Below the pieces are notes generated by a model, which searched no databases, had not been told where the DNA came from, and was given only the letters and a program-made list of their open reading frames with translations. Source: Streptacidiphilus rugosus AM-16 (GTDB lineage: Bacteria > Actinomycetota > Actinomycetes > Streptomycetales > Streptomycetaceae). From it: a stretch of 64,000 bases of DNA. Made by a program: the position numbers and the translations under genes. Below are positions 1 to 64,000 of the stretch, piece by piece; the stretch's first letter is position 1, and each line of letters starts with the position of its first letter. The stretch spans positions 744,001-808,000 of the forward strand of contig NZ_JQMJ01000003.1 in assembly GCF_000744655.1 (NCBI RefSeq). The letters run 5' to 3'.

Positions 1-1
1 C

Positions 2-898
2 GTGGGGTCGACGTCCTTCTCCTGGAACCTGCCGGCCGACTTCCAGCAGATGTGGTCCTACGCCTTCATGGTCAACGCCTTCCGCGCGGGGGCGGTCGTC
101 GCCGTGGTCTCCGGCGCGGTGGGCTGGTTCGTGGTGCTGCGGCGGCAGACCTTCGCCGCGCACACCCTGTCCGTGGTGGCCTTCCCCGGCGCGGCGTTCG
201 CGACCCTGGCCGGATTCGCGCTGAGCCTGGGCTACTTCGGCTTCGGCCTGGCCGCCGCCCTGGTCGTCGCCGCACTGCAACGCGGCGACAGCAGGGCCCG
301 CGGCGGGGAGTCCGCCGCCGTCGGCGTCGTCCAGGCCTTCCTGCTGGCCTGCGGTTACCTGTTCATGGCCCTCTGCAAGGGACTGCTGGAGGGGCCGCAG
401 GCGCTGCTCTTCGGCAGCTTCCTCGGTATCACCGACGGTCAGGTCGTGCTGCTGGCCGTCGCCGGGCTGGTGGTGCTCGCGGCGCTGGCCGTGGTCGGCC
501 GGCCGCTGCTGTTCGCCTCCGTCGACCTGGACGTCGCCGCCGCGCTCGGGGTCCCGGTGCGGGCCCTGTCGACGGTCTTCCTGGTGCTGCTGGGCGCGAC
601 CACGGCCGAGGCCGCCCAGATCACCGGCGCGCTGCTGGTCTTCGCGCTGATGGTGCTGCCCGCCGCCACGGCGCAGGCACTCACCGCCAGGCCCGCCCAC
701 GGTCTGCTGCTCGCGGTGGCCGTCGGCTTCGCCGTCACCTGGACGGGGCTGATCGCCGCGTACTACTGGAACTATCCACTCGGATTCTTCGTGACCAGCT
801 TCGCCTTCGCGCTCTTCCTGCTCGCCCACGGCTTCCGCGCGCTCCGTTCGGCGGCCGGTCGCGGACGCGTCGGGCCCGTGACGGCGGGTGCGGCATGA
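2..898 (+). CDS. Metal ABC transporter permease (ABC-3/ZnuB family), possibly 5'-truncated
   Basis: A 298-residue, very hydrophobic protein of the ABC-3 family, which forms the membrane channel of zinc/manganese importers (ZnuB, TroC). The conserved N-terminal part (GWFVVLRRQTFAAHTLSVVAFPGAAFA) and the late segment ending GALLVFALMVLPAA are the family's diagnostic regions, and six to eight membrane segments are apparent. The first usable start, GTG, lies one base from the window edge, so the true start may be upstream. Its stop overlaps the ATG of a second permease (ATGA), so the two are translationally coupled and probably form a heterodimer. The ATPase and the solute-binding protein are not visible and should lie to the left. 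Metal specificity is not readable from sequence. Confidence 0.85.
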   Translation: MGSTSFSWNLPADFQQMWSYAFMVNAFRAGAVVAVVSGAVGWFVVLRRQTFAAHTLSVVAFPGAAFATLAGFALSLGYFGFGLAAALVVAALQRGDSRARGGESAAVGVVQAFLLACGYLFMALCKGLLEGPQALLFGSFLGITDGQVVLLAVAGLVVLAALAVVGRPLLFASVDLDVAAALGVPVRALSTVFLVLLGATTAEAAQITGALLVFALMVLPAATAQALTARPAHGLLLAVAVGFAVTWTGLIAAYYWNYPLGFFVTSFAFALFLLAHGFRALRSAAGRGRVGPVTAGAA

Positions 899-1806
899 TC
901 CTGCTCGCCGCCGACGGCACGTCGGCCGTCCCCGCGCTCTCCGCCGTCTCGATCTGGGGGCAGCCGTTCTTCCAGCACGCCCTGCTGGCGGGCACGTTCA
1001 TCGCGCTCGCAGCCGGCCCGGTCGGCTACTTCCTGGTGCTGCGCGCCCAGGTCTTCACCGCCGACGCGCTGAGCCATGTCGCCTTCACCGGCGCGATGGC
1101 CGCTCTGGCCACCGGGTTCGACCTGCGCCTGGGCCTCTTCCTGGCCTGCGTCCTGGTCGCCCTGCTGCTGGGCGGGGCGGGCCGCCGCGGCAGGCCGGAC
1201 GACGTGCTGACCGGGAGTGCCTTCGCCTGGATCCTGGGCCTCGGCTCCTTCTTCCTGACCCTCTACACGGCCTCGGCCAGCGGGCTCGGCAACGGCGGGG
1301 CCGGCACCTCCGTCCTCTTCGGCTCGATCTTCGGCCTCGACGGCGGCAGCACTCTGCTCACCGTGCTGGTCGCCGCCGTGATCGCGGGGGCGGTGCTGCT
1401 GATCGCGCGTCCGCTGCTGCTGGCCACCCTCGACGAGGGCGTGGCCGCGGCCCGGGGTGTGCCGGTGCGCGTGCTCGGGGCGGTGTTCCTGGTCCTGGTC
1501 GGGGTCACCGCGGGCGAGGCCACCCAGGCGGTCGGCTCGCTGCTGCTGCTCGGCCTGTTGGCGGCCCCCGCCGGGGCCGCGGTCCGGCTGACCGACCGTC
1601 CGTTCCGCGGCCTGGCGCTGGCCGCCGCGCTGGCGGTCGGCGAGATGTGGGCGGGGCTGGCTGCGGCGGCCTGGATCCCGCGCTGCCCGCCGAGCTTCGC
1701 CGTCATGGCCGCCGCCACCCTCGTCTACGCGGCGGCCCACCTGCGCGGATCTAGAGCAGCCGCGTGTCGCCCTGGGCGGCGAGGAGTTTCCGCAGCAGGA
1801 CGGTGA
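895..1806 (+). CDS. Second metal ABC transporter permease (ABC-3 family)
   Basis: A 303-residue paralogue of the preceding permease. It carries the same family signatures, with a VLRAQVFTADALSHVAFTGA segment near residues 45-65 and GEATQAVGSLLLLGLLAAPAG near residues 205-225. It starts inside the stop codon of the first permease, so an operon with coupled translation is clear. Two different permeases in one operon are also found in troABCD-type manganese/zinc systems, where they pair in the membrane. Its last 56 bp run into the 3' end of the convergent marR-type gene, so the hydrophilic Arg-rich tail after about residue 285 is probably not structurally important. Confidence 0.85.
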   Translation: MILLAADGTSAVPALSAVSIWGQPFFQHALLAGTFIALAAGPVGYFLVLRAQVFTADALSHVAFTGAMAALATGFDLRLGLFLACVLVALLLGGAGRRGRPDDVLTGSAFAWILGLGSFFLTLYTASASGLGNGGAGTSVLFGSIFGLDGGSTLLTVLVAAVIAGAVLLIARPLLLATLDEGVAAARGVPVRVLGAVFLVLVGVTAGEATQAVGSLLLLGLLAAPAGAAVRLTDRPFRGLALAAALAVGEMWAGLAAAAWIPRCPPSFAVMAAATLVYAAAHLRGSRAAACRPGRRGVSAAGR

Positions 1807-2278
1807 GCTGCTCCCGCTCCTCCGGAGAGAGGACCGCGACCAGACGTTCCTCGTTGCGGACGTGGCCCAGCACGATGTCGTCGACCAGCCGCCTGCCCGC
1901 CGGGGTGAGGCCGATCAGCACCGCGCGCCGGTCCGTCGGGGACGGCCTGCGCTCGACCAGCCCCTTGGCGGCCAGCCGGTCGACCCGGTTGGTGATCGCC
2001 CCGGAGGTCACCATCGCGGACCTGAGCAGGGCGCCCGCGTTCAGCTCGTAGGGCTCGCCCGAGCGGCGCAGCGTGGCCAGGACGTCGAACTCGGAGACGT
2101 CGAGGCCGTGTTCGGCGAAGTACTCGCGCAGGGCCGTCTCGACGTGGGCATGGAACCGCTTGATCCTGCCGATCAGCGCCATGGGGCCGGTCGCGATCTC
2201 GGGCCGGGCCGCCTTCCACTGGTCGACGATGTCGTCGACGGCGTCGCGCAGCGGCGCGGCGCCCTCTTCCTCCGGCAC
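1751..2278 (-). CDS. MarR-family transcriptional regulator
   Basis: A 175-residue MarR-type repressor. The winged helix runs through about residues 60-125: FDVLATLRRSG, then the recognition helix MVTSGAITNRVDRLAAKGLVERR, then the wing with the classic PTDRRAVLIGLTPAG. It uses a GTG start with a good ribosome site (AGGGAGG) 7 bases upstream. It is divergent from an EamA-type exporter, and the 114-bp gap holds three related palindromic elements, so this protein most likely represses itself and the exporter until a ligand, typically a phenolic or antibiotic, binds. That role is inference from the arrangement; the family assignment is firm. Confidence 0.93.
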   Translation of the reverse strand: MPEEEGAAPLRDAVDDIVDQWKAARPEIATGPMALIGRIKRFHAHVETALREYFAEHGLDVSEFDVLATLRRSGEPYELNAGALLRSAMVTSGAITNRVDRLAAKGLVERRPSPTDRRAVLIGLTPAGRRLVDDIVLGHVRNEERLVAVLSPEEREQLTVLLRKLLAAQGDTRLL

Positions 2279-2326
2279 GATGCGCCTCCCTCTCGAACCC
2301 CGGATGTCTCAACATTAAGATACTTG

Positions 2327-2381
2327 ACGTTCGCAGGCTCCGGGCGCAGAATTTATCTCAACGTTCATATAGTCAACGTTG
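2327..2381. promoter_or_regulatory. Divergent promoter region with three MarR-type operator copies
   Basis: Three copies of a TCAACRTT core are visible: TCTCAACATTAAGATA at 2327-2342 (imperfect palindrome), TATCTCAACGTTCATATA at 2354-2371 (10 of 14 central positions symmetric about ACGT) and the perfect palindrome CAACGTTG at 2374-2381. A candidate promoter for the exporter, TTGACG (2344-2349) and TATAGT (2368-2373) with 18-bp spacing, is overlapped by the second and third sites. Binding would therefore block transcription directly. No binding data are available. Confidence 0.6.
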
Positions 2382-2392
2382 GGGTGATTGCG

Positions 2393-3412
2393 GTGGGGAC
2401 GACGGCGAGGACGGCAAGGGCCACGAAGACGCGCGGCGGCCGGATCGGTGTGGCGGTCACGGCGGCGCTCGCGCCGGCGATGTGGGGCACGACGTACCTG
2501 GTCACGACGCAGGTGCTGCCGGAGGGGCGGCCGCTGCTGCTCTCCGCGACGCGGGCGCTGCCCGCCGGTCTGCTGCTGCTCCTGCTCGGCAGGAAGCTGC
2601 CGCGCGGGCGGTGGTGGGGGCGGGTGGCCGTGCTCGGGATGCTGAACATCGGCCTGTTCTTCCCGCTGGTCTTCTTCGGCGCCTACCACCTGCCCGGTGG
2701 CGTGGCCTCGACGATCGGCGCGATCCAGCCGCTGCTGGTCGCCGGGTTCGGGATCGGTGTGCTGGGCGTGCGGCCGGGGCGGCGGGCCGTCGTCGCCGGG
2801 CTGGTCGGCGTGGTCGGCGTCGGGCTGCTGGTGCTGAAGGCCGGCGCCGCGCTGGACGGCGAGGGGGTCGCCGCGATGGTGACTGCGATCGTGCTGATGG
2901 CGATGGGGACGGTGCTGATCCGCCGCTGGGGCATGCCGGAGGGGGCCGGCTTGGTCGATCTGACGGCGTGGCAACTGGTCGCGGGCGGGCTCTTCCTCGC
3001 GCCGCTCGCCGCTCTGGTGGAGGGCGTGCCGCCCGCGCCGACCGGCGCGAACCTGCTCGGCTTCGCCTATCTCGGGCTTTTCGGCACCGCCCTGGCGTAC
3101 GTCCTGTGGTTCCGCGGCATCGGGCGGCTGGGCGCGGGCCCCGCGTCCTTCCTCGGGCTGATCAATCCGCTGGTCGCGACGGTGGGCGGACTGGTCGTGC
3201 TGCACCAGACGCTGACGGGCTGGCAGGTGCTGGGGCTGGTGCTGGCGCTGGGCGCGATGCTGGTCGGCCAGGCTCCGGCGCGCCGGCGGCCGGCACCGTC
3301 ACCCGAGGGGGCTCCGGCGCCGGTCGCCGTCGGCGGAGCGGCGCGCGAGGCGCACGAGGCGCACGACGGGCGCCGGGCGGCCGCGACTCAGCCGCGCTTG
3401 CCCGCCGCGTAG
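2393..3412 (+). CDS. EamA/DMT-family exporter
   Basis: A 339-residue drug/metabolite transporter with two EamA repeats of about five helices each (roughly residues 20-145 and 155-290). Recognisable are the start of repeat one (PAMWGTTYLVT) and, in repeat two, GFAYLGLFGTALAYVLWFRGIGRLGAGPAS followed by the last helices. A proline/alanine-rich cytoplasmic tail follows. I chose GTG at 2393; an in-frame GTG at 2384 sits close to the predicted transcription start and could give a near-leaderless message. Divergence from a MarR repressor suggests efflux of a small toxic compound or metabolite. The last 25 bp overlap the convergent peptidase gene. Confidence 0.85.
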   Translation: MGTTARTARATKTRGGRIGVAVTAALAPAMWGTTYLVTTQVLPEGRPLLLSATRALPAGLLLLLLGRKLPRGRWWGRVAVLGMLNIGLFFPLVFFGAYHLPGGVASTIGAIQPLLVAGFGIGVLGVRPGRRAVVAGLVGVVGVGLLVLKAGAALDGEGVAAMVTAIVLMAMGTVLIRRWGMPEGAGLVDLTAWQLVAGGLFLAPLAALVEGVPPAPTGANLLGFAYLGLFGTALAYVLWFRGIGRLGAGPASFLGLINPLVATVGGLVVLHQTLTGWQVLGLVLALGAMLVGQAPARRRPAPSPEGAPAPVAVGGAAREAHEAHDGRRAAATQPRLPAA

Positions 3413-4785
3413 CCGCGCAGGAACAGCGCCTCGGCGAGCGAGAGCCGCTCCAGCTCCTGCGGCGAGACGCTCTCGTTGACCGCGTGGATCTGCGCGTCCG
3501 GCTCGCTGAGGCCGATCAGCAGGATCTCCGCCTCCGGGTAGAGGGTGGCCAGGGTGTTGCAGAGCGGGATCGAGCCGCCCTGGCCGGCGATCTGCAGCTC
3601 CTCGCCCGGGTAGGCGACGCCCATGGCCTCCGCCATCGCCGCGTAGGCGGGGCTGCCGGTGTCGGCGCGGAACGCCTGGCCCTGGCCGCGCGGGGTCACC
3701 TCGACCCGTGCGCCCCAGGGGGCCGCTGCCGTCAGATGGGCCGTGAGCGCCTCCTCCGCCTCGGCGGCGTCCAGGCCCGGCGGCACCCGCAGGCTGACCA
3801 GGGCCTTGGCCTCGGCCTGGACGGACGGCGTGGCGCCGACGATCGCCGGGCAGTCGATGCCGAGCACGGTCACCGCGGGCCGCGCCCAGATGCGGTCGGC
3901 GACGGTTCCGGTGCCGATCAGGCCCACCCCGTCCAGCACCTTGGCGTCCGCACGGAAGGCGGACTCCTCGTACTGCAGGCCCTCCCAGCCCTGCCGCGCC
4001 TGCTCCTCCAGGCCGCGCACCGCGGTCGCGCCGGTCTCGTCGCGCAGCGAGTCGAGCATCCGGATCAGCGCGGCGAGCGCGTCCGGTGCGGCGCCGCCGA
4101 ACTGACCCGAGTGCAGGTTCCCGCCGAGGGTCTTCACGCCGACCTCGACCATCGTCATACCGCGCAGCGTGGCCGTCACCGTCGGCAGGCCGACCCTGAA
4201 GTTGCCGGTGTCGCCGATCACGATCGCGTCGGCGGTGAGCAGCTCGGGGTGCGCCTCGGCGTAGCGTTCGAGACCGCCCGTGCCCTGCTCCTCCGAGCCC
4301 TCCACGATCACCTTGACGGTGACCGGCACGCCGCCCTCGGCGCGCAGCGCCCGCAGCGCGGTGAGGTGCATCAGGAAGCCGCCCTTGCAGTCGGCGGAGC
4401 CGCGCCCGTACCAGCGTCCGTCCCGCTCGGTCAGCTCGAACGGCGGCGAGACCCAGGCCTTCTCGTCCAGCGGCGGCTGCACGTCGTAGTGCGCGTACAG
4501 CAGCACCGTCGGCGCGCCCTCGGGGCCGGGCAGCAGCCCGTAGACGGACTGCGTCCCGTCCGGCGTGTCCAGCACCGCGACCTCGTCGAACCCCTCCGCG
4601 CGCAGCGCGTCGGCGACCCAGGTGGCCGCCTTCTCGCACTCGCTCACGGGGAACTGCCGCGGGTCCGCGACCGACCGGTACGCGACGAGCTCGGCCAACT
4701 CGTCCTTGGCGCGCGGCATCAGCGCGGCGACGGCCTGCGCGAGCGGGGTCGGGTCTTCGAGGCCGGCGGGGTGTGCCTGGGGCAT
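3388..4785 (-). CDS. M20-family metallodipeptidase
   Basis: A 465-residue cytoplasmic zinc peptidase of the M20/ArgE/DapE/CPG2 group. Metal and catalytic residues are all present: H99 and D101 in LLYAHYDVQPP, bridging D132 in GRGSADCKGG, catalytic E165 with metal-binding E166 in EGSEEQGT, D192 in IGDTGN and the final histidine in AQIHAVNESV near residue 434. The dimerisation (lid) domain lies between about 205 and 330. Length fits Streptomyces dipeptidases. The ATG has a GGAG ribosome site 8 bases upstream. It is convergent with, and slightly overlaps, the EamA gene and is divergent from the following MarR gene. The substrate is probably a dipeptide or N-acyl amino acid; specificity is unknown. 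Confidence 0.92.
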   Translation of the reverse strand: MPQAHPAGLEDPTPLAQAVAALMPRAKDELAELVAYRSVADPRQFPVSECEKAATWVADALRAEGFDEVAVLDTPDGTQSVYGLLPGPEGAPTVLLYAHYDVQPPLDEKAWVSPPFELTERDGRWYGRGSADCKGGFLMHLTALRALRAEGGVPVTVKVIVEGSEEQGTGGLERYAEAHPELLTADAIVIGDTGNFRVGLPTVTATLRGMTMVEVGVKTLGGNLHSGQFGGAAPDALAALIRMLDSLRDETGATAVRGLEEQARQGWEGLQYEESAFRADAKVLDGVGLIGTGTVADRIWARPAVTVLGIDCPAIVGATPSVQAEAKALVSLRVPPGLDAAEAEEALTAHLTAAAPWGARVEVTPRGQGQAFRADTGSPAYAAMAEAMGVAYPGEELQIAGQGGSIPLCNTLATLYPEAEILLIGLSEPDAQIHAVNESVSPQELERLSLAEALFLRGYAAGKRG

Positions 4786-4880
4786 GAGGTGCGCTCCTTG
4801 TGGGTGCGACGGCGGAACTCAGTTCGAGGATCAGCCTAGGGCGCGCCGGTGGAGGCGGGACGCAGGGAAGAAGATAGTAG

Positions 4881-4904
4881 CCATGTACTTCATCTCCATG
4901 TACT
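4881..4904. promoter_or_regulatory. Direct repeat CCATGTACT, probable operator
   Basis: CCATGTACT occurs at 4881-4889 and again at 4896-4904, 15 bp apart, just upstream of the ATG at 4914. The position, on the promoter or leader of a winged-helix regulator gene, suggests autoregulation. The repeat itself is seen directly; its function is inferred. Confidence 0.4.
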
Positions 4905-4913
4905 GTATCTCTC

Positions 4914-5429
4914 ATGAGCAACGCACCGAAGGGCCCGACGCCCGGCTTCCTGGTCTGGCGGCTCTCGCTCAAGTGGCGAGTGGCCGTCGACCGGGCGGTC
5001 GCGCCGCTGGGGCTCACCCACGCGAAGTACTCGCTGGTCTCCTCGCTCTACGGCATGCAGCTGGCCGGACGGCGCCCCAGCCAGCGGGAGCTCGCCGACC
5101 ACACCGGTCTGGAGCCGCTGTACGTGTCCAAGCTGGCCCGTTCGCTGGAGTCGGACGGACTGGTCGAGCGGGTGCGCGACGAGGTGGACACGCGGGCCGT
5201 CCGGCTCGCGCTCACCGAGCGCGGGACCGGGACGGCGCAGCAGGCCGTCGAGGTGGTGCGGCGGCTGCACGAGGAGCTGCTGGAACCGCTCGGCGGGCTG
5301 TCCGGAGAGCGCACCGGGGCCTTCGTCGCGGAACTGACCGCGCTGCTCGACGTACCGATCGGGATCGACAACGCCTACGAACCGAACGCATCGAACACAT
5401 CGAACGTCTCGCACGAGGAGAAGTCATGA
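4914..5429 (+). CDS. MarR-family transcriptional regulator
   Basis: A 171-residue MarR-like protein. The winged helix occupies about residues 30-110, with QRELADHTGLEPLYVSKLARSLES as the helix-turn-helix and ERVRDEVDTRAVRLALTERG as the wing. The last 20 residues are a polar Asn/Ser/Glu tail. The stop overlaps the ATG of the next gene (ATGA) and a GAGGAG ribosome site lies inside its 3' end, so the two are made together. The direct repeats just upstream make autoregulation likely. The regulated target is unknown; the only co-transcribed partner seen is the next winged-helix-like gene. Confidence 0.88.
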   Translation: MSNAPKGPTPGFLVWRLSLKWRVAVDRAVAPLGLTHAKYSLVSSLYGMQLAGRRPSQRELADHTGLEPLYVSKLARSLESDGLVERVRDEVDTRAVRLALTERGTGTAQQAVEVVRRLHEELLEPLGGLSGERTGAFVAELTALLDVPIGIDNAYEPNASNTSNVSHEEKS

Positions 5430-5890
5430 ACGCCGTCGCACCCACGCTCACCCCCCGCATCATCGGCGAGGTCGAGAGCGCCCACCTGGCCCACCTGCGC
5501 CTCACCCTGGCCCCCTACGGGATCGACCGTGAGCGGTCCATCGCCCTGAACGCGACCGCGGCAGGCGACGGTGTCGCCGAGGTCGACGCCCTGGTGCGGC
5601 GGCTGGTCGGCGGGCTGAAGATCACCCCCGAGCAGGCGCACGAGGCGGTCGCCGCGCTGGTCGCCGACGGCCTGCTCGCCTCCGAAGGCGAGGACCGGGT
5701 CCGGGCGACCGAGGCCGGACAGACGCTCGTCGCGGAGGTCGGCGCCGTGGCCGCAGGCGTGATCGCCGGGGCCTACGGCGGTGTCCCGGAGGCCGATCTG
5801 GCCGTGGCCGCGCGGGTGCTGACCGAGATCACCGATCGGCTGAACGAGCAGCTCGTCGCCCGCCTGGAGCAGCGGAACGCCGCCGCCTGA
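5426..5890 (+). CDS. Small MarR-like winged-helix protein, partner of the preceding regulator
   Basis: A 154-residue protein translationally coupled to the preceding MarR gene. The central part (about 25-105) reads like a winged helix: GVAEVDALVRRL, ITPEQAHEAVAALVADGLLASEGEDRVRATEAGQ, the last segment being wing-like. A helical dimerisation tail follows (AVAARVLTEITDRLNEQLVARLEQ). It lacks the DxRxxxLxLT wing signature of typical MarR proteins, so it could be a divergent paralogue or a co-regulator that forms heterodimers with its neighbour. Coding is certain from codon bias and the ribosome site; the regulatory role is inference. Confidence 0.75.
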   Translation: MNAVAPTLTPRIIGEVESAHLAHLRLTLAPYGIDRERSIALNATAAGDGVAEVDALVRRLVGGLKITPEQAHEAVAALVADGLLASEGEDRVRATEAGQTLVAEVGAVAAGVIAGAYGGVPEADLAVAARVLTEITDRLNEQLVARLEQRNAAA

Positions 5891-5966
5891 GCGTCGTGTC
5901 ACCTTTCCGGCGCCCCGCCTGTCCATGCTGGTGAACGGATGGGACCGGCTGGAAGGTGAGGCGACC

Positions 5967-6782
5967 ATGGGCGACGCGGAGATCGTGGTGACCGGCGGGA
6001 CGGGCGTGCTGGGCCGGGCCGTGGTCGCCCGCCTGCGGGAGCGCGGCGAGGCGGTCCGGGTGCTCAGCCGCAGGGAGCGTCCCGCGGACGCCGAGCCGGG
6101 GCTCGGCTGGGCGAGGGCGGACCTCTCCACCGGCGAGGGCGTGGACGCGGCCCTCGCCGGAGCCGCCGCCGTGGTGCACTGCGCCACCGGTTTCGGCGGC
6201 GACCAGGAGGCCACACTCATGCGGAACCTGGTCGCGGGCGCCCGTCGGGCGCCCGGCGTGACGGCGCCTCACCTGGTGTACGTGTCGATCGTCGGCGTCG
6301 AACGGATCCCCTTCGGCTACTACCGCGCGAAGCTGGCGGCGGAGGAACTGCTCAGCCGGTCGGGCCTGCCGTGGACCGTTCAGCGGGCCACCCAGTTCCA
6401 CGACCTGCTGCGCGCCCTGTTCGCCGCGACGGCCAGGGCCCCGCTGATGGTCGTCCCCGACCTGCGCTTCCAGCCGGTCGACGTGCGGGACGTCGCCACC
6501 CGCCTCGCCGAACTGGCCGTCGCCGCGCCTCTCGACGGCTGGGCCCTCGACATCGGCGGCCCGGAGACCCGCACCGCCCCCGACCTGGCCCGCGCCTACC
6601 TCGCCGCGACCGGCCGCCACCGGCCGCTCCTGCCCTTCCGCCTGCCCGGCCGCACCTTCTCGGCCTTCCGCGCGGGCGGCAATCTGGTGCCCGGCGAGCC
6701 CTACGGTCACATCGCCTTCGGCCAGTACCTGTCCGAACTTCCCGCCCCGCGCAGCCTGCCCTACCGCAACCGCCAGGGCTGA
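5967..6782 (+). CDS. NmrA-like/atypical SDR NAD(P)-binding protein
   Basis: A 271-residue single-domain Rossmann protein. The nucleotide loop is at the N-terminus (VVTGGTGVLGRAVVARL), with VLSRRE after strand two, the usual place for an NADP-preferring Arg. It has no canonical YxxxK catalytic pair in the normal position, although YYRAKLAAEELL near residue 120 resembles that of atypical SDRs. I chose the ATG at 5967 over one 42 bases upstream because GGAAGGTGAGG lies 5-7 bases before it and the Rossmann strand begins directly. Family members are redox sensors or act on small quinone-like substrates; the actual function here is unknown. Confidence 0.85.
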   Translation: MGDAEIVVTGGTGVLGRAVVARLRERGEAVRVLSRRERPADAEPGLGWARADLSTGEGVDAALAGAAAVVHCATGFGGDQEATLMRNLVAGARRAPGVTAPHLVYVSIVGVERIPFGYYRAKLAAEELLSRSGLPWTVQRATQFHDLLRALFAATARAPLMVVPDLRFQPVDVRDVATRLAELAVAAPLDGWALDIGGPETRTAPDLARAYLAATGRHRPLLPFRLPGRTFSAFRAGGNLVPGEPYGHIAFGQYLSELPAPRSLPYRNRQG

Positions 6783-6795
6783 CCCGCGGACGCGG

Positions 6796-7029
6796 TCACG
6801 GCGTGTCCGCGCCGAGCTCCCGGCGGAGCAGGTCGCGGGTGCGGGAGTCGAAGCGGGCGCCGGGGTCGAGAGTCGAGAGGATCCGGCCGTCCGCCGAGAA
6901 CCCCTCGATCGCCGGCGCGGTCGGCCGATACGGGCTGCCGGGGGCGCCACACGACGACGGCGAGACCGTGCCTCGGGTCTAACGCGGATCGCGCAGACGC
7001 CGGTGCAGGGAGCGGGCCAAGGCGGACAT
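6796..7029 (-). pseudogene. Probable decayed coding fragment
   Basis: On the minus strand an ATG at 7029 opens 16 codons (beginning MSALARSLHRRLRDPR), then a TAG at 6979-6981, then 60 more codons in the same frame to a TGA at 6796. The second part has G/C at nearly every third position and reads as normal protein (YRPTAPAIEGFSADG, GARFDSRTRDLLRRELG), but contains no ATG, GTG, TTG or usable start near its beginning. This fits a gene remnant broken by a nonsense change, or a sequencing error. I do not recognise the parent family. It fills most of the 303-bp gap between the SDR and glucanase genes. Confidence 0.35.
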
Positions 7030-7085
7030 GACGTCACGGTAGGTCGGTCCGGTCCGCCGGGCCAGGGGGCGTCACACGCCCCGGT

Positions 7086-9116
7086 TCACCAGGGGGAGGG
7101 AGCCGGCGGGGCGACGACCGTGGGCCGGTCGGCGCAGGTGATGGTGTTCGGCAGCTCCCACGGGGCGAACCACGGACCGGTCGTGCCGCCGCCGGTGTTG
7201 CCGCCGAGGTCGGTCAGCGAGAACTCCGAGCCGGCCGGGGTGAAGTGGAACGAGCCGCAGTTGTTGACGCCCACCGCGCCGACGTTGCGGGCGACCACGT
7301 GTCGGAAGGTGGCGTTCCCCGCGGCGCGGGCGCTGACGACGTCGGTGCCGGTGCCGTCGACCTTGATGTCGCGGAAGTGGACGTCGGTGATGGAGTAGAG
7401 GTCCTTCACCGGCCAGTCCGCGACCAGCATGATCGCGTTGTAGGTGTTGTCGAGGAAGTTGTCGCCGACCACCTCCACGTCGGCGTCGATGTTCCGCTCC
7501 AGGGCGTAGAACCAGATCGCGCCGAGGCCGATGTTCCAGTTCAGCTCGTACGTCCCGGCCCTGACGGTGGTGTTGTCGGTGATCCACAGGTGACCGGTGA
7601 ACGCCTGCGCGCCGAAGCGGGAGCCGACCTGGATCGCGCTGCCCTCCCGGATCGGGTCGGCGACCAGGTTGTCCGACAGCGTGTTGTCCGTTCCGCCGTA
7701 GACGGCGAGGCCGTTGGCGAGCACGGGGGTCTGCACCGTGTTGTGGTCGATGGTGTCGTCGGCGTCCTCGGCGGTCTCCGACCACAGCGCGATGCCGTCG
7801 TCGCCGGTGTTCCGCACGAAGTTGTTGCGGACGACCGAGTCCGTCACCCCGCTGTGGAAGTTGACGCCGTCGGCGATCTGGTCGGCGATCTGGTTGTTCG
7901 TGATGGAGAGGTTGTGCATCGGGCCGTCGAGCCAGATGCCGACCTTGGTGTGGTGCAGGTAGAGGCCGTCGATGCTGGAGTCGCTGAACGCGCCGCCGAT
8001 GGCGTTGACCTGGTCGGTGTCGATCCGCTCGCGCACGTCGCCCTCGACGGCGAAGCCGGAGAGGTGCACGTTGTGGCTGCCGCCCGCGCTCGCGTCCTTG
8101 CCGTAGAAGCCGACCCCGGTGTGCACGCTGCCGTCCGGAGAAGGCGTGGCCAGGGTGACCTGGTGGCCCTTGATGACCGTGTACCAGCTGCCGGCGCCCT
8201 CGATCGTCACGTCGTCGACCAGGATGTGCCGGTTGACCTGGTAGGTCCCCGGCGGGATGTAGACCTTCAGGTGCGTCCGCCTGGCGAAGGCGATCGCCGC
8301 GTCGACGGCGTCCGCGGAGTCCCGGCGGCCGGTCGGGTCCGCGCCGAAGGCGAGCACGTTCGCGGCGAGGAGGTCGATCTTCGGCGCGGCCACGAGCTGC
8401 GAGTCCATCAGGTCGACGGTGGTGGTGACGGCGTCGGCACTCCGCGGCACGGCGAGCCTGACCGTCTCGCCCGCCCGGTAGGTGCGGCCGAGCAGCAGGC
8501 GCTGCTCGTCGTAGAAGTGGTTCGGCCGGAAGGGCTTGGCGACGACCGGCGCGGGCGTGGTCTGGTCCGGCACGCACGAGCACTCGGTGATCCACCAGTC
8601 CGGGTGCAGCAGGTCCGCGTTGGGGTCGTTGGTGAACGGGTACTCGTTGTAGAGCCAGGCGTACTGCGAGGTCAGCGCCATCGTGGCCCGGTGGTGTCCG
8701 TCCACGCTGACGTCCAGCGGCGCGGTGAGCCCGCCGCCCGCGGGGGCGTCGGGAAGGCTGTAGCGGACGGTGATCGCGTTCGCGTCCCTGGGCAGGGTGA
8801 ACTCGACGTACTGACCCGGCGTCAACTGCACGGCGCTGCGGCCGGACGCCTCGGCGGCGAGGGTGTAGGCGTCGCGGCCGGGGCCGATGACGGTTCCGTC
8901 GGTGGCCGCCTTCTCGGCCTCCTGCTCGACGAAGCCGAGGTCCGCGCCGCGGCCGGCGACCAGGGCCGGGTCGAGCTCGGCCCGGGTGACGACGGGCGTG
9001 GCGGGGCCGGTGGTCGCGGCCGTAGGGGTGGCGGCTCTCGCGGTGATCGCGCCGCTGAGCGCGAGGCTCAGTCCGGCGGTGGCCGCGGTCAGCGCGGCCA
9101 GGGTGCTGCGTGACAT
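7086..9116 (-). CDS. Secreted alpha-1,3-glucanase/mycodextranase-like enzyme (GH87-type)
   Basis: A 676-residue secreted protein. Residues 1-28 form a Sec signal peptide (MSRSTLAALTA... to ARA). About residues 60-240 form a beta-rich module that precedes the catalytic part in GH87 proteins. From about 250 on there is a right-handed parallel beta-helix, starting NVLAFGADPTGRRDSADAVDAAI and IPPGTYQVN, with later coils such as GDVRERIDTDQVN, GIWLDGPMHNL, IADGVNFHSGV, NTGDDGIALWSE and NGLAVYGGTDN. The Asp-rich DGPM and GDDGIALW motifs match the GH87 active cleft. The likely role is hydrolysis of fungal cell-wall alpha-1,3-glucan. The start was chosen at the signal peptide; an upstream in-frame ATG would add a non-signal leader. 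Substrate is inferred from family resemblance. Confidence 0.82.
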   Translation of the reverse strand: MSRSTLAALTAATAGLSLALSGAITARAATPTAATTGPATPVVTRAELDPALVAGRGADLGFVEQEAEKAATDGTVIGPGRDAYTLAAEASGRSAVQLTPGQYVEFTLPRDANAITVRYSLPDAPAGGGLTAPLDVSVDGHHRATMALTSQYAWLYNEYPFTNDPNADLLHPDWWITECSCVPDQTTPAPVVAKPFRPNHFYDEQRLLLGRTYRAGETVRLAVPRSADAVTTTVDLMDSQLVAAPKIDLLAANVLAFGADPTGRRDSADAVDAAIAFARRTHLKVYIPPGTYQVNRHILVDDVTIEGAGSWYTVIKGHQVTLATPSPDGSVHTGVGFYGKDASAGGSHNVHLSGFAVEGDVRERIDTDQVNAIGGAFSDSSIDGLYLHHTKVGIWLDGPMHNLSITNNQIADQIADGVNFHSGVTDSVVRNNFVRNTGDDGIALWSETAEDADDTIDHNTVQTPVLANGLAVYGGTDNTLSDNLVADPIREGSAIQVGSRFGAQAFTGHLWITDNTTVRAGTYELNWNIGLGAIWFYALERNIDADVEVVGDNFLDNTYNAIMLVADWPVKDLYSITDVHFRDIKVDGTGTDVVSARAAGNATFRHVVARNVGAVGVNNCGSFHFTPAGSEFSLTDLGGNTGGGTTGPWFAPWELPNTITCADRPTVVAPPAPSPW

Positions 9117-9344
9117 CGCATGCTCGTTTCTCTGGGCGGGGGGAGGGAGTGCGTGCGGACGCGCGAAACGAGGCGAGAGTAGGGCGTATCGGAGCCTGTT
9201 AACAAGACTTGCGCGGAATACTTTCGTCCGGCAGTACCAAAGATTCTCATCACTGTAGATTTCTTGCGTCACCCAGCTCGTCCGGCGCCCCCTGTCGCGC
9301 GTGCCCGAAGCGCTGGATACTCACAGGCGGCGAGGGGGGCAGGG

Positions 9345-10376
9345 ATGGGCATGCTGTGGCGCGGGGTCACCGCGCGGACCGGGGCGGCGGGGACGCGGTG
9401 GCTGCGGCCGGTGCGGTGGATCTGGCGGCCGCCGGAGCGGGGCCTGCCGGACGCGCTGCGCCTGCGTCGGCTCTCCGCCTGGACCGCCCGGCGGCTCGCT
9501 GGCGCGCTCGCGCTGGCGGCGCTCGTGCTCGCGCTGCTCGGGAGCTCAGGAGCGGCGCCGGCCTGGCTCGCGCCGGTGCCGCTGCTGCTGGACCTCGTCC
9601 TGTGGCGGGTGCTGCCGCGCCCGCTCCGGCTGGCCGTGCGCACCGCCGGGCTCGCCGAGGAGACCAGGAGGCTGAACACGCTGATGGGCTCCTGGGGCCC
9701 CAAGCTGGAGTTCGACCCCGACCTCGGTCACGCGGGCAGGCCGCTGCCCGAGGTCTCCGACCCCGCACTCGCCGCGTTCGGCGCGGAGTGCCAGGCGGCC
9801 CCGCTGCCGCGCCTGCTCGCCGAGGAGGCGGGGACCCGGCGGCCGGGCCCGGAGTTCGACGGCTGGCTCCGGTTCGGGAAGCTCAGATGGGCCGGGGGTT
9901 CGCTGGTGCTGGTCGGGGGCGGATCCACGCTGGTCGAGGTCGACCTGACCGATCCGGACCCGGGTCCTCGCCCCCGGCCCTGGAGGCGGTCCCGGTCGAC
10001 GCTGCCGGACCGCCCGACGGAACTGGTGCTGCTGCGCGAGCGGCGGCCAGGACGGGGCCGGGGCCTTGAGGTCCGCGTGCTGCTGCTCGACGCCGGCGGG
10101 CGGCGGCTGCTGACGATGCCGGGGATCGGCCTGGACGAGACGCAGCTGCGGAAGGTCGCCTCCGCGGCCCGGCTCTCCTACAGCCGGTACACGTTCCTGC
10201 TGCCCTGGGAGGCGCCCGGACGCGGCCTGGCCGCCAGGCTCTTCCCGCCGCGTCGCGGTCACGTCCGGATCGGCGGCCCGGTCGCGGTGACCGCTGCGGC
10301 GACCAGGGAGACCGCGCGGACCCGGCCGACGAGACCCGCCGAAACCGACGGGGACATCGACAGGTTGACGCGGTGA
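9345..10376 (+). CDS. Membrane-anchored protein of unknown function
   Basis: A 343-residue protein that I do not assign to a family. About residues 40-85 contain two hydrophobic segments (LAGALALAALVLALLG and APAWLAPVPLLLDLVLW) that look like a helical hairpin. The remainder is soluble and Arg-rich, with strands such as GGSLVLVGGGSTLVEVDL and LEVRVLLLDAGGRRLLTMPGIGLDETQLRKVASAARLSYSRY, which suggests a small beta-sandwich or PH-like fold. The ATG at 9345 follows a GAGGGGGGCAGGG purine run. The gene is followed closely by the SRPBCC gene, whose region overlaps its last codons. It is clearly coding; function unknown. Confidence 0.7.
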   Translation: MGMLWRGVTARTGAAGTRWLRPVRWIWRPPERGLPDALRLRRLSAWTARRLAGALALAALVLALLGSSGAAPAWLAPVPLLLDLVLWRVLPRPLRLAVRTAGLAEETRRLNTLMGSWGPKLEFDPDLGHAGRPLPEVSDPALAAFGAECQAAPLPRLLAEEAGTRRPGPEFDGWLRFGKLRWAGGSLVLVGGGSTLVEVDLTDPDPGPRPRPWRRSRSTLPDRPTELVLLRERRPGRGRGLEVRVLLLDAGGRRLLTMPGIGLDETQLRKVASAARLSYSRYTFLLPWEAPGRGLAARLFPPRRGHVRIGGPVAVTAAATRETARTRPTRPAETDGDIDRLTR

Positions 10377-10420
10377 CCTCCGGCGCGGTGCGATGCCGCC
10401 CACACCTTCAGGAGGGCGCC

Positions 10421-10900
10421 ATGAGCACACGCCGCGATTCCGTCTCCGTCCGCACGGAGATCGCCGCCACCCCGGACGCGGTCTGGGCGGCCGTCGCCGA
10501 CGTGACGAGGATGGGCGAGTGGAGCCCCGAGTGCACCGGCGCGGTCTGGCGCGGGGAGCCGGCCGGGCCGGTGGTGGGCGCGCGGTTCCAGGGGCGGAAC
10601 CGCAAGGGCGCCGTCCGCTGGAGCACCATGTGCCGGATCGTCGAGGCCGAGCCGGGGCGGGCCTTCGCCTGGGACGTCGACTGGGGTGTGCCGATCGCCC
10701 GTTGGACGTTCCGGATCACCCCGGGCGCGGACGGCGGTGCGACGGTCGTGGAGCAGTCCTGGCAGGACCGCCGCGGCCGGGTGATCGCCTGGCTCACCGA
10801 GGCCGCGCTCCGCACCGGCCGTCGCGTCGACTGGAACGAGACCACGATGACGGCGACGCTCGCCGCCCTCAAGCGCTCGCTGGAGACCGCGGACGTCTAG
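10421..10900 (+). CDS. SRPBCC (START-like) ligand-binding protein
   Basis: A 159-residue SRPBCC/polyketide-cyclase-like protein. The hallmark opening (SVSVRTEIAATPDAVWAAVADVTRMGEWSPECTGAVW) forms the first strand and helices, followed by GARFQGRNRKGAVRW, RAFAWDV and the long C-terminal helix. Such domains bind a hydrophobic ligand in a deep cavity; some act as cyclases or as coenzyme-binding proteins. A near-perfect AGGAGG lies 5 bases before the ATG at 10421, which fixes the start. It stands alone after the membrane protein gene and is convergent with the repeat-cysteine gene. The ligand is not predictable. Confidence 0.9.
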   Translation: MSTRRDSVSVRTEIAATPDAVWAAVADVTRMGEWSPECTGAVWRGEPAGPVVGARFQGRNRKGAVRWSTMCRIVEAEPGRAFAWDVDWGVPIARWTFRITPGADGGATVVEQSWQDRRGRVIAWLTEAALRTGRRVDWNETTMTATLAALKRSLETADV

Positions 10901-10909
10901 GGCTTCCGG

Positions 10910-11722
10910 CTACTGCTCTTCGAACTGCAGCCAGGAGCGGTGCCAGAGCAGGGCGCACTGCCGGTCGCAGCTCAGTCCGGCCAGCGGTTCGCCCAGACAG
11001 CGCAGGCCGTCCAGCTGGTACCACTCGCCGACCGGGTACTGCCAGCGCGGCAGCGCCCGCGGGCGGACCTCGCGGAGCACCGGCAGCCGCAGCCCGACGT
11101 AGCGGGCCATCGCCGCGTGGAACGGGACGCCGAGCAGCGTGCCGTCCGAGCCGAGCGTCTGCTGGATCTCCTGCAGGCTGCGGACGGTGGCGTGCCTGGT
11201 CGGCGTGGGCAGCGGGGCCGGGGCCTCGGCCGGGCGCAGCCACGCGTCGCGGAAGAGCAGCGCGCAGCCGAGTCCGCAGCCCTCGTCCTCCGGCCCCGCC
11301 CCGGCGCAGGTGCCGCCGCGCAGGGTGACCGTGCGGCCGATCCTGCGCATCCGGTAGTGATCGTCCATCATGCGCCGCACCACGTGCTCGACCTGGTACG
11401 TCCCGCCGCAGAAGGACCACTGGCTGCCGGTGAACCAGAGCCCGCCCAGCCGGTCGTCGGCGTCGAGCGTGGCCCGGATCTCCTCGGCGCCGAGCACCGT
11501 CACCCACGTGCCGACCGCGAACGCGGAGGCCGTGCCCTGGGCCGGCAGGCCCGACAGCCGCAGCCTCGCGTGCTCGCGGATCCGGCGGGTCGGCCGCAGC
11601 ACGCTGAACGGGGGGCGGGCGTGGATCGGCAGGCCTTCGTACTGGCAGCGGGCCGCCTGCATCGAAAGCCGGTTCGCAGGCGGCCGCTGGACGGCGGGCG
11701 CGGGGCTGGGGGACTGGGGCAT
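10910..11722 (-). CDS. Tandem-repeat cysteine protein of unknown function
   Basis: A 270-residue protein built from two diverged copies of a unit of about 90 residues, at about 71-162 and 177-265. Both copies open with EI-x-x-TL-x-x-D and end with an identically spaced motif: C139-x9-C149-x3-C153-ALLFRDAWL and C242-x9-C252-x3-C256-ALLWHRSWL. Unit one has an extra Cys (SFCGGTY, C105) that is Val in unit two. Three cysteines per unit suggest metal binding or a disulfide core. From memory this resembles an uncharacterised bacterial family with a GCQxxCLLFWKEAWL-type signature, but I cannot confirm it. No signal peptide is present. The ATG at 11722 has GAGGAG 7 bases upstream. It is separate from the APC permease by 123 bp. 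Confidence 0.8.
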   Translation of the reverse strand: MPQSPSPAPAVQRPPANRLSMQAARCQYEGLPIHARPPFSVLRPTRRIREHARLRLSGLPAQGTASAFAVGTWVTVLGAEEIRATLDADDRLGGLWFTGSQWSFCGGTYQVEHVVRRMMDDHYRMRRIGRTVTLRGGTCAGAGPEDEGCGLGCALLFRDAWLRPAEAPAPLPTPTRHATVRSLQEIQQTLGSDGTLLGVPFHAAMARYVGLRLPVLREVRPRALPRWQYPVGEWYQLDGLRCLGEPLAGLSCDRQCALLWHRSWLQFEEQ

Positions 11723-11845
11723 CGGACGACTCCTCGACGGCTGGGTCGGTGGGTACCGGCTCGCGCTGCCGATGGTAGCCAGCCGACTACGGATTGGAGT
11801 CATCCCTCGCCCTTTCGGGCGACGCCTTGTGTCGGTCGGTTGACC

Positions 11846-13522
11846 TCAGAAGGTGGGCTTGCTCGGCGGCAGGTGCGGGTCCTCCGGCTCGGTGAACTGG
11901 TCGCCCGCGCCGATGTACTCCTGGGTCTCCGAGGCGGGCAGCCTGACCGCCTGCGCCCAGTAGTAGATGACCAGGCTGAACAGGGCCACCAGGCCGATGT
12001 CCCACCACAGTCCGATGTTGTTGGTGGCGCCGCAGGACACCGTGGACGCCGGACCGGAGCTGCAGAAGCCGCCCTGCCAGGAGATCAGGCCGAGCCCGAC
12101 CAGGTAGACCGGCAGCCACTGGGCCGCCCGCCAGTCCAGGTGCGGCGCCTTCGGGTTGAGCTTGAACGCCGTCGAGGCGCCCAGCAGCAGGTAGCCGAGC
12201 ACGATGCCGATGCCGAGCCGCCACAGCGTGTCGAAGCCGGACCAGTAGATGATCAGGTTGGCCACGATGAAGGCGACGGGCGACCAGAAGTTGCCGCCGG
12301 GCAGCCGGTAGGGGCGCTCGCGGTCCGGGTCGTTCTTGCGCAGCGCTCCGAAGGCCAGCGGCGCGCCCGCGTACATCAGCACGCTCGCCGAGGTGATGAA
12401 GCCGACCAGCTTCTGCCAGGTCGGGAACGGCAGGAAGACGATCAGGCCCATGGCGAAGGCGAAGAAGAGGCTGAACCACGGAACACCGCGTTTGGTCGTC
12501 TTCTCGAAGATCTCCGGCACGTAGCCGTTGCGGGACAGCCCGTAGGAGACCCTGGAGGTCGCGGTGACGTAGATCAGGCCGGTTCCGGCCGGGGAGACGA
12601 CCGCATCGATGTAGAGGATCGTGGCCAGCCAGCCGAGCCCGACCGTGGTGGCCAGGCCGGCGAACGGGCCCGCCTTTCCGGTGAAGGTCAGGTTGGCCCA
12701 GCCCTGGGCGAAGGCGCTGTGCGGCAGTGCCGCGATGAAGACGACCTGCAGCGCGATGTAGATGAACGCGCCGATGAAGATCGAACCGATCACCGCGCGG
12801 GGGATGTCGCGTTTGGGATTCGCGCTCTCACCGGCCAGTTGGTCGGCCTGCTCGAATCCCAGCAGGGCGAAGATGATTCCGCTGGTGCTCACCGCGGAGA
12901 GCACGCCCTTCGCGCCGAACGGGGAGAAGCCCTGGTAGCCGAAATTGCTTCCGTGGAAGTTGGTGATCGCGAGAGCCGCGATGGTCAGGAGCGGCACCCC
13001 GATTTTCCACCAGGTGGCCGCGCTGTTGGTGTGCGCGAGCACCTTGATGCCGAACCAGTTCACCAGCACGAAGAAGGCCATGAAAGCCACGGCCAGCGCG
13101 TATCCGGCGCCGGTCAGGTGGTTCTTCCCGGTCTGGATCCAGTCCGCGTGGACGCTCAGGTAGTTCAGTGAGGCCATGACCTCGATGGGGGCGACGGTCA
13201 CGGCCTGCAGCCAGGAGAACCAGCCGAAGGACGCGCCGGCCGCTGTGCCGAACGCGTAGTGAGGGAATCGGCCCGTGCCGCCCGCCACCGGATAGGCGGC
13301 GCCGAGTTCGGCGTGCACGAAGGCCAGAATGGTGATGGCGACGGCGCCGATACCCCAGGAGACGAGAGCCGCGGTTCCGGCGGCCTGTGCTGCGAAGAGG
13401 GCGCCGAAGAGCCAACCTGAGCCGATGATGGACCCCACCGAGGTCCAGGTCAGTCCGATCAGCCCGATTTCACGTTTCAGGGCGTGCTGGGGCGTTCCGG
13501 AGGGGGCTGTCGACGTGGCCAT
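11846..13522 (-). CDS. APC-superfamily amino acid/polyamine permease
   Basis: A 558-residue integral membrane transporter of the amino acid-polyamine-organocation family, with about twelve or more helices. The first helix carries the substrate-binding unwound motif GSIIGSGWLFG (about residues 30-40). Helix six carries the matching GIIFALLGFEQADQLAGESANPKRDIPRAV, the most conserved APC region. It has an extended C-terminal part with additional helices and a polar Pro/Glu tail (FTEPEDPHLPPSKP). GGTGA lies 6-8 bases before the ATG. It stands as a single gene, divergent from the OB-fold/SPFH pair, with a short palindrome (TGGACAAGTCCA) in the shared upstream region. Substrate is unknown. Confidence 0.92.
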   Translation of the reverse strand: MATSTAPSGTPQHALKREIGLIGLTWTSVGSIIGSGWLFGALFAAQAAGTAALVSWGIGAVAITILAFVHAELGAAYPVAGGTGRFPHYAFGTAAGASFGWFSWLQAVTVAPIEVMASLNYLSVHADWIQTGKNHLTGAGYALAVAFMAFFVLVNWFGIKVLAHTNSAATWWKIGVPLLTIAALAITNFHGSNFGYQGFSPFGAKGVLSAVSTSGIIFALLGFEQADQLAGESANPKRDIPRAVIGSIFIGAFIYIALQVVFIAALPHSAFAQGWANLTFTGKAGPFAGLATTVGLGWLATILYIDAVVSPAGTGLIYVTATSRVSYGLSRNGYVPEIFEKTTKRGVPWFSLFFAFAMGLIVFLPFPTWQKLVGFITSASVLMYAGAPLAFGALRKNDPDRERPYRLPGGNFWSPVAFIVANLIIYWSGFDTLWRLGIGIVLGYLLLGASTAFKLNPKAPHLDWRAAQWLPVYLVGLGLISWQGGFCSSGPASTVSCGATNNIGLWWDIGLVALFSLVIYYWAQAVRLPASETQEYIGAGDQFTEPEDPHLPPSKPTF

Positions 13523-13633
13523 GAGGGATCACCTTCGTTCCGACCGGGTCGGAGTCGGCGATATCGGTGAGCCGAAGGGTTGTTCGGCCCCCTGGATATC
13601 GGAGCCTGGCGACGACTGGCTTGTTGCACACGT

Positions 13634-13645
13634 TGGACAAGTCCA
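13634..13645. promoter_or_regulatory. Operator-like palindrome TGGACAAGTCCA
   Basis: TGGAC-AA-GTCCA is a perfect inverted repeat lying inside a larger imperfect one, with CTGGCTTGT upstream pairing with ACAAGTCCAG. It sits about 112 bp upstream of the APC permease start and 95 bp upstream of the OB-fold gene, in the only regulatory gap between them. The binding protein is unknown. Confidence 0.35.
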
Positions 13646-13739
13646 GCATAGGAGCGGAACGGCTCCTCGGCCGTTTCAGCGGGCACGGATCGGCGCTAGG
13701 GTCTTGATCGCCAGCGAGAGCGGGAAGGGGCGGCCCAGA

Positions 13740-13967
13740 ATGCCAGCGGACGAGGCCGTGATCGGCTGCACCGGTCGGCTGCTCATCGGCACCCGTGGAA
13801 TCGAAGGCCCGGGGGAGGTACTGGTGCGGGTGCGCGGGGGCACGGAGGCCTTCATGGCCTGGTCCGCGGAGCCGCTGCCGGTCGGGGCGACGGTGCTGGT
13901 GATCGAATCCAGAGGGGCGCGACAGGTCGACGTGATCGAGTGGGTCGATCCCCTCGACGCTCCTTGA
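13740..13967 (+). CDS. NfeD-like OB-fold protein (short, soluble)
   Basis: A 75-residue protein that corresponds to the C-terminal OB-fold of NfeD proteins: IGCTGRLLIGTRGIEGPGEVLVRVRGGTEAFMAWSAEPLPVGATVLVIESRGARQVDVIEWV is a complete five-strand barrel pattern with the typical 'G-x-AxT-x-L-x-P-x-G' like opening. It lacks any transmembrane segment, unlike full NfeD. It ends 72 bp before an SPFH/flotillin gene. NfeD and SPFH genes are paired in most bacteria, where NfeD-type domains bind the SPFH partner in membrane microdomains. The ATG start is weakly supported; GTG at 13758 is an alternative. Confidence 0.75.
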   Translation: MPADEAVIGCTGRLLIGTRGIEGPGEVLVRVRGGTEAFMAWSAEPLPVGATVLVIESRGARQVDVIEWVDPLDAP

Positions 13968-14039
13968 CGCGTGCAGCAGACTCGGCGCACGCGTTCCCGC
14001 AGCAGTCATCAGGCAGTACCAACGGAGGAGACGAGAAGG

Positions 14040-15185
14040 ATGTTCGGTTACCGCGTTCCGGCCCCCGACGAGGCGATGTTGATCTCCGGCGGCAGGCGTG
14101 GGCTCGGGGGTGCACCGTTCCGCGTCGTCACCGGCCACGGCAAGTTCGTGCTGCCGGTCTTCCGCAAGACCCGCTTCCTGACCCTGGCCATGTGCGAGTC
14201 CGAGGTCGCGGAGACCTGTGTGACCCGCCAGGGCATCGCGCTGACCGTGCGCGCCGTGATCGCCTTCAAGGTCGGCAACGACCACGAGAGCATCGTCAAC
14301 GCGGGTCAGCGCTTCCTGTCCGACCAGGACCAGATGTCCATTCTGACCGGCCGGATCTTCGCCGGTCACCTGCGTTCGATCATCGGCTCGATGACGGTCG
14401 AGGAGATCGTCACCGAGCGGCAGAAGCTGGCCACCGAGGTGCTGGAGACCTCGAAGCCGGAGATGGCCAGGATCGGCCTGATCGTCGACTCGCTGCAGAT
14501 CCAGTCCATCGACGACGGCCAGACCGGCTACATCGCGGCCATGGCCGCGCCGCACAAGGCCAACATCCAGCGGGCCGCACAGGTCGCCCAGGCCGCCGCG
14601 ACGCAGGCGTCCGCCGAGGCGGAGCAGGCCGCGGCGCGGAACCAGGCCGAGTACGCGCGGCAGACCGCCGTCGTCAAGGCGCAGTACACCGCCGAGATCG
14701 ACCGCGCGCAGGCCCAGGCCGCGCAGGCCGGTCCGCTGGCCGCCGCGCACGCGCAGCAGGAGGTGCTGGAGGCCCAGACCGAGCTGGCCCAGCGTGCGGC
14801 GGAGCTGCGGCAGCAGCAGTTGGTGGCGGAGATCGTGAAGCCCGCGGAGGCGGAGGCCGAGCGGATCAGGGTGCTGGCCCTGGCCGAGGCCGAGCGGATG
14901 AAGATCCAGGCCGAGGCGGCGGCCTCGCACGACAGGGTCGCGCTGGACCGGATGCTGATCGACCAGCTGCCGCAGATCGTCAAGGAGGCGGCCGGCGGCC
15001 TGAAGGGCGCCAACGTCAACGTGCTCAACGGCGCGGACGGGCTGGGCGAGATCGCGGCCGGACTGGTCGGCCAGGGTCTGACGATCCTCGACTCGGTGCG
15101 CCGCAACCTCGGTGCGCCGCAGGGGCAGGAGGACGACAAGCCGGTCCGCAAGGAGCTGAACGGCGGTCAGATCAACGTCGACTGA
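14040..15185 (+). CDS. SPFH/band-7 (flotillin-like) protein
   Basis: A 381-residue flotillin-like scaffold. About residues 1-175 form the SPFH domain (VPAPDEAMLISGG, GKFVLPVFRKTRFLTLAMCESEV, ALTVRAVIAFKVG, GSMTVEEIVTERQKLATEVLE). About residues 175-320 form a long Ala/Glu/Gln-rich coiled coil (EAEQAAARNQAEYARQTA, AEAERIRVLALAEAERMKIQAEA). The C-terminus is polar. No membrane helix is evident, so attachment would be by the hydrophobic SPFH face. It has GGAGGAG 9 bases before the ATG. It probably forms membrane assemblies with the preceding NfeD-like protein. A strong hairpin follows at once. Confidence 0.9.
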   Translation: MFGYRVPAPDEAMLISGGRRGLGGAPFRVVTGHGKFVLPVFRKTRFLTLAMCESEVAETCVTRQGIALTVRAVIAFKVGNDHESIVNAGQRFLSDQDQMSILTGRIFAGHLRSIIGSMTVEEIVTERQKLATEVLETSKPEMARIGLIVDSLQIQSIDDGQTGYIAAMAAPHKANIQRAAQVAQAAATQASAEAEQAAARNQAEYARQTAVVKAQYTAEIDRAQAQAAQAGPLAAAHAQQEVLEAQTELAQRAAELRQQQLVAEIVKPAEAEAERIRVLALAEAERMKIQAEAAASHDRVALDRMLIDQLPQIVKEAAGGLKGANVNVLNGADGLGEIAAGLVGQGLTILDSVRRNLGAPQGQEDDKPVRKELNGGQINVD

Positions 15186-15200
15186 CGTCAAGTGACGGTG

Positions 15201-15241
15201 ACGGTGCGGCTGTTGCGCGGTTGTGACAACGGCCGCACCGT
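15201..15241 (+). terminator. Hairpin terminator after the SPFH gene
   Basis: Arms at 15201-15215 (ACGGTGCGGCTGTTG) and 15227-15241 pair at 14 of 15 positions with the remaining one G-T, around an 11-base loop. It starts 16 bases after the stop codon. No T-run follows, as is usual in actinomycetes. Confidence 0.7.
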
Positions 15242-15334
15242 TCCGGGATGAGTGCGGGGCACTCTCTTCCCAGACACCCGATCGAACGGATCGGACGAAG
15301 GATCGAGACTGCCTGAATCCTGGGGGACCCCGCC

Positions 15335-16399
15335 ATGCGCGCTCGCCGCAACGTCGCCGCCATCGCCCTCGTCGCCGCCGTGACCGGCTGCGGGCTGCTG
15401 ACCGCCTGCGGCCCGGACAAGGGCCACGCGGTGGGCGCCTCGCCCGCCGCCTCGTCCTCGTTCTCGGGTAAGGGTGCGAGTGCGGGTGCGGGCGGTGCGA
15501 GCCCGCAGCCGAGCGCGAGCGCGAACGGCTCCGGCAGCGGCTCCGGCGGGACGACGGCCGCGCCGGTCGCGCTGAACGGGACCGGCGGCACCCTGCTCAC
15601 CATCAGCAACGGCACCAGCCACGTCCTGATGAACGGCGCCTCCGTCGACTTCGGCGTGACCGTCCGCGATCTGAACTGGTCGCCCGACGGCCGCAAGGCG
15701 ATCTTCATCGACGGGAACGGCAACCTGGACAGCGCCAACCCGGACGGCAGCGGCCGGATCACGGTCGCCCGCAACCCCGGCAACCAGACCTGGTCCCACC
15801 CGACCTGGCAGGCCCCCGCGGACCGCGCGGAGTTCCGCGAGGTCAACATAGCCAAGATCTTCTTCGTCGCGAACGGCGGCGGCGTCACCCAGCTCATGAG
15901 CGTCCCGGCGGAGCGGGCCGACGGCGCCCCGGCCCTGCTGTCGCTCGGCAACTACGCCGGGGCGAACGTGGCGCAGCTGCCGCAGACGGGCAACATCTGG
16001 ATCAACGGCGGCGGCGGGAACGGCACCACCGTCTACGCCAACACCGGCACGGGCGAGGTCTACCTGCGCGACGACTACATCCGTCAGCAGGGTGCGGCGA
16101 ACACCAACGGCTCGGAGCCGGCCCTGATCCCCGGCACCGGGGGCGAGCCGGGCGGCATCGTCTTCGTCCGCTCCGTCGCCGGGCACGACCACGTGTTCGT
16201 CGAGGAGTTCACCAACTCCGGCCGCCCCGTGCGGGATCTCACCCCGAACGCGACCACCGACTACACCGAGCCCGCGGTCTCCCCTGACGGCCGCACGGTC
16301 GCGCTGCGCACGCCGAACGGCGTCGCCGTCGTCCCGCTCAACGGCTCCGCCGCGCCGCGCCCGGTCTCCACGACCCCCGGCCTGCCCGCCTACCGCTGA
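15335..16399 (+). CDS. Lipoprotein with TolB/WD40-like beta-propeller repeats
   Basis: A 354-residue exported lipoprotein. The signal is MRARRNVAAIALVAAVTG... with lipobox LTAC, Cys25 being the lipid-modified residue. A low-complexity Ser/Gly/Ala linker follows (residues 26-75), then PD40-type repeats such as LNWSPDGRKAIFID and, near the C-terminus, PAVSPDGRTVALRTPNGVAVVPL. The fold should be a small beta-propeller on the outer face of the membrane, as in TolB-like and LpqB-like proteins. TGGGGGA lies before the ATG. It is convergent with the next gene, overlapping it by 10 bp. The role is unknown; a sensory or protein-binding function is plausible. Confidence 0.8.
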   Translation: MRARRNVAAIALVAAVTGCGLLTACGPDKGHAVGASPAASSSFSGKGASAGAGGASPQPSASANGSGSGSGGTTAAPVALNGTGGTLLTISNGTSHVLMNGASVDFGVTVRDLNWSPDGRKAIFIDGNGNLDSANPDGSGRITVARNPGNQTWSHPTWQAPADRAEFREVNIAKIFFVANGGGVTQLMSVPAERADGAPALLSLGNYAGANVAQLPQTGNIWINGGGGNGTTVYANTGTGEVYLRDDYIRQQGAANTNGSEPALIPGTGGEPGGIVFVRSVAGHDHVFVEEFTNSGRPVRDLTPNATTDYTEPAVSPDGRTVALRTPNGVAVVPLNGSAAPRPVSTTPGLPAYR

Positions 16400-16941
16400 G
16401 CGTCCAGCTCCGCCTGAAGCGTCGTCAGGTGCGTCGTCGCGGCGTCGTCGTGGGGGAGGAACTCGACGACCTCGACGAAGCGGAAGAGCACCTGCGTGTC
16501 GGTCACCGCGTACTCGTAGTCGGCGAAGCCGACCACCGCGCCGGTGGTGCCGCGCGCGGTGCCGCGGTCCAGCACCTTGCGGCGGGCCTGCGGGCGGGCG
16601 AGGTAGGGGCAGACCATCGACGCGTAGAGCATGCAGGCGCGGTGTCCGGGGCCCTCCCAGGTGGGGGCCATATTCCGGTAGGGCCGCGACTCGGCCAGCG
16701 CCGCGCCGATCGCCTCCGACTCGGCTGCCCCGACGACCCGCCACACCGGCCCGGCCGGCATCGCGTCGCCGCAGACCGAGCAGAGCCGGTTCGTGGCGCA
16801 GTCCGCGCTCTTCGCGTAGTCGGTGCGCGCGAACCGGTGCTCGCCGTCCTCGAACGGCGTGATCGCGGGCACCGGATAGCCGCGCGGATCCTGCGGACGG
16901 GCGGCTATCTGCGGGGGCTTCGGCACGGCATCGAATCGCAC
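16390..16941 (-). CDS. Uncharacterised cysteine/histidine protein
   Basis: A 183-residue soluble protein with a likely zinc site. NRLCSVCGDAMPAG gives a CxxC knuckle around residues 60-65, and GHRACMLYASMVCPYL supplies a further His and two Cys around residues 105-120. The N-terminus is Pro-rich (VPKPPQIAARPQDPRGYPVP). I recall similar short proteins in streptomycetes but cannot name the family. The GTG at 16941 is chosen because it is the first start before the conserved part; it has only a weak ribosome site. The gene shares 10 bp with the convergent lipoprotein gene and follows the protease gene on the same strand. Confidence 0.7.
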   Translation of the reverse strand: MRFDAVPKPPQIAARPQDPRGYPVPAITPFEDGEHRFARTDYAKSADCATNRLCSVCGDAMPAGPVWRVVGAAESEAIGAALAESRPYRNMAPTWEGPGHRACMLYASMVCPYLARPQARRKVLDRGTARGTTGAVVGFADYEYAVTDTQVLFRFVEVVEFLPHDDAATTHLTTLQAELDAQR

Positions 16942-16994
16942 CCCAGCACTATGCAGCCACCCCCGCCCCGCTGACCAGCCCGGCCGAAGCCCGC

Positions 16995-17912
16995 TCAGCT
17001 CGCCAGGGCCTGGGCGTAGAGGTCGGCGGCGGTGGCGTCGAAGACGATGCTGTAGGAGGTGTCGGCGGTGTCGCCGCCCTGCTGGTAGCCGCCGATGACG
17101 CCGATGACGCTGCCGGAGTCGTTCGCCGCGTCGTAGTCGGCGACCCAGGCCGTGCCGCTGGTGCCGCCGGTGAACGCGGTGCAGTCGACGATCAGCTGGG
17201 TGCCGGAGTAGGCCGCGGCCGTGCCGGTGCAGGTGATCGGTTCGTCCGTCTGCGACGGGTAGCCGGTGAGCTGGACCGTCGCGGCGGTGGTGCCCGTCGT
17301 GGAGAGGGTGTAGCCGCCTCCGACCGAGGCCTCCAGACTGCGACCGGACTGCGGGGCGACGAGGGCGAAGGCCACGTCGTCGTCCTGGTCGCCGTCGTCG
17401 GTCCAGGAGGAGTCCTCGATGACCCGGGTGATCTGCCAGACCCCGTTCGGCGCGCTGCCGTCGCGGTAGCCGGGAACGAAGACCGCGCCGGTGCTGCCGC
17501 CGGAGGCGAGGCAGTGGGCGGCGGTGACGATCACGTCGCCCGCCGGACTGTCGACCACGCTGGCGGTGCAATGGTGGTTGCCCGACGTGATCGAGTTGGA
17601 GGAGAAGATCGCGCCGACCTTCGCCGTCTGCTGTGCCGCGGCGAGCACCTGGGACCGGCCCGTGGTGGTGACAGGGAGGGCGCCGGAGGCCGTCGTGGCG
17701 GTCGGCGTGGTTGCCGCCTTGGTCTTGCCCGCCGCGGCCTTGGCCGTCCCCGCTGCGGTCGCCGTGGGCGTGGGCGCCGCCGCGACGGTCGCCGGAGTCG
17801 GCGCGGACGCGGACGCGTTCGGGCCGCTGGTGAAGCTGAGGCTCACCGCGCCGAGCAGCAGGCCGCTGACCAGGAGAGCTCCGCCACGCCTTCCCGCTTC
17901 ACCGCGTGTCAT
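16995..17912 (-). CDS. Secreted trypsin-like serine protease
   Basis: A 305-residue exported S1-type protease. Residues 1 to about 35 are a signal peptide (RRGGALLVSGLLLGAVSLSF), followed by an Ala/Thr/Pro-rich linker to about residue 85. The catalytic triad is visible as His in VTAAHCLASGG (about 131), Asp in QDDDVAFALV (about 177) and Ser in FTGGTSGTAWV (about 249). The catalytic Ser motif is GTSG rather than GDSG, as in V8/glutamyl-endopeptidase-like and some Streptomyces homologues. Cysteines NHHC and AHC suggest a disulfide near the active His. GAGGA lies upstream of the ATG. It stands alone, divergent from the TauE gene. Confidence 0.88.
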   Translation of the reverse strand: MTRGEAGRRGGALLVSGLLLGAVSLSFTSGPNASASAPTPATVAAAPTPTATAAGTAKAAAGKTKAATTPTATTASGALPVTTTGRSQVLAAAQQTAKVGAIFSSNSITSGNHHCTASVVDSPAGDVIVTAAHCLASGGSTGAVFVPGYRDGSAPNGVWQITRVIEDSSWTDDGDQDDDVAFALVAPQSGRSLEASVGGGYTLSTTGTTAATVQLTGYPSQTDEPITCTGTAAAYSGTQLIVDCTAFTGGTSGTAWVADYDAANDSGSVIGVIGGYQQGGDTADTSYSIVFDATAADLYAQALAS

Positions 17913-18071
17913 CCGGGCGTCCTCTCTGCTGCCCCCCGTTCCGAGTACTGAGACTTCCCCCCGGTGCTGAGACCTCTGTGGGAGCCGCATGGGAGCTTGA
18001 TGAGAAGCTCGCCTCAGGACCGACCGGTACCGCCTGCGGGTGGACAGGATCGCGGAGCAAGGGGAATCGGG

Positions 18072-18875
18072 ATGAGCGGAGTGCTGTACACGGCCGCCGC
18101 AGGGCTGGCCGGTGCGTCCGGCTGGACCCAGCTGGGGGTCGCACTGGCCGGCGTGGGGGCCGGGATGATCAACGCGGTGGTCGGGTCGGGAACCTTGATC
18201 ACCTTTCCGGTGCTGCTGGCCGCGGGGCTGCCGCCGGTGACGGCGAACGTGTCGAACACGCTCGGGTTGGTGCCCGGCTCGGTCAGCGGGGCGATCGGCT
18301 ACCGCCGCGAGCTCGCGGGCCTCGGCCCGCTGCTGCGCCGGCTCGGCGCGGCCGGTCTGGCCGGCGGACTGACCGGCGCGGTGCTGCTGCTGGCCCTGCC
18401 GGCGAAGGCCTTCGAGGCCGCTGTCCCGGTCTTGATCGCCGGCGCGCTGGTGCTGGTGCTGCTCCAGCCGCTGCTGGCCAAGCGGCTGGCCGCCCGCGCA
18501 CAGCAGCGGCCGCGCCCCGCGAACGGCGGTTGGGCGCTGCTGGTCGGCGTCTACCTGTGCGGGATCTACGGCGGTTACTTCGGCGCCGCGCAGGGCGTGC
18601 TGCTGCTCGGGCTGATGGGGGTGCTGCTGGAACTTCCCCTGCAACGGATCAACGGCGTGAAGAACGTCCTGGCCCTGTTCGTCAACGGGATCGCCGCCGT
18701 GTTCTTCCTGGTCGACGGTCCGATCGACTGGCGCGCGGCGCTGTTGATCGCGGGCGGCTCCGTGGTCGGCGGCCAGCTGGGAGCGCTGGTCGGGCGGCGC
18801 CTGCCCGCCCAGGTGCTGCGCGGCGTGATCGTCGCGGTGGGCCTGGTGGCCATCGGCCGCGTGGTGCTTGGCTGA
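18072..18875 (+). CDS. TauE/SafE-family membrane permease
   Basis: A 267-residue membrane protein of the TauE/SafE (DUF81) family, proposed exporters of sulfite or organosulfur anions. It shows the two-repeat pattern: GVGAGMINAVVGSGTLITFPVLLAAGLPPVTANVSNTLGLVPGSVSGAIGYRREL near the N-terminus, and GIYGGYFGAAQGVLLLGLMGVLL followed by QRINGVKNVLALFVNGIAAVFF in the second half. Eight helices are likely. The ATG at 18072 follows AAGGGGAAT. It stands alone between the divergent protease gene and the next lipoprotein gene. The transported anion is not predictable. Confidence 0.9.
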   Translation: MSGVLYTAAAGLAGASGWTQLGVALAGVGAGMINAVVGSGTLITFPVLLAAGLPPVTANVSNTLGLVPGSVSGAIGYRRELAGLGPLLRRLGAAGLAGGLTGAVLLLALPAKAFEAAVPVLIAGALVLVLLQPLLAKRLAARAQQRPRPANGGWALLVGVYLCGIYGGYFGAAQGVLLLGLMGVLLELPLQRINGVKNVLALFVNGIAAVFFLVDGPIDWRAALLIAGGSVVGGQLGALVGRRLPAQVLRGVIVAVGLVAIGRVVLG

Positions 18876-19062
18876 CGAACGGTTCCCGCCTCCGCACAAA
18901 TAGTCGTTGAGAACCTGGTAGTAGAGCCGTATGTCCCGGTGGGAGGGGCCTCTGTCCCCTCTGCGGGCTGGCTAAACTCACAGGATCGCCGAGAACAGGG
19001 GTTTGCGGCGGGCGCTCGCGGCACCGCTCCGAGCAACAGGACAGAGGGGGCGGCAGGCCGCG

Positions 19063-20646
19063 ATGCGCGATTTCTCGCGACGGATGGTGCTGGAGGGGCT
19101 GGTGGGGGCCGCGGGAGCCGCGGTGCTGGCCGGCTGCTCCTCGGGCGTCACGCCGCGCACCGTGGTCAGCGCCCGGCCCGTCACCGGAAACCCGGTCAGC
19201 CGCGAGAACCAGTTGCCGGGAACGACCGCGTGGATGGTGAACCACGAGGGTCTGAAGCCGACCAACGACGCGGTCGGCCAGATCCAGGGCTTCGCCAGTG
19301 CGACCAGCGCCCGGGTCGGCGAGCGGCTCGCGTTCTTCGTCTCCACGGCGCTGCCCCAGGCCTACACGATCTCGATTCACCGCATGGGCTACTACGCGGG
19401 CGCCGGCGGGCGGCTGATGACCAGCAGCCCCAAGCTGCAGGGCTTCCCCCAGCGGGCGCTCCGGGTGGATCCCGGCAACGGCATGATCGAGTGCCCGTGG
19501 CAGCAGTCCTGGTCCCTGGAGATCCCGAAGACCTGGCTCTCCGGGTTGTATCTCGCCTGCTTCACGTCCGCCGACGGCCACCGCGCCGTCACCCCGTTCG
19601 TGGTGCGGGACGACCGGCAGGCCGAGTTCAAGGTCGTCCTGCCGTTCACCACCTACCAGGCCTACAACCTGTTCCCCAACTGCGGCGTCGGGCGCAGCCT
19701 GTACTACGGCTTCCTGTCGTCCGCGCAGTCGCCGCTGGTGCAGAAGGTGAGCCCGGACGGTCACGCCTATCCGGTCCGCACGGTGCCGGGGCAGAAGTAC
19801 GTCATGCACTACCCGGAGCGGGCCAGGACGGTCTCGTTCCGGCGGCCGTACAGCGACCACGGTTTCCCGAAGGTCTTCGGCATCGACCTCTCCTTCGTCA
19901 TGTGGGCCGAGTCCCAGGGCTACGACCTGAGCTACGCGACGAGCCTGGACCTGGACGCGGGGTCGGTGGATCCCAGCCGGCACCGGGCCTTGTTGTTCCC
20001 CGGCCACGACGAGTACTGGTCCTCGAGCATGCGCCGGGTGGCCGAGGCCGCCGTGCGCTCCGGCACGCATCTCGCCTACTTCGCCTCGAACAACGTGTAC
20101 TGGAAGATACGCACGGGTACCGGCGACTCCGGCTTCTCGCAGATGACCTGCTACAAGGACGACCACGACCCGGTCCAGGACCCCACCGGCGCGACGACCA
20201 TGTGGCGCAGGGTTCGTCCGGATCGTTCCGAGGCGGAGCAGGGCCTGCTCGGCACCCAGTACAACGGCATCCTCGACCGCGCGGTGCCGCTGGTCGTGAC
20301 CGAGCCGGGGCACTGGTTCTGGTCCGGCACCGGGCTGGCCGCCGGGGACCGCGTCACCAACCTGGTGGTCGGCGAGGCCGACGGGCTGACCCCCGGCATG
20401 CCGAGGCCCGCAGGGGCCCGCGAGCAGACCCTGCTGTCCGCCTCGAAGTTCCTCTACGGCAAAGAGCCCGCCGTCCAGAACACCAGCGTCTACCAGTCGG
20501 CCGGCGGATCCTGGATCTTCACCGCCGGCACGTTCGGCTGGACCGCCGCCCTGACCGCGGCGCCGGTCCCCAACCCGTTCTGCACCCCCGTGGACGCCCG
20601 GATCCAGCACGCGACCCAGAACCTGATGTCAAGACTTCGTTCATGA
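19063..20646 (+). CDS. Tat-exported lipoprotein with N,N-dimethylformamidase beta-subunit-like domain
   Basis: A 527-residue protein. The N-terminus has a twin-arginine signal (DFSRRMVLEGLVGAAGAAVLAGC) ending in lipobox LAGC, so it is exported folded by Tat and lipidated. The body resembles the C-terminal domain of the large subunit of N,N-dimethylformamidase (DMFA2_C type), with characteristic segments TTYQAYNLFPNCGVGRSLYYGF, LLFPGHDEYWSSSMRRV and LAYFASNNVYWKIR. Actinomycete members of this family are mostly uncharacterised and often lie near polysaccharide genes, as here. True amidase activity is not implied. The start at 19063 gives the proper Tat signal; an ATG 60 bases upstream would add a leader. 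Confidence 0.8.
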   Translation: MRDFSRRMVLEGLVGAAGAAVLAGCSSGVTPRTVVSARPVTGNPVSRENQLPGTTAWMVNHEGLKPTNDAVGQIQGFASATSARVGERLAFFVSTALPQAYTISIHRMGYYAGAGGRLMTSSPKLQGFPQRALRVDPGNGMIECPWQQSWSLEIPKTWLSGLYLACFTSADGHRAVTPFVVRDDRQAEFKVVLPFTTYQAYNLFPNCGVGRSLYYGFLSSAQSPLVQKVSPDGHAYPVRTVPGQKYVMHYPERARTVSFRRPYSDHGFPKVFGIDLSFVMWAESQGYDLSYATSLDLDAGSVDPSRHRALLFPGHDEYWSSSMRRVAEAAVRSGTHLAYFASNNVYWKIRTGTGDSGFSQMTCYKDDHDPVQDPTGATTMWRRVRPDRSEAEQGLLGTQYNGILDRAVPLVVTEPGHWFWSGTGLAAGDRVTNLVVGEADGLTPGMPRPAGAREQTLLSASKFLYGKEPAVQNTSVYQSAGGSWIFTAGTFGWTAALTAAPVPNPFCTPVDARIQHATQNLMSRLRS

Positions 20647-20671
20647 GAAACGGGGCGTTCAGGTCCACGGA

Positions 20672-22237
20672 ATGAGCCATTACCCTGAGCGCGTGTCCTT
20701 CAGACTGCCGCACTTCATGACGTCCGCCGGCAAGCGCCTCGCCGCGGGGCGGCAGCGGCCCACGTCACCCACCGCAGCCGCCCCCGCGCCCTCGAAGCCG
20801 GCCGAGACCGAAGGCGCGGCCCTGCGCCGGCGGGCCGACGAGCTCGCCGAAGCGGCCCGCGGGCAGTTGGAGCGAGGCGAGATCCCCGACCACCTGGCGG
20901 ACGCCTACGCCGCGGAACTGGCCTGTGCGGACTCCGCGTACGAGGCCGGAAGGTCCGCCGAGGCCGCGGGCTCGCTGGCCAAGGCGCTGCTCCTGGCCTT
21001 CCACCGGGTCCCCCAGGTCGACAGCCTGACCACCCCGGTCAGCGACGACGCGTCGGGTTTCACCGCGCCGCTTCGCGCGAGCAGCACGGCCATGGCCGTC
21101 GTCGCTCCGCGCGGCCGCCGCACGCCGGCCGCGCGGAGGCCCGCCGACCGGCCGCTGCGGTTGCTCTTCGTCACCCATGGCAACGCGAACTTCCTGAAGC
21201 TCCTGGTCGAGCACTACCAGGACCATCCCGAGGTCGACGTCCGCACGCTCGACCTCGGCCAGGACGAGGAGATGGCTCCGCTGGCCAAGGGCCTGAAGCG
21301 GATGGCGCACGCGGCGCTGGGCGGGGAGGCGGAGTACCGCGAGGCGGTGGAGCGGGCCCTGCGGCCGCACCTGGACTGGGCGGACACCGTCTTCGTCGAG
21401 TGGTGCACCGGCGCGGCCGCGTTCCTCACGCTGGTCGACCCGGGCAGCACCCGGATCGTGGTCCGGCTGCACAGGTTCGAGACCTTCAGCTTCTGGCCGC
21501 ATGTCATCGACTTCAGCCGCGTCGACGACCTGCTGTTCATCGCCGACCACATGATCGACCTCACCACCGACGTGGTGCCGCGCCTGCTGGAGGCCGGCGG
21601 CCCGCGGCTCCAGCGCACGGACAACGCGGTCGAGCTCGGCAGGTTCGTGCGGCCCAAGGGCGAGGGGGCCCGCTTCACCGTGGGTCTCGTGGGCATGGCC
21701 CAGGTCGCCAAGGACCCGCTCTGGGCCGTCCAGGTGCTGCGCGCGCTCCGCGAGCAGGACGAGCGCTACCGGCTGGTCCTGGTGGGCAACGGGATGAACC
21801 CGGACGTCAGCCCGGCCGCCCGTGCCTACCACGACAGACTGGAGGCCGAGCTCACCGAACTGGAGGCCACCGGCGCGGTGGAGCGCCTGGGGCAGAGCGA
21901 CGACGTGCCCGGTCTGCTGACCGGCGTCGGCACCATCCTCAGCAGTTCCGTGCGTGAGGGCTGCCATGTCGGCCTGATGGAGGGAGCCGCCAGCGGGGCC
22001 GTCCCGGTCGTCAGGGACTGGCCGATGGTGGCGGGCCGCCCGCACAGCGCCCGCACCCTCTTCCCGCAGGAGTGGGTGGTGGACACCCCCGAGCGGGCCG
22101 CCGCCCGGATCCTGGCCCTGACCGGTGACGAGGAGACGTGGCGCAAGGCCGGTCAGGAGGCGTCCGCGCATGCGCTGGCCACCTGGGACTGGGAGGTCGT
22201 GCGGCCCGACTACGATCGGCTTCTGCTCGGCAGCTAG
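20672..22237 (+). CDS. Glycosyltransferase (GT4-like)
   Basis: A 521-residue protein. About residues 1-110 are helical and Ala/Glu-rich (RRRADELAEAARGQLERGEIPDHLADAYAAEL). From about 160 a two-domain GT-B enzyme follows: LRLLFVTHGNANFLKLLVEHY opens the N-domain, and FTVGLVGMAQVAKDPLWAVQVLRAL opens the C-domain with GNGMN and the nucleotide-sugar motif VREGCHVGLMEGAASGAVPVVRDWP near residues 425-450. It would add a sugar to a cell-surface glycan or teichoic-type polymer. It is followed after 32 bp by the N-acetyltransferase gene. The ATG at 20672 has a poor ribosome site; GTG at 20693 is possible. Donor and acceptor are unknown. Confidence 0.82.
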   Translation: MSHYPERVSFRLPHFMTSAGKRLAAGRQRPTSPTAAAPAPSKPAETEGAALRRRADELAEAARGQLERGEIPDHLADAYAAELACADSAYEAGRSAEAAGSLAKALLLAFHRVPQVDSLTTPVSDDASGFTAPLRASSTAMAVVAPRGRRTPAARRPADRPLRLLFVTHGNANFLKLLVEHYQDHPEVDVRTLDLGQDEEMAPLAKGLKRMAHAALGGEAEYREAVERALRPHLDWADTVFVEWCTGAAAFLTLVDPGSTRIVVRLHRFETFSFWPHVIDFSRVDDLLFIADHMIDLTTDVVPRLLEAGGPRLQRTDNAVELGRFVRPKGEGARFTVGLVGMAQVAKDPLWAVQVLRALREQDERYRLVLVGNGMNPDVSPAARAYHDRLEAELTELEATGAVERLGQSDDVPGLLTGVGTILSSSVREGCHVGLMEGAASGAVPVVRDWPMVAGRPHSARTLFPQEWVVDTPERAAARILALTGDEETWRKAGQEASAHALATWDWEVVRPDYDRLLLGS

Positions 22238-22269
22238 TCCGGCACCGCCGCACCTCGAAAGGCACTGCA

Positions 22270-22866
22270 TTGGCTCTCAGGATTCAGCCCACCGCCCAGG
22301 TCGACGAGACCGCTGAGCTCGGCGACGGCACGTCCGTCTGGGAGCTCGCGCAGATCCGCGAGAAGGCCAGGCTCGGCACCGGGTGCGTCATCGGCCGAGG
22401 CGCCTACGTCGGCACCGGCGTGCAGATCGGCGACAACGTCAAGCTGCAGAACTACGCCCTGGTCTACGAGCCCGCTGAGCTCGGCGACGGTGTCTTCGTC
22501 GGTCCGGCCGTGGTGCTCACCAACGACCATTACCCGCGCTCGGTGGACCCGGACGGCAAGCTCAAGCGTGGCGGCGACTGGGAGGCCGTCGGCGTGAAGG
22601 TGCGGGAGGGCGCCTCGTTGGGCGCACGGTCCGTCTGCGTCGCGCCGGTGGTGGTCGGGCGCTGGGCGCTGGTCGCCGCCGGGGCCGTGGTCACCAAGGA
22701 CGTCCCCGACTTCGCGCTGGTGGCCGGCGTGCCCGCGAAGCGGATCGGCTGGGTCGGCCGGGCCGGGGTCAAGCTGGTCGAGCGGGCGGACGAGCCCGGC
22801 GTCTGGCAGTGCCCGCAGACCGACGCCCTCTACGACGAGCGGGACGGCGTGCTCACCGAGCGCTGA
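22270..22866 (+). CDS. WbpD/WlbB-like N-acetyltransferase (left-handed beta-helix)
   Basis: A 198-residue hexapeptide-repeat acetyltransferase. LbH repeats run from about residue 5 to 145 (VDETAELGDGTSVWELAQI, IGRGAYVGTGVQIGDNVKLQN, VFVGPAVVLTNDHYPRSVDP). The NDHYPR segment is typical of WbpD/WlbB enzymes, which N-acetylate the 3-amino group of UDP-GlcNAc3NA to give UDP-2,3-diacetamido-2,3-dideoxyglucuronic acid. Translation seems to start at TTG (22270) with GAAAGG 8 bases upstream, directly before the first repeat; no ATG or GTG fits. It is the last gene of a plus-strand unit and is convergent with the WbpA-like gene. The partner enzymes WbpA, WbpB and WbpE lie immediately right. Confidence 0.85.
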   Translation: MALRIQPTAQVDETAELGDGTSVWELAQIREKARLGTGCVIGRGAYVGTGVQIGDNVKLQNYALVYEPAELGDGVFVGPAVVLTNDHYPRSVDPDGKLKRGGDWEAVGVKVREGASLGARSVCVAPVVVGRWALVAAGAVVTKDVPDFALVAGVPAKRIGWVGRAGVKLVERADEPGVWQCPQTDALYDERDGVLTER

Positions 22867-22892
22867 GCACGCGGCGGACCGTGGATACGCCG

Positions 22893-22926
22893 ACGGCCGG
22901 GGCGCCCCTCGCGGGGCCCCGGCCGT
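22893..22926. terminator. Bidirectional hairpin terminator
   Basis: ACGGCCGGGG-CG-CCCC (from 22893) pairs with GGGGCCCCGGCCGT (to 22926) around TCGC, with a 2-base bulge. It lies in the 69-bp gap between the convergent acetyltransferase and UDP-sugar dehydrogenase genes and can stop transcription from both sides. Confidence 0.75.
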
Positions 22927-22935
22927 TCGCGCGCG

Positions 22936-24219
22936 TCAGCCGCCGATGACGACCCGGCGGACGCCCTCCCAGCGGGCGGGGTCGGTGGTGCGGCGACCGT
23001 CGACCAGCACCGAGACCTCCGGCAGGTCCGTGGCGGCCAGCTCGCGGTACTCGGCGTGGTCGGCCTGGAGGATCGCGGCCGTCACGGTCTCGCCCTGGTG
23101 CGGGGTCAGGCCGTGCGCCGAGATCTCCTCGGCGGTGTACATCGGGTCCGAGACGAAGGGCACCGCACCGCGGGCGCGCAGCGCCTCCACCGTGCCGAAG
23201 ACGCCGGAGAACGCCATCTCCTTGACGCCGCCGCGGTAGGCGGCCCCCAGCACCAGCACGTTGACGCCGTCGAGGTCCCCGTAGGCGGCCGCGAGCAGGT
23301 CCACCGCGTACTGCGGCATCGCCGCGTTCGCCTCGCGGGCGGCCCGGACCACGGTGGCCGCCGGGTCGTTCCACAGGTACATCCGCGGGTAGATCGGGAT
23401 GCAGTGTCCGCCGACGGCGATGCCGGGACGGTGGATGTGGCTGTACGGCTGCGAGTTGCAGGCGTCGATGACCTTCAGGATGTCGATGCCGGTCTGGTCC
23501 GCGAAGCGGGCGAACTGGTTCGCCAGACCGATGTTGACGTCCCGGTAGGTGGTCTCGGCCAGCTTCGCAAGCTCGGACGCCTCCGCCGAGCCCAGGTCCC
23601 AGACCCCGTTCGGGCGGTCGAGGTCGGTGCGCTCGTCGAAGTCCAGCACCTGCTCGTAGAAGTCCACGCCGTGACGGGCGGAGGCCTCGTCGATGCCGCC
23701 GACCAGCTTCGGGTAGCGGCGCAGGTCGGCGAAGACCCGACCGGTCAGCACCCGCTCCGGGCTGAAGACCAGGTGGAAGTCCTTACCGGCGGTCAGGCCC
23801 GAGCCCTGCTCCAGCATCGGCGCCCAGCGGTTGCGGGTGGTGCCGACAGGGAGCGTGGTCTCGTAGCTGACCAGCGTGCCGGGACGCAGCCCGGCGGCGA
23901 TCGCCTTGGTGGCGTCGTCCATCCAGCCGAAGTCCGGCACGCCCTCGGCGTCGACGAACAGCGGCACCACGACCACGACGGCGTCCGACTCGGCCACCGC
24001 CGCCGCGGTGTCCGTGGTCGCGGTGAGCAGACCGGCGTCGACGGCGGCCTTGAGCTTCACGTCCAGCTCGGCCTCACCGGGGAAGGGCTCCACACCGTTG
24101 TTGACCAGGTCGACGACCGTGGCGTTGACGTCGGCGCCGATCACCCGGTGCCCCTTGTCGGCGAACTGCACTGCCAGCGGCAGGCCGATCTTGCCCAGGG
24201 CCACGACACAAATCTGCAC
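22936..24219 (-). CDS. UDP-N-acetylglucosamine 6-dehydrogenase-like (WbpA type)
   Basis: A 427-residue nucleotide-sugar dehydrogenase. The NAD site is VVALGKIGLPLAVQFADKGHRVIGADVN at residues 4-31; the central helix region has ELAKLAETTYRDVNIGLANQFA; the catalytic Cys is in GIAVGGHCIPIYP near residue 265; the UDP-binding C-domain begins VNVLVLGAAYRGGVKE. It oxidises C6 of UDP-HexNAc to the uronate using two NAD+. WbpA starts the UDP-2,3-diacetamido-glucuronate pathway, whose other three enzymes are in this window. The GTG start has GGAAGGA 7 bases upstream. It is the last gene of a three-gene minus-strand unit with two glycosyltransferases, 2 bp after the GT2 stop. Confidence 0.9.
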   Translation of the reverse strand: MQICVVALGKIGLPLAVQFADKGHRVIGADVNATVVDLVNNGVEPFPGEAELDVKLKAAVDAGLLTATTDTAAAVAESDAVVVVVPLFVDAEGVPDFGWMDDATKAIAAGLRPGTLVSYETTLPVGTTRNRWAPMLEQGSGLTAGKDFHLVFSPERVLTGRVFADLRRYPKLVGGIDEASARHGVDFYEQVLDFDERTDLDRPNGVWDLGSAEASELAKLAETTYRDVNIGLANQFARFADQTGIDILKVIDACNSQPYSHIHRPGIAVGGHCIPIYPRMYLWNDPAATVVRAAREANAAMPQYAVDLLAAAYGDLDGVNVLVLGAAYRGGVKEMAFSGVFGTVEALRARGAVPFVSDPMYTAEEISAHGLTPHQGETVTAAILQADHAEYRELAATDLPEVSVLVDGRRTTDPARWEGVRRVVIGG

Positions 24220-24221
24220 GG

Positions 24222-25817
24222 TTACTTCCTTCCAAGGGCCTGCAGGCGGCGCAGGCGTTGCGCTATGACCCGGGTGGCCCGGATCTGGGCGAGGGCGAGG
24301 ACGGCGCGCCCGGCCCGGTCGCCGACGAGGTTGACGCGGTGGTAGCGGTTGCGGAGCCACAGCTTGAGCTCCGGCAGGGTGGCGGCCGTGACGGGGAAGT
24401 CGAAAGCGCCCTCCTCGTCCGCCAGCGTGAGCCTGACGGACCACCGGCCGGCCACGGGCCTGCCCGGTGTCGACAACTCGGCCAGGGGGATCCGGAACCG
24501 GATCCTGGTGCCCGCGTCGGCGGGCGTCCCGGGAAAGGCCGGGGCGAAGGTCCGCTCGGACGCGGGACCCCCGTCCCCGTGGTGCTGGGTGAGCCGGACA
24601 CTGAGGTGGGGGCCCCACAGCCGCGCGTAGTCCGGAGCCGGACTGTGGGCGGTGAGGAGCAGGGCCGCGTCGGCGCCGGCGCTGTCCCAGGCCGGCGTGA
24701 CGTCGTTCAGGGTGGTCCGGGTGCGGTCGAACCAGCGGTCCTCGACGGAGGCGTCGGGATTCCGGAACGCCGGGTGCTCCAGGTACACCCGGCCGTCGAT
24801 CACCTGCGTGGAGTCCTGCGGGTTCGCCTCGTCGAAGCGCACCGCCTCCAGCAGCGCGTCCAGGTGGCGTCCGCGGGCCAGCAGCACCCGGACCAGCCGG
24901 CGCCAGGCCAGCCGCTCCAGGACGGCCTCGTCGATGTACTCCTCGATCAGGCGCCCGACCGTCTCCAGCAGCCGCTCCTGGTCCTCCCGACGTTCGAGGA
25001 CCGGGATCCGCTCGCTGAGCGTGATGATCATCTCGTTGTTGACGTAGCGGGTGAACACCGCGGTGCGCTGCTCGTCCGACGCCCCGAGCCGGATCGCCGT
25101 TGCCATGCTGCGCTCGAGCGCGACCAGCATGTTCTCGTCCCGGCCGCGGTAGGTGAGGTTGCTCTCGTCGTCCCGCTTGACCGCGTAGTAGTACTCGTAG
25201 TCGCCGAGCACCGAGATCTTCGCCGAACGCAGCACGCACTCCAGGGTGAACGCCTGGTCGCACAGGATCGTCAGATCCTCGTGGTACCGGATCGTGTGCC
25301 GTTCCAGCAGCGCGCGCCGGAACAGCTTGGTGTCCGAGAGCGCCCAGGGCAGGTCGGAGTCGGTGAGCCCGATGTCGTAGCGGTTGCCGTGGGCGAACAC
25401 CGACTTGGGCACGACCCGGCCGTTCACGCCGACCATGGTGCCGAGCACGATGTCGCTGCCGTGCTCGTCGGCGGTGGCGACCATGCGCTCCAGCGCCTCG
25501 GCGCCGAGGTAGTCGTCGGCGCCGATGAAGAAGACGAAGCGCCCCCTGGCCGCCTCGATGCCGCGGTTCTGCGGCGCCGCCGGGCCACCCGAGTTGGGCT
25601 GGGTGATCACCTTGACGACCTCGGGGTAGGCCGCCGCGAAGCGGGCCAGCTCCTTGGGCGAGTCGTCGGTGGAACCGTCGTCCACGGCGATGATCTCGAG
25701 CCGGTCCAGCCCGATGGACTGTCCGATCAGCGAGTCCAGACACTCCGTCAGGTACGGCATGGTGTTGTAGACCGCGATCACCACGCTGACGTCGGGAGGC
25801 GCGGTCCGGGCTCTCAT
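24222..25817 (-). CDS. Family 2 glycosyltransferase with C-terminal accessory domain
   Basis: A 531-residue protein. Residues 8 to about 110 form a GT-A (GT2) core: VSVVIAVYNTMPYLTECLDSLIGQ, IIAVDDGSTDDSP, then the metal-binding IGADDYLGAEALERM. The middle (about 140-330) is helical with KRDDESNLTYRGRDENML. The last 180 residues form a beta-rich domain (RVYLEHPAFRNPDASVEDRWFD, LSVRLTQHHGDGG, RWSVRLTLADEEGAFDFPV), of a kind found in actinomycete transferases that make teichoic-type polymers. Its ATG overlaps the stop of the upstream GT4 gene by 4 bp, so translation is coupled. Donor sugar unknown; given the WbpA gene next to it, a uronate or diacetamido sugar is plausible. Confidence 0.88.
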   Translation of the reverse strand: MRARTAPPDVSVVIAVYNTMPYLTECLDSLIGQSIGLDRLEIIAVDDGSTDDSPKELARFAAAYPEVVKVITQPNSGGPAAPQNRGIEAARGRFVFFIGADDYLGAEALERMVATADEHGSDIVLGTMVGVNGRVVPKSVFAHGNRYDIGLTDSDLPWALSDTKLFRRALLERHTIRYHEDLTILCDQAFTLECVLRSAKISVLGDYEYYYAVKRDDESNLTYRGRDENMLVALERSMATAIRLGASDEQRTAVFTRYVNNEMIITLSERIPVLERREDQERLLETVGRLIEEYIDEAVLERLAWRRLVRVLLARGRHLDALLEAVRFDEANPQDSTQVIDGRVYLEHPAFRNPDASVEDRWFDRTRTTLNDVTPAWDSAGADAALLLTAHSPAPDYARLWGPHLSVRLTQHHGDGGPASERTFAPAFPGTPADAGTRIRFRIPLAELSTPGRPVAGRWSVRLTLADEEGAFDFPVTAATLPELKLWLRNRYHRVNLVGDRAGRAVLALAQIRATRVIAQRLRRLQALGRK

Positions 25818-27397
25818 GACCGGGTGCCGATCGTGCCCCGGGGCGCGGAGACCACCCGGCTGTAGACCTCGTCCAGGACCGTGGCCTGGTGCTCCCAGGT
25901 CCACTGCTCCAGCAGCCCCGGCTGGTCGTAGACCTTGGCGTAGCGCTCCGGGTCCGCGAGCACCGCCCGCACCGCGCGCAGGAAGTCGTTCAGGTCCTCG
26001 GCCTTGAAGATCTCACCCTGGCCGGTGCGCTCGGCGACCTCGCTCATCGTCTTCACGTCGCTGACGACCAGCGGCAGCCGCGCGTGGGAGTACTCGAAGT
26101 ACTTGGTGATCAGCGCGATCTCGTGGTTGGGCCAGTGGTGGATCGGGATGACGCCGACGGTCGCACCGGAGAGGAAGGGGACCACCTGGTAGTGCGGCAC
26201 GTAGCCCATGACGTGGACCCGGTCGGAGACGCCGAGCTCCTCGGCCTTGGCGACCAGGCTGCGCAGGTAGGCGGACTTCGGGTCGAGCACCACCAGGGCC
26301 GTGTGCACGCCGGGCAGCTCGGGCAGGGCCTCGACCATGATGTCCAGGCCGCGCTGCGGTGCCGCGGCGCCGCTGTAGACCATGAGCGGGACGTCGGCGC
26401 CGATGCCGCACAGCTCCCGGATGTCGGGGACGGCCTCGTCCGAGACGTCCTCGGGGGCCTCCCCACCGGGGGCGTTGAGCACCACGGCCGGCTTCTCGGG
26501 GAGCGCGTGGGACTCCTGGAGCATGTCCGCCAGGGTGTCCGAGACCGTGATCACCGCGTCGGCGTACGGGGAGTACTCCCGCTCGTGGTGCACGTTGGCC
26601 GGGCGCCAGCGGGCGTTGTCGGTGTACGGCCGCACGCCGGGCAGGTACTCGTGGGCGTCCCAGACGAGCTTGACGTCACGGCCGGTGGCGCGCTGCCGGA
26701 TGGTGGAGCGGGCCCCGACGCCGAGCATGCGGAAGTCGTTGGCGTGGATCAGCTCCGGCTTGAGGCTGTCGATGACCGGGCCGAACGCGAGCTCGTAGTC
26801 CCACAGCTGCGGGTCGAGCTGGCGCCAGGCGCGGTTGCCGCGGGCCTTCACCAGCACGCGGGCCCAGAGCTGGTCGAGGCGCGTGTCGGTGTTCTTCCGC
26901 GACTCCTTCATGCGCCTGGTCTCCCCGGCGCGCAGCCGCACCCAGCGGTACGCCACCTGCGCGGCCAGACGCGGTGGGACGAGCGCGGCCTTGCCGAGCG
27001 CGCGCCCGGCAGGCGACTTGGCCTTCTTGGCGTTCGGGCTGAGCTCGGCGAGTCGCACCGCGAGGTCGGCCCGCCAGGCCTTGACCTGCTGGGTCCGGTA
27101 CTGCGCCACGTGGTAGGGCGGGTAGGCCAGCGGGCGGCGGAGCCAGGAGCGGCGGAACCAGTGCCGCTGCATGCCCAGAGGGGTCGGCATGTGGATCAGC
27201 CGGACGTCGGCCTCGCCGATCTTCCAGGTCTGGGTCTCCCCGGTGTACGAGCGACCGAGCAGAGTCACCTCCCACCCGGCCTCGGCGGCCGAGCGGGCGG
27301 TCTTCTGGACACGGGAGTCGCCGTGGACCCCGTTGTCGACAAGCATGACGACCCGTCCACGATGGGCTCGCGGGGCGACACCGCTGTCCGGCTCCAT
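25814..27397 (-). CDS. Family 4-like glycosyltransferase
   Basis: A 527-residue GT-B glycosyltransferase. RVVMLVDNGVHGDSRVQKTARSAAEAGWEVTLLGRS (residues 15-50) is the typical acceptor-domain opening with the VQK loop. There is a basic insertion (about 115-175). The C-domain starts DVPLMVYSGAAAPQRGLDIMVEAL, and the donor motif HWPNHEIALITKYFEYSHARLPLVVSDV includes the conserved Glu. AGAGGAG lies 10 bases before the ATG. This is the first gene of the GT4-GT2-WbpA unit; the gap upstream has the terminator of the WbpE-WbpB unit, so it must have its own promoter. It likely builds a cell-envelope glycan. Confidence 0.87.
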   Translation of the reverse strand: MEPDSGVAPRAHRGRVVMLVDNGVHGDSRVQKTARSAAEAGWEVTLLGRSYTGETQTWKIGEADVRLIHMPTPLGMQRHWFRRSWLRRPLAYPPYHVAQYRTQQVKAWRADLAVRLAELSPNAKKAKSPAGRALGKAALVPPRLAAQVAYRWVRLRAGETRRMKESRKNTDTRLDQLWARVLVKARGNRAWRQLDPQLWDYELAFGPVIDSLKPELIHANDFRMLGVGARSTIRQRATGRDVKLVWDAHEYLPGVRPYTDNARWRPANVHHEREYSPYADAVITVSDTLADMLQESHALPEKPAVVLNAPGGEAPEDVSDEAVPDIRELCGIGADVPLMVYSGAAAPQRGLDIMVEALPELPGVHTALVVLDPKSAYLRSLVAKAEELGVSDRVHVMGYVPHYQVVPFLSGATVGVIPIHHWPNHEIALITKYFEYSHARLPLVVSDVKTMSEVAERTGQGEIFKAEDLNDFLRAVRAVLADPERYAKVYDQPGLLEQWTWEHQATVLDEVYSRVVSAPRGTIGTRS

Positions 27398-27450
27398 GAA
27401 AAAGACACTCCTCTGTCGTGTGTTGCCGGGTCGTGCAGGAGAGAACGTGA

Positions 27451-27479
27451 GCGGCGGCCGGACATCCGTCGGCCGCCGC
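27451..27479 (-). terminator. Hairpin terminator after the WbpB-like gene
   Basis: GCGGCGGCCG (27451-27460) and CGGCCGCCGC (27470-27479) form a perfect 10-bp stem with a 9-base loop, 12 bases after the WbpB-like stop on the minus strand. It separates the WbpE-WbpB unit from the glycosyltransferase unit. Confidence 0.7.
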
Positions 27480-27490
27480 GGACCGCCCCG

Positions 27491-28498
27491 TCAGACGCCG
27501 TCGGCGGCGATTCTTATGGTGCGGCCCTGGCTGGCGGAGTCCAGGACGGCGGCGGAGACCTCGACGGTGCGCAGTCCCTGACGCAGTGTGACGATGCCCG
27601 CGTCCTTCCCCTCCACCGCGTCGCGGAAGCGCTCGTGCTCGACGAGCAGCGGCTCGCGCTTGGGGATGGCGAAGCGGATCATGTCGCCCTCGGAGACGCC
27701 GCGGAAGGCGCGCAGCGCCTCCCACTCGGTGTCGACCATGCCGTTGGCGTAGAAGGTCAGGTCGGCGGTCAGGGTGTCCGCGACGAAGGTGCCCTTGTCG
27801 CCGGTCACGACCGTGGACCGCTCCTTGAGCGGGCTGAGCCAGTTGACCAGGTGGTTCGCCATGGCGCCCTGGGAGAGCTGGGCGACGACCGCGACCATGT
27901 CCTCGTGCACGCGGCCGCTCTTGGAGACGGTGTGCGCGGACACGGACAGGTAGTCCTGGCCGGTGACCCAGCTGGTCAGGTCGATGTCGTGGGTGGCCAG
28001 GTCCTTGACCACGCCGACGTCGGCGATGCGGTGCGGGAAGGGGCCCTGGCGGCGGGTGACGACCTGGAAGACGTCCCCGAGCTCGCCGGCCTCCAGCCGC
28101 GAACGCAGGCTCTGCAGTGCCGGGTTGAAACGCTCGATGTGGCCGACGCCGGCCACCAGGCCGCGCGACTCGAACGCCTCGACCAGCCTGCGCGCGCCCT
28201 CGACCGTGTCCGCCAGCGGCTTCTCGATCAGCGCGTGCACACCGGCCTCGGCCAGCTCCAGGCCGACCGTCTCGTGCAGCCCGGTCGGGCAGGCGACGAC
28301 CGCGTAGTCGACGCCGAGGGCCAGCAGGTCCGACACGGTCGGCACGACCGGCACGCCGCGTGCGGCGCCGCCGGGGTCCCCCGCGGGGTCCACCACGCCG
28401 ACCAGGTCGACGCCGTCCAGCGCGCCGAGCACCCGGGCGTGGTTGCGGCCCATCGCGCCGACGCCGATCAGGCCGGCCCGCAGCTTCGACGCCTTCAC
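27491..28498 (-). CDS. Gfo/Idh/MocA-family 3-dehydrogenase (WbpB/WlbA-like)
   Basis: A 335-residue oxidoreductase. The NAD site is LRAGLIGVGAMGRNHARVL at residues 6-24. The conserved EKP (ALIEKPLADTVEGARRLVEAF, about residue 95) and VKDLATHDIDLTSWV (about 180) contain the catalytic Lys and the HD motif. In the Wbp/Wlb pathway this enzyme oxidises C3 of UDP-GlcNAcA, handing a 3-keto sugar to the aminotransferase. It overlaps the upstream aminotransferase by GTGA, i.e. the WbpE-type and WbpB-type proteins are made together, as expected for partners that exchange a labile keto intermediate. A related role in another amino-sugar pathway cannot be excluded. Confidence 0.87.
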   Translation of the reverse strand: MKASKLRAGLIGVGAMGRNHARVLGALDGVDLVGVVDPAGDPGGAARGVPVVPTVSDLLALGVDYAVVACPTGLHETVGLELAEAGVHALIEKPLADTVEGARRLVEAFESRGLVAGVGHIERFNPALQSLRSRLEAGELGDVFQVVTRRQGPFPHRIADVGVVKDLATHDIDLTSWVTGQDYLSVSAHTVSKSGRVHEDMVAVVAQLSQGAMANHLVNWLSPLKERSTVVTGDKGTFVADTLTADLTFYANGMVDTEWEALRAFRGVSEGDMIRFAIPKREPLLVEHERFRDAVEGKDAGIVTLRQGLRTVEVSAAVLDSASQGRTIRIAADGV

Positions 28499-29607
28499 AG
28501 CTGACCCTCCAGCGCGTTGACGGCCGTCACGATGCGGTCGAGCTCGTCCTGGGAGAGGGACGGGTGCACCGGCAGCGACAGCGCCTGGGCGGCGGCCCGC
28601 TCGGTCTCCGGCAGGTCCCACGCGCGGAGCGAGGACGGGCCCTGCTCGGCGAACGGCTTGAGCCGGTGGATCGGCGTCGGGTAGTAGACGGCGTTGCCGA
28701 TCCCCTTGGCGGTCAGCTCCGCCTGGACCGCCTCGCGGTCGGCCGGCACCCGGACCGTGTACTGGTGGTAGACGTGCTCGGCGCCGTCGGCGACGGGCGG
28801 GACGACCAGCGTCTTGATGCCCTCGCTCAGGAACTTGGCGTTCGCCTGCCGCTGGGCGGTCCACGCGGGGAGCTTGGACAGCTGCACCCGGCCGATCGCG
28901 GCGGCGACGTCGGTCAGCCGGACGTTGGCGCCGACGATCTCGTTGGCGTAGCGCTGCTCCATGCCCTGGTTGCGCAGCAGTCGCAGCGTGCGGGCCACCT
29001 GCGCGTCGCCCGTGGTGATCATGCCGCCCTCGAGCGAGTGCATGTTCTTGGTCGGGTAGAAGCTGAAGGCAGCGGCGTTGCCGAAGGCGCCGACCGGGGT
29101 GCCGTTCAGTGCCGCGGCGTGCGCCTGGGCGGCGTCCTCGACCACGGCGAGGCCGTGCTGCGCGGCCAGGGCCTGGATCCGGTCCATGGCGGCGGGGTGG
29201 CCGTAGAGGTGAACCGGCATGATCGCGGCGGTCTTCGGCCCGATCGCGGCGGCGACCGCGTCCGGGTCCACGCAGAACGAGTCGGGCTCGATGTCGGCGA
29301 AGACCGGCTCCGCGCCGACCAGCCGGACCACGTTCGCGGTGGCGGCGAAGGAGAACGAGGGGACGATGACCTCGTCACCCGGGCCGATGCCCAGGGCGAG
29401 CAGGGCCAGGTGGAGGGCGGAGGTGCCGGAGTTCACCGCGACGCAGTGGCGTCCCGCCACCAGCTCGGAGAACTCCTCCTCGAACGCCGCAACCTCTGGT
29501 CCCTGGACGACCATGCCGCTGCGCAGCACGCGCACCGCCGCTTCGATCTCTTCTTCGCCGATCACGGGGCGCGCCGGGGGTATGGGCGCGAAGCCATGGT
29601 CCTGCAT
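28495..29607 (-). CDS. DegT/DnrJ/EryC1-family sugar aminotransferase (WbpE-like)
   Basis: A 370-residue PLP enzyme. GRHCVAVNSGTSALHLALLALGIGPGDEVIVPSFSF forms the cofactor pocket, VEDAAQAHAA carries the PLP-pyridine Asp, and the Schiff-base Lys is in FSFYPTKNMHSLEGGM near residue 185. The C-domain has NVRLTDVAAAIGRVQL and VYYPTPIHRLKPF. WbpE aminates the 3-keto sugar from WbpB with glutamate as donor. The ATG at 29607 has AAGGA 7 bases upstream; an upstream in-frame ATG lacks a ribosome site. It is the first gene of the two-gene minus-strand unit, with its promoter in the gap to geosmin synthase. Confidence 0.9.
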   Translation of the reverse strand: MQDHGFAPIPPARPVIGEEEIEAAVRVLRSGMVVQGPEVAAFEEEFSELVAGRHCVAVNSGTSALHLALLALGIGPGDEVIVPSFSFAATANVVRLVGAEPVFADIEPDSFCVDPDAVAAAIGPKTAAIMPVHLYGHPAAMDRIQALAAQHGLAVVEDAAQAHAAALNGTPVGAFGNAAAFSFYPTKNMHSLEGGMITTGDAQVARTLRLLRNQGMEQRYANEIVGANVRLTDVAAAIGRVQLSKLPAWTAQRQANAKFLSEGIKTLVVPPVADGAEHVYHQYTVRVPADREAVQAELTAKGIGNAVYYPTPIHRLKPFAEQGPSSLRAWDLPETERAAAQALSLPVHPSLSQDELDRIVTAVNALEGQL

Positions 29608-29942
29608 GGGCCCGTCCTTCTGGTGGGGCGGGTCAGCATCGAGCTGCCCTGGGATCTCCGACGACCCCGCGTCGATCCGCTCGTACAAGCGAAGGGATGG
29701 ATGGCTCGGCCGCAGGAGGACGGTAACCCATCACCGGAGCGTGTATCCAGCGGCATCGGGCAGCAGAAGTGCGAGCTGCGGGTGAACGCCCGGCCCATGG
29801 GGACGCACCGTCAGTGAGCGTGTACGCACCGCGCGCGAACACCGGTGCGTGTCCAGGCAAAAGGGACGGACTGCCCTGTGTCCCAGGCCTCGTTCGTCCG
29901 GCGACGGATTCGGCCCGGGAGTGGAGACGATCATGCGAGGCG
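29608..29942. other. Intergenic gap with the promoter of the WbpE-WbpB unit
   Basis: There is no convincing gene here. The gap separates the aminotransferase start from the terminator of geosmin synthase, both on the minus strand. It must contain the promoter of the aminotransferase unit, but I cannot pick a confident -35/-10 pair. Open frames on the plus strand are antisense continuations of the neighbouring genes. Confidence 0.5.
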
Positions 29943-29981
29943 CCGGAGGGCCGGGAGGGGAGACCCCTCCCGGCCCTCCGG
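29943..29981 (-). terminator. Strong hairpin terminator of geosmin synthase
   Basis: A perfect 18-bp stem (CCGGAGGGCCGGGAGGGG at 29943-29960 and its complement at 29964-29981) with a 3-base AGA loop lies 21 bases after the geosmin synthase stop. It isolates the gene from the glycan cluster downstream. Confidence 0.85.
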
Positions 29982-30002
29982 TCGGACGGCCGCGCCTCGC
30001 CG

Positions 30003-32228
<2,226 letters not shown>

Positions 32229-32316
32229 CTACCCCTGCGAAGATCGTGCTATCCGGGGACAGAAGTAGTCATATCGTCATCCTGTGCGTTCTTCCTGAGC
32301 ACTGGGCAGCGGCCAC

Positions 32317-32339
32317 CAAAGTTAAGTACTTTTACTTTG
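32317..32339. promoter_or_regulatory. Inverted-repeat operator in the geoA/ROK gap
   Basis: CAAAGTTAA (32317-32325) and TTTACTTTG (32331-32339) are inverted repeats matching at 8 of 9 positions, separated by GTACT. The A/T-rich site stands out in this GC-rich DNA and lies 32-54 bp before the ROK start and about 100 bp upstream of geosmin synthase. Spacing and shape suit an autoregulated ROK/NagC-type repressor. Confidence 0.5.
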
Positions 32340-32370
32340 CGGGCGGCGACGACGAACGGATACGGGGCGC

Positions 32371-33555
32371 ATGGACGAGCAACCGTGGAGCAGACAGCGG
32401 CTGCGCAGCAACAACGAGTGGCTGCTGCTGGAACGGCTGCGGTCGGCGGGCCCGGCGTCGCGCGCCCAGCTGGCGCGGGACAGCGGGCTCTCCAAGCCGA
32501 CCGTCTCCTCCGCGCTCGCCGCGCTGGAGCAGGCGGGTCTGGTCCGCGAGGCCGGACTGCTGGCCCCCGATCGCGGCAGGGTCGCCGTGCTGTACGAGCC
32601 CGACCCGACGGCGGGCTACGTCCTCGGCGTGGACATCGGCCGGGCACGGCTGCGGACGGCGGTCGCCGACCTCTCCGGCCGGATCGTCGCCCGCGTCGAC
32701 GTACCCAACCGCGGCCGCAGCGCGACCTCCGTCGCGGACGCGGCGATCGCGGCGGCGGAGCGGACCCTCGCCGAGGCCGGGATCGACCGCGCCGACGTGG
32801 TCCAGGGCGTCGTCGGCGCACCGGGCGTCTTCGACCCCGACAGCGGCCGGGTCCGCTACGCGGTCAACCTCCCGGGCTGGGGCCGCCCGGGACTCTTCGA
32901 GCGGATGCAGGAGCGGCTGGACACCGCCCTCTCCCTGCACAACGACGCGAACCTGGCCGCGCTGGGGGAGTACGCCTTCGGCGCGGGCGCGGGCAGTCGC
33001 CTCTTCGTCTACGTGCTGATCGGCACCGGCCTCGGCATGGGCGTCGTGGCCGACGGCGAACTGTTCGCCGGCGCGCACGGCGCGGCGGGCGAGATCGGCT
33101 TCCTCCCCCTGCTGGACGCCTCCGCCCTGGAGGGCGACGGCGCGGTGCCGCGCCGCGGCATGCTGGAGGACGCGGTCTCGGCCGACGCGGTGGTCCGCGC
33201 GGCGCGCGCGTTCGGCGCGCAGGGCCCGCTCACGGCGAAGCGCGTCTTCGACGACGCCCGCCGCGGCGAGGGCGCGGCGGTGGCCGCGGTCCGCCAGGAG
33301 GGCCAGCGGCTGGCCCTGGTGGTGGCCTCGGTCTCGGCCGTCCTCGACCCCGACCTGGTGGTCCTCGGCGGCGGCGTCGGCCACAGCGCGGACCTGCTGC
33401 TCGCGACGGTCACCGAGACCCTCCACCGCGTGACGCCGCTGCGCCCGCGCGTCGCCCCCAGCGCGCTGGGCGAGGACGCGGTCCTCCTCGGCGCCATCGC
33501 CACCGCGCTCCGGGCTGCCCGCCCGGCGGTCTTCGAACGCCGGGCCACCACGTAG
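32371..33555 (+). CDS. ROK-family transcriptional regulator
   Basis: A 394-residue regulator. Residues 10-70 are a winged helix (ASRAQLARDSGLSKPTVSSALAALEQAGLV). The ROK sugar-kinase-like body follows: phosphate loop region VLGVDIGRARLRTAVAD, VVGAPGVFDPDSGRV, LHNDANLAALGEYAFG, IGTGLGMGVVADGELFAGAHGAAGEIGFLPL. The usual ROK zinc CxCGxxGCxE motif is absent in that region (replaced by LEGDGAVPRRGMLED), so the metal site seems lost. These proteins sense sugars and repress sugar-use genes. The neighbouring inverted repeat suggests autoregulation. Whether it touches geosmin synthase is unknown. Confidence 0.9.
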   Translation: MDEQPWSRQRLRSNNEWLLLERLRSAGPASRAQLARDSGLSKPTVSSALAALEQAGLVREAGLLAPDRGRVAVLYEPDPTAGYVLGVDIGRARLRTAVADLSGRIVARVDVPNRGRSATSVADAAIAAAERTLAEAGIDRADVVQGVVGAPGVFDPDSGRVRYAVNLPGWGRPGLFERMQERLDTALSLHNDANLAALGEYAFGAGAGSRLFVYVLIGTGLGMGVVADGELFAGAHGAAGEIGFLPLLDASALEGDGAVPRRGMLEDAVSADAVVRAARAFGAQGPLTAKRVFDDARRGEGAAVAAVRQEGQRLALVVASVSAVLDPDLVVLGGGVGHSADLLLATVTETLHRVTPLRPRVAPSALGEDAVLLGAIATALRAARPAVFERRATT

Positions 33556-33584
33556 CCCTCACCGCAGAGGGCCAGTTGCACTGT

Positions 33585-33608
33585 CAGGGGCGCAGCCCCG
33601 CGCCCCTG
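33585..33608. terminator. Bidirectional hairpin built on a GGGGCGC element
   Basis: CAGGGGCGC (33585-33593) pairs perfectly with GCGCCCCTG (33600-33608) around AGCCCC. It lies between the convergent ROK and gltX genes. The same GGGGCGC/GCGCCCC core appears in the longer intergenic repeats near 56.9 and 61.7 kb. Confidence 0.7.
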
Positions 33609-33619
33609 GCTGGTTGCGA

Positions 33620-35029
33620 CTACAGCTTGGCGATCGCCGCGTCCAGGCGGGCCAGGACGCGGTCGCGGCCGAGCAGTTCGAGGGACTCGAAGAGCGGGAG
33701 GCCGACCGTGCGGCCGGTCACGGCGACGCGGACCGGGGCCTGGGCCTTGCCGAGCTTGAGGCCGTGCTGCTCGCCGACGGCAAGCAGCGTCTCCTTCAGC
33801 GGCTCCGCCGCCCACTCCGCCGCCTCGAACGCCGTCCGCGCGTCGCGGAGGATCTCCGCCGCGCCCGGCTTCATCGCCTTGGACCAGGAGGCCTCGTCCT
33901 CCACCGGCTGGTCGAGGAAGAGGAAGTCCACGTTCGCGGTGATCTCCGAAAGCACCGCGAGCCGCGTCTGCGCCAGCGGGGCGACCGTCTCGAACAGCGC
34001 CTGGTCGAACCGCTCGGGGGCCCAGTTCGCGTAGGGGGCCGCCAGGTACGGCGCGCAGGCGGCGACGAAGTCGGCCGGGCTCAGGGCGCGGATGTACTCG
34101 CCGTTGAAGGCGGTCAGCTTCTTGATGTCGAAGAAGGCCGGCGAGGTGTTGACGTCCTCGATCCTGAAGCGGCGCTCCAGCTCCGCGAACGGCAGGATCT
34201 CCTCGTCGTCGCCCGGGGCCCAGCCCAGCAGCATGAGGTAGTTGACCATGGCGTCCGGCAGGAAGCCCTCGGTCAGGTAGTCCTCCAGCGCGACCTTGTC
34301 CCTGCGCTTGGACAGCTTCTGCCGCTTCTCGTTGACGATCACCGAGAGGTGCGCCCAGACCGGCGGGGTCGCCCCCAGCGCCTCCCACAGCAGCTGCTGC
34401 TTCGGCGTGTTCGAGAGGTGCTCCTCGCCGCGGATGACCTCGGTGATCTTCTCGTCCAGGTCGTCCACGACGTTGGCGAGCAGGAAGACCGGGGAGCCGT
34501 CGCCGCGGGCGACGACGAAGTCCTCGATCGCCTTGTTCGGGAAGGAGGTGTCGCCGCGCACCACGTCCTTGACCACGGTCTCGCCCTCGTCCGGCGTGCG
34601 GAAGCGCAGCGCGCGGCCCTCGGCGTAGGCCAGGCCGCGCTCGCGGCAGAAGCCGTCGTAGCCCAGGTGCTCGGAGCCGGTCCGCTCGGCCAGCTGCTCG
34701 CGGGTGCAGTCGCAGTAGTACGCGCGCCCGGCGTCGCGCAGCTGCGCCGCGGCCTCGCGGTGGCGGTCGGCCTGCTGCGACTGGAAGTAGGGGCCCTCGA
34801 ACGTCGGGTCGTCCTTGTGGATGCCGATCGCGGCCAGCGCGTTGATGATGCCGTCGATCCACTCCGGCTTGTTGCGCGCCGCGTCGGTGTCCTCGATGCG
34901 CAGCACGAAGACGCCGCCGGTCTGTCGCGCCACGGCCCAGTTGTACAGAGCGGAGCGCGCGCCGCCGACATGGAACATGCCGGTGGGCGAGGGGGCGAAG
35001 CGGACACGGACCGGGGTGGCTGCAGACAT
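33620..35029 (-). CDS. gltX: Glutamyl-tRNA synthetase
   Basis: A 469-residue class I aminoacyl-tRNA synthetase that charges tRNA-Glu, and in actinobacteria usually also tRNA-Gln for later amidation. The HIGH region is [20 protein letters not shown] at residues 11-30, the tRNA-acceptor insertion has YCDCTREQL and YDGFCRERG, and the KMSKS loop is [16 protein letters not shown] near 236-251. The C-terminal helical anticodon-binding domain is complete. It is an essential gene, single, convergent with the ROK gene and followed upstream by the esterase gene on the same strand. Confidence 0.97.
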
Positions 35030-35157
35030 GGGCCCAGCCTATCGGCCCGCCGGGTGATCAGCTTTCGGATTCCCCGCCGGCCGGGCCGGGCCGCCGGCGC
35101 ATGAAGGGATGTTCATGTGTCGTGGCCCGGGCCTTGTCGCCGGTCCTGTCGCCGGTC

Positions 35158-36363
35158 TCAGGGCGAGGGGGTGGGGCCGATGAGCTGGTCGCTGATCCAC
35201 TCGATCGGGCCGTTGCCCATCGCCGGCACGTACGTGTAGGCGTTGTGCCGTCCGCCCTGGATCACGTTGACCGTGGTGTGGATCGGGCCCTTGTTGCCGA
35301 AGACGGTCAGGAAGTTCCTGATCGCTTTGATCTCCGCGGTGCCCTCGCGCGTCCCGTACTGGAAGGCGAGGTAGACGTCGGGGCCCTTCCTCGCGAGCAG
35401 CTGCTTGGCCAGCAGCAGCGGGTTGTTCTGCTGCTGCTCCTTCTCGTGGCCCTTCCAGAACGGCGAGTCGGGCACGATGTCGGGGCCGGAGACCAGGGCG
35501 GCCTTGAACTGGTCCGGGTGCATCAGCACGGCCTTGAGCCCGGCGAAGCCGCCGCTGGAGGAGCCCAGGAAGCCCCAGCCGTCGCGGGTCCTGATCGTCC
35601 GGAAGTTCTGCCGCATCAGGTCCGGCACGTCCTCGGTCAGCCAGGTGCCCATCTTCGGCTGACCGGGGATGTCGCTGCCGTCCCAGTAGTGCGCGTGGTC
35701 GTCGGGGCCGGGGTTCAGCACCGGCATCACGAGCAGGAAGGGCTTGCTCTTTCCGTGCTGGTACCAGTCGGTGATGCTCTGCTCCAGCTTGAGCCCCGGG
35801 TCCTTCCAGTAGTTGTCGTTGTAGCCGGGCCCGCCGGGCAGGGCGATCAGCACCGGGAAGCCGCTCCTGGCGAACTTCGGGTCGCCGTACGCCTTGGGGG
35901 CCCAGACCCAGACCTTCCCCGTGTAGCCGGACTTCGGCCCCTTCAGGGTGACCACGGCGATGTGGGTGCCGTCGTCGAGGGTGTGCTCGATCTTCCACGG
36001 CGCCGCCGGGCCGGTCGGCAGCTGGGTCCTGGAGTCGGCGAGAGCCGGTTTGCCGTCGCCGGCGTTCTTCCCGCCGGATCCGCCCCCCGGGGCGGGGGTG
36101 TCGAAGGTTATCGGCTCGCCGCGCTGGCTGAAGGGCGGGATCTCGTAGTGCTGCATCACCGGGATGCCGACTCCGACGAGCACGCCGACGCAGGCCACCA
36201 GCGAGGTCCACAGGAGCAGGCGGCGTCGCCTGCTCCCGCCTGCGCGCAGGCGACGACCGGCCGATCCACTGCCGGCCGGGTCGGCCGCGCCGGCCGGACC
36301 GTCCGTCAGGTGCGGCTGGGCCTCCGGCTCGTACTGCTCCGGACTGGTGGACTGGTGGGTCAT
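35158..36363 (-). CDS. Membrane-anchored alpha/beta-hydrolase (esterase D/mycolyltransferase-like)
   Basis: A 401-residue protein. A 47-residue cytoplasmic, Arg-ending head precedes one membrane helix (LLLWTSLVACVGVLVGVGIPVM, about 49-70). After a Gly/Pro-rich linker comes an esterase-type alpha/beta-hydrolase: GFPVLIALPGGPGYNDNYW, LLVMPVLNPG, nucleophile Ser in GFLGSSSGGFAGLKAVLMHP (GxSxG near 280) and the final His in GGRHNAYTYVPAM (about 375). The active domain faces outward. Similar proteins in actinomycetes act as acyl esterases or antigen-85-like transferases. GGAG precedes the ATG. A four-fold TGATCA array lies 60-90 bp upstream. Confidence 0.85.
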   Translation of the reverse strand: MTHQSTSPEQYEPEAQPHLTDGPAGAADPAGSGSAGRRLRAGGSRRRRLLLWTSLVACVGVLVGVGIPVMQHYEIPPFSQRGEPITFDTPAPGGGSGGKNAGDGKPALADSRTQLPTGPAAPWKIEHTLDDGTHIAVVTLKGPKSGYTGKVWVWAPKAYGDPKFARSGFPVLIALPGGPGYNDNYWKDPGLKLEQSITDWYQHGKSKPFLLVMPVLNPGPDDHAHYWDGSDIPGQPKMGTWLTEDVPDLMRQNFRTIRTRDGWGFLGSSSGGFAGLKAVLMHPDQFKAALVSGPDIVPDSPFWKGHEKEQQQNNPLLLAKQLLARKGPDVYLAFQYGTREGTAEIKAIRNFLTVFGNKGPIHTTVNVIQGGRHNAYTYVPAMGNGPIEWISDQLIGPTPSP

Positions 36364-36421
36364 CGCGCTGCTCCGGCTGGTTCGGCCCGGCGAGGGGCCG
36401 GTCGGGTGCGTGCTGGCTCGC

Positions 36422-36454
36422 TGATCGGGGTGATCAGTGTGATCAGACTGATCA
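36422..36454. repeat. TGATC(A) array with 9-bp period
   Basis: TGATC starts at 36422, 36431, 36440 and 36449, exactly 9 bp apart; three copies are TGATCA. The array lies 59-91 bp upstream of the esterase start on the minus strand, in a 436-bp gap shared with the MFS exporter promoter. It may be an operator for a protein that binds repeats cooperatively, or a simple tandem expansion. Confidence 0.55.
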
Positions 36455-36707
36455 CCTTTGTGCCTGTTGCGATGGCTTAGACAGCGCGCCCACAGTATTC
36501 GGTTCCGCGTTGTTCGAATCTACTGTTCGTGCATGTCCCATCTCTTTCGGTGCGTGCTCCGCCCAGGTCAGACCGGGTCTCCCGGCCCGTCGGACCGTCA
36601 GATCGCCACCCGGTCGGCGGACCGGGGGACGGTGCCGGCCGTCCGCCGGGCCGACTGCGACGTCCGGGTGATGTCCCTCACGCCGACCGGGCCGGACCCC
36701 GAGAAAA

Positions 36708-36767
36708 TATCTTGACATCAAGAGAGATGGTCGGCAGGCTGACCATGGATATCTTGATGTCGAGATA
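36708..36767. promoter_or_regulatory. Two MarR-type operators and promoter of the MFS gene
   Basis: CTTGACATCAAG (36711-36722) is a perfect 12-bp palindrome, and TATCTTGATGTCGAGATA (36750-36767) is symmetric at 14 of 18 positions. Both match the ATCTTGA-N2-TCAAGAT style of MarR-family sites. Their centres are 42 bp apart, four helical turns. The first site contains TTGACA, a canonical -35. The start codon follows at 36800. No MarR gene is adjacent. The rest of the 36364-36799 gap (apart from the TGATCA array) shows no gene. Confidence 0.65.
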
Positions 36768-36799
36768 CCGGCGAGGATGCGCCGGAGACGGGGGCGGGC

Positions 36800-38161
36800 A
36801 TGCGGGCGGCGGGCGAGGCCGGACTTCTGGGGCAGCTGCGGAACCCGCCGGGCGGGCGGGACGCGCGCACCATGCTGCTGGCCCTGTGCGTCGACCGGAC
36901 CGGCACCGGCGTCTGGGCCGCCTCCGCCGTCCTCTACCTCACCTTCGTGGCCCGACTGGACGCGAGCCGGATCGGCCTGCTGCTCGGCGCGGCGGGCATC
37001 GCCGGCATCGCGGGCTCGCCGCTGGCCGGCTGGCTGGCGGGGCGGTACCCGGCCAGGACGCTGCTGATCGGCAGTCACCTGCTGCGGCTGGCCGCCTTCG
37101 GCACGATGCTGACCAGCCGCTCCGTCGCCGTGCTGCTGCCGGTCGTCGCGGTCACCGCGCTGGGCGAGCGCGGCGCGAAGATGCTGGAGATGCTGTTCGC
37201 CACCAGGGTCGCGGGCGAGCGCCGGTCCGGTTACCAGGCCCTGGCCCGGACCGTCGCCAACGCGGGCTACGCCCTGGGCGCGGGCATCGCCGCGATCGGA
37301 CTCGCGGTGGGGACCGACTCCGCCTACCGGGCGCTGGTGCTGGCCAACGGCCTCTCCTTCCTGGTCTCCGCGGCGCTGGTCCGGCGGACACAGGAGCCGG
37401 AGGCAGTCCCGGCTGCGGCTGCGGCTGGGGCCGTGACATCGGCGCCCGGTGGGGCGAAGCCGGCGCGTCCGGCCGGACCGTGGCGCGACCGGGGCTACCT
37501 GCTCTTCGTCCTGCTGGACATCCCGATGTGCCTGGACGACTCCGTGCTCAATGTCGGCCTGCCGCTCTGGCTGGTCGGCCACACGACCGCGCCGCACGCG
37601 CTCGTCCCGGCCTTCCTCGCGGTCAACACGGTGCTCGTGGTCGTCCTGCAGCTCCGTGTGTCCGCCGCCGCGGAGGGTCCGCGCCGGGCGGTGCGGGCGG
37701 TGCTCTGGTACGGCGGCTCCTTGCTGCTGACCTGCGCCGTCCTGGCGGTGTCCGGAACGGGCGGCGCGGTGCTCGCCTCGGTCGCGCTGCTCGCCGGAGC
37801 CGTCCTGGTGACCGTCGCCGAGCTGCTGCGCTCGGTCAGCTCCTGGGAGCTCTCGGTCTCGCTCGCCCCCGAGCGCGCCCGCGCGCCCTACCTCGGGGTG
37901 GCCGGGATGTCGCAGTCGGTGCAGAAGTCGGTGGGCCCGCCGCTGCTCACCGGCGTGGTGATGGCGGCCGGCCCGGTCGGCTGGCTGGCCATGGGCGCGG
38001 GCGTGGCCGCGCTCTCCGTCGTCCAGAACCGCGCCTGCGCCCGTCGGCTGGCGGCGATGCCGGTCCTGGTCCGTCCGCTCGCCTCCTCGGCGTCGGCGCC
38101 GGCGCCGGCACTGACGCCGGTCCCGGCCGATGGGGAGCGGGCTCATGCCGAGTCGGCATAG
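36800..38161 (+). CDS. MFS transporter
   Basis: A 453-residue major facilitator with about twelve helices. The loop 2-3 signature region is GIAGSPLAGWLAGRYPARTLLIG (about 70-92) and helix 5 has GYALGAGIAAIGLAVG. The halves are joined by an Ala/Pro-rich loop (about 200-225). The second half begins RGYLLFVLLDIPMCLDDSVLNVGLPLWLVG. The C-terminal 40 residues are Ala/Pro-rich. It is preceded by two MarR-type operators, which suggests inducible efflux. GGGGGCGGG precedes the ATG. The 3' end carries a LysR-type box for the next gene. Substrate unknown. Confidence 0.9.
   Translation: MRAAGEAGLLGQLRNPPGGRDARTMLLALCVDRTGTGVWAASAVLYLTFVARLDASRIGLLLGAAGIAGIAGSPLAGWLAGRYPARTLLIGSHLLRLAAFGTMLTSRSVAVLLPVVAVTALGERGAKMLEMLFATRVAGERRSGYQALARTVANAGYALGAGIAAIGLAVGTDSAYRALVLANGLSFLVSAALVRRTQEPEAVPAAAAAGAVTSAPGGAKPARPAGPWRDRGYLLFVLLDIPMCLDDSVLNVGLPLWLVGHTTAPHALVPAFLAVNTVLVVVLQLRVSAAAEGPRRAVRAVLWYGGSLLLTCAVLAVSGTGGAVLASVALLAGAVLVTVAELLRSVSSWELSVSLAPERARAPYLGVAGMSQSVQKSVGPPLLTGVVMAAGPVGWLAMGAGVAALSVVQNRACARRLAAMPVLVRPLASSASAPAPALTPVPADGERAHAESA
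38145..38159. promoter_or_regulatory. LysR-type box (T-N11-A palindrome) upstream of the SnoaL gene
   Basis: ATGCCGAGTCGGCAT lies in the last codons of the MFS gene and 88 bp before the SnoaL start. It differs by one central base from the palindrome at the lysR promoter (51026-51040). With a TAGGGT -10 candidate at 38205-38210, the site would be centred at about -65, the usual LysR recognition position. Confidence 0.5.
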
Positions 38162-38246
38162 GTCCAGGAAGAACCGGTCTTTCCCTCGGGGGCCGGTCGT
38201 TCCCTAGGGTCGAACCAGACCCCAAAGGCCCTACCAGGGAGCGGAC

Positions 38247-38714
38247 ATGAGCCTCACCACGCAGATCGTCGCCGAGCCGGAGGCCGTCTCGGCGCTGGAG
38301 ATGCAGAGCCGGGTCACCGAGGCGAGCCGGGCCGTCATCCGCGACTACCTCGCCTCGGTCTCGCTCGGCCCCGGCGCCAGGATCGAACGGTTCTTCGCGG
38401 AGGACGCCACCTGGACCCTCCACGGCGACCTGCCCATGTCGGGCGTGTGGCGCGGCCGGCGGGCCATCCTGGAGGAGTTCATGCCGACCGCCTTCGCCCG
38501 CGTGGACGTCGCCTCGTTGAAGCTGGAGGTGGTGGACATGATCGCCGAGGGCGAGCGGGTCGTCCTGGAGTGGACCTCGCAGGCCGACGTCCGGGGCGGG
38601 CTCCGCTACGACCAGCACTGCCTCGGTGTCTTCACCGTGCGCGACGGCCTGATCGTCTCGGTGCGCGAGTACTTCGACACCGAGCACGCGCGCCACACTC
38701 TCTTCGCGGCCTGA
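38247..38714 (+). CDS. SnoaL-like (NTF2-fold) protein
   Basis: A 155-residue protein of the SnoaL/NTF2-like fold: N-terminal helices (VTEASRAVIRDYLASV) then FFAEDATWTLHGDLPMSGVWRGRRAILEEFMPTAF, LKLEVVDMIAEGERVVLEWTSQAD and the final strands VFTVRDGLIVSVREYFDT. The cone-shaped cavity binds small hydrophobic molecules; some members are polyketide cyclases, isomerases or dehydratases, others only bind ligand. AGGGAGCGGAC precedes the ATG. It stands alone and carries an upstream box like that of the lysR gene at 51 kb, so control by that regulator is plausible. Confidence 0.88.
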   Translation: MSLTTQIVAEPEAVSALEMQSRVTEASRAVIRDYLASVSLGPGARIERFFAEDATWTLHGDLPMSGVWRGRRAILEEFMPTAFARVDVASLKLEVVDMIAEGERVVLEWTSQADVRGGLRYDQHCLGVFTVRDGLIVSVREYFDTEHARHTLFAA

Positions 38715-38790
38715 GCCCCCCGAGGGCGTCAGCGCTGCGGGCGTCGGGCGTCGGGGGTCGGGAACGTCGGGGATCCGGAGCGACGGGGCT

Positions 38791-38815
38791 CCGGGGTGAC
38801 GGGCCGCCACCCCGG
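38791..38815. terminator. Possible hairpin between convergent genes
   Basis: CCGGGGTG (38791-38798) pairs with CACCCCGG (38808-38815). A competing stem, CCGGAGC with GCTCCGG, lies just before it. Both are in the 113-bp gap between the SnoaL and enoyl-CoA hydratase genes. Confidence 0.45.
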
Positions 38816-38827
38816 AGGCGGTCGGTC

Positions 38828-39505
38828 TCAGCCGAGCGGGACGTCCTTCTCGCGCAGCGCCTCCAGCGCCGTCGCGTACATCCGCTCCTTGATCGTGCCG
38901 ACGGTCCGGCCCGCCTTGGCCGCGTGGGGGCGGGCCAGCTCGATCGCGGCCTGGCGCAGCCCCGCCTCGTCCGCCGTCGCGTCGACGATCCCGGCGGCGT
39001 GCGCGTCGACGCCGCCGTAGCGGTGCGCGGTGACCATCGCCTCGTGGGCGGTCCGCGCGGTCAGCCGGGACTGGATCAGCGCCGACATGCCCGTGGTGAA
39101 GGGGATGTTGATCTCGGCCTCGGGCAGGCACCAGAAGCCGCGGTCGGCGCGCATGATCCGGAAGTCGTGGGTCAGCGAGAGCATCGCGCCCGCGGCGTAG
39201 GTGTGGCCCTGCAGGGCGGCGACCGTGACGAACGGCAGCGTCAGCACGCGGGCGAAGAGGGTCTGGACGCTCTCCACGTAGGAGCCGGCCTGGTCGCCGT
39301 GGGCGAAGAGCCAGTCCAGGTCGAGCCCGTTGGAGAAGAACTTGCCCGTCGCGGTCGTGACCAGGGCCTTCGGGCCGTCCGCGCCCTCGACCTCGTCGAG
39401 CAGGCCGTTGACGGCGACCAGCCAGTCGGGGTGGAAGCGGTTCTCGGTGTCGCCGAGGTCGAGAACGAAGACGTCCGCGTCGCGGCCGAGCGTGGGCATG
39501 GGCAT
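38828..39505 (-). CDS. Enoyl-CoA hydratase/isomerase family protein (ECI-like)
   Basis: A 225-residue crotonase-fold protein. The oxyanion-hole segments are ATGKFFSNGLDLDWLF and ALQGHTYAAGAMLSLTHDFRIMRADRGFWCLPEAEI. The short length and the KFFSNGLDL and DRGFWCLPE forms resemble delta3,delta2-enoyl-CoA isomerases more than hydratases; Glu in LPEAEI could serve as the single catalytic acid. It would act in beta-oxidation of unsaturated fatty acids. GAGGAG precedes the ATG at 39505; a second ATG two codons later is possible. It is divergent from the glutaminase gene. Confidence 0.88.
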   Translation of the reverse strand: MPMPTLGRDADVFVLDLGDTENRFHPDWLVAVNGLLDEVEGADGPKALVTTATGKFFSNGLDLDWLFAHGDQAGSYVESVQTLFARVLTLPFVTVAALQGHTYAAGAMLSLTHDFRIMRADRGFWCLPEAEINIPFTTGMSALIQSRLTARTAHEAMVTAHRYGGVDAHAAGIVDATADEAGLRQAAIELARPHAAKAGRTVGTIKERMYATALEALREKDVPLG

Positions 39506-39606
39506 GAGCTTCTCCTCGTTTGCTACCGGCTGGTAACTATGCCGTATGTCATAGCCCGTGGGAAGCCCCCTCGCGGCTCCCGAGCCGCGCCCGCCTCTCC
39601 GCCAGA

Positions 39607-40536
39607 ATGACCCCCGTGGACTTGGACTACCAGCAGCTGCTCGACGCCTCCCTGGACGCCGCCCGCCGCACCGCCGGCGCGGGCAAGGTCGCCGACTACA
39701 TCCCCGCGCTCGCCCGCGAGGACCCGGACGCCTTCGGGATGGCCCTGGCCAGCGTCGAGGGCGAGGTCTACGGCGTGGGCGACTGGCAACGGCCGTTCTC
39801 CGTCCAGAGCATCTCCAAGCTGTTCACGCTCACGCTGGTGATGGCCCGCGGCGGCTACGACGTCTGGCAGCGGGTTGGCCGGGAGCCCTCGGGAAACCCG
39901 TTCAACTCGCTGGTCCAGCTGGAGACCGAGCACGGCATCCCGCGCAACCCGTTCATCAACGCGGGCGCCATCGTGATGACCGACCACCTGCACAGCCTCA
40001 CCGACGGTCAGGCCGCCGAGACCGTCCGCGCGTTCCTGCGCGCCGAGGCGGGCAACCCGTCGCTGGGCACCGACCCCGAGGTGGCCGCCTCGGAGGCCGA
40101 ACACGGCCACCGCAACGCCGCGCTGGCGCACTTCATCGCCAGCCACGGCAATCTCGTCAACCCGGTCGAGACGGTCCTCTCCGAGTACTACGCGCACTGC
40201 GCGATCGAGGCCTCCTGCGAGGACCTGGCCCGCGTCGGCCTGGTCCTGGCCCGGCACGGCCTCCGCGCCGACGGTTCCCGCCTGCTCTCGCGCAGCGAGG
40301 CGAAGCGCATCAACGCGATCCTGCTGACCTGCGGCACCTACGACGCCGCCGGCGAGTTCGCCTACCGGGTCGGCCTCCCCGGCAAGAGCGGCGTCGGCGG
40401 CGGCATCCTCGCCGTCCTCCCCGGCCGCGCGGCGATCTGCGCGTGGAGCCCCGGCCTCGACCCGGCCGGCAACTCCGTCGCGGCCGTGGCCGCGCTGGAC
40501 GCCTTCACCACGCTGTCGGGGCTCTCGGTGTTCTGA
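39607..40536 (+). CDS. glsA: Glutaminase A
   Basis: A 309-residue class A (GlsA, beta-lactamase-like fold) glutaminase that hydrolyses L-glutamine to glutamate and ammonia. The Ser-x-x-Lys catalytic pair is QSISKLFTL near residue 65, with NPFNSLVQLE, NPFINAGAIVMTD, the Tyr region ETVLSEYYAHCAIEASCEDLARVGLVLARHG and GLPGKSGVGGGILAVLPG all intact. Length equals the usual 305-310 residues. No STAS or cNMP extension is present, unlike some actinomycete relatives. The ATG at 39607 has a weak ribosome site; GTG three codons later is an alternative. Confidence 0.95.
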   Translation: MTPVDLDYQQLLDASLDAARRTAGAGKVADYIPALAREDPDAFGMALASVEGEVYGVGDWQRPFSVQSISKLFTLTLVMARGGYDVWQRVGREPSGNPFNSLVQLETEHGIPRNPFINAGAIVMTDHLHSLTDGQAAETVRAFLRAEAGNPSLGTDPEVAASEAEHGHRNAALAHFIASHGNLVNPVETVLSEYYAHCAIEASCEDLARVGLVLARHGLRADGSRLLSRSEAKRINAILLTCGTYDAAGEFAYRVGLPGKSGVGGGILAVLPGRAAICAWSPGLDPAGNSVAAVAALDAFTTLSGLSVF

Positions 40537-40557
40537 CCGCCGCGTGACCGCTGTCGC

Positions 40558-41034
40558 TCAGCGGTCGCCGGTGGTCCCGTCGGGGAGCGAGTCGGCGAGA
40601 TACGCGTCCAGGTCGGGCACCTCGGGCGCGAACACGTGACGCACCCACGCGTTGCGCTCGTGCACGACCGGCGGCAGTTCGTAGACGCAGCCGACGAGCG
40701 GCTGATCCAGCTTCATGAAGTGGGTCGGATCCTTGTCGGGGCACCCGAGGAACGGTTGCCCCGCACTGGCGCAGCCGAGCCAGAGGGCGTTGCCCCAGTA
40801 CCAGCTGTACACGTTGAGGTAGGCCGCGCCGTCCCCTCCCCTGTGGAGGACGGCGAAGCCACCCGGCGTCGTGTCGTCGACCGGCGGAAGCAGTCTCGGC
40901 AGGATCGCGAGGGCAGCGTCCTCGATCTCCGCCTCGATCGGCTCCGGGAACGGCGTGACGTGGTACCGCTTGACGAACCGCCCAGCGATCTCGACGGGCG
41001 GACGGACGGTGAGTCGCTTCTCCTGGAAAGCCAT
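40558..41034 (-). CDS. Uncharacterised soluble protein
   Basis: A 158-residue protein with no family I can name. It has an amphipathic helical start (IEAEIEDAALAILPRLLPPVDD), a strand-rich centre (GGFAVLHRGGDGAAYLNVYSWYWGNALWLGCAS) and a conserved-looking CVYELPPVVHERNAWVRHVF followed by PDLDAYLADSLPDG. The Tyr/Trp-rich centre suggests a small ligand-binding fold. The ATG at 41034 lacks a strong ribosome site. It lies between convergent glsA (22 bp away) and the divergent methyltransferase gene. Confidence 0.7.
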   Translation of the reverse strand: MAFQEKRLTVRPPVEIAGRFVKRYHVTPFPEPIEAEIEDAALAILPRLLPPVDDTTPGGFAVLHRGGDGAAYLNVYSWYWGNALWLGCASAGQPFLGCPDKDPTHFMKLDQPLVGCVYELPPVVHERNAWVRHVFAPEVPDLDAYLADSLPDGTTGDR

Positions 41035-41137
41035 GACCGCACCGTAAGCCGGGTCTCCTGACACCCTCTGTCAGCGAATGCGAACGGGCCGGTTGCACCC
41101 AGCCCCTGAGGGTGCGCCGGGCGGCGATACTTCGTTC

Positions 41138-41896
41138 ATGAAGCGTTCGTTCGAAGAGTTGGTCGCCGAGGCCGACGCCGTGTCGGTGGCCGGCTGGGAC
41201 TTCTCCTGGCTGGACGGCCGGGCCACGGAGGAGCGTCCGTCCTGGGGGTACCAGCGGCTGCTCGGCGCGCGGCTCGCCCGCGCCTCCGCCGCGCTCGACA
41301 TCCAGACCGGCGGCGGCGAGGTGCTGGCCGGAGCGGCGAGCGTCTTTCCGGCGACGACGGTGGCCACGGAGTCGTGGCCGCCGAACGTGGCGAAGGCGAC
41401 CGCGCTGCTCCACCCGCGCGGGGTCGTCGTGGTCGCGGACCCCGACGAGCCGCCGCTGCCCTTCGCCGACGGGGCGTTCGACCTGGTCAGCTCGCGTCAT
41501 CCGGCGTCGGTGCGGTGGAGCGAGATCGCCAGGGTGCTCTGCGCGGGCGGCGTGTACTTCGCCCAGCACGTCGGTCCGGCGACGTCCTGGGAGCTCGTCG
41601 AGTACTTCCTCGGCCCGCAGCCGACCGCCCGTCACTCCCGGCATCCGGACCTGGAGACCGCGCAGGCCCGTGCCGCGGGCCTGGAGGTGGTGGACGTCCG
41701 CACGGAGCGGCTGCGGATGGAGTTCCACGACATCGGCGCGGTCGTGTACTTCCTGCGCAAGGTCATCTGGACGGTGCCCGACTTCTCGGTCGAGCGCTAC
41801 CGCGACCGTCTGCGCGCACTGGATCGGCAGATTCGGTCGGAGGGCGTCTTCGTCGCGCATTCCACGCGCACGCTTATCGAAGCGCGAAAAGCCTGA
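41138..41896 (+). CDS. SAM-dependent methyltransferase (class I)
   Basis: A 252-residue Rossmann-type methyltransferase. ASAALDIQTGGGEVLAG is motif I, with TTVATESWPPNVAKA as the acidic-strand region; motif II and post-II read LPFADGAFDLVSSRHPASVRWSEIARVLCAGGVYFAQHVG. The C-terminal part has a long helical tail (VERYRDRLRALDRQIRSEG). Similar to actinomycete UbiE-like small-molecule or rRNA methyltransferase homologues, but substrate is unknown. The ATG at 41138 has no strong ribosome site. A very long perfect hairpin begins at the base after its stop. Confidence 0.85.
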   Translation: MKRSFEELVAEADAVSVAGWDFSWLDGRATEERPSWGYQRLLGARLARASAALDIQTGGGEVLAGAASVFPATTVATESWPPNVAKATALLHPRGVVVVADPDEPPLPFADGAFDLVSSRHPASVRWSEIARVLCAGGVYFAQHVGPATSWELVEYFLGPQPTARHSRHPDLETAQARAAGLEVVDVRTERLRMEFHDIGAVVYFLRKVIWTVPDFSVERYRDRLRALDRQIRSEGVFVAHSTRTLIEARKA

Positions 41897-41955
41897 TCGG
41901 CCTGATCGTGCGAGCGATCGACCAGGCTGGTCGATCGCTCGCACGATCAGGCCGA
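41897..41955. terminator. 28-bp perfect hairpin directly after the methyltransferase stop
   Basis: Arms at 41897-41924 and 41928-41955 are exact complements (28 bp) around a GGC loop, beginning TCGGCCTGATCG. The stem begins at the base right after TGA. It can terminate both the methyltransferase message and the opposing SARP message, and would also protect the 3' end. Confidence 0.85.
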
Positions 41956-42018
41956 GTTCCGGGCGGCTCCCCTGAGCGCCCCCCGAGCGCCCTGGGGAGC
42001 CGAGCCCGGATCCGCCGC

Positions 42019-42543
42019 TCAGCGCCGGAGCAAGCGCAGTCGACGGAGCATGACGGAGGCCTCGTCATGCAGGTCCCAGAGCCGGATCCGCTCCCACTCC
42101 GCGAACGGCCCGGGGACGCCCTGGAGCGGAGCGCCCCGCCAACGCCCGAGGGCGTCGTCCAGCAGCAGCTCGGCGGCGTCGGGGTCGATCCCCACCAACA
42201 CCCGCGCGTCGCCGATCGCGTGCTCGAAAGCGATGGCGTCCACCAGGATCGGGCTGATCGCCAGTCGGTAGCCGCCGCCGGTCGACCGCAGGGCGCCCCC
42301 GTCGCCCGTGCGGCGCAGGAGTCGCCGCACACGCGCGGCGAGCACGTGCAGCTCCTCCTCCAGGGGTCCGGCCTCCCCCTCGGCGACCGGACCCGCGATC
42401 CCCTCGACCAGCTCCCCGACCGACACCTCCATGCCGGCCCGCAGGGCCAGCATGGTCAGCAGCGCCTGCTGCACGGGCGTCCCCGGGAACAACGGGCAGC
42501 CCCTGTCCCACGCCCGCACCGGACCGAGCAGTGAGATCTCCAC
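42019..42543 (-). CDS. Truncated SARP-type regulator (OmpR-like wing plus partial BTAD)
   Basis: A 174-residue SARP-like protein. The opening EISLLGPVRAWDRGCPLFPGTPVQQALLTMLALRAG and the wing ELHVLAARVRRLLRRTGDGGALRSTGGGYRL form an OmpR-type winged helix; only about 65 residues of the bacterial transcriptional activator domain follow (LLLDDALGRWRGAPLQGVPGPFAEWERIRLWD) before the stop. Normal SARPs are about 260-280 residues or longer. GTG at 42543 has a strong AGGGAAGG site 6 bases upstream and matches the family start; ATG at 42675 would add 44 residues. It is divergent from a full-length AfsR-like gene with the same BTAD motif. It may be a dominant-negative partner or a decaying paralogue. 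Confidence 0.75.
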   Translation of the reverse strand: MEISLLGPVRAWDRGCPLFPGTPVQQALLTMLALRAGMEVSVGELVEGIAGPVAEGEAGPLEEELHVLAARVRRLLRRTGDGGALRSTGGGYRLAISPILVDAIAFEHAIGDARVLVGIDPDAAELLLDDALGRWRGAPLQGVPGPFAEWERIRLWDLHDEASVMLRRLRLLRR

Positions 42544-42881
42544 CCCGTGCCTTCCCTGTCCGGCGGCCCCCCGGGCAACCGACCGGATCCAGGGCGTGCG
42601 GGCCTCGTCGTGGCCGGACTCGGCCGTACTCGACGTGGGCCTGGTGCGCGGGAGTTCGAGGATGCTGCTCGTCATGGTCCTGTTCGCTCTGCGTCGTCGG
42701 CGGGACGTTCCCCCTCCTCGGGGCTGCCACGACAGAGCCTGGCAGGGCCCGATACACAACGGATCAACGCCGGAGAGCCGCACGAAAGGGGTATTCCTTC
42801 GCACACTGGTGCTACCCTCCGAGGCGCAGTACGGGGAGCAGGCGTCGCAGGTGGACGCGCGCGGATGACCGGGGGACTCAC
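42544..42881. promoter_or_regulatory. Divergent promoter gap of the two SARP genes
   Basis: The 338 bp between the truncated SARP and the AfsR-like gene contain the promoters of both. TACCCT at 42817-42822 is a -10 candidate for the AfsR-like gene. If the truncated SARP starts at ATG 42675, the gap shrinks to 206 bp. I see no third gene. Confidence 0.4.
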
Positions 42882-45866
42882 ATGTCCGGGTCGGAAGGAT
42901 CGGCGGGCAAGGAGCTGGAGTTCGCCCTGCTCGGCGAGGTCGTGGTGCGACGCGACGGCGAGCCGCTCAACGCCGGTTCACCGCAGCAGCGCGCCGTGCT
43001 CGTCCGGCTGCTGCTGGCGGAGGGCAAGGCCGTCCCCGCCCAGGAGCTCGTGGACGCCATCTGGGGCGAGGGTTCGCCCGCCCGCGCCGTCGGCACCGTC
43101 CGCACCTACGTCTCGCGCCTGCGCACCCTGCTGGCCCCCGAGGCGGCCGGTCGGGACCGCGTGGGCCTGCTGGTGTCCGTCGGCGACGGCTACGCACTGC
43201 GGCTGCCCGCACTCTGCACCACGGACGTGGGCGATTTCGAGCGCCTGACCGAGGCGGGCGCGGCGGCCCGCACCGCCGGGGACGCGGCGCGCGCCGCGAC
43301 CCTGCTCACGCAGGCCCTGGCCCTGTGGGGCGGCGAACCGCTGGCCGGCGTGCCGGGTCCCTTCGCCGAGCGCGAGCGCGACCGGTTGGCCCAGGCCAGG
43401 CTGACCGCACTGGAGTCGCTCGCGGGCGCGGAGGCCGACAACGGCAACCACGACCAGGTGCTGGCCCTGCTGGGCCCGCTCGTCGCCGAACACCCCCTGC
43501 GCGAACGGCCGCGCGCCGCGTTGATGCTCGCCCTCTACCGCAGCGGGCGGCAGGCCGAGGCGCTCGCCCTCTTCGACGCGGGCCGACGCCTGCTGATCGA
43601 CGAACTCGGCATCGAGCCCGGTCCCGAGCTCACCGACCTGCAGCGGCGCATCCTCGCCGGTGACCCCGGCCTGCTCGCGACGGAGGGCGCACAGCCGGGC
43701 GACGCCGGGGCCGAAGAACCCGAGCCCGACCCGATCCCCGCCCAACTGCCGAGCGACACCCTCGATTTCACCGGACGCACGGCTCTGGTCGACAGCATCT
43801 GCCACTCGCTCTCCACCGCGGCCGAACGCTCGGCCGTCACCCTGCACGGCCTCTCCGGCATCGGCGGCGTCGGCAAGACCACCCTGGCCGTCCGCATCGC
43901 CCACCGCGCCCGCGCGGCCTTCCCCGACGGCCAGCTCTACGCGGAGCTCAGCGGAACCTCACCGGCCCCCGCCGACCCGGCGGCGGTGCTCGGCGACTTC
44001 CTGCTGGCCCTCGGCGTGCCCGCCGCCCAGCTGCCCGACGCCACCGCCCAGCGAGCCGCGCTGCTCCGTTCCCGGCTGGCCGACCGGCGGGTGCTGATCG
44101 TGCTGGACAACGCGAGGGACGCGGCGCAGATCCTCCCGCTCATCCCCGGCACACCGGGCAGTGCGGTCCTGGTCACCAGCCGTGCCCGGCTGGTGGGCAT
44201 CCCCGGCGCGCTGCTCACGGAGCTGACCGCGCTGGAGGAGCTGGAGGCGCTGGAACTCCTGGCGGCCGTGGCCGGCTTCGCCCGGGTGGCGGCGGAGGGC
44301 GCGGCCGCCGCGGAACTGGTCGCCGCCTGCGCGCACCTGCCGCTCGCCGTCCGGATCGTCGCCTCCCGCCTGGCCACCAGGCCCCGCTGGACCGTGGCCT
44401 CGCTGCTGGACCGGCTCCGCGACGAGCAGCGCCGCCTCGCCGAACTGCGGGTGGGCGACCTCGCGGTGGAGTCCACCTTCGAGCTGGGCTACCGGCTGCT
44501 GAGCGAACGGCAGGCGTGGGCGTTCCGGATGCTCTCCGTCCCCGCCGTCTCCTGGTTCTCCCTCTCGGCGGCGGCCGCGGTGCTCGAACTGCCGCTGGCG
44601 GAGGCGGAGATCCTGACGGAGTCCCTGGTCGACTCCGGCCTGCTGGAGGCCGAGTCTGCGGGCCGCTACCGCTACCACGACCTGGTCCGCGTCTTCGCCC
44701 GCGCGCGGGCCCGGGCGTCCGAGCCCGAGCAGGTGCGCTCGGCGGCGGTGCTGCGGCTGTTGGAGCAGCAGCTGGAGTACGTCTGCGCGGCCTGGCGTGC
44801 CGCCAACGAACAGGCACCGCTCAGCTGGCGCCTCCACCCGCCCCGTCCCGGCGCGGACGAGGAGGCGACCCGCTTCGGCGACGGCGCGCTGGAGTGGGTC
44901 ACCCTGCGCGGCGACCGCACCGTGCTGCACGAACTCGCCCAGCAGATCCTCCGCGTCGAACCCCGGCTCGGCATGCGCCCGCTGGTCGACCTCCTGCTCG
45001 CCTGGGTCTGGCTCTTCGAGGACGAGTCCGCGGGCCCGGGCCTGCGCGACATCCTCCCCTCGGCGACGCTGGCCGCCGAACGCACCCACGACCCCCGCGC
45101 CCTCTCCCGCCTTCGCTACCTCACCGGCCTCCGCCACTCCCTGGCCGGCCGCGTCGCCGAGGCCGAGTCGGAGTTCCGCGCGGCGCTGCGGCTGCTGCCG
45201 GGCGACGAGAGCCTGGAGATCCGCTACACGCTGGTCGCCGAACTGGCCGTGAACCTGAACGCGGCAGGCCGCGCCGAGGAGGCGCTGGAGCACCTGCGGC
45301 TGGCCCGCAGTCTCGCCGCCCGGCTGGGCAACGTGGCCGACGAGGCCCGCCTGCTGGGCAACATCGCGCGCGGCGAGCTCACGGCGGGCCGACCGGAGCC
45401 TGCAAGGCGGGCGGCGGAGGAGGGTCTGACGACCGCGCTGAACTCCGGCAGCCGCCGGTCCGAGGCGGACGCCCGCTACCAACTGGGAATCGTGCTCAGC
45501 AGCTCCGGGGACACCGGTGCGGCCGTGGCGCACTTCGCCGAGGCGTTGGCCCTCTACCGCGCCCAACAGCGGCTCGGCCTGGAGGCGTTGGTCCTGGCGC
45601 GGCTGGCGCACTGCCGGCTCGACCTGGGCGAGGCCAGGGCCGCCCAGGAGCTCGCCGCCAGGGCCCTGGACCTGCTGGACGCGTCCGAGCTGCACTACCA
45701 CCTGTCGCTGGCGCGTTGGGCGATGGGAAGGGCGTTGCTGGCGTTGGGAGACGCGCACAGGGCGGCGGACCATCTGACCCTGGCGCGGGACGGCTTCCAG
45801 CGGCTCGGAGCCCCCGAGGCGGCGGAGGTCAGGGGCGTGCAGCTCGTCGCCGGCCTCGTTGATTGA
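42882..45866 (+). CDS. AfsR-like SARP regulator (wHTH-BTAD, NB-ARC, TPR)
   Basis: A 994-residue regulator, the size of S. coelicolor AfsR. About residues 9-105 form the OmpR-like DNA-binding domain (FALLGEVVVRRDGEPLNAGSPQQRAVLVRLLLAEG, VRTYVSRLRTLL), 105-255 the BTAD (LWGGEPLAGVPGPFAERERDRLAQARL, GRRLLIDELGIEPGPEL). The NB-ARC ATPase begins about 290, with P-loop LHGLSGIGGVGKTTLAVRIAH at about 319-339 and VLIVLDNARDA as Walker B. TPR repeats run from about 690 to the end (HSLAGRVAEAESEFRAALRL, NLNAAGRAEEALEHLRLARSLA, LGIVLSSSGDTGAAVAHFAEALAL). Such proteins activate antibiotic genes on ATP binding and phosphorylation. GGGGGA lies 6 bases before the ATG. Likely a global or pathway activator; its identity as AfsR itself is not shown. 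Confidence 0.92.
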   Translation: MSGSEGSAGKELEFALLGEVVVRRDGEPLNAGSPQQRAVLVRLLLAEGKAVPAQELVDAIWGEGSPARAVGTVRTYVSRLRTLLAPEAAGRDRVGLLVSVGDGYALRLPALCTTDVGDFERLTEAGAAARTAGDAARAATLLTQALALWGGEPLAGVPGPFAERERDRLAQARLTALESLAGAEADNGNHDQVLALLGPLVAEHPLRERPRAALMLALYRSGRQAEALALFDAGRRLLIDELGIEPGPELTDLQRRILAGDPGLLATEGAQPGDAGAEEPEPDPIPAQLPSDTLDFTGRTALVDSICHSLSTAAERSAVTLHGLSGIGGVGKTTLAVRIAHRARAAFPDGQLYAELSGTSPAPADPAAVLGDFLLALGVPAAQLPDATAQRAALLRSRLADRRVLIVLDNARDAAQILPLIPGTPGSAVLVTSRARLVGIPGALLTELTALEELEALELLAAVAGFARVAAEGAAAAELVAACAHLPLAVRIVASRLATRPRWTVASLLDRLRDEQRRLAELRVGDLAVESTFELGYRLLSERQAWAFRMLSVPAVSWFSLSAAAAVLELPLAEAEILTESLVDSGLLEAESAGRYRYHDLVRVFARARARASEPEQVRSAAVLRLLEQQLEYVCAAWRAANEQAPLSWRLHPPRPGADEEATRFGDGALEWVTLRGDRTVLHELAQQILRVEPRLGMRPLVDLLLAWVWLFEDESAGPGLRDILPSATLAAERTHDPRALSRLRYLTGLRHSLAGRVAEAESEFRAALRLLPGDESLEIRYTLVAELAVNLNAAGRAEEALEHLRLARSLAARLGNVADEARLLGNIARGELTAGRPEPARRAAEEGLTTALNSGSRRSEADARYQLGIVLSSSGDTGAAVAHFAEALALYRAQQRLGLEALVLARLAHCRLDLGEARAAQELAARALDLLDASELHYHLSLARWAMGRALLALGDAHRAADHLTLARDGFQRLGAPEAAEVRGVQLVAGLVD

Positions 45867-45948
45867 ATGTTGACCCTGACCCGCGAAGATACGCCCTGGC
45901 CGAGCGCGTCTCGGCCGTCGATGACGTGAGCACCTTGAGAGGAACAGC

Positions 45949-46110
45949 ATGAGCACGCCGGAGCAGCCGCAGCAGTCCGACCAGACCGAGGCCGTCGCGG
46001 CCCCCGTCACCGCCGACGACGCGGTCGCGGTCGACCCCACGACGGACCCGACCGCCCCGCCGCGCAAGCCGGGCACGGTCAGCCCCAACGAGGTCCGCAC
46101 CCAGCCCTGA
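45949..46110 (+). CDS. Small acidic Pro/Thr-rich protein downstream of the AfsR-like gene
   Basis: A 53-codon gene with a good ribosome site (GAGAGGA, 5-6 bases) before ATG 45949 and a hairpin after it. The product opens MSTPEQPQQSDQTEAVAAP, is rich in Asp, Thr, Ala and Pro through the middle (VDPTTDPTAPP), and ends in a basic RKPG followed by TVSPNEVRTQP. It has no Cys, no signal and little hydrophobic content, so it is probably disordered. Its position resembles afsS after afsR in S. coelicolor (a small protein needed for AfsR output), but the DNHAT-type repeats I recall for AfsS are absent. Function unknown; a small regulator or precursor peptide are options. Confidence 0.65.
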   Translation: MSTPEQPQQSDQTEAVAAPVTADDAVAVDPTTDPTAPPRKPGTVSPNEVRTQP

Positions 46111-46128
46111 CGGGGGCGGTGCCACCTC

Positions 46129-46159
46129 TGACGCCCGGCGCGCTCGCGTCCGGGCGTCA
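46129..46159 (+). terminator. Hairpin terminator after the small acidic gene
   Basis: TGACGCCCGG (46129-46138) pairs perfectly with CCGGGCGTCA (46150-46159) around an 11-base loop, 18 bases after the 53-residue gene. It faces the convergent sigma factor gene and may end both. Confidence 0.7.
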
Positions 46160-46277
46160 CGTCGTTCCGGCACCCGTCACCATTGTTGGTAGCACCGCCG
46201 GGGTCACCTGCTGTGAACCCCTCGGGCGCGGACGGTAGCCCACAACATTATGTGTGCGCACGCGAACAGACGAGGCA

Positions 46278-47597
46278 TCAGCCCTGCGGGGATCCAGGCG
46301 GCCCTCCGTTGTCCTCCTCCTCGGCCCGGACCAGCAGTGCCGCGCGTTCGGACGCGCTGTGGGTGCGGGCCGCCGCCTCGCGGAAGAGGGCGGCCGCGCG
46401 GGGGTGGTCGCCGGTGCGGGCGGTGAGGTCGGCCTCGACGGCCAGGGCCGGCGGGTAGTCGTCCAGGGCGTGGCCGTCCTGGCCGCGCGCCGCGGCGAGG
46501 AGCGCGAGGCCGGAGCGGGGGCCGTGGGCGAAGCCGTGGGCCACGGCCCGGTTCAGCTCCACGACCGGGCTCGGCTGGCGCTGCGCCAGCTCGTCGTAGA
46601 GGGAGGCGATCCGGGGCCAGTCGGTGTCCGCCATGGCCGGCGCCGCGGCATGGCAGGCGGCGATGCGGGCCTGGAGCAGGTACGGGCCGTCGAGCGGGCC
46701 CGGCTCCAGCCGGGACAGGATGCCGATCGCCTCGCCGATCGCCGCATGGTCCCAGCGGGCACGGTCCTGGTCCTCCAGGGAGACCAGCCTGCCGTCCGCG
46801 TCGCGGCGGGTGGCGCGGCGCGAGTGCTGCAGCAGGAAGAGCGCGAGCAGCGCGGACGTCTCCGACGGCTCGGGCAGCAGCCGCGACAGCAGGCGCGCCA
46901 GCCGGATCGCCTCCTCGGCGAACGCCGGTTCGCCGTCCGGGTTGTAGCCGTGGGTGAAGAGCAGGTAGAGCACCGCGAGCACCCCGGGCAGTCGCTCGGC
47001 GAGCTGCTCGCCGCCGGGGACCCGGTAGGGGATGCCCGCCTGCGCGATCTTCGTCTTGGCGCGGGTCAGCCGACGGGTCATGGTGGACTCGCTGACCAGC
47101 AGCGCCCGTGCGATGTCCGCCGTCGGCACCGCACAGATCGTCCGCAGCGTCAGCGCGACCTGGGCCTCCAGCCCCAACGCCGGGTGGCAGCAGGTGAAGA
47201 GGAGCCGCAGCCGGTCGTCGACGAGCTCGCCGCCCGCCGCGTCCCCGGCCGGCGCCTCGGTGGCGGCGGTCAGCGCCAGCACCGCCACCTCGCGCAGCTT
47301 CCGCCGCTCGACCGTCGCGCGCCGCAGCAGGTCCAGGGCCCGGTTGCGGGCCACGGTCATCAGCCAGCCGCCGGGATTCGCGGGCACGCCGTCGACCGGC
47401 CAGCGCACCAGCGCCTGGGCCAGGGCGTCCTGCGCGCAGTCCTCGGCCAGCGTCCAGTCACCGGTGATCCGGATCAGCGCGGCGACGATCCGCGGATACC
47501 CCTCTGCGGCGACGTCCGCCGCGACGCCCGCCGCACCCGCCGCGGACGCGGCGGTCCCCCGCACCGCCGCGTCCGTTCCGTGAAGAGGGTCGCTCAC
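46278..47597 (-). CDS. ECF sigma factor of the ECF42 group with C-terminal TPR-like domain
   Basis: A 439-residue extracytoplasmic-function sigma factor. Region 2 is YPRIVAALIRITGDWTLAEDCAQDALAQALVRWP and GWLMTVARNRALDLLRR (about 35-100). Region 4 has LTLRTICAVPTADIARALLVSESTMTRRLTRAKTKI (about 160-195). A long extension typical of ECF42 follows: GVLAVLYLLFTHGYNPDG, ALFLLQHSRRATRRDADGRLVSLEDQDRARWD, VELNRAVAHGF and TPR-like helices. ECF42 factors have no anti-sigma factor but lie next to DGPF proteins, as here. The GTG start overlaps the DGPF stop (GTGA). It probably controls its own operon plus a small regulon. Confidence 0.93.
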   Translation of the reverse strand: MSDPLHGTDAAVRGTAASAAGAAGVAADVAAEGYPRIVAALIRITGDWTLAEDCAQDALAQALVRWPVDGVPANPGGWLMTVARNRALDLLRRATVERRKLREVAVLALTAATEAPAGDAAGGELVDDRLRLLFTCCHPALGLEAQVALTLRTICAVPTADIARALLVSESTMTRRLTRAKTKIAQAGIPYRVPGGEQLAERLPGVLAVLYLLFTHGYNPDGEPAFAEEAIRLARLLSRLLPEPSETSALLALFLLQHSRRATRRDADGRLVSLEDQDRARWDHAAIGEAIGILSRLEPGPLDGPYLLQARIAACHAAAPAMADTDWPRIASLYDELAQRQPSPVVELNRAVAHGFAHGPRSGLALLAAARGQDGHALDDYPPALAVEADLTARTGDHPRAAALFREAAARTHSASERAALLVRAEEEDNGGPPGSPQG

Positions 47598-47929
47598 TGC
47601 TCGAAATCGGCCAGGGGGCGGATCTCGATGCGTCCGCCACGGGCCATCGGATGAGTCCGGGCGACCTCGATCGCCTCGTCGAGGTCGGCGCACTCCAGCA
47701 GGTCGAAGCCGCAGATGACCTCCTTGGTCTCCGCGAAGGGCCCGTCCGAGACCAGCAGCTCCCCCTTGCGCACGCGCACGGTCGTCGCCGTCGACTTCGG
47801 CGCCAGCACCATGCCCTGCAGCCGCCGACCGGCCGCGTCGTTCTTCTCGACCCACTCGTCGATGTCCGGAATGTTCTCGGTGTCGGGGTCACGGTCGGGG
47901 TCGCTGCAGACGAACATCATGTACTTCAT
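47594..47929 (-). CDS. DGPF/YCII-related protein paired with ECF42
   Basis: A 111-residue YCII-fold protein starting MKYMMFVCSDPD and carrying the defining motif LLVSDGPFAETKEVICGFDLLECADLDEAIEVARTHP. DGPF proteins are conserved partners of ECF42 sigma factors; a signalling or enzymatic role has been suggested but is not firmly known. GGAG lies upstream of the ATG. Its stop codon overlaps the sigma factor GTG, so the two are co-translated with the DGPF protein first. Confidence 0.92.
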   Translation of the reverse strand: MKYMMFVCSDPDRDPDTENIPDIDEWVEKNDAAGRRLQGMVLAPKSTATTVRVRKGELLVSDGPFAETKEVICGFDLLECADLDEAIEVARTHPMARGGRIEIRPLADFEQ

Positions 47930-48129
47930 CGCGTGGGTCTCCTCGGTGGGGTCTCTCGGTACTGTCTCTGGGTTCTGTCTCCCTGTGCACCACTGTGACG
48001 ATCGGGGCGGCCGCGTCCGGACAACACCCGCGAAGATTTTTTCCGGGCCTCTGTGAGTAGTCTGTGGGCTGGTCGCCGGCCGAGGACAGGCATACGCGCG
48101 TCCCCCCACCCACTGCCCCCGGAGACCTC

Positions 48130-49320
48130 ATGCGCAGGCTGACCCACGCCGAGTTCCTGGCTCTGCGGCGGTTCGACGCCCTCGACGGCCTCCGGGCCCT
48201 CGCCGCGCTGATCGTGGTCTTCTACCACACCGGCGGTCCGCAGAGCCGGTTCCTCTCCGGCTGGATCGGGGTGCACGTCTTCTTCGTGGTCTCCGGCTTC
48301 CTGATCACCACGCTGATGCTGCGTGAGCACGACAGGAACGGCCGCATCTCGCTGCGCGACTTCTACCTGCGCCGGGCCTTCCGGATCATGCCGCTGTACT
48401 ACCTGGTCCTCGGCCTCAGCGTGCTCAGCGTCTACGGGCAGCGCGGCGAATGGCCCGCGATGCGGCAGCACCTGCCGCACTTCCTGCTCTTCATGAACGA
48501 GTACCACCTCCCGCCGCGGGTGGCGTACCTGCACACCTGGACCATCGGCATCGAGTGGAAGTTCTACCTGGTCTGGCCGCTGCTGCTGGTGGCGGTGACC
48601 GCCGTCTCGCGGCACCTGCGCATCCCGCTGGCGCTGCTCGTCGCCGCGCTGGCACTGGTCCCCTACACCACGACCTGGGCCGGCATGGGCGTGCACTACG
48701 CGGTCCTGCTCACCGGCGCGCTGCTCGCCCTGGTCCTGCACACCCGGCGCGGATTCGCGCTGCTCAGCCCGCTGACCCACCCGCTGGTCGCGCTGGCCGT
48801 CACGGCGGGCTTCCTGGTCCTGCACGCCGAGATCCCCGACCTGGTCGCGCACTTCCACGGCGACCAGCCCCCGGTGCTCATCTACGGCGTGGGCGTCGCC
48901 CTGCTGCTGCCGGGCCTGCTGGCACCCGGCCCGGGCCGCTGGCTGCTCTCGCGGCGACCGCTCGTCCTGATCGGCGAACGCTCCTACGGGCTCTACCTGG
49001 TCCAGGGCCTCGCCGCGGCCCTCGCCGTCGTCCTGGTGCCGTCCCTCCCGCACCCCGCTCCGCTCTTCGCCACCGTCGTGGCGCTGCTCTCGTTGGCCGT
49101 CGCGGACCTGCTCCACACCCGGGTGGAGTCCCCGATGATCGCCATGGGCCGACGCCTGATCAGGAAGCTGGCCGGGCCCGCCCCGACGCCCGCCCCGACG
49201 CCCGCCCCGACGCCCGCCTCCGGCCGTCCCGGCGGTCCAGGCCTTCCCGACCGGGCCTCGGTGGCTCCGGCCCGGGCGACCTCCGCAGCCGAGCCCGCCA
49301 AGGCCTCCCACAGCGCCTGA
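48130..49320 (+). CDS. Acyltransferase 3 family membrane protein
   Basis: A 396-residue integral membrane O-acyltransferase (OafA/NodX-like). About ten helices; signature parts are FDALDGLRALAALIVVFYHTGG with the conserved His (near residue 36), GVHVFFVVSGFLITTLMLRE, FYLRRAFRIMPLYYLVL and HTWTIGIEWKFYLVWPLLL. These enzymes acetylate or acylate cell-surface sugars or antibiotics. The C-terminus is a Pro/Thr repeat (APTP three times, from a 12-bp DNA repeat at about 49180-49215) and an Ala/Pro tail. GGAG precedes the ATG. It stands alone; a target among the glycans made by the 19-29 kb cluster is possible but unproven. Confidence 0.9.
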   Translation: MRRLTHAEFLALRRFDALDGLRALAALIVVFYHTGGPQSRFLSGWIGVHVFFVVSGFLITTLMLREHDRNGRISLRDFYLRRAFRIMPLYYLVLGLSVLSVYGQRGEWPAMRQHLPHFLLFMNEYHLPPRVAYLHTWTIGIEWKFYLVWPLLLVAVTAVSRHLRIPLALLVAALALVPYTTTWAGMGVHYAVLLTGALLALVLHTRRGFALLSPLTHPLVALAVTAGFLVLHAEIPDLVAHFHGDQPPVLIYGVGVALLLPGLLAPGPGRWLLSRRPLVLIGERSYGLYLVQGLAAALAVVLVPSLPHPAPLFATVVALLSLAVADLLHTRVESPMIAMGRRLIRKLAGPAPTPAPTPAPTPASGRPGGPGLPDRASVAPARATSAAEPAKASHSA

Positions 49321-49440
49321 GGCCCCGGACCGCTGGTCCGGATTGCATGAGAATGCCCTTCAAATCCCCCCGGGCGCGCGTGGCGGCGGCACGGACCGGG
49401 CACACGTCGGACGAGGGAGCGCCGAGCACGAGGAGGCGCC

Positions 49441-50517
49441 ATGAGGACGAGCGTCCTTGGACTCACGACCTGCGCGGTCGCCCTGTCCTGCGCGATCGCC
49501 GGGTGCACGTTCACGCCGTCGGCGGTCTCCCACGCGAGGTCGCCGGGGCCGTCCGCGCCCGCCACGCCGACCAAGGCGGGCAAGCTGTCCCTCGCCCAGG
49601 TCGCGGCGGGCAGCGTCGACCTCGTGAGCGAGCAGGGTCTGCAGGGGACGGAGGCCGCGGGCACCGGGATCGTGCTCACCCCGGACGGCGAGGTCCTCAC
49701 CAACAACCACGTCATCAGCGGCGCGACCTCGCTGACCGCCGTGGACATCGGCAACGGCCACAGCTACACCGCGTCCGTCGTCGGCTACGACCGCAGCCAC
49801 GACCTGGCGCTCGTGCAGTTGCACGGGGCCTCGGGCCTGCAGACGCTGTCCCTGGCCGCCAACACGCGGGTGGCCGTCGGCGAGGCGGTGACCGCCCTGG
49901 GCAACGCCGGCGGACGCGGCGGCGCGCCGAGCACCGCTGCCGGCTCGGTCACGGCGCTCAACCGGCGCATCGTCGCGACGGACGAGTTCAGCGGCAGCTC
50001 CGAGCAGCTGAGCGGACTGATCCAGGTCGACGCGCCGATCGAGGCCGGGGACTCGGGCGGCCCGCTGGTCGACTCCTCGGGCCAGGTCATCGGCATCGAC
50101 ACCGCGGCCTCGGTCGGCTACCGCTTCCAGTCGGCACCGGTCGAAGGCTTCGCGGTTCCGGCCGCCCGGGCCAAGTCGGTGGCCGACGCCATCGCCGCGG
50201 GCCGCGCGTCGGCGACCGTGCACATCGGCGCGACCGCATGGCTGGGGGTGGCCGTCGGCAGCCCCGACGCGGCCTCGGCCGCGACGAGTGGCGCCGCGAT
50301 CGTCCAGGTCGTCCCCGACTCGCCCGCCGACCGTCTGGGCCTGGTCGCCGACGACGTGGTCACCTCGGTCGACGGCGTGGGCGTCGGCGACCCGAACGCC
50401 CTGACCACGCTCCTGGACCGCCACCACCCCGGTGACACCGTCAAGGTCGGCTGGACCGACACCAGCGGCCAACCCCAGTCCGCCGACTGCCCACTCGGCA
50501 CCGGCCCGGCCGGCTGA
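49441..50517 (+). CDS. HtrA-like trypsin/PDZ lipoprotein
   Basis: A 358-residue exported protease. The signal [22 protein letters not shown] ends in lipobox IAGC (Cys22). After a Pro/Ala linker comes the S1C catalytic domain with His in [11 protein letters not shown] (about 90), Asp in [12 protein letters not shown] (about 121) and Ser in [15 protein letters not shown] (S205). A PDZ domain (about 255-345) has [36 protein letters not shown] and [11 protein letters not shown]. It would degrade or refold misfolded surface proteins. GAGGAGGCGCC precedes the ATG. It is monocistronic and followed by a strong shared terminator. Confidence 0.92.
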
Positions 50518-50553
50518 GCCGGCGCGGCCGCGGGCTGCGGGCCGCGTACGACA

Positions 50554-50586
50554 GGAGGCCCTGCCGATGCTCTCGGCAGGGCCTCC
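50554..50586. terminator. Bidirectional hairpin terminator (htrA-like gene and tRNA-Pro copy 1)
   Basis: A perfect 14-bp stem: GGAGGCCCTGCCGA at 50554-50567 and its complement at 50573-50586, with a TGCTC loop. It lies 36 bases after the protease stop on the plus strand and 17 bases after the tRNA 3' end on the minus strand. Confidence 0.85.
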
Positions 50587-50603
50587 GGCCTTGCGTTACC
50601 CAG

Positions 50604-50680
<77 letters not shown>

Positions 50681-50691
50681 CAACGACACGT

Positions 50692-50697
50692 ACTCTA
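50692..50697 (-). promoter_or_regulatory. -10 element of tRNA-Pro copy 1
   Basis: TAGAGT on the minus strand, ending 14 bases upstream of the mature tRNA 5' end, equivalent in position to the TACAGT of copy 2 (14 bases). Both tRNAs share the 9-base leader ending in CGTTGCAT or its flank. Confidence 0.5.
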
Positions 50698-50760
50698 CCC
50701 GACCCGAGGGCCCCGTTCGCCGCGCTCGCTCCCGGCCCGATCCACAGGGGTGGACGCAGT

Positions 50761-50792
50761 GAGGGCGGCCTTCCTGTCGGAAGGCCGCCCTC
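50761..50792 (-). terminator. Hairpin terminator of tRNA-Pro copy 2
   Basis: A perfect 14-bp stem (GAGGGCGGCCTTCC at 50761-50774, complement at 50779-50792) with a TGTC loop, 17 bases after the 3' end of copy 2. It separates the two tRNA genes into independent units. Confidence 0.85.
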
Positions 50793-50809
50793 AGCAGCTG
50801 TTTCATCAG

Positions 50810-50886
<77 letters not shown>

Positions 50887-50897
50887 CAACGAGCTTT

Positions 50898-50903
50898 ACT
50901 GTA
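50898..50903 (-). promoter_or_regulatory. -10 element of tRNA-Pro copy 2
   Basis: TACAGT on the minus strand, 14 bases upstream of the tRNA 5' end. It is the counterpart of TAGAGT before copy 1 and supports independent transcription. Confidence 0.5.
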
Positions 50904-51024
50904 GCGGACCTCCCCCCGATGGACGAAATCCGATTCCGCAGGCAGGCGGCGTGCGGTGGAGAAGGGGCCGGGCGGGCGTGGCGTCGGGTGTTCAGGGGTT
51001 GTTCGTTCCGACGGGTGGGCGCTT

Positions 51025-51056
51025 CATGCCGAGACGGCATGACCGAGTCCTAAGAT
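51025..51056 (+). promoter_or_regulatory. lysR promoter with LysR-type box; predicted leaderless start
   Basis: CATGCCG-AGA-CGGCATG (51025-51041) is a perfect 7-bp inverted repeat containing the LysR T-N11-A pattern. TAAGAT (51051-51056) is a -10 hexamer only 6 bases before the ATG at 51063. The box covers the -35 region, as expected for negative autoregulation, and the message should start at or next to the ATG. Confidence 0.65.
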
Positions 51057-51062
51057 GGACGC

Positions 51063-52082
51063 ATGTCCGAGCTGCGCCGCCTGCGTTACTTCCTGGCCGT
51101 CGCCGAGGAGCGGAACTTCACCCGCGCCGCCGAGCGCCTGCACATCGCGCAGCCCGCGCTGAGTCGGCAGGTGCGGGAGCTGGAGCGGGAGCTCGGCGTG
51201 GAGCTGCTGGCGCGGACCACCCACAAGGTCGAGCCCACCGAGGCCGGGCGGATGCTGCTGGAGCGCGGGCCCGCGCTGCTGGAGGCGGCGGACAGCCTGT
51301 GGCGGGGCGTGCGGGCCTTCGCCGACGGGCGGCTCGGCAGCGTCAGTCTCGGCTACGGCATGAGTGCCGGGTACGAGACCGCGCCGCAGCTATTGCTGGC
51401 GATGAGCGAGGAGGCCCCGGGGATCGAGGTCTCCGCACGGGTGATGGCCTTCGCCGACATCGTGGACTCCGTCGCCGCAGGGACGCTCGACGTCGGCATC
51501 GTGCGCTCGGCCCAGCGGGACACGCTGCCCGACGTGCAGCTGACGCTGCTGCGCCGGGAGCGGCAGGGCGTCATCATCAGCCGGGACCACCCGCTCGTCC
51601 AGGGCGGCGTCGAGAGCATCGACCCGGCCCAGCTGGACGGCCTGAAGCTGCTGCTGCACCCGCGCGCGCACAACCCCGGCCACTACGACGAGATCATGGA
51701 GATCTGCGCGAGCGCCGGCGCGCGGCCCGAGGTGCTCTACCGGGGCCTGGACTTCGACGCCTCCTACACGCCGGTCGCCTCCGGCGCGGCCGTGACCATG
51801 GTCGGCCTCTCCGGCCGGATCGGCCTGCCCAGCGGACTGATCTGGCTGCCGGTGACGCCGCCCGCGTACATCGAGGTGCATCTCGTGACCCGCGGCACCA
51901 GCCACTCGCCGGCCGTCAACCGGCTGCTGCGCGTCGCCGAGCAGACCAGCACCCGGCACCGCTGGCTGGACGGCTCACTCGACGGCGCGAGCAGCGACGG
52001 CCGGCGCGGCGGCGCGGTCGGGGTGGACGTCGGCGCGATCGACGGCGCCTACGAGGTGAGCTCGCGGCGGCCGGACGCCTGA
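51063..52082 (+). CDS. LysR-family transcriptional regulator
   Basis: A 339-residue LysR protein. The N-terminal HTH is clear: LRRLRYFLAVAEERNFTRAAERLHIAQPALSRQVRELERELGVELLAR. The effector domain (about 90-300) begins GSVSLGYGMSAGYETAPQLLLAM and continues with VGIVRSAQRDTLPDVQLTLLRRER. The C-terminal 45 residues are an Arg/Asp/Gly-rich extension beyond the usual 300 residues. The start lies 6 bases after a -10 box, so the message is probably leaderless. An identical-style box upstream of the SnoaL gene at 38 kb suggests a target. The inducer is unknown. Confidence 0.93.
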   Translation: MSELRRLRYFLAVAEERNFTRAAERLHIAQPALSRQVRELERELGVELLARTTHKVEPTEAGRMLLERGPALLEAADSLWRGVRAFADGRLGSVSLGYGMSAGYETAPQLLLAMSEEAPGIEVSARVMAFADIVDSVAAGTLDVGIVRSAQRDTLPDVQLTLLRRERQGVIISRDHPLVQGGVESIDPAQLDGLKLLLHPRAHNPGHYDEIMEICASAGARPEVLYRGLDFDASYTPVASGAAVTMVGLSGRIGLPSGLIWLPVTPPAYIEVHLVTRGTSHSPAVNRLLRVAEQTSTRHRWLDGSLDGASSDGRRGGAVGVDVGAIDGAYEVSSRRPDA

Positions 52083-52119
52083 CCCGGGCGCCCGGACCGT
52101 TCGTCGGCGGCGCGGGGCG

Positions 52120-53079
52120 TCAGCCCCGGTCGCGGGGCGTCAGGGTCAGCAGGGTCGCCTCCGGCGGGCAGGCGAAGCGGACCGGGGTGTAGCGGTTGGT
52201 GCCGCAGCCCGCGGAGACGTGCAGGTAGGCCTGCCGACCGCCTGCGGCGTGGCGGGAGAGGCCCTTGACCCGGCGGCGGTCGATGTCGCAGTTGGTCACC
52301 AGCGCCCCGTAGAAGGGGACGCACAGCTGGCCGCCGTGGGTGTGCCCGGCGAGCACCAGCGGATAGCCGTCCGCCGCGAAGGCGTCCAGGACCCGCAGGT
52401 ACGGCGCGTGCACGACGCCGAAGGAGACGTCCGCGTCGGGGGAGGGCCCGCCGGCGACCTCGTTGTAGCGGTCGCGCCGGATGTGCGGGTCGTCCAGCCC
52501 GGTCAGCTCCAGCTCCAGGCCGTTGACCTTGAGCTGCCCGCGCCGGTTGGTGAGGTTCAGCCAGCCCGCCGCGTCGAAGCCGTCGCGCAGGTCCGTCCAC
52601 GGGTTGTGGACGGCGCCGTCGATGCCCCTGCGGGCGCTGCCGTCGGCGTTGTTCATGCCGTGGTTGCCGGAGAACATCGCCGACAGGTACCGGGTCGGGC
52701 TCTTGGGCTGCGGGCCGTAGTAGTCGTTCGAGCCGAAGACGTACGCGCCGGGGAAGTCCATGAGCGGACCGAGCGCGTCCAGTGTCTGCGGCACCGCCTC
52801 CGGGTCGGAGAGGTTGTCGCCCGTGTTGATCACCAGGTCCGGACGGAGCGCCGCGAGGCCGCCCAGCCAGACCTGCTTCTTGCGCTGCCCGTTGACCATG
52901 TGGATGTCGGAGACCTGCAGCACGCGCATCGGCTTGGCCCCCGGCGGCAGCACCGGCGCCTCGACCCGCCGCAGTCGGAAGGACCGCACCTCGTACCCGG
53001 CGGCATAGCCGACACAGGCCGCGCCGACGGCGGCGGTGACTCCCAGGGCCTTCAGCGGAACGGCGTAACGGGTGCGCAT
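52120..53079 (-). CDS. Membrane-anchored metallophosphoesterase (YkuE-like)
   Basis: A 319-residue calcineurin-like phosphoesterase. One N-terminal membrane segment (ALGVTAAVGAACVGYAAGY, about 12-30) anchors it. Metal-ligand motifs are in order: RVLQVSDIHMVNGQ (D-x-H), VINTGDNLSD (GDN), GNHG after the YFGSNDYYG segment, VVHAPYL and the final LVLAGHTHGGQL (GHxH). It likely hydrolyses phosphodiesters or lipid phosphates at the membrane. The ATG at 53079 immediately precedes the anchor. It is divergent from the YqeY gene and convergent with lysR. Confidence 0.9.
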   Translation of the reverse strand: MRTRYAVPLKALGVTAAVGAACVGYAAGYEVRSFRLRRVEAPVLPPGAKPMRVLQVSDIHMVNGQRKKQVWLGGLAALRPDLVINTGDNLSDPEAVPQTLDALGPLMDFPGAYVFGSNDYYGPQPKSPTRYLSAMFSGNHGMNNADGSARRGIDGAVHNPWTDLRDGFDAAGWLNLTNRRGQLKVNGLELELTGLDDPHIRRDRYNEVAGGPSPDADVSFGVVHAPYLRVLDAFAADGYPLVLAGHTHGGQLCVPFYGALVTNCDIDRRRVKGLSRHAAGGRQAYLHVSAGCGTNRYTPVRFACPPEATLLTLTPRDRG

Positions 53080-53220
53080 CCGTACATGGTGGCAGACGCC
53101 CGGACGGACGCGTACGGCGAGGTCGGCGGGGGCGGCCCCGAGGCGACGGGAGAGGGGACAGGAGGGGACGGCGCGGTTATTCGGGGCGGAGGGGAGCCGG
53201 GAGGTGACAGACTGGGCGGC

Positions 53221-53688
53221 ATGACCAGCAAGCTCAAGCAGCAGCTCCAGGAGGACCTCACCGCCGCGATCCGCGCCCGTGACGAGCTCCGTTCCGGCAC
53301 GATCCGGCTGACCCTCACCGCCATCACCAAGGAGGAGGTGGCCGGCACCTCCGCGCGCGAGCTCAGCGACGCCGAGGTGCTCCAGGTGATCACCCGTGAG
53401 GCGAAGAAGCGCAGGGAGGCCGCCGAGGCCTTCGAGCAGGGCGGCCGTGCCGAGTCGGCCCAGCGCGAGCGGGCGGAGGGCGAACTGCTGGCGGAGTACC
53501 TGCCGAAGCAGCTCACCGACGAGGAGCTCACTGCGATCGTCGCGGACGCCGTCGCCGAGGCCAAGGCCTCCGGCGCGGAGGGCCCGCGGGCGATGGGCGC
53601 GGTCATGAAGATCGTCAACCCCAAGGTCTCCGGCCTGGCCGAGGGCGGCCGCGTCGCGGCCCTCGTCAAGCAGGCCCTGGCCGGCTGA
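53221..53688 (+). CDS. GatB/YqeY-domain protein
   Basis: A 155-residue YqeY protein. It has the defining N-terminal helices (LKQQLQEDLTAAIRARDELRSGTIRLTLTAITKEEV), the middle VLQVITREAKKRREAAEAFEQGGRAESAQRERAEGELLAEYLPKQLTDEEL and the C-terminal GAVMKIVNPKVSGLAEGGRVAALVKQAL. The fold resembles the tRNA-binding tail of GatB; the function is probably linked to tRNA-dependent amidation but is not established. It lies between the divergent phosphoesterase and the convergent PBP, ending in a very strong terminator. Confidence 0.93.
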   Translation: MTSKLKQQLQEDLTAAIRARDELRSGTIRLTLTAITKEEVAGTSARELSDAEVLQVITREAKKRREAAEAFEQGGRAESAQRERAEGELLAEYLPKQLTDEELTAIVADAVAEAKASGAEGPRAMGAVMKIVNPKVSGLAEGGRVAALVKQALAG

Positions 53689-53736
53689 CGCCGGCTCACC
53701 TCTCCACTTCCGACCTGACGCCCCCAGGGCGCCGGA

Positions 53737-53776
53737 CACGACGAAGGCCCGGCCGATCGGCCGGGCCTTCGTCGTG
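53737..53776. terminator. 40-bp perfect palindrome terminator
   Basis: CACGACGAAGGCCCGGCCGA followed by its exact complement (20-bp arms, no separate loop) at 53737-53776, between the convergent YqeY and PBP genes. It is symmetric, so it can act on both messages. Confidence 0.9.
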
Positions 53777-53806
53777 CGCGTGGACGGTGGGGGCGGTGCG
53801 GCGGGG

Positions 53807-56071
53807 TCAGTGGCCGCCGGCGCCGCCGTTGCCCTTGCCGCCGCCGGCGACGCCGACCCAGCCGGTGCCGCCGAAGACCGTGCCGTTCGTGCCTCCCGGC
53901 TGGCCGCCGTTCTGACCGCCGGCCTGGCCGGCCGTCTGGCCGCCGTTCTGACCGGGCTTGCCCTTCTTCGCCTTGTCGCTGGAGGGCGCCTTCGGCAGCG
54001 ACACGGTGTTGAAGTAGCCGAAGGGGACCCCGGAGAGCGCGTCACCCATGGCGTCGTGCCAGATCGGGCCGGCGACGGTGGAGCCGAAGGCGGGCGAGAT
54101 GATGCGACCGCCGATCGGCTGCTCCGACAGCGAGGTCTGGTTGGCGGTGTCGCTGACCACGACGGCGCCGGAGATCTCCGGGGTGAACCCGACGAACCAC
54201 ACCTGCTTGTGCTCGTTGGTGGTACCCGTCTTGCCCGCGCTCGGGCGGTTGTCGGAGAAGCCGTCCTGGGCGCCGGTGCCGTCCTCGACCACGCCCTTGA
54301 GCATCGTGGTCACCGAGTCGGCGGTGCTCTGCTGCATCACCTGCTGGCAGTTGGCCTGCGGCACGGCAAGCGTCTTGTGGTCGGCCGTGGAGACCGAGGC
54401 GATCGCGGTCGGCGTGCAGTACAGGCCTCGCGCGGCGAAGGTCGCGTAGACGTTCGCCATCTCCAGCGGTGTGAGGCTGTTGGTGCCGAGGGTCAGCGAC
54501 TGGACCTGGGCGATCGGCAGCAGGTTCCCGTCCTTGCCGTAGGTCGCCTGGGTGGTGATGCCGAGCTTGTTCATCATGTGCACGACGTTGCAGAGCCCGG
54601 CGTCCCGCTCCAGCGGCACGAAGTAGGTGTTCACCGACTTCTTCATGGCGTCGACCATGTTGAACGGACCCTTCAGGTCCGTGGAGTCGTTGGTGTCCGG
54701 CGGGTTGTCGGACGCGAGCAGCGTGTTGCCGTTGCAGTCCGTCATCTCCGGGTACGGCTCGGAGTACGGGGACGGGTAGACCTTGTCCATGCCGATGCCC
54801 TGCTCCATCGCCGCCGCGGCGGTGATCGGCTTGAACGTCGAACCGGTCGGGAAACCGCCGCCGCCGCCCATGGTGCGGTCGACGTTGTAGTTCAGCGTGG
54901 TGATCGCGTTGCTCGTGCCGACGCCGTACGGGCGGCTCTGGCCCATGGCCAGGATCTGGCCGGTGCCGGGCTGGACCATGGTCATGGCCGTCGCGGCCCG
55001 CTCGTCCGCGTGGACGTGCGAGGTCACCGAGTCGTAGACGGCCTTCTGGGCCTTCGGGTCGAGCGTGGTGTGGATCTGCAGACCGCCCTTGTCCCAGAGC
55101 GCCTGCCGGTCCACGGTCGTCTTACCGAAGGCCGGGTCCTTGAGGATGATGTGCTCGACGTAGTCGCAGAAGAAGGCCTCGCCGTACTGCTTGGCGGTGA
55201 TGCAGCCCTCCTGCGCCTTGTGCGGCTTCAGCCCGAGCGGCAGCGCCTGCGCGGCCTTGGACTGCGCGGCCGTGATGCTGCCGTACTCCGCCATCTTCTC
55301 CAGCACGACGTTCCGTCGCTTGAGCGCGACGTCCGGGTACAGGATCGGGTCGTAGTAGGTCGGCGACTGCACCATGCCGGCGAGCACCGCGGCCTGCTGC
55401 ACCTTCAACTGGCCGGCGTGCACGCCGAAGTAGCGCTCGCTGGCAGCTTCGATGCCGTAGGCCTGCTCGCCGAAGAAGGTGATGTTGAGGTAGTTGGTGA
55501 GGATCTGGTCCTTGGTCAGGGTCTCCTCGACCTTGATCGCGTACTTCAGCTCCTGGATCTTGCGGCCGATGGTCTGCCGCTGCGCCTCCAGCACCTTGGC
55601 CTGGTCGTTGCCGGCCTCTTCGACGAAGACGTTCTTCACGTACTGCTGGGTCAGCGTCGAACCACCCTGGACCGAGCCGCCGCTGCTGTTCTGGGTCAGC
55701 GCGCGCAGGGTGCCCTTCAGGTCGATGGCGCCGTGCTGGTAGAAGCGGTTGTCCTCGATGTCGACCAGCGCCTGGCGCATCACCGGGGCGATCTGGCTCT
55801 CCGGGACGACGGTGCGGTCGCGCGAGTAGACCTTGGCGATGACGTTGTTGTCACGGTCGTAGATGTACGACGCCTGCGACAGTGGCGGGGCGGTGAACGC
55901 GTCCGGGATGTTGTTGAAGTCGTTGACGGCGGACTTCGCGCCCAGGCCGAGTGCACCGACGGCAGGCAGGGCCAGACCGGCGACCAGGCCGCCGGCCAGC
56001 ACGCTCGCACCCAGCAGTCGGGCTCCTAGCGAGATCTGCTGCATGGGGGACACGTTGCGCTTCGCTGCCAT
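53807..56071 (-). CDS. Class A penicillin-binding protein (bifunctional transglycosylase/transpeptidase)
   Basis: A 754-residue peptidoglycan synthase. One membrane helix lies at about 15-45. The GT51 domain has the catalytic Glu in VDIEDNRFYQHGAID (about 105), with SSGGSVQGGSTLTQQYVKNVF and EILNYLNITFFG-type NYLNITFFGEQAYGIEAA. The transpeptidase motifs are PTGSTFKP (Ser near 410), SVNTYF (near 478) and SAGKTGTTN (KTG near 612). The last 70 residues are a Gly/Gln/Asn-rich tail. The family polymerises glycan and cross-links it. In S. coelicolor a PBP gene sits beside wblA in the same way (SCO3580), as I recall. Confidence 0.95.
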   Translation of the reverse strand: MAAKRNVSPMQQISLGARLLGASVLAGGLVAGLALPAVGALGLGAKSAVNDFNNIPDAFTAPPLSQASYIYDRDNNVIAKVYSRDRTVVPESQIAPVMRQALVDIEDNRFYQHGAIDLKGTLRALTQNSSGGSVQGGSTLTQQYVKNVFVEEAGNDQAKVLEAQRQTIGRKIQELKYAIKVEETLTKDQILTNYLNITFFGEQAYGIEAASERYFGVHAGQLKVQQAAVLAGMVQSPTYYDPILYPDVALKRRNVVLEKMAEYGSITAAQSKAAQALPLGLKPHKAQEGCITAKQYGEAFFCDYVEHIILKDPAFGKTTVDRQALWDKGGLQIHTTLDPKAQKAVYDSVTSHVHADERAATAMTMVQPGTGQILAMGQSRPYGVGTSNAITTLNYNVDRTMGGGGGFPTGSTFKPITAAAAMEQGIGMDKVYPSPYSEPYPEMTDCNGNTLLASDNPPDTNDSTDLKGPFNMVDAMKKSVNTYFVPLERDAGLCNVVHMMNKLGITTQATYGKDGNLLPIAQVQSLTLGTNSLTPLEMANVYATFAARGLYCTPTAIASVSTADHKTLAVPQANCQQVMQQSTADSVTTMLKGVVEDGTGAQDGFSDNRPSAGKTGTTNEHKQVWFVGFTPEISGAVVVSDTANQTSLSEQPIGGRIISPAFGSTVAGPIWHDAMGDALSGVPFGYFNTVSLPKAPSSDKAKKGKPGQNGGQTAGQAGGQNGGQPGGTNGTVFGGTGWVGVAGGGKGNGGAGGH

Positions 56072-56471
56072 GGCAGAACCTTACGCGGCGTTCCTCGGAC
56101 AGGCGGCCAGGTGTTCGCCTACTCTTGTCACAAGCGTGCGACAAGTTGCTGTGCGCCCGTTCGATTCACTCTTGTGGGTGATGAGAGATGACCGAATCGT
56201 GGGTATATGGGTGGCATATGCCAGCCGTATGGCCCCGAGTGGCCGCACGGAACGGAGGGAGTGGGTCCCCGAAGCCCGCTCCGTGCCCGCTCACCTGCGC
56301 TCACTCCAACGGGTGATCTCCTGAGCACGCATAGTCCAAATGGGCCATAAGGATTGGGCCCCGGGGGGGCTGTTGCAACGCCCACTTCTTCCGTAACGTC
56401 CTCAACTGGCAACGGCATATTCGCCGTTACCGCCGTGGGGGAGCCTCGATTCGGGAGAGGACGGCGCCAGC
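56072..56471. promoter_or_regulatory. Divergent control region of the PBP gene and wblA
   Basis: The 400-bp gap contains several palindromes. Near the PBP start are CTTGTCACAAG (56124-56134) and TGGCATATGCCA (56212-56223). Near wblA, AACGGC-ATATTC-GCCGTT (56411-56428) is nested within outer arms GTAACG (56393-56398) and CGTTAC (56425-56430), 44-79 bp before the wblA start. They are likely operator sites of developmental regulators; I cannot assign the proteins. No gene is visible in the gap. Confidence 0.5.
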
Positions 56472-56792
56472 ATGAGCTGGGTTGAGGACTGGAGTGCGCA
56501 GGCCGCCTGCCGCACCAGCGATCCGGACGAACTGTTCGTCCAGGGGGCGGCACAGAACCGCGCGAAGGCGGTGTGCACGGGATGCCCGGTGCGCACGGAG
56601 TGCCTGGCCGATGCGTTGGACAATCGCGTCGAGTTCGGCGTGTGGGGGGGTATGACCGAGCGCGAGCGCAGAGCGCTGCTGCGGCGGAGGCCCACGGTGG
56701 TCTCCTGGCGGCGACTGCTCGAGACGGCGCGCACGGAGTACGAGCAGAGCTACGCCGTCTGCGACGCGGTCGACTTCGCCGAAGCAGGCTGA
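56472..56792 (+). CDS. wblA: WhiB-like iron-sulfur regulator WblA
   Basis: A 106-residue Wbl protein. The four [4Fe-4S] cysteines are C13, C35, C38 and C44 (AACRTSDPDELFVQG, AVCTGCPVRTEC), followed by the turn EFGVWGGMTERERRALLRRRP and the basic C-terminus. Nearly every residue to position 90 matches the S. coelicolor WblA (SCO3579) sequence as I recall it. WblA binds RNA polymerase sigma and is a global switch: needed for sporulation of aerial hyphae and a repressor of antibiotic production. The ATG follows a GGAGAGGACGG region. It lies between the divergent PBP and the convergent ArsA-like operon. Confidence 0.95.
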   Translation: MSWVEDWSAQAACRTSDPDELFVQGAAQNRAKAVCTGCPVRTECLADALDNRVEFGVWGGMTERERRALLRRRPTVVSWRRLLETARTEYEQSYAVCDAVDFAEAG

Positions 56793-56856
56793 GCCTTCCG
56801 GCACGCGAGTGCCGTCGGGGCGCGAGGCTCTGGTGACATGCGGCTCCGCCGAGTGG

Positions 56857-56944
56857 GCGCGAGAAACCACCGGCATGCGGATGGCCCTGCACGTTCGGTG
56901 ACTCACCACGCAGGGTGGCTTGTCGCGCAGTTCCTCGCGCCCCC
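56857..56944. repeat. Intergenic repeat, copy A (about 88 bp)
   Basis: This element resembles 61677-61764 at the other end of the conserved block. Shared parts are CGGATGGCCCTGCRCGTT, then a 19-base unrelated spacer of equal length, then GTGGCTTGTCGCGC followed by RGTTCCYCGCGCCCC. The 5' flank (GCGCGAG, then CAACC/AAACC) is also similar. It sits between the convergent wblA and ArsA-like genes. Confidence 0.7.
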
Positions 56945-56958
56945 GGGCAGAGCGCAGC

Positions 56959-58161
56959 TCACTCGCCGGTGAGAAGTGAGCCGACTTCGCGAAGGCCGTC
57001 GAGGTCGTGGACGTCGCCGGCCAGGGCGGAGACCTCGGCCACGCGGACGTCCGGGTAGACGGACACGAAGCGGTCCCGCATGCGGCGCTCGCGGGTGATC
57101 ACCTGCATGCGCTCCGCATGGAGCCGCAGCAGGCCGGCGGCCAGCTGTTCGCCGTCGCCCGGAGGGCCGTCGTCGAGGGCCTCGGCCGCCGCGCGGGCGC
57201 GGTCCGCGCTGAGCTGGGGCGCGCCCGTGTGGTGGACCCGGTTGAGGACGAGGCCGGCCAGCGGCATCCGGTCGGCCTCCAGACGGTCGACGAAGTACGC
57301 CGCCTCCCGCAGTGCGTCCCGCTCCGGCGCGGCGACGACCAGGAACGCCGTGCCCTTCGCCTGCAGCAGCGCGTACGTCCGGTCCGCGCGCTCGCGGAAG
57401 CCGCCGAACATGGAGTCCATCGCCGCGACGAAGGTCGAGACGTCCTGCAGCACGTTCGCGCCCAGCACCTTGCTGAGCACGCCGGTGAACATCGTCATGC
57501 CGACGTTCAGCATCTTCATCGCGCTGCGCCCGCCCACCTTCGCCGGAGCGGTCAGCACCTTGATCAGCCGGCCGTCCAGGAAGGAGCCGAGCCGGTTCGG
57601 CGCGTCCAGGAAGTCCAGCGCGGAGCGGCTCGGCGGGGTGTCCACGACGATCAGGTCCCACTCGCCGGTGGCGTGCAGCTGCCCCAGCTTCTCCATCGCC
57701 ATGTACTCCTGCGTGCCGGCGAAGCCGGAGGAGAGCGACTGGTAGAAGGGGTTCTCCATGATCTGCCGGGCCCGCTCGGGGTCGGCGTGGGCGAGCACGA
57801 CCTCGTCGAAGGTCCGCTTCATGTCCAGCATCATGGCCTGCAGTTCGCCCGAGCCGCCGACCCCCTTGACCACCCTGGGGGTGTTGTCCAGCTCGGTCAG
57901 GCCCATCGACTGGGCCAGCCGTCGCGCCGGGTCGATGGTCAGCACGACGACCTTGCGACCGCGCTCCGCCGCCCGCAGGCCCAGCGCCGCCGCGGTGGTC
58001 GTCTTGCCGACGCCGCCGGAGCCGCAGCAGACGATGATGCGGGTGCCGCGGTCGTCCAGCAGCGCGTCCACGTCGAGCCGACGCGACGTCAGCGCGTCGG
58101 CCCCGTGCCCGTTCCCGTGGTTGCCGCCCTGTCCGTGGCCGTTCCCCTGACCGCCGCTCAC
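56959..58161 (-). CDS. ArsA-like (GET3/Oxyanion-translocating) ATPase, second of pair
   Basis: A 400-residue P-loop ATPase of the ArsA/Get3 group. The Gly/His-rich first 20 residues are followed by the P-loop IIVCCGSGGVGKTTTAAALGLRAAE (about 42-66), switch I-like LTIDPARRLAQSMGL, and Walker B WDLIVVDTPPSRSALDFLDAP. It lacks the C-terminal second P-loop of ArsA, so a homodimer or a heterodimer with its neighbour is expected. The GTG overlaps the stop of the upstream ArsA-like gene. The pair is conserved beside wblA in streptomycetes; their client is unknown and arsenite export is unlikely. Confidence 0.9.
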   Translation of the reverse strand: MSGGQGNGHGQGGNHGNGHGADALTSRRLDVDALLDDRGTRIIVCCGSGGVGKTTTAAALGLRAAERGRKVVVLTIDPARRLAQSMGLTELDNTPRVVKGVGGSGELQAMMLDMKRTFDEVVLAHADPERARQIMENPFYQSLSSGFAGTQEYMAMEKLGQLHATGEWDLIVVDTPPSRSALDFLDAPNRLGSFLDGRLIKVLTAPAKVGGRSAMKMLNVGMTMFTGVLSKVLGANVLQDVSTFVAAMDSMFGGFRERADRTYALLQAKGTAFLVVAAPERDALREAAYFVDRLEADRMPLAGLVLNRVHHTGAPQLSADRARAAAEALDDGPPGDGEQLAAGLLRLHAERMQVITRERRMRDRFVSVYPDVRVAEVSALAGDVHDLDGLREVGSLLTGE

Positions 58162-59189
58162 GCCGCCCCCTGGTTCCGCAGTTCCGCCGCCAGACGGTAG
58201 AGGCCGCCGAGGTCCACCCCGCCCGCCAGCTGCGGCAGTTCGTAGGTGGGCAGCTTCAATCCCTGGATGTCCACCCGCTGTTCCCGCTCCAGTTCCACCC
58301 GTGCGGCGTGCTCGCGGCCCTGCGCCAGCAGCGGGCCGACCAGCTTGCGCACCGCGGGGCCGGGGCCGCTCGCGCTGCTGGACCGGCGTCCGCCCAGCCC
58401 GGCCTCGGTCAGCGCCAGGGCCAGCTCCTCCTCGTGCTCGCCCTCGGCCGCCAGCACGGCGGCCGCGTCCAGCACCGGCGGCCGGACCATGTTCACGAAG
58501 ACCCCGCCCACCGGCAGCTTCGCCGCCTGGAGGTCAGCTATCCCGTCCACGGTCTCCTGGACCGGCATCTCCTCCAGCAGGGTGACCATGTGGACGGCCG
58601 TCTCGGGGGACTGGATCACCCGCATGACCGCCTGCGACTGGGTGTAGATCGGCCCCATCCTGGCCAGCCCGGCGACCTCGGTGTTGATGTTGAGGAAGCG
58701 GGTGACCCGGCCGGTCGGCGGCGCGTCCATCACCACCGCGTCGTACACGCGTCGCCCGTCCGGGCGACGCCGCCGCACCGCCTCGCAGGCCTTGCCGGTC
58801 AGCAGTACGTCCCGGAGCCCGGGCGCGATCGTCGTCGCGAAGTCGATGAAGCCGAGCTTGCGCAGGGCCTTCCCGGCGCGCCCGAGCTTGTAGAACATCT
58901 CCAGGTACTCCAGCAGCGCCTGCTCGATGTCGATCGCCAGCGCGTACACCTCGCCGTGGCCCCGGCCGCCGGCGACCTTGCGCTCCTCGTAGGGCAGCGC
59001 CGCGATCCCGAACAGCTCGGCGATGCCCTGGCGCTCCTCGACCTCGACCAGCAGCGTCCGGCGGCCCTCCTTGGCCAACGCCAGGGCGAGCGCGGCGGCG
59101 ACCGTCGTCTTGCCGGTGCCGCCCTTGCCGCTGACGACGTGAAGGCGGACGCCCTCCCAGTCCGGTCCTGCGGGTGGGGCTGCGGGCAT
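58158..59189 (-). CDS. ArsA-like ATPase, first of pair
   Basis: A 343-residue P-loop ATPase. HVVSGKGGTGKTTVAAALALALAKEG (about 17-42) is the deviant Walker A with signature Lys; LLVEVEERQGIAELFG follows; VMDAPPTGRVTRFLN is the switch/Walker B segment. VFVNMVRPP near 245 marks the core end. GGGAGG lies 8 bases before the ATG. It is coupled to the second ATPase by a GTGA overlap and is divergent from the DUF4177 gene. The two proteins probably function together; the pair flanks wblA on one side and RidA/NUDIX on the other, an arrangement kept in Streptomyces. Confidence 0.9.
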   Translation of the reverse strand: MPAAPPAGPDWEGVRLHVVSGKGGTGKTTVAAALALALAKEGRRTLLVEVEERQGIAELFGIAALPYEERKVAGGRGHGEVYALAIDIEQALLEYLEMFYKLGRAGKALRKLGFIDFATTIAPGLRDVLLTGKACEAVRRRRPDGRRVYDAVVMDAPPTGRVTRFLNINTEVAGLARMGPIYTQSQAVMRVIQSPETAVHMVTLLEEMPVQETVDGIADLQAAKLPVGGVFVNMVRPPVLDAAAVLAAEGEHEEELALALTEAGLGGRRSSSASGPGPAVRKLVGPLLAQGREHAARVELEREQRVDIQGLKLPTYELPQLAGGVDLGGLYRLAAELRNQGAA

Positions 59190-59284
59190 GCGGCGTGCCT
59201 CCCTGCACTGTCGGTCCTCGTCCGGTCCTCGTCCTGCCGAGCGTAACCGGTAGCCGTGCGGCGGACGGGCTAGAGTCCAGTGTC

Positions 59285-59440
59285 ATGACCAAGTGGGAAT
59301 ACGTGACGGTGCCGCTGCTGGTGCACGCGACCAAGCAGATCCTCGACACCTGGGGCGAGGACGGCTGGGAGCTCGTCCAGGTCGTGCCCGGGCCGAACAA
59401 CCCGGAGCAGCTGGTGGCGTACCTGAAGCGGGAGAAGTAA
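59285..59440 (+). CDS. DUF4177-family small protein
   Basis: A 51-residue protein, MTKWEYVTVPLLVHATK then GEDGWELVQVVPGPNNPEQLVAYLKRE. It is a full-length DUF4177 domain, a small beta-alpha-beta fold of unknown function found widely in actinobacteria. It is only 5 bp from the RidA start, hence co-transcribed. The position directly before ridA matches the S. coelicolor order. Confidence 0.9.
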   Translation: MTKWEYVTVPLLVHATKQILDTWGEDGWELVQVVPGPNNPEQLVAYLKREK

Positions 59441-59445
59441 GAGCG

Positions 59446-59910
59446 ATGAGCAAGGTTGAGAGCCGCCTGGCCGAACTGGGTCTGACGCTGCCCGAGGTCG
59501 TCCCGCCGCTGGCGGCGTACGTCCCGGCCGTGCAGACCGGCGAGTTCGTCTACACCTCCGGCCAGCTGCCGATGGTGGCCGGCAAGCTGGGCCTGACCGG
59601 CAAGGTCGGCGCCGAGGTCACCGCCGAGGAGGCCAAGGAACAGGCGAAGATCTGCGCGATCAACGCCCTGGCCGCCGTGAAGTCGGTGATCGGCGACCTC
59701 GACCGCATCGAGCGCGTCGTCAAGGTCGTCGGCTTCGTCGCCTCCGCCCCCGACTTCACCGGCCAGCCCGGCGTCGTCAACGGCGCGAGCGAGTTCCTGG
59801 GCGAGGTCCTGGGCGAGGCGGGCGTCCACGCCCGCAGCGCGGTCGGCGTCGCGGTGCTGCCGCTGGACGCGCCGGTCGAGGTGGAGATCCAGGTCAGGGT
59901 CCGCGGCTGA
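59446..59910 (+). CDS. RidA-family (YjgF/L-PSP) enamine/imine deaminase
   Basis: A 154-residue RidA-fold protein. AAYVPAVQTGEFVYTSGQLPMVAGKL, EQAKICAINALAAVKSVIGDLDRIERVVKVVGFVASAPDF and the end HARSAVGVAVLPLDAPVEVEIQVRVR carry the trimer and ligand pocket. The canonical catalytic Arg of RidA (in the usual C-terminal 'RxxxxV' motif) is present in HARSAVGV. It likely hydrolyses reactive 2-aminoacrylate-type enamines. It forms a unit with the DUF4177 gene. Family subtype (RidA versus Rid4-7) is not certain. Confidence 0.88.
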   Translation: MSKVESRLAELGLTLPEVVPPLAAYVPAVQTGEFVYTSGQLPMVAGKLGLTGKVGAEVTAEEAKEQAKICAINALAAVKSVIGDLDRIERVVKVVGFVASAPDFTGQPGVVNGASEFLGEVLGEAGVHARSAVGVAVLPLDAPVEVEIQVRVRG

Positions 59911-59978
59911 CCCGCGCCTGACCCCTGGCCCCCGGGGCTGCTGTGTGCATTTCGCGTCCTGCGCCGTACGATCCGGCC

Positions 59979-60836
59979 ATGAGTGATCGACTCCCGTCCA
60001 ACTGGGCGGACCGGATCGCGGCGCAGGCGCGCGGCGAGCTGACGCCCGTCGAACCGCGACGCGCAGCGACGGTGGTGCTGCTGCGTTCCCGCCCGGAGGG
60101 CACCGAGGCGTACCTGCTGCGCCGCCGCGCCTCCATGGCCTTCGCGGGCGGCGCGTACGCCTACCCCGGCGGCGCCGTGGACCCCCGCGACAGCGTGCCG
60201 GAGATCGGCTGGGCCGGCCCGGACGCGGCGGCCTGGGGCGAGCGGCTGGGCGTCGCGCCGGACGAGGCGCGCGCCGTGGTCTGCGCGGCGGTACGGGAGA
60301 CCTTCGAGGAGTCCGGCGTGCTGCTGGCCGGTCCGGACGCGTCCTCCGTGGTCGCGGACGTCTCCGGCGAGGAGTGGCGCACGGCGCGGGCCGCGCTGGA
60401 GGCGCACGAGCTCTCCTTCGGCGAGTTCCTCGCCAAGCGCGGCCTGGTGCTGCGCAGCGACCTGCTGGGCGCGTGGTCGCGCTGGATCACCCCGGCGTTC
60501 GAGGAGCGCCGCTACGACACCTGGTTCTTCGTCGCGACCGTCCCAGAGGGCCAGCGCACGGCCGAGGTCCCCGGCGAGGCGGACCGGGTGGTCTGGATGA
60601 CGCCGACGGAGGCCGTGGCCCACCACGCGGCGGGCGAGTTCTTCATGCTGCCGCCGACCATCACCACCCTGCGCGAGCTGGAGTCCTTCGCGTCGCCCGA
60701 GGCCGTGCTGGCGGCGGCGGACGAGCGCCAGGTCCGGCCGATCCTGGCCGAGGCGACGGTGCGGGAGGACGGCGGCTTCGTGATCACCTGGCCGGGCCAT
60801 CCCGGCCTCACGCTGCAGGGCGGCGGCCCGTCGTGA
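59979..60836 (+). CDS. NUDIX hydrolase
   Basis: A 285-residue NUDIX protein. Strand RRAATVVLLRSRPEGTEAYLLRRRASMAFAGGAYAYPGGAVD leads to the helix with ARAVVCAAVRETFEESGVLL, which carries the REx2EExG core of the Nudix box. An extended middle (about 120-190) fits the larger NUDT19/ADP-ribose/CoA-type subgroup. The last 60 residues include WMTPTEAVAHHAAGEFFMLPPTI. The stop overlaps the GTG of the metallo-beta-lactamase-fold gene, so the two are coupled. Substrate is a nucleoside diphosphate derivative, unspecified. Confidence 0.9.
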   Translation: MSDRLPSNWADRIAAQARGELTPVEPRRAATVVLLRSRPEGTEAYLLRRRASMAFAGGAYAYPGGAVDPRDSVPEIGWAGPDAAAWGERLGVAPDEARAVVCAAVRETFEESGVLLAGPDASSVVADVSGEEWRTARAALEAHELSFGEFLAKRGLVLRSDLLGAWSRWITPAFEERRYDTWFFVATVPEGQRTAEVPGEADRVVWMTPTEAVAHHAAGEFFMLPPTITTLRELESFASPEAVLAAADERQVRPILAEATVREDGGFVITWPGHPGLTLQGGGPS

Positions 60837-61603
60837 TCACCGAGCGGGCGGCCCTGGTCCTGGCCCCCAACCCGTCGCCGATGACCCTGGAGGGCACCAA
60901 CACCTGGATCCTGGCCGAGCCGGGTTCCACGCAGGCGGTGGTCGTCGACCCGGGCCCGCTGGACGAGGGCCATCTGGCGGCGGTCCTGGCCGCGGTCGAG
61001 GCCCGAGGCTGCCGGGTCGCGGCGACGCTGCTGACCCACGGGCACCCGGACCACGCGGAGGGCGCGGAGCGCTTCGCCGCCCTGTCGGGCAGCGGGGTGC
61101 GGGCCCTCGACCCGGCCCTGCGGCTGGGCGAGGAGGGCCTCTCCGACGGCGACGTGCTGGAGTACGGCGGCCTGGAGGTCCGCGTCGTCGGCACACCGGG
61201 GCACACCTCGGACTCGCTCTGCTTCACGCTTCCCGCGGACGGCGCGGTCCTGACCGGCGACACGGTCCTGGGCCGCGGCACGACGGTCGTGGCCCACCCC
61301 GACGGGCGTCTGGGCGACTACCTCGACTCCCTCCGCCGCCTGCGCGCGCTGGCCGCGGACCGGGACGTGACGACGATCCTCCCGGGCCACGGCCCGGTCC
61401 TCTCGGACGCGCTCGGCGCGGTGGAGTACTACCTCGCCCACAGGGAGAACCGCCTCGCGCAGGTCGCCGCCGCGGTCGCCGCCGGCGCCAGGACCCCTGC
61501 GGAGGTCGTCGCCACGGTCTACGCCGACGTCGACCGCGCGCTCTGGCCCGCGGCGGAATGGTCCGTCCGCGCCCAACTGGAGTACCTCCGCACCCAGGGG
61601 TGA
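60833..61603 (+). CDS. Metallo-beta-lactamase fold hydrolase (LACTB2/glyoxalase II-like)
   Basis: A 256-residue MBL-fold protein. Metal ligands are in LLTHGHPDHAEG (HxHxDH near 75-80), the GTPGHTSDSLCF His (near 123), LTGDTVLG Asp (near 143) and LPGHGPV His (near 187). The C-terminal winged-helix-like helix bundle (AHRENRLAQVAAAVAAGARTPAEVV and YADVDRALWPAAEWSVRAQLEYL) marks the LACTB2-type subgroup, some of which cleave RNA and others thioesters. GTG start inside the NUDIX stop gives coupling. Confidence 0.92.
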   Translation: MITERAALVLAPNPSPMTLEGTNTWILAEPGSTQAVVVDPGPLDEGHLAAVLAAVEARGCRVAATLLTHGHPDHAEGAERFAALSGSGVRALDPALRLGEEGLSDGDVLEYGGLEVRVVGTPGHTSDSLCFTLPADGAVLTGDTVLGRGTTVVAHPDGRLGDYLDSLRRLRALAADRDVTTILPGHGPVLSDALGAVEYYLAHRENRLAQVAAAVAAGARTPAEVVATVYADVDRALWPAAEWSVRAQLEYLRTQG

Positions 61604-61865
61604 CTTGCACCCCGCCCAGCGGCGCGAGGTTCTGCACGCGAGGAACCCGGCAAGCGCCTGCAGGGGCGCGGGGAACTGCGCGAGCAACCGCCGTGCGCGG
61701 ATGGCCCTGCGCGTTGAGGACCATCCGCTCATCAGTGGCTTGTCGCGCGGTTCCCCGCGCCCCTGAGGTGTTGCAACTTCCCTATGCCGAGACGTGCCGC
61801 GCAGCTCCTCGCGCCCCTGTGAGGCGGTGCAACTGCGCCGCTGTCGCGGAGCGTGCCTCGCGGGG
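61604..61865. repeat. Intergenic region with repeat copy B and partial copies
   Basis: The gap between the convergent MBL and crp genes contains copy B (61677-61764) of the element at 56857-56944, plus a GGGGCGCGGGGAACTGCGCG core before it and a further half copy after it (CGCGCAGCTCCTCGCGCCCCTGTGAGG... ending GTGCAACT, compared with GTTGCAACT). The GGGGCGC/GCGCCCC parts can fold into terminator hairpins. No gene is present. Confidence 0.65.
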
Positions 61866-62540
61866 TCAGCGGGAGCGGCGGGCGAGGCGTTCGACGTCGA
61901 GGAGGATCACGGCGCGAGCCTCCAGGCGGAGCCACCCGCGCTGGGCGAAGTCGGCCAGCGCCTTGTTCACCGTCTCGCGGGACGCGCCGACCAGCTGGGC
62001 CAGCTCCTCCTGGGTGAGGTCGTGCACCACGTGGATGCCCTCGTCCGAGGGGACGCCGAACCGCCGGGAGAGGTCGAGCAGCGCCTTGGCCACGCGGCCG
62101 GGGACGTCGGAGAAGACCAGGTCGGACATGACGTCGTTGGTCCGGCGCAGGCGGCGCGCGATCGCGCGGAGCAGGGCGATGGCGACCTCGGGGCGGGTCG
62201 TCAGCCACGGCTGCAGATCGCCGTGGCCGAGGCCGAGCAGCTTGACCTCGGTCAGCGCCGAGGCGGTCGCCGTGCGCGGTCCAGGGTCGAAGAGCGACAG
62301 CTCACCGATCATCTCGCTGGGGCCCACCACCGCGAGCATGTTCTCGCGGCCGTCGGCCGAAGCGCGGTGCAGCTTCACCTTGCCCTCGACGATGACGTAC
62401 AGCCGGTCACCCGGGTCGCCCTCGTGGAACAGCGACTCGCCACGCCCGAGCGTCGTCTCCGTCATGGAGGCGCGCAGCTCGGCGGCCTGCTCGTCGTCCA
62501 GCGCGGTGAAGAGCGGTGCCCGCCGCAGAACGTCGTCCAC
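61866..62540 (-). CDS. crp: Crp/Fnr-family global regulator
   Basis: A 224-residue cAMP receptor protein. The cyclic-nucleotide pocket is ENMLAVVGPSEMIGELSLFDPGPRTATA with the GELS and R-T/S-A phosphate contacts (about 67-95). The long C-helix and HTH follow: IHVVHDLTQEELAQLVGASRETVNKALADFAQRGWLRL (about 170-205). The GTG has AGGAGG 6 bases upstream. In S. coelicolor Crp controls germination and many antibiotic clusters. A good CRP-like site lies 64 bp upstream of the start, which suggests autoregulation. Confidence 0.95.
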   Translation of the reverse strand: MDDVLRRAPLFTALDDEQAAELRASMTETTLGRGESLFHEGDPGDRLYVIVEGKVKLHRASADGRENMLAVVGPSEMIGELSLFDPGPRTATASALTEVKLLGLGHGDLQPWLTTRPEVAIALLRAIARRLRRTNDVMSDLVFSDVPGRVAKALLDLSRRFGVPSDEGIHVVHDLTQEELAQLVGASRETVNKALADFAQRGWLRLEARAVILLDVERLARRSR

Positions 62541-62603
62541 TCGGTCCTCCTAGTCGGCCGTGCAGGCTTGAGGTGCGATCCCCATCATGCCCGACCGGGA
62601 AAC

Positions 62604-62619
62604 AGTGCGATCAATCACA
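62604..62619. promoter_or_regulatory. CRP-type binding site upstream of crp
   Basis: AGTGC-GATCAA-TCACA matches the TGTGA-N6-TCACA CRP consensus at 8 of 10 positions (GTG-N8-CAC core intact). It is centred about 72 bp upstream of the crp start codon and 66 bp beyond the end of the LCP gene. Confidence 0.6.
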
Positions 62620-62677
62620 ACAAGTGTGTCTTACGGGTTTCCCGATCTCCTAACGGGGTGCGGTGTGAGTTGTGGGA

Positions 62678-64000
62678 TCAGTCCACACAGGGGATCCCCC
62701 GGCCCATCTCGACGGCCGACCCTTGGAAGGGAATGCTCGAACCGGGCGTCGCGTCCGGCGTGCCGGATCCCCCGCCCACGCCGCCTTCCCCGGCCCCGGC
62801 CCCTGCTCCCGTCCCGGTTCCGGCCGAGCCGCCCGCCGCCGCGGCGCCCGTGGGGGCGTCCTTGCCGAGGATCACCTCGACGTGGCCCGCCGCCACCGCG
62901 CCCGACGCGGTCGGCGCCGTGACGCCGGCGCCCAGCTTCGCGGCCACCTCCGCGGCGGCCTTCTCCGCGCCCGCGCCGTAGCGGACCACGGTGTGCGTGC
63001 GGGGGGCCGCGTTGCCGGTGCGGCCTGCCGTCCAGCCCGCGTCGACCAGGGCCTTCTGCTGCTCGGCGGCCAGACCGGTGAGACCCGAGCCGTTGAGCAC
63101 GTCGACCGTGGCCGGTGCGACGGGCGTCCCCGGCGCGGCCGGCGCCGGGGTTCGGGCCGGGGTGGAGGGGGTCGGCTCGGGGCTCGGGTCGTGGCTGGTG
63201 AGCCGTTCGATGATGCGCTGGATCTGGGCGGCGTCGACGAGGTTCACCGACTCGCCGTTGCGGGTGGCGAAGCCCTGGATCGGCAGGGTGTTGAAGACGA
63301 CGTTCCCGCCGGTCAGGTTGGGCACCTGCTGGGCGAAGTCGAGGATGTTCCACTGCGAGTCGAGGACGACGTCCTTCTTCACGACGTCCAGGAGCCCCTG
63401 CATCTTGCCCAGGTCGCCGAAGAGGCCCTGCTGCTTCAGCTTGTACATCACCGAGGAGATGAAGGCCTGCTGCCGGTGGGTGCGGTCCAGGTCGCCGTTG
63501 GTGAGGTTGTGCCGCTGCCGGACGAAGGCGAGGGCCTGGGCGGCGTTCAGGGTGTTGTAGCCGGCGTGGAAGTCCGCGCCGGAGCCCTGGCCGGCCATCG
63601 CCGGGTCCTTGGTGGCGTGCTTGAGGCAGACCGTGACCGGCTGTACGACCTTGGCGATGTCGTAGAAGCCGAGCAGGTTGACCTCGGCGAAGTGGTCGAT
63701 GCGGATGCCGAGGAACTGCTGCACCGTGGCCAGCGTCGCCTCGCGGCCGGCCTCCCTGCTCTGCTGCTCCAGATCGGCGCCGGTCACGCCCGCCGCCTTG
63801 AGCCTGGGCTCGGCGGCGGCCTTGGCGAGGCCGTAGGCCTCCTTGATCTTGTGGTGGCCCTGCGAGCTGCCGTCCCCGTTGAGCGTCTCCACGTAGTCGT
63901 CGCGCGGGACGGAGAAGGCCTGCACCTTTCCGCCGTTGGCGGGGATGTGCAGCATGATCAGCGTGTTGGTGTTGTAGCCGCCGATGTCGCTGGAACCGGC
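62678..64000 (-). CDS. LytR-CpsA-Psr (LCP) family protein with C-terminal LytR_C domain, 5' end outside the window
   Basis: At least 441 residues; the N-terminal membrane anchor is beyond the right edge (the frame is open at 64000, with SDIGGYNTNTLIMLHIPANGG near the edge). The LCP core has FSVPRDDYVETLNG, GHHKIKEAYGLA, LLGFYDIAKVV and GDLDRTHRQQAFISSVMYKL, with the phosphate-binding Arg residues. An extracellular LytR_C domain follows (VDVLNGSGLTGLAAEQQKALVDAGW, about 310-375), then a Gly/Ala/Thr-rich tail. LCP enzymes attach teichoic acids or other glycans to peptidoglycan, a plausible last step for the polymer of the 19-29 kb cluster, but they act on many substrates. Confidence 0.92.
   Translation of the reverse strand, partial: AGSSDIGGYNTNTLIMLHIPANGGKVQAFSVPRDDYVETLNGDGSSQGHHKIKEAYGLAKAAAEPRLKAAGVTGADLEQQSREAGREATLATVQQFLGIRIDHFAEVNLLGFYDIAKVVQPVTVCLKHATKDPAMAGQGSGADFHAGYNTLNAAQALAFVRQRHNLTNGDLDRTHRQQAFISSVMYKLKQQGLFGDLGKMQGLLDVVKKDVVLDSQWNILDFAQQVPNLTGGNVVFNTLPIQGFATRNGESVNLVDAAQIQRIIERLTSHDPSPEPTPSTPARTPAPAAPGTPVAPATVDVLNGSGLTGLAAEQQKALVDAGWTAGRTGNAAPRTHTVVRYGAGAEKAAAEVAAKLGAGVTAPTASGAVAAGHVEVILGKDAPTGAAAAGGSAGTGTGAGAGAGEGGVGGGSGTPDATPGSSIPFQGSAVEMGRGIPCVD

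What the first reader, a model, noticed from the sequence alone, without database searches (positions are those of the whole stretch)
22270..29607. Complete WbpA-B-D-E enzyme set for UDP-2,3-diacetamido-glucuronate in an actinomycete
Four different families needed for UDP-GlcNAc(3NAc)A synthesis occur within 7.4 kb: 6-dehydrogenase (22936-24219), Gfo/Idh 3-dehydrogenase (27491-28498), DegT aminotransferase (28495-29607) and LbH N-acetyltransferase (22270-22866). They are interleaved with three glycosyltransferases. The four-enzyme pathway is established for Pseudomonas WbpA/B/E/D. Diacetamido-uronic acids are reported in some actinomycete wall polymers, so this may be the route to a teichuronic-type glycan. 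No WbpI-type 2-epimerase is seen, so the gluco form rather than the manno form is predicted.
Basis: partly seen in the sequence, partly recalled or inferred. Interest (0 to 1): 0.7.

Follow-up and report, generated by a model that had tools for sequence, protein, structure and literature searches.

The report
Streptomyces-type cell-wall sugar-acid gene cluster

Summary
All four enzyme families are at the stated coordinates, in two converging gene runs with three glycosyltransferases. They match the published utr locus of Streptomyces (PMC13274773), which makes a teichuronic-acid-like polymer on ribitol wall teichoic acid; in S. antibioticus, lacking the epimerases, that polymer is pure GlcNAc3NAcA. 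The window's cluster also lacks a 2-epimerase, so the gluco form is the best guess; the genome's only one lies on another contig. This is a new member of a known kind. 'WbpA-B-D-E' fits D and E better than A and B. The 3-dehydrogenase is not WbpB-like (19 bits) but nearest to GnnA by sequence. The 6-dehydrogenase has Tyr where relatives carry a catalytic Asp, in 80 of 80 best actinomycete relatives. Tyr-type dehydrogenases form one clade across Archaea and four bacterial phyla (28 Tyr against 17 Asp rows, 100/98). The 27 compared that have a Gfo have a GnnA-like one, but the converse fails: Azospirillum and perhaps eight loci of the genus pair such a Gfo with an Asp type. Related strains have the acid in their walls, so the Tyr type probably works; substrate and step order are untested.

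The parts
28495..29607 (-). DegT/DnrJ aminotransferase, UtrA-like; likely aminates C3
   Evidence: PF01041 417 bits; solved relatives 7b0d, 2oga, QdtB 3frk, WbpE 3nyu from 5e-84 to 1e-68; 60 of 80 related loci carry it at >=60% identity
27491..28498 (-). Gfo/Idh/MocA dehydrogenase, UtrB-like; likely oxidises C3
   Evidence: NF040723 UDP-GlcNAc 3-dehydrogenase 204.9 bits, below its cut-off of 450; best solved sequence 7bvj, titled GnnA; overlaps the DegT stop by 4 bases
25814..27397 (-). GT4 glycosyltransferase (GT4b), possible chain extension
   Evidence: PF00534, PF13439; 42 of 80 related loci have a match
24222..25904 (-). GT2 glycosyltransferase, UtrC/TarS-like; likely puts the first sugar on ribitol phosphate; true start probably lies inside, since the frame overlaps GT4b
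   Evidence: PF00535 and a TarS_linker match just under its cut-off; solved relatives 5tze 2.2e-43 and 5tz8 (listed only as 'Glycosyl transferase', the name TarS is recalled); 71 of 80 loci have a match
22936..24219 (-). Nucleotide-sugar 6-dehydrogenase, UtrD-like, Tyr type
   Evidence: TIGR03026 over cut-off; Cys273 and Lys219 kept, Tyr277 for Asp, Thr223 for Asn
23386..23412 (-). GGHCIPIYP motif: catalytic Cys273 kept, Tyr277 in place of the catalytic Asp
22270..22866 (+). Left-handed beta-helix N-acetyltransferase, UtrJ/WbpD/WlbB-like
   Evidence: 3mqg 2.9e-40; the Thr-Asn and Pro-Arg of the aligned WlbB stretch are kept (that the Asn is catalytic is recalled)
20672..22237 (+). GT4 glycosyltransferase (GT4a)
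   Evidence: PF13692 30.3 bits; no solved relative at 0.01
19003..20646 (+). DMFA2_C (dimethylformamidase large-subunit-like) protein with twin-arginine and lipobox-like N-terminus; possible outside-acting amidase, role unproven
   Evidence: PF20254 326.5 bits; 6lvd/6lvb 4e-6; present in 4 of 4 window-type loci of the genus but in 6 of 80 of the wider set

Best explanation
The stretch 19003-29607 is a utr-type cluster. Gfo and DegT turn C3 of the sugar of UDP-GlcNAc (or of its 6-acid) into an amine, LbH acetylates it, and the 6-dehydrogenase oxidises C6 to a carboxylate, giving UDP-GlcNAc3NAcA. The TarS-like GT2 puts the first residue on ribitol phosphate of wall teichoic acid and the GT4 enzymes extend the chain. 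Shown here: gene content, subfamilies, active-site residues, conservation and partner pattern. Shown by others in relatives: the polymer, its structure and the need for utrC (and utrG in S. antibioticus). Inferred: the activities in this strain, the gluco form, and the order of steps. I lean to 3-oxidation, amination and acetylation before 6-oxidation, because the 3-dehydrogenase is nearest by sequence to GnnA, titled a UDP-GlcNAc 3-dehydrogenase, rather than to enzymes of the acid; this lean is weak.
For: Families and coordinates. Gene order DegT-Gfo-GT4-GT2-6DH facing LbH is like utrA-D and utrJ in PMC13274773. TarS-like GT2. 51 of 80 best relatives hold all of Gfo, DegT and LbH; 19 of 80 lack Gfo in the fetched flank, and in 12 of 12 of those searched genome-wide a Gfo of 75-83% is present. 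Three TagF-family genes in the genome. S. antibioticus, lacking utrE, F and H, makes a beta-1,4 GlcNAc3NAcA homopolymer.
Against: No chemistry on this strain. The 6-dehydrogenase lacks the Asp whose change to Asn is reported as detrimental in human UGDH. The genome has a 2-epimerase, a second LbH (76%), a DegT (46%) and a Gfo (33%) in another cluster. The cluster is on another contig than the TagF genes, whereas the paper's loci typically sit by wall teichoic acid genes. Among the 20 frames scanned with Pfam none hit a flippase or O-acyltransferase family that could be UtrI or an exporter.
Confidence: 0.8

Rival explanations
1. The set works exactly as Pseudomonas WbpA, B, E, D: 6-oxidation first, then 3-oxidation of UDP-GlcNAcA. 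The Tyr is a neutral change.
Against: Gfo has no meaningful similarity to a Pseudomonas WbpB (19 bits; 7.4 bits to a four-sequence WbpB HMM), though 71 bits to the WlbA-like one of Lawsonia; nine of ten Asp-type sets compared have WbpB- or WlbA-like Gfo, none of 27 Tyr-type sets has.
Confidence: 0.4
2. The strain makes the manno form, UDP-ManNAc3NAcA, by using the 2-epimerase encoded on contig C4.
For: One Epimerase_2 in the genome; 54 of 80 related loci carry a 2-epimerase match; S. griseus makes ManNAc3NAcA.
Against: That epimerase sits beside its own Asp-type 6-dehydrogenase, as in 8 of 16 Asp-type loci of the genus, its own included; 19 of 51 complete sets have no epimerase match nearby.
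Confidence: 0.15
3. The 6-dehydrogenase is inactive or stops at another oxidation state, and the polymer contains a neutral or otherwise modified 2,3-diamino sugar.
For: Loss of the Asp and Asn of the usual active site in the clade.
Against: Catalytic Cys and Lys are invariant in 21 sequences; uronic acid is present in S. griseus and S. antibioticus polymers. Loci named S. globisporus (taken from recall as near S. griseus) and S. anulatus (a close relative of S. griseus by the paper) are Tyr type. The UtrD sequences of the two NMR species themselves were not seen.
Confidence: 0.06

Closest known systems
utr locus / teichuronic-acid-like polymer of Streptomyces griseus and S. antibioticus (PMC13274773)
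   Same: Aminotransferase, oxidase, TarS-like GT, UDP-sugar dehydrogenase and N-acetyltransferase in like arrangement; no 2-epimerase in the cluster, as in S. antibioticus
   Different: Different genus (Streptacidiphilus by inference), not on the contig with the TagF genes, an added DMFA2_C gene; its GT4 genes were not matched to UtrF or UtrG
Pseudomonas WbpA-B-E-D pathway to UDP-GlcNAc3NAcA
   Same: Same four reaction types; LbH is of the WbpD kind and DegT close to WbpE
   Different: Gfo is of another subfamily; the 6-dehydrogenase has Tyr and Thr for Asp and Asn; no WbpI in the cluster
GnnA of Acidithiobacillus ferrooxidans and archaeal UDP-GlcNAc 3-dehydrogenase (NF040723)
   Same: Gfo's best solved sequence match is GnnA; NF040723 is its best NCBIfam match
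   Different: Score 204.9 is under the NF040723 cut-off of 450; GnnA serves lipid A (recalled), not a wall polymer
UDP-ManNAc / UDP-GlcNAc 6-dehydrogenases (4r16, Cap5O 3ojl, WbpA, TviB)
   Same: TIGR03026 family, Cys and Lys kept
   Different: Asp at Cys+4 in the five solved sequences printed (of 13 listed) and in the Pseudomonas WbpA; Tyr here

Membership tests
Wbp pathway (WbpA/B/D/E) | WbpA-type 6-dehydrogenase with catalytic Asp | tested here: not met
   GGHCIPIYP against GGHCIPIDP in the Pseudomonas wbpA locus
Wbp pathway (WbpA/B/D/E) | WbpB-type 3-dehydrogenase | tested here: not met
   19 bits to one Pseudomonas WbpB, 7.4 bits to a four-sequence WbpB HMM; fold alone does not separate it from WlbA
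Wbp pathway (WbpA/B/D/E) | WbpE-type 3-keto-sugar aminotransferase | tested here: inconclusive
   WbpE 3nyu 1.3e-68, but 7b0d, 2oga (DesV, recalled) and QdtB rank higher
Wbp pathway (WbpA/B/D/E) | WbpD/WlbB-type N-acetyltransferase | tested here: met
   3mqg 2.9e-40, residues 4-194 of 198
utr locus of Streptomyces | Aminotransferase, oxidase, TarS-like GT and UDP-sugar dehydrogenase together with an N-acetyltransferase | tested here: met
   against PMC13274773
utr locus of Streptomyces | Located by the wall teichoic acid genes tagF/tarIJ and rplU/rpmA | tested here: not met
   tagF part only: the three PF04464 genes lie on C4, the window on C3; tarIJ and rplU/rpmA were not sought. The paper says 'typically' this place, so a soft feature
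utr locus of Streptomyces | Diacetamido-uronic acid polymer on ribitol phosphate | not testable with these tools
   needs wall chemistry
UDP-GlcNAc 3-dehydrogenase (NF040723) | Score over the curated cut-off | tested here: not met
   204.9 of 450 bits
Nucleotide-sugar dehydrogenase (TIGR03026) | Score over the curated cut-off; Cys nucleophile and Lys kept | tested here: met
   286.4 bits, cut-off 189.8; C273 and K219 invariant in 21 sequences

The most novel reading that the evidence does not exclude
There are two parallel enzyme pairs for this sugar acid in nature. In the one seen here, a GnnA-like 3-dehydrogenase acts on UDP-GlcNAc, and a separate ancient clade of 6-dehydrogenases, with Tyr and Thr, Gly or Cys in place of the textbook Asp and Asn, oxidises the finished 2,3-diacetamido sugar last, by a changed base or water-activation chemistry. 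The pair is shared by actinomycetes, haloarchaea and scattered other bacteria and is mistaken for WbpA/WbpB in annotation.
Probability: 0.35. Interest if true: 0.6.

Novelty: new member of a known kind. Interest (0 to 1): 0.45.

Why it matters
The polymer is a receptor by which Streptomyces umbrella toxins choose targets (PMC13274773), so knowing which genomes carry the set predicts wall chemistry. The Tyr-type 6-dehydrogenase gives a natural test of whether the catalytic Asp of this family is needed, and its motif (GGHC-x3-Y against GGHC-x3-D) marks a clade that annotation does not separate.

Tried and rejected
A pseudoenzyme reading of the 6-dehydrogenase was dropped as main reading, since strains with the locus have the acid in their walls and Cys and Lys are invariant. 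That Micromonospora-type relatives lack Gfo was an artefact of the 10 kb flank: 19 of 80 loci lacked it there; 12 of those 19 were tested genome-wide and 12 of 12 have it at 75-83%. Two phylum loci without Gfo in the 20 kb stretch have it 14-17 kb away. The AlphaFold model of the 6-dehydrogenase was poor in the active site (pLDDT 31-55 over residues 221-300) and was not used. The Gfo model was good, but its fold matches GnnA and WlbA equally well, so it decides nothing. A scan of viral contigs found no relative. Paper search for a Tyr variant of these dehydrogenases found none, but it asked for three of six terms and is weak; only open-licence papers are searched.

A strict partner rule (GnnA-like Gfo means Tyr type) was tested and fails. 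The Azospirillum Gfo, next to an Asp-type dehydrogenase, has NF040723 as its best family (143 bits) and groups with the Gfo of Pararhizobium and Gloeothece. In 8 of the 14 genus genomes a Gfo of 31-35% identity, of that same group (NF040723 142.6 bits for the window genome's copy), lies 18-24 kb from an Asp-type dehydrogenase; it may serve another sugar, but at that distance the Asp-type control is not clean. G001 has a 43% Gfo and no Tyr-type dehydrogenase.

Rows dropped: a second Azospirillum dehydrogenase without a recognisable motif was left out of the trees. Of 30 LbH hits listed (362 records matched) I fetched 12; 10 had a 6-dehydrogenase with a Gfo, Parabacteroides had neither, Deinococcus had no 6-dehydrogenase in the stretch. 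Haloarchaea also match LbH lower down, so these 10 are not a fair sample of all LbH hits. Priestia has a Tyr-type dehydrogenase and DegT but no Gfo in the stretch. The five loci L174-L178 have no DegT nearby. Two phylum loci (L166, L167) were not in the trees, their Gfo lying outside the stretch.
Full report
Observation. The minus-strand run is DegT (28495-29607), Gfo/Idh (27491-28498, overlapping by 4 bases), a GT4 (25814-27397), a GT2 (24222-25904) and the 6-dehydrogenase (22936-24219). It faces a plus-strand run of a DMFA2_C protein (19003-20646), a GT4 (20672-22237) and the LbH acetyltransferase (22270-22866). A terpene cyclase frame (30003-32219) and a ROK gene flank it.

What it is. The arrangement is like the utr locus of Streptomyces, reported in PMC13274773 (sections 8, 9 and 10 and search passages read): utrA aminotransferase, utrB oxidase, utrC TarS-like glycosyltransferase, utrD UDP-sugar dehydrogenase, utrJ N-acetyltransferase. 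The window's GT2 is TarS-like (5tze, 2.2e-43; the name TarS for that entry is recalled). In the paper S. griseus makes a ManNAc3NAcA-GalNAc repeat; S. antibioticus, which lacks utrE, F and H, makes a beta-1,4-linked GlcNAc3NAcA homopolymer, both on ribitol wall teichoic acid. The window's cluster has no 2-epimerase, so the S. antibioticus type is the closest precedent. The genome does have one Epimerase_2 on contig C4, beside an Asp-type 6-dehydrogenase, and three TagF-family genes, all on C4.

Spread. Of the 80 best relatives of the 6-dehydrogenase in actinomycete contigs (capped list; Streptomyces, Micromonospora, Salinispora, Actinomadura, Glycomyces, Nocardioides, Actinoplanes and others), 61 have Gfo, 60 DegT and 52 LbH at 60% identity or more within the fetched flanks, 51 all three, and 54 a 2-epimerase match. 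The flanks are up to 10 kb and some contigs end early. Of the 19 without Gfo, 12 were searched genome-wide and 12 of 12 have it. In a draw of 396 genomes of the phylum, 16 carry the Tyr motif, the window's own included. In the genus (14 genomes) the 82% Gfo occurs only in the genomes with the 78-80% Tyr-type dehydrogenase, besides the window's own.

Second, the 6-dehydrogenase. In human UGDH Asp280 holds the catalytic water and its change to Asn is detrimental; Cys276 is the nucleophile, Lys220 stabilises charge (PMC3184952, passages). The window enzyme keeps Cys273 and Lys219 but has Tyr277 at Cys+4 and Thr223 at Lys+4, where relatives have Asp and Asn. The five solved relatives printed (of 13 listed) have Asp. 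All 80 actinomycete loci have Tyr (63 IYP, 17 VYP).

Partners. Ten plasmid sets fetched through LbH hits that hold a 6-dehydrogenase (12 of 30 listed hits fetched) are all Asp type, with Gfo scoring 1-86 bits on an HMM of the actinomycete Gfo. Twenty-seven Tyr-type sets, six haloarchaeal, one alphaproteobacterial and one cyanobacterial among them, score 118 or more. That HMM was built from actinomycete rows, so only the non-actinomycete rows are independent, and sets without a Gfo (Priestia) are not counted. In the dehydrogenase tree the Tyr type is one clade (28 against 17 Asp rows, 100/98). In the Gfo tree nine of ten Asp-type partners fall in WbpB- or WlbA-like groups; the Azospirillum one falls with Pararhizobium and Gloeothece. 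One shared origin explains the Tyr pattern, so it is one event, not many.

Controls. All 15 non-own Tyr loci of the phylum draw have a Gfo within 18 kb: 13 in the 20 kb stretch (one of them 35% identical and on the other strand, L164) and two 14-17 kb off. Sixteen other 6-dehydrogenase loci of the genus, Asp type, had 0 of 16 Gfo or DegT matches within about 10 kb, 8 of 16 a 2-epimerase, and 3 of 16 an LbH of 76-82%. But 8 genomes of the genus have a Gfo of 31-35% 18-24 kb from one of these, in the window's genome with a DegT and an LbH beside it, and this Gfo groups with those of Pararhizobium and Gloeothece. So Tyr type implies a GnnA-like Gfo in what I saw, and not the reverse.

Mechanism. 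I think it somewhat more likely than not, among the orders possible, that Gfo, DegT and LbH build UDP-GlcNAc3NAc and the Tyr-type enzyme then oxidises C6 twice through Cys273. The order is inferred from the Gfo subfamily only, and the Azospirillum case weakens it. That the Tyr type works is inferred from wall polymers of S. griseus and S. antibioticus; I saw the enzyme of other species (S. globisporus L082, S. anulatus L095 and L103), not of these two.

Verdict. The added point is the mismatch with the Wbp enzymes, which the sections and passages of PMC13274773 that I read do not discuss (the term utrD occurs once in its main text), and for which searches listed no paper.

Noticed in passing
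window 19003-20646: DMFA2_C protein with twin-arginine (SRRMVLEG) and lipobox-like (LAGC) N-terminus; the Glu of the dimethylformamidase PEY stretch aligns with the Glu of its DEY. It may trim amide groups of the exported polymer; in 4 of 4 window-type genus loci but only 6 of 80 wider ones.
   Followed up: partly
G000:C4 about 5171661-5198926 (L194, L221): A second sugar cluster of the same genome holds an Asp-type 6-dehydrogenase, the only Epimerase_2, a Gfo (33%), a DegT (46%), another DMFA2_C-matching frame and an LbH 76% identical to the window's.
   Followed up: partly
L048, L049, L050: A paralogous Tyr-type set (6-dehydrogenase 59%, Gfo 48-50%, DegT 44-46%) in three genomes of the genus, two of which also hold the window-type set.
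   Followed up: partly
L134 9366-13005: Streptomyces plasmids carry a Gfo (57-61% identity, seven records) and, where annotated, a DegT; in L134 these lie by a phosphopantetheine-binding protein whose frame matches LbH, with no 6-dehydrogenase in the stretch: perhaps a 3-amino sugar feeding a secondary metabolite.
   Followed up: no
Micromonosporaceae loci such as L080, L083, L101, L108, L123: The LbH near the 6-dehydrogenase is only 43-49% identical there, so the acyl group may differ.
   Followed up: no
window 24184-24201 (-): The window-type dehydrogenases have AxGxxG in the NAD-binding turn, where the 59% paralogues have GxGxxG.
   Followed up: no
G001:C1:7289809-7290777 (L209): A Gfo 43% identical to the window's in a genus member without a Tyr-type dehydrogenase; its neighbours were not read.
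   Followed up: no
window 30003-32219 (-): Terpene cyclase frame scoring 1137 bits on the family 2 encapsulin cargo model NF041168, just under its cut-off of 1200; no encapsulin shell gene was sought.
   Followed up: no
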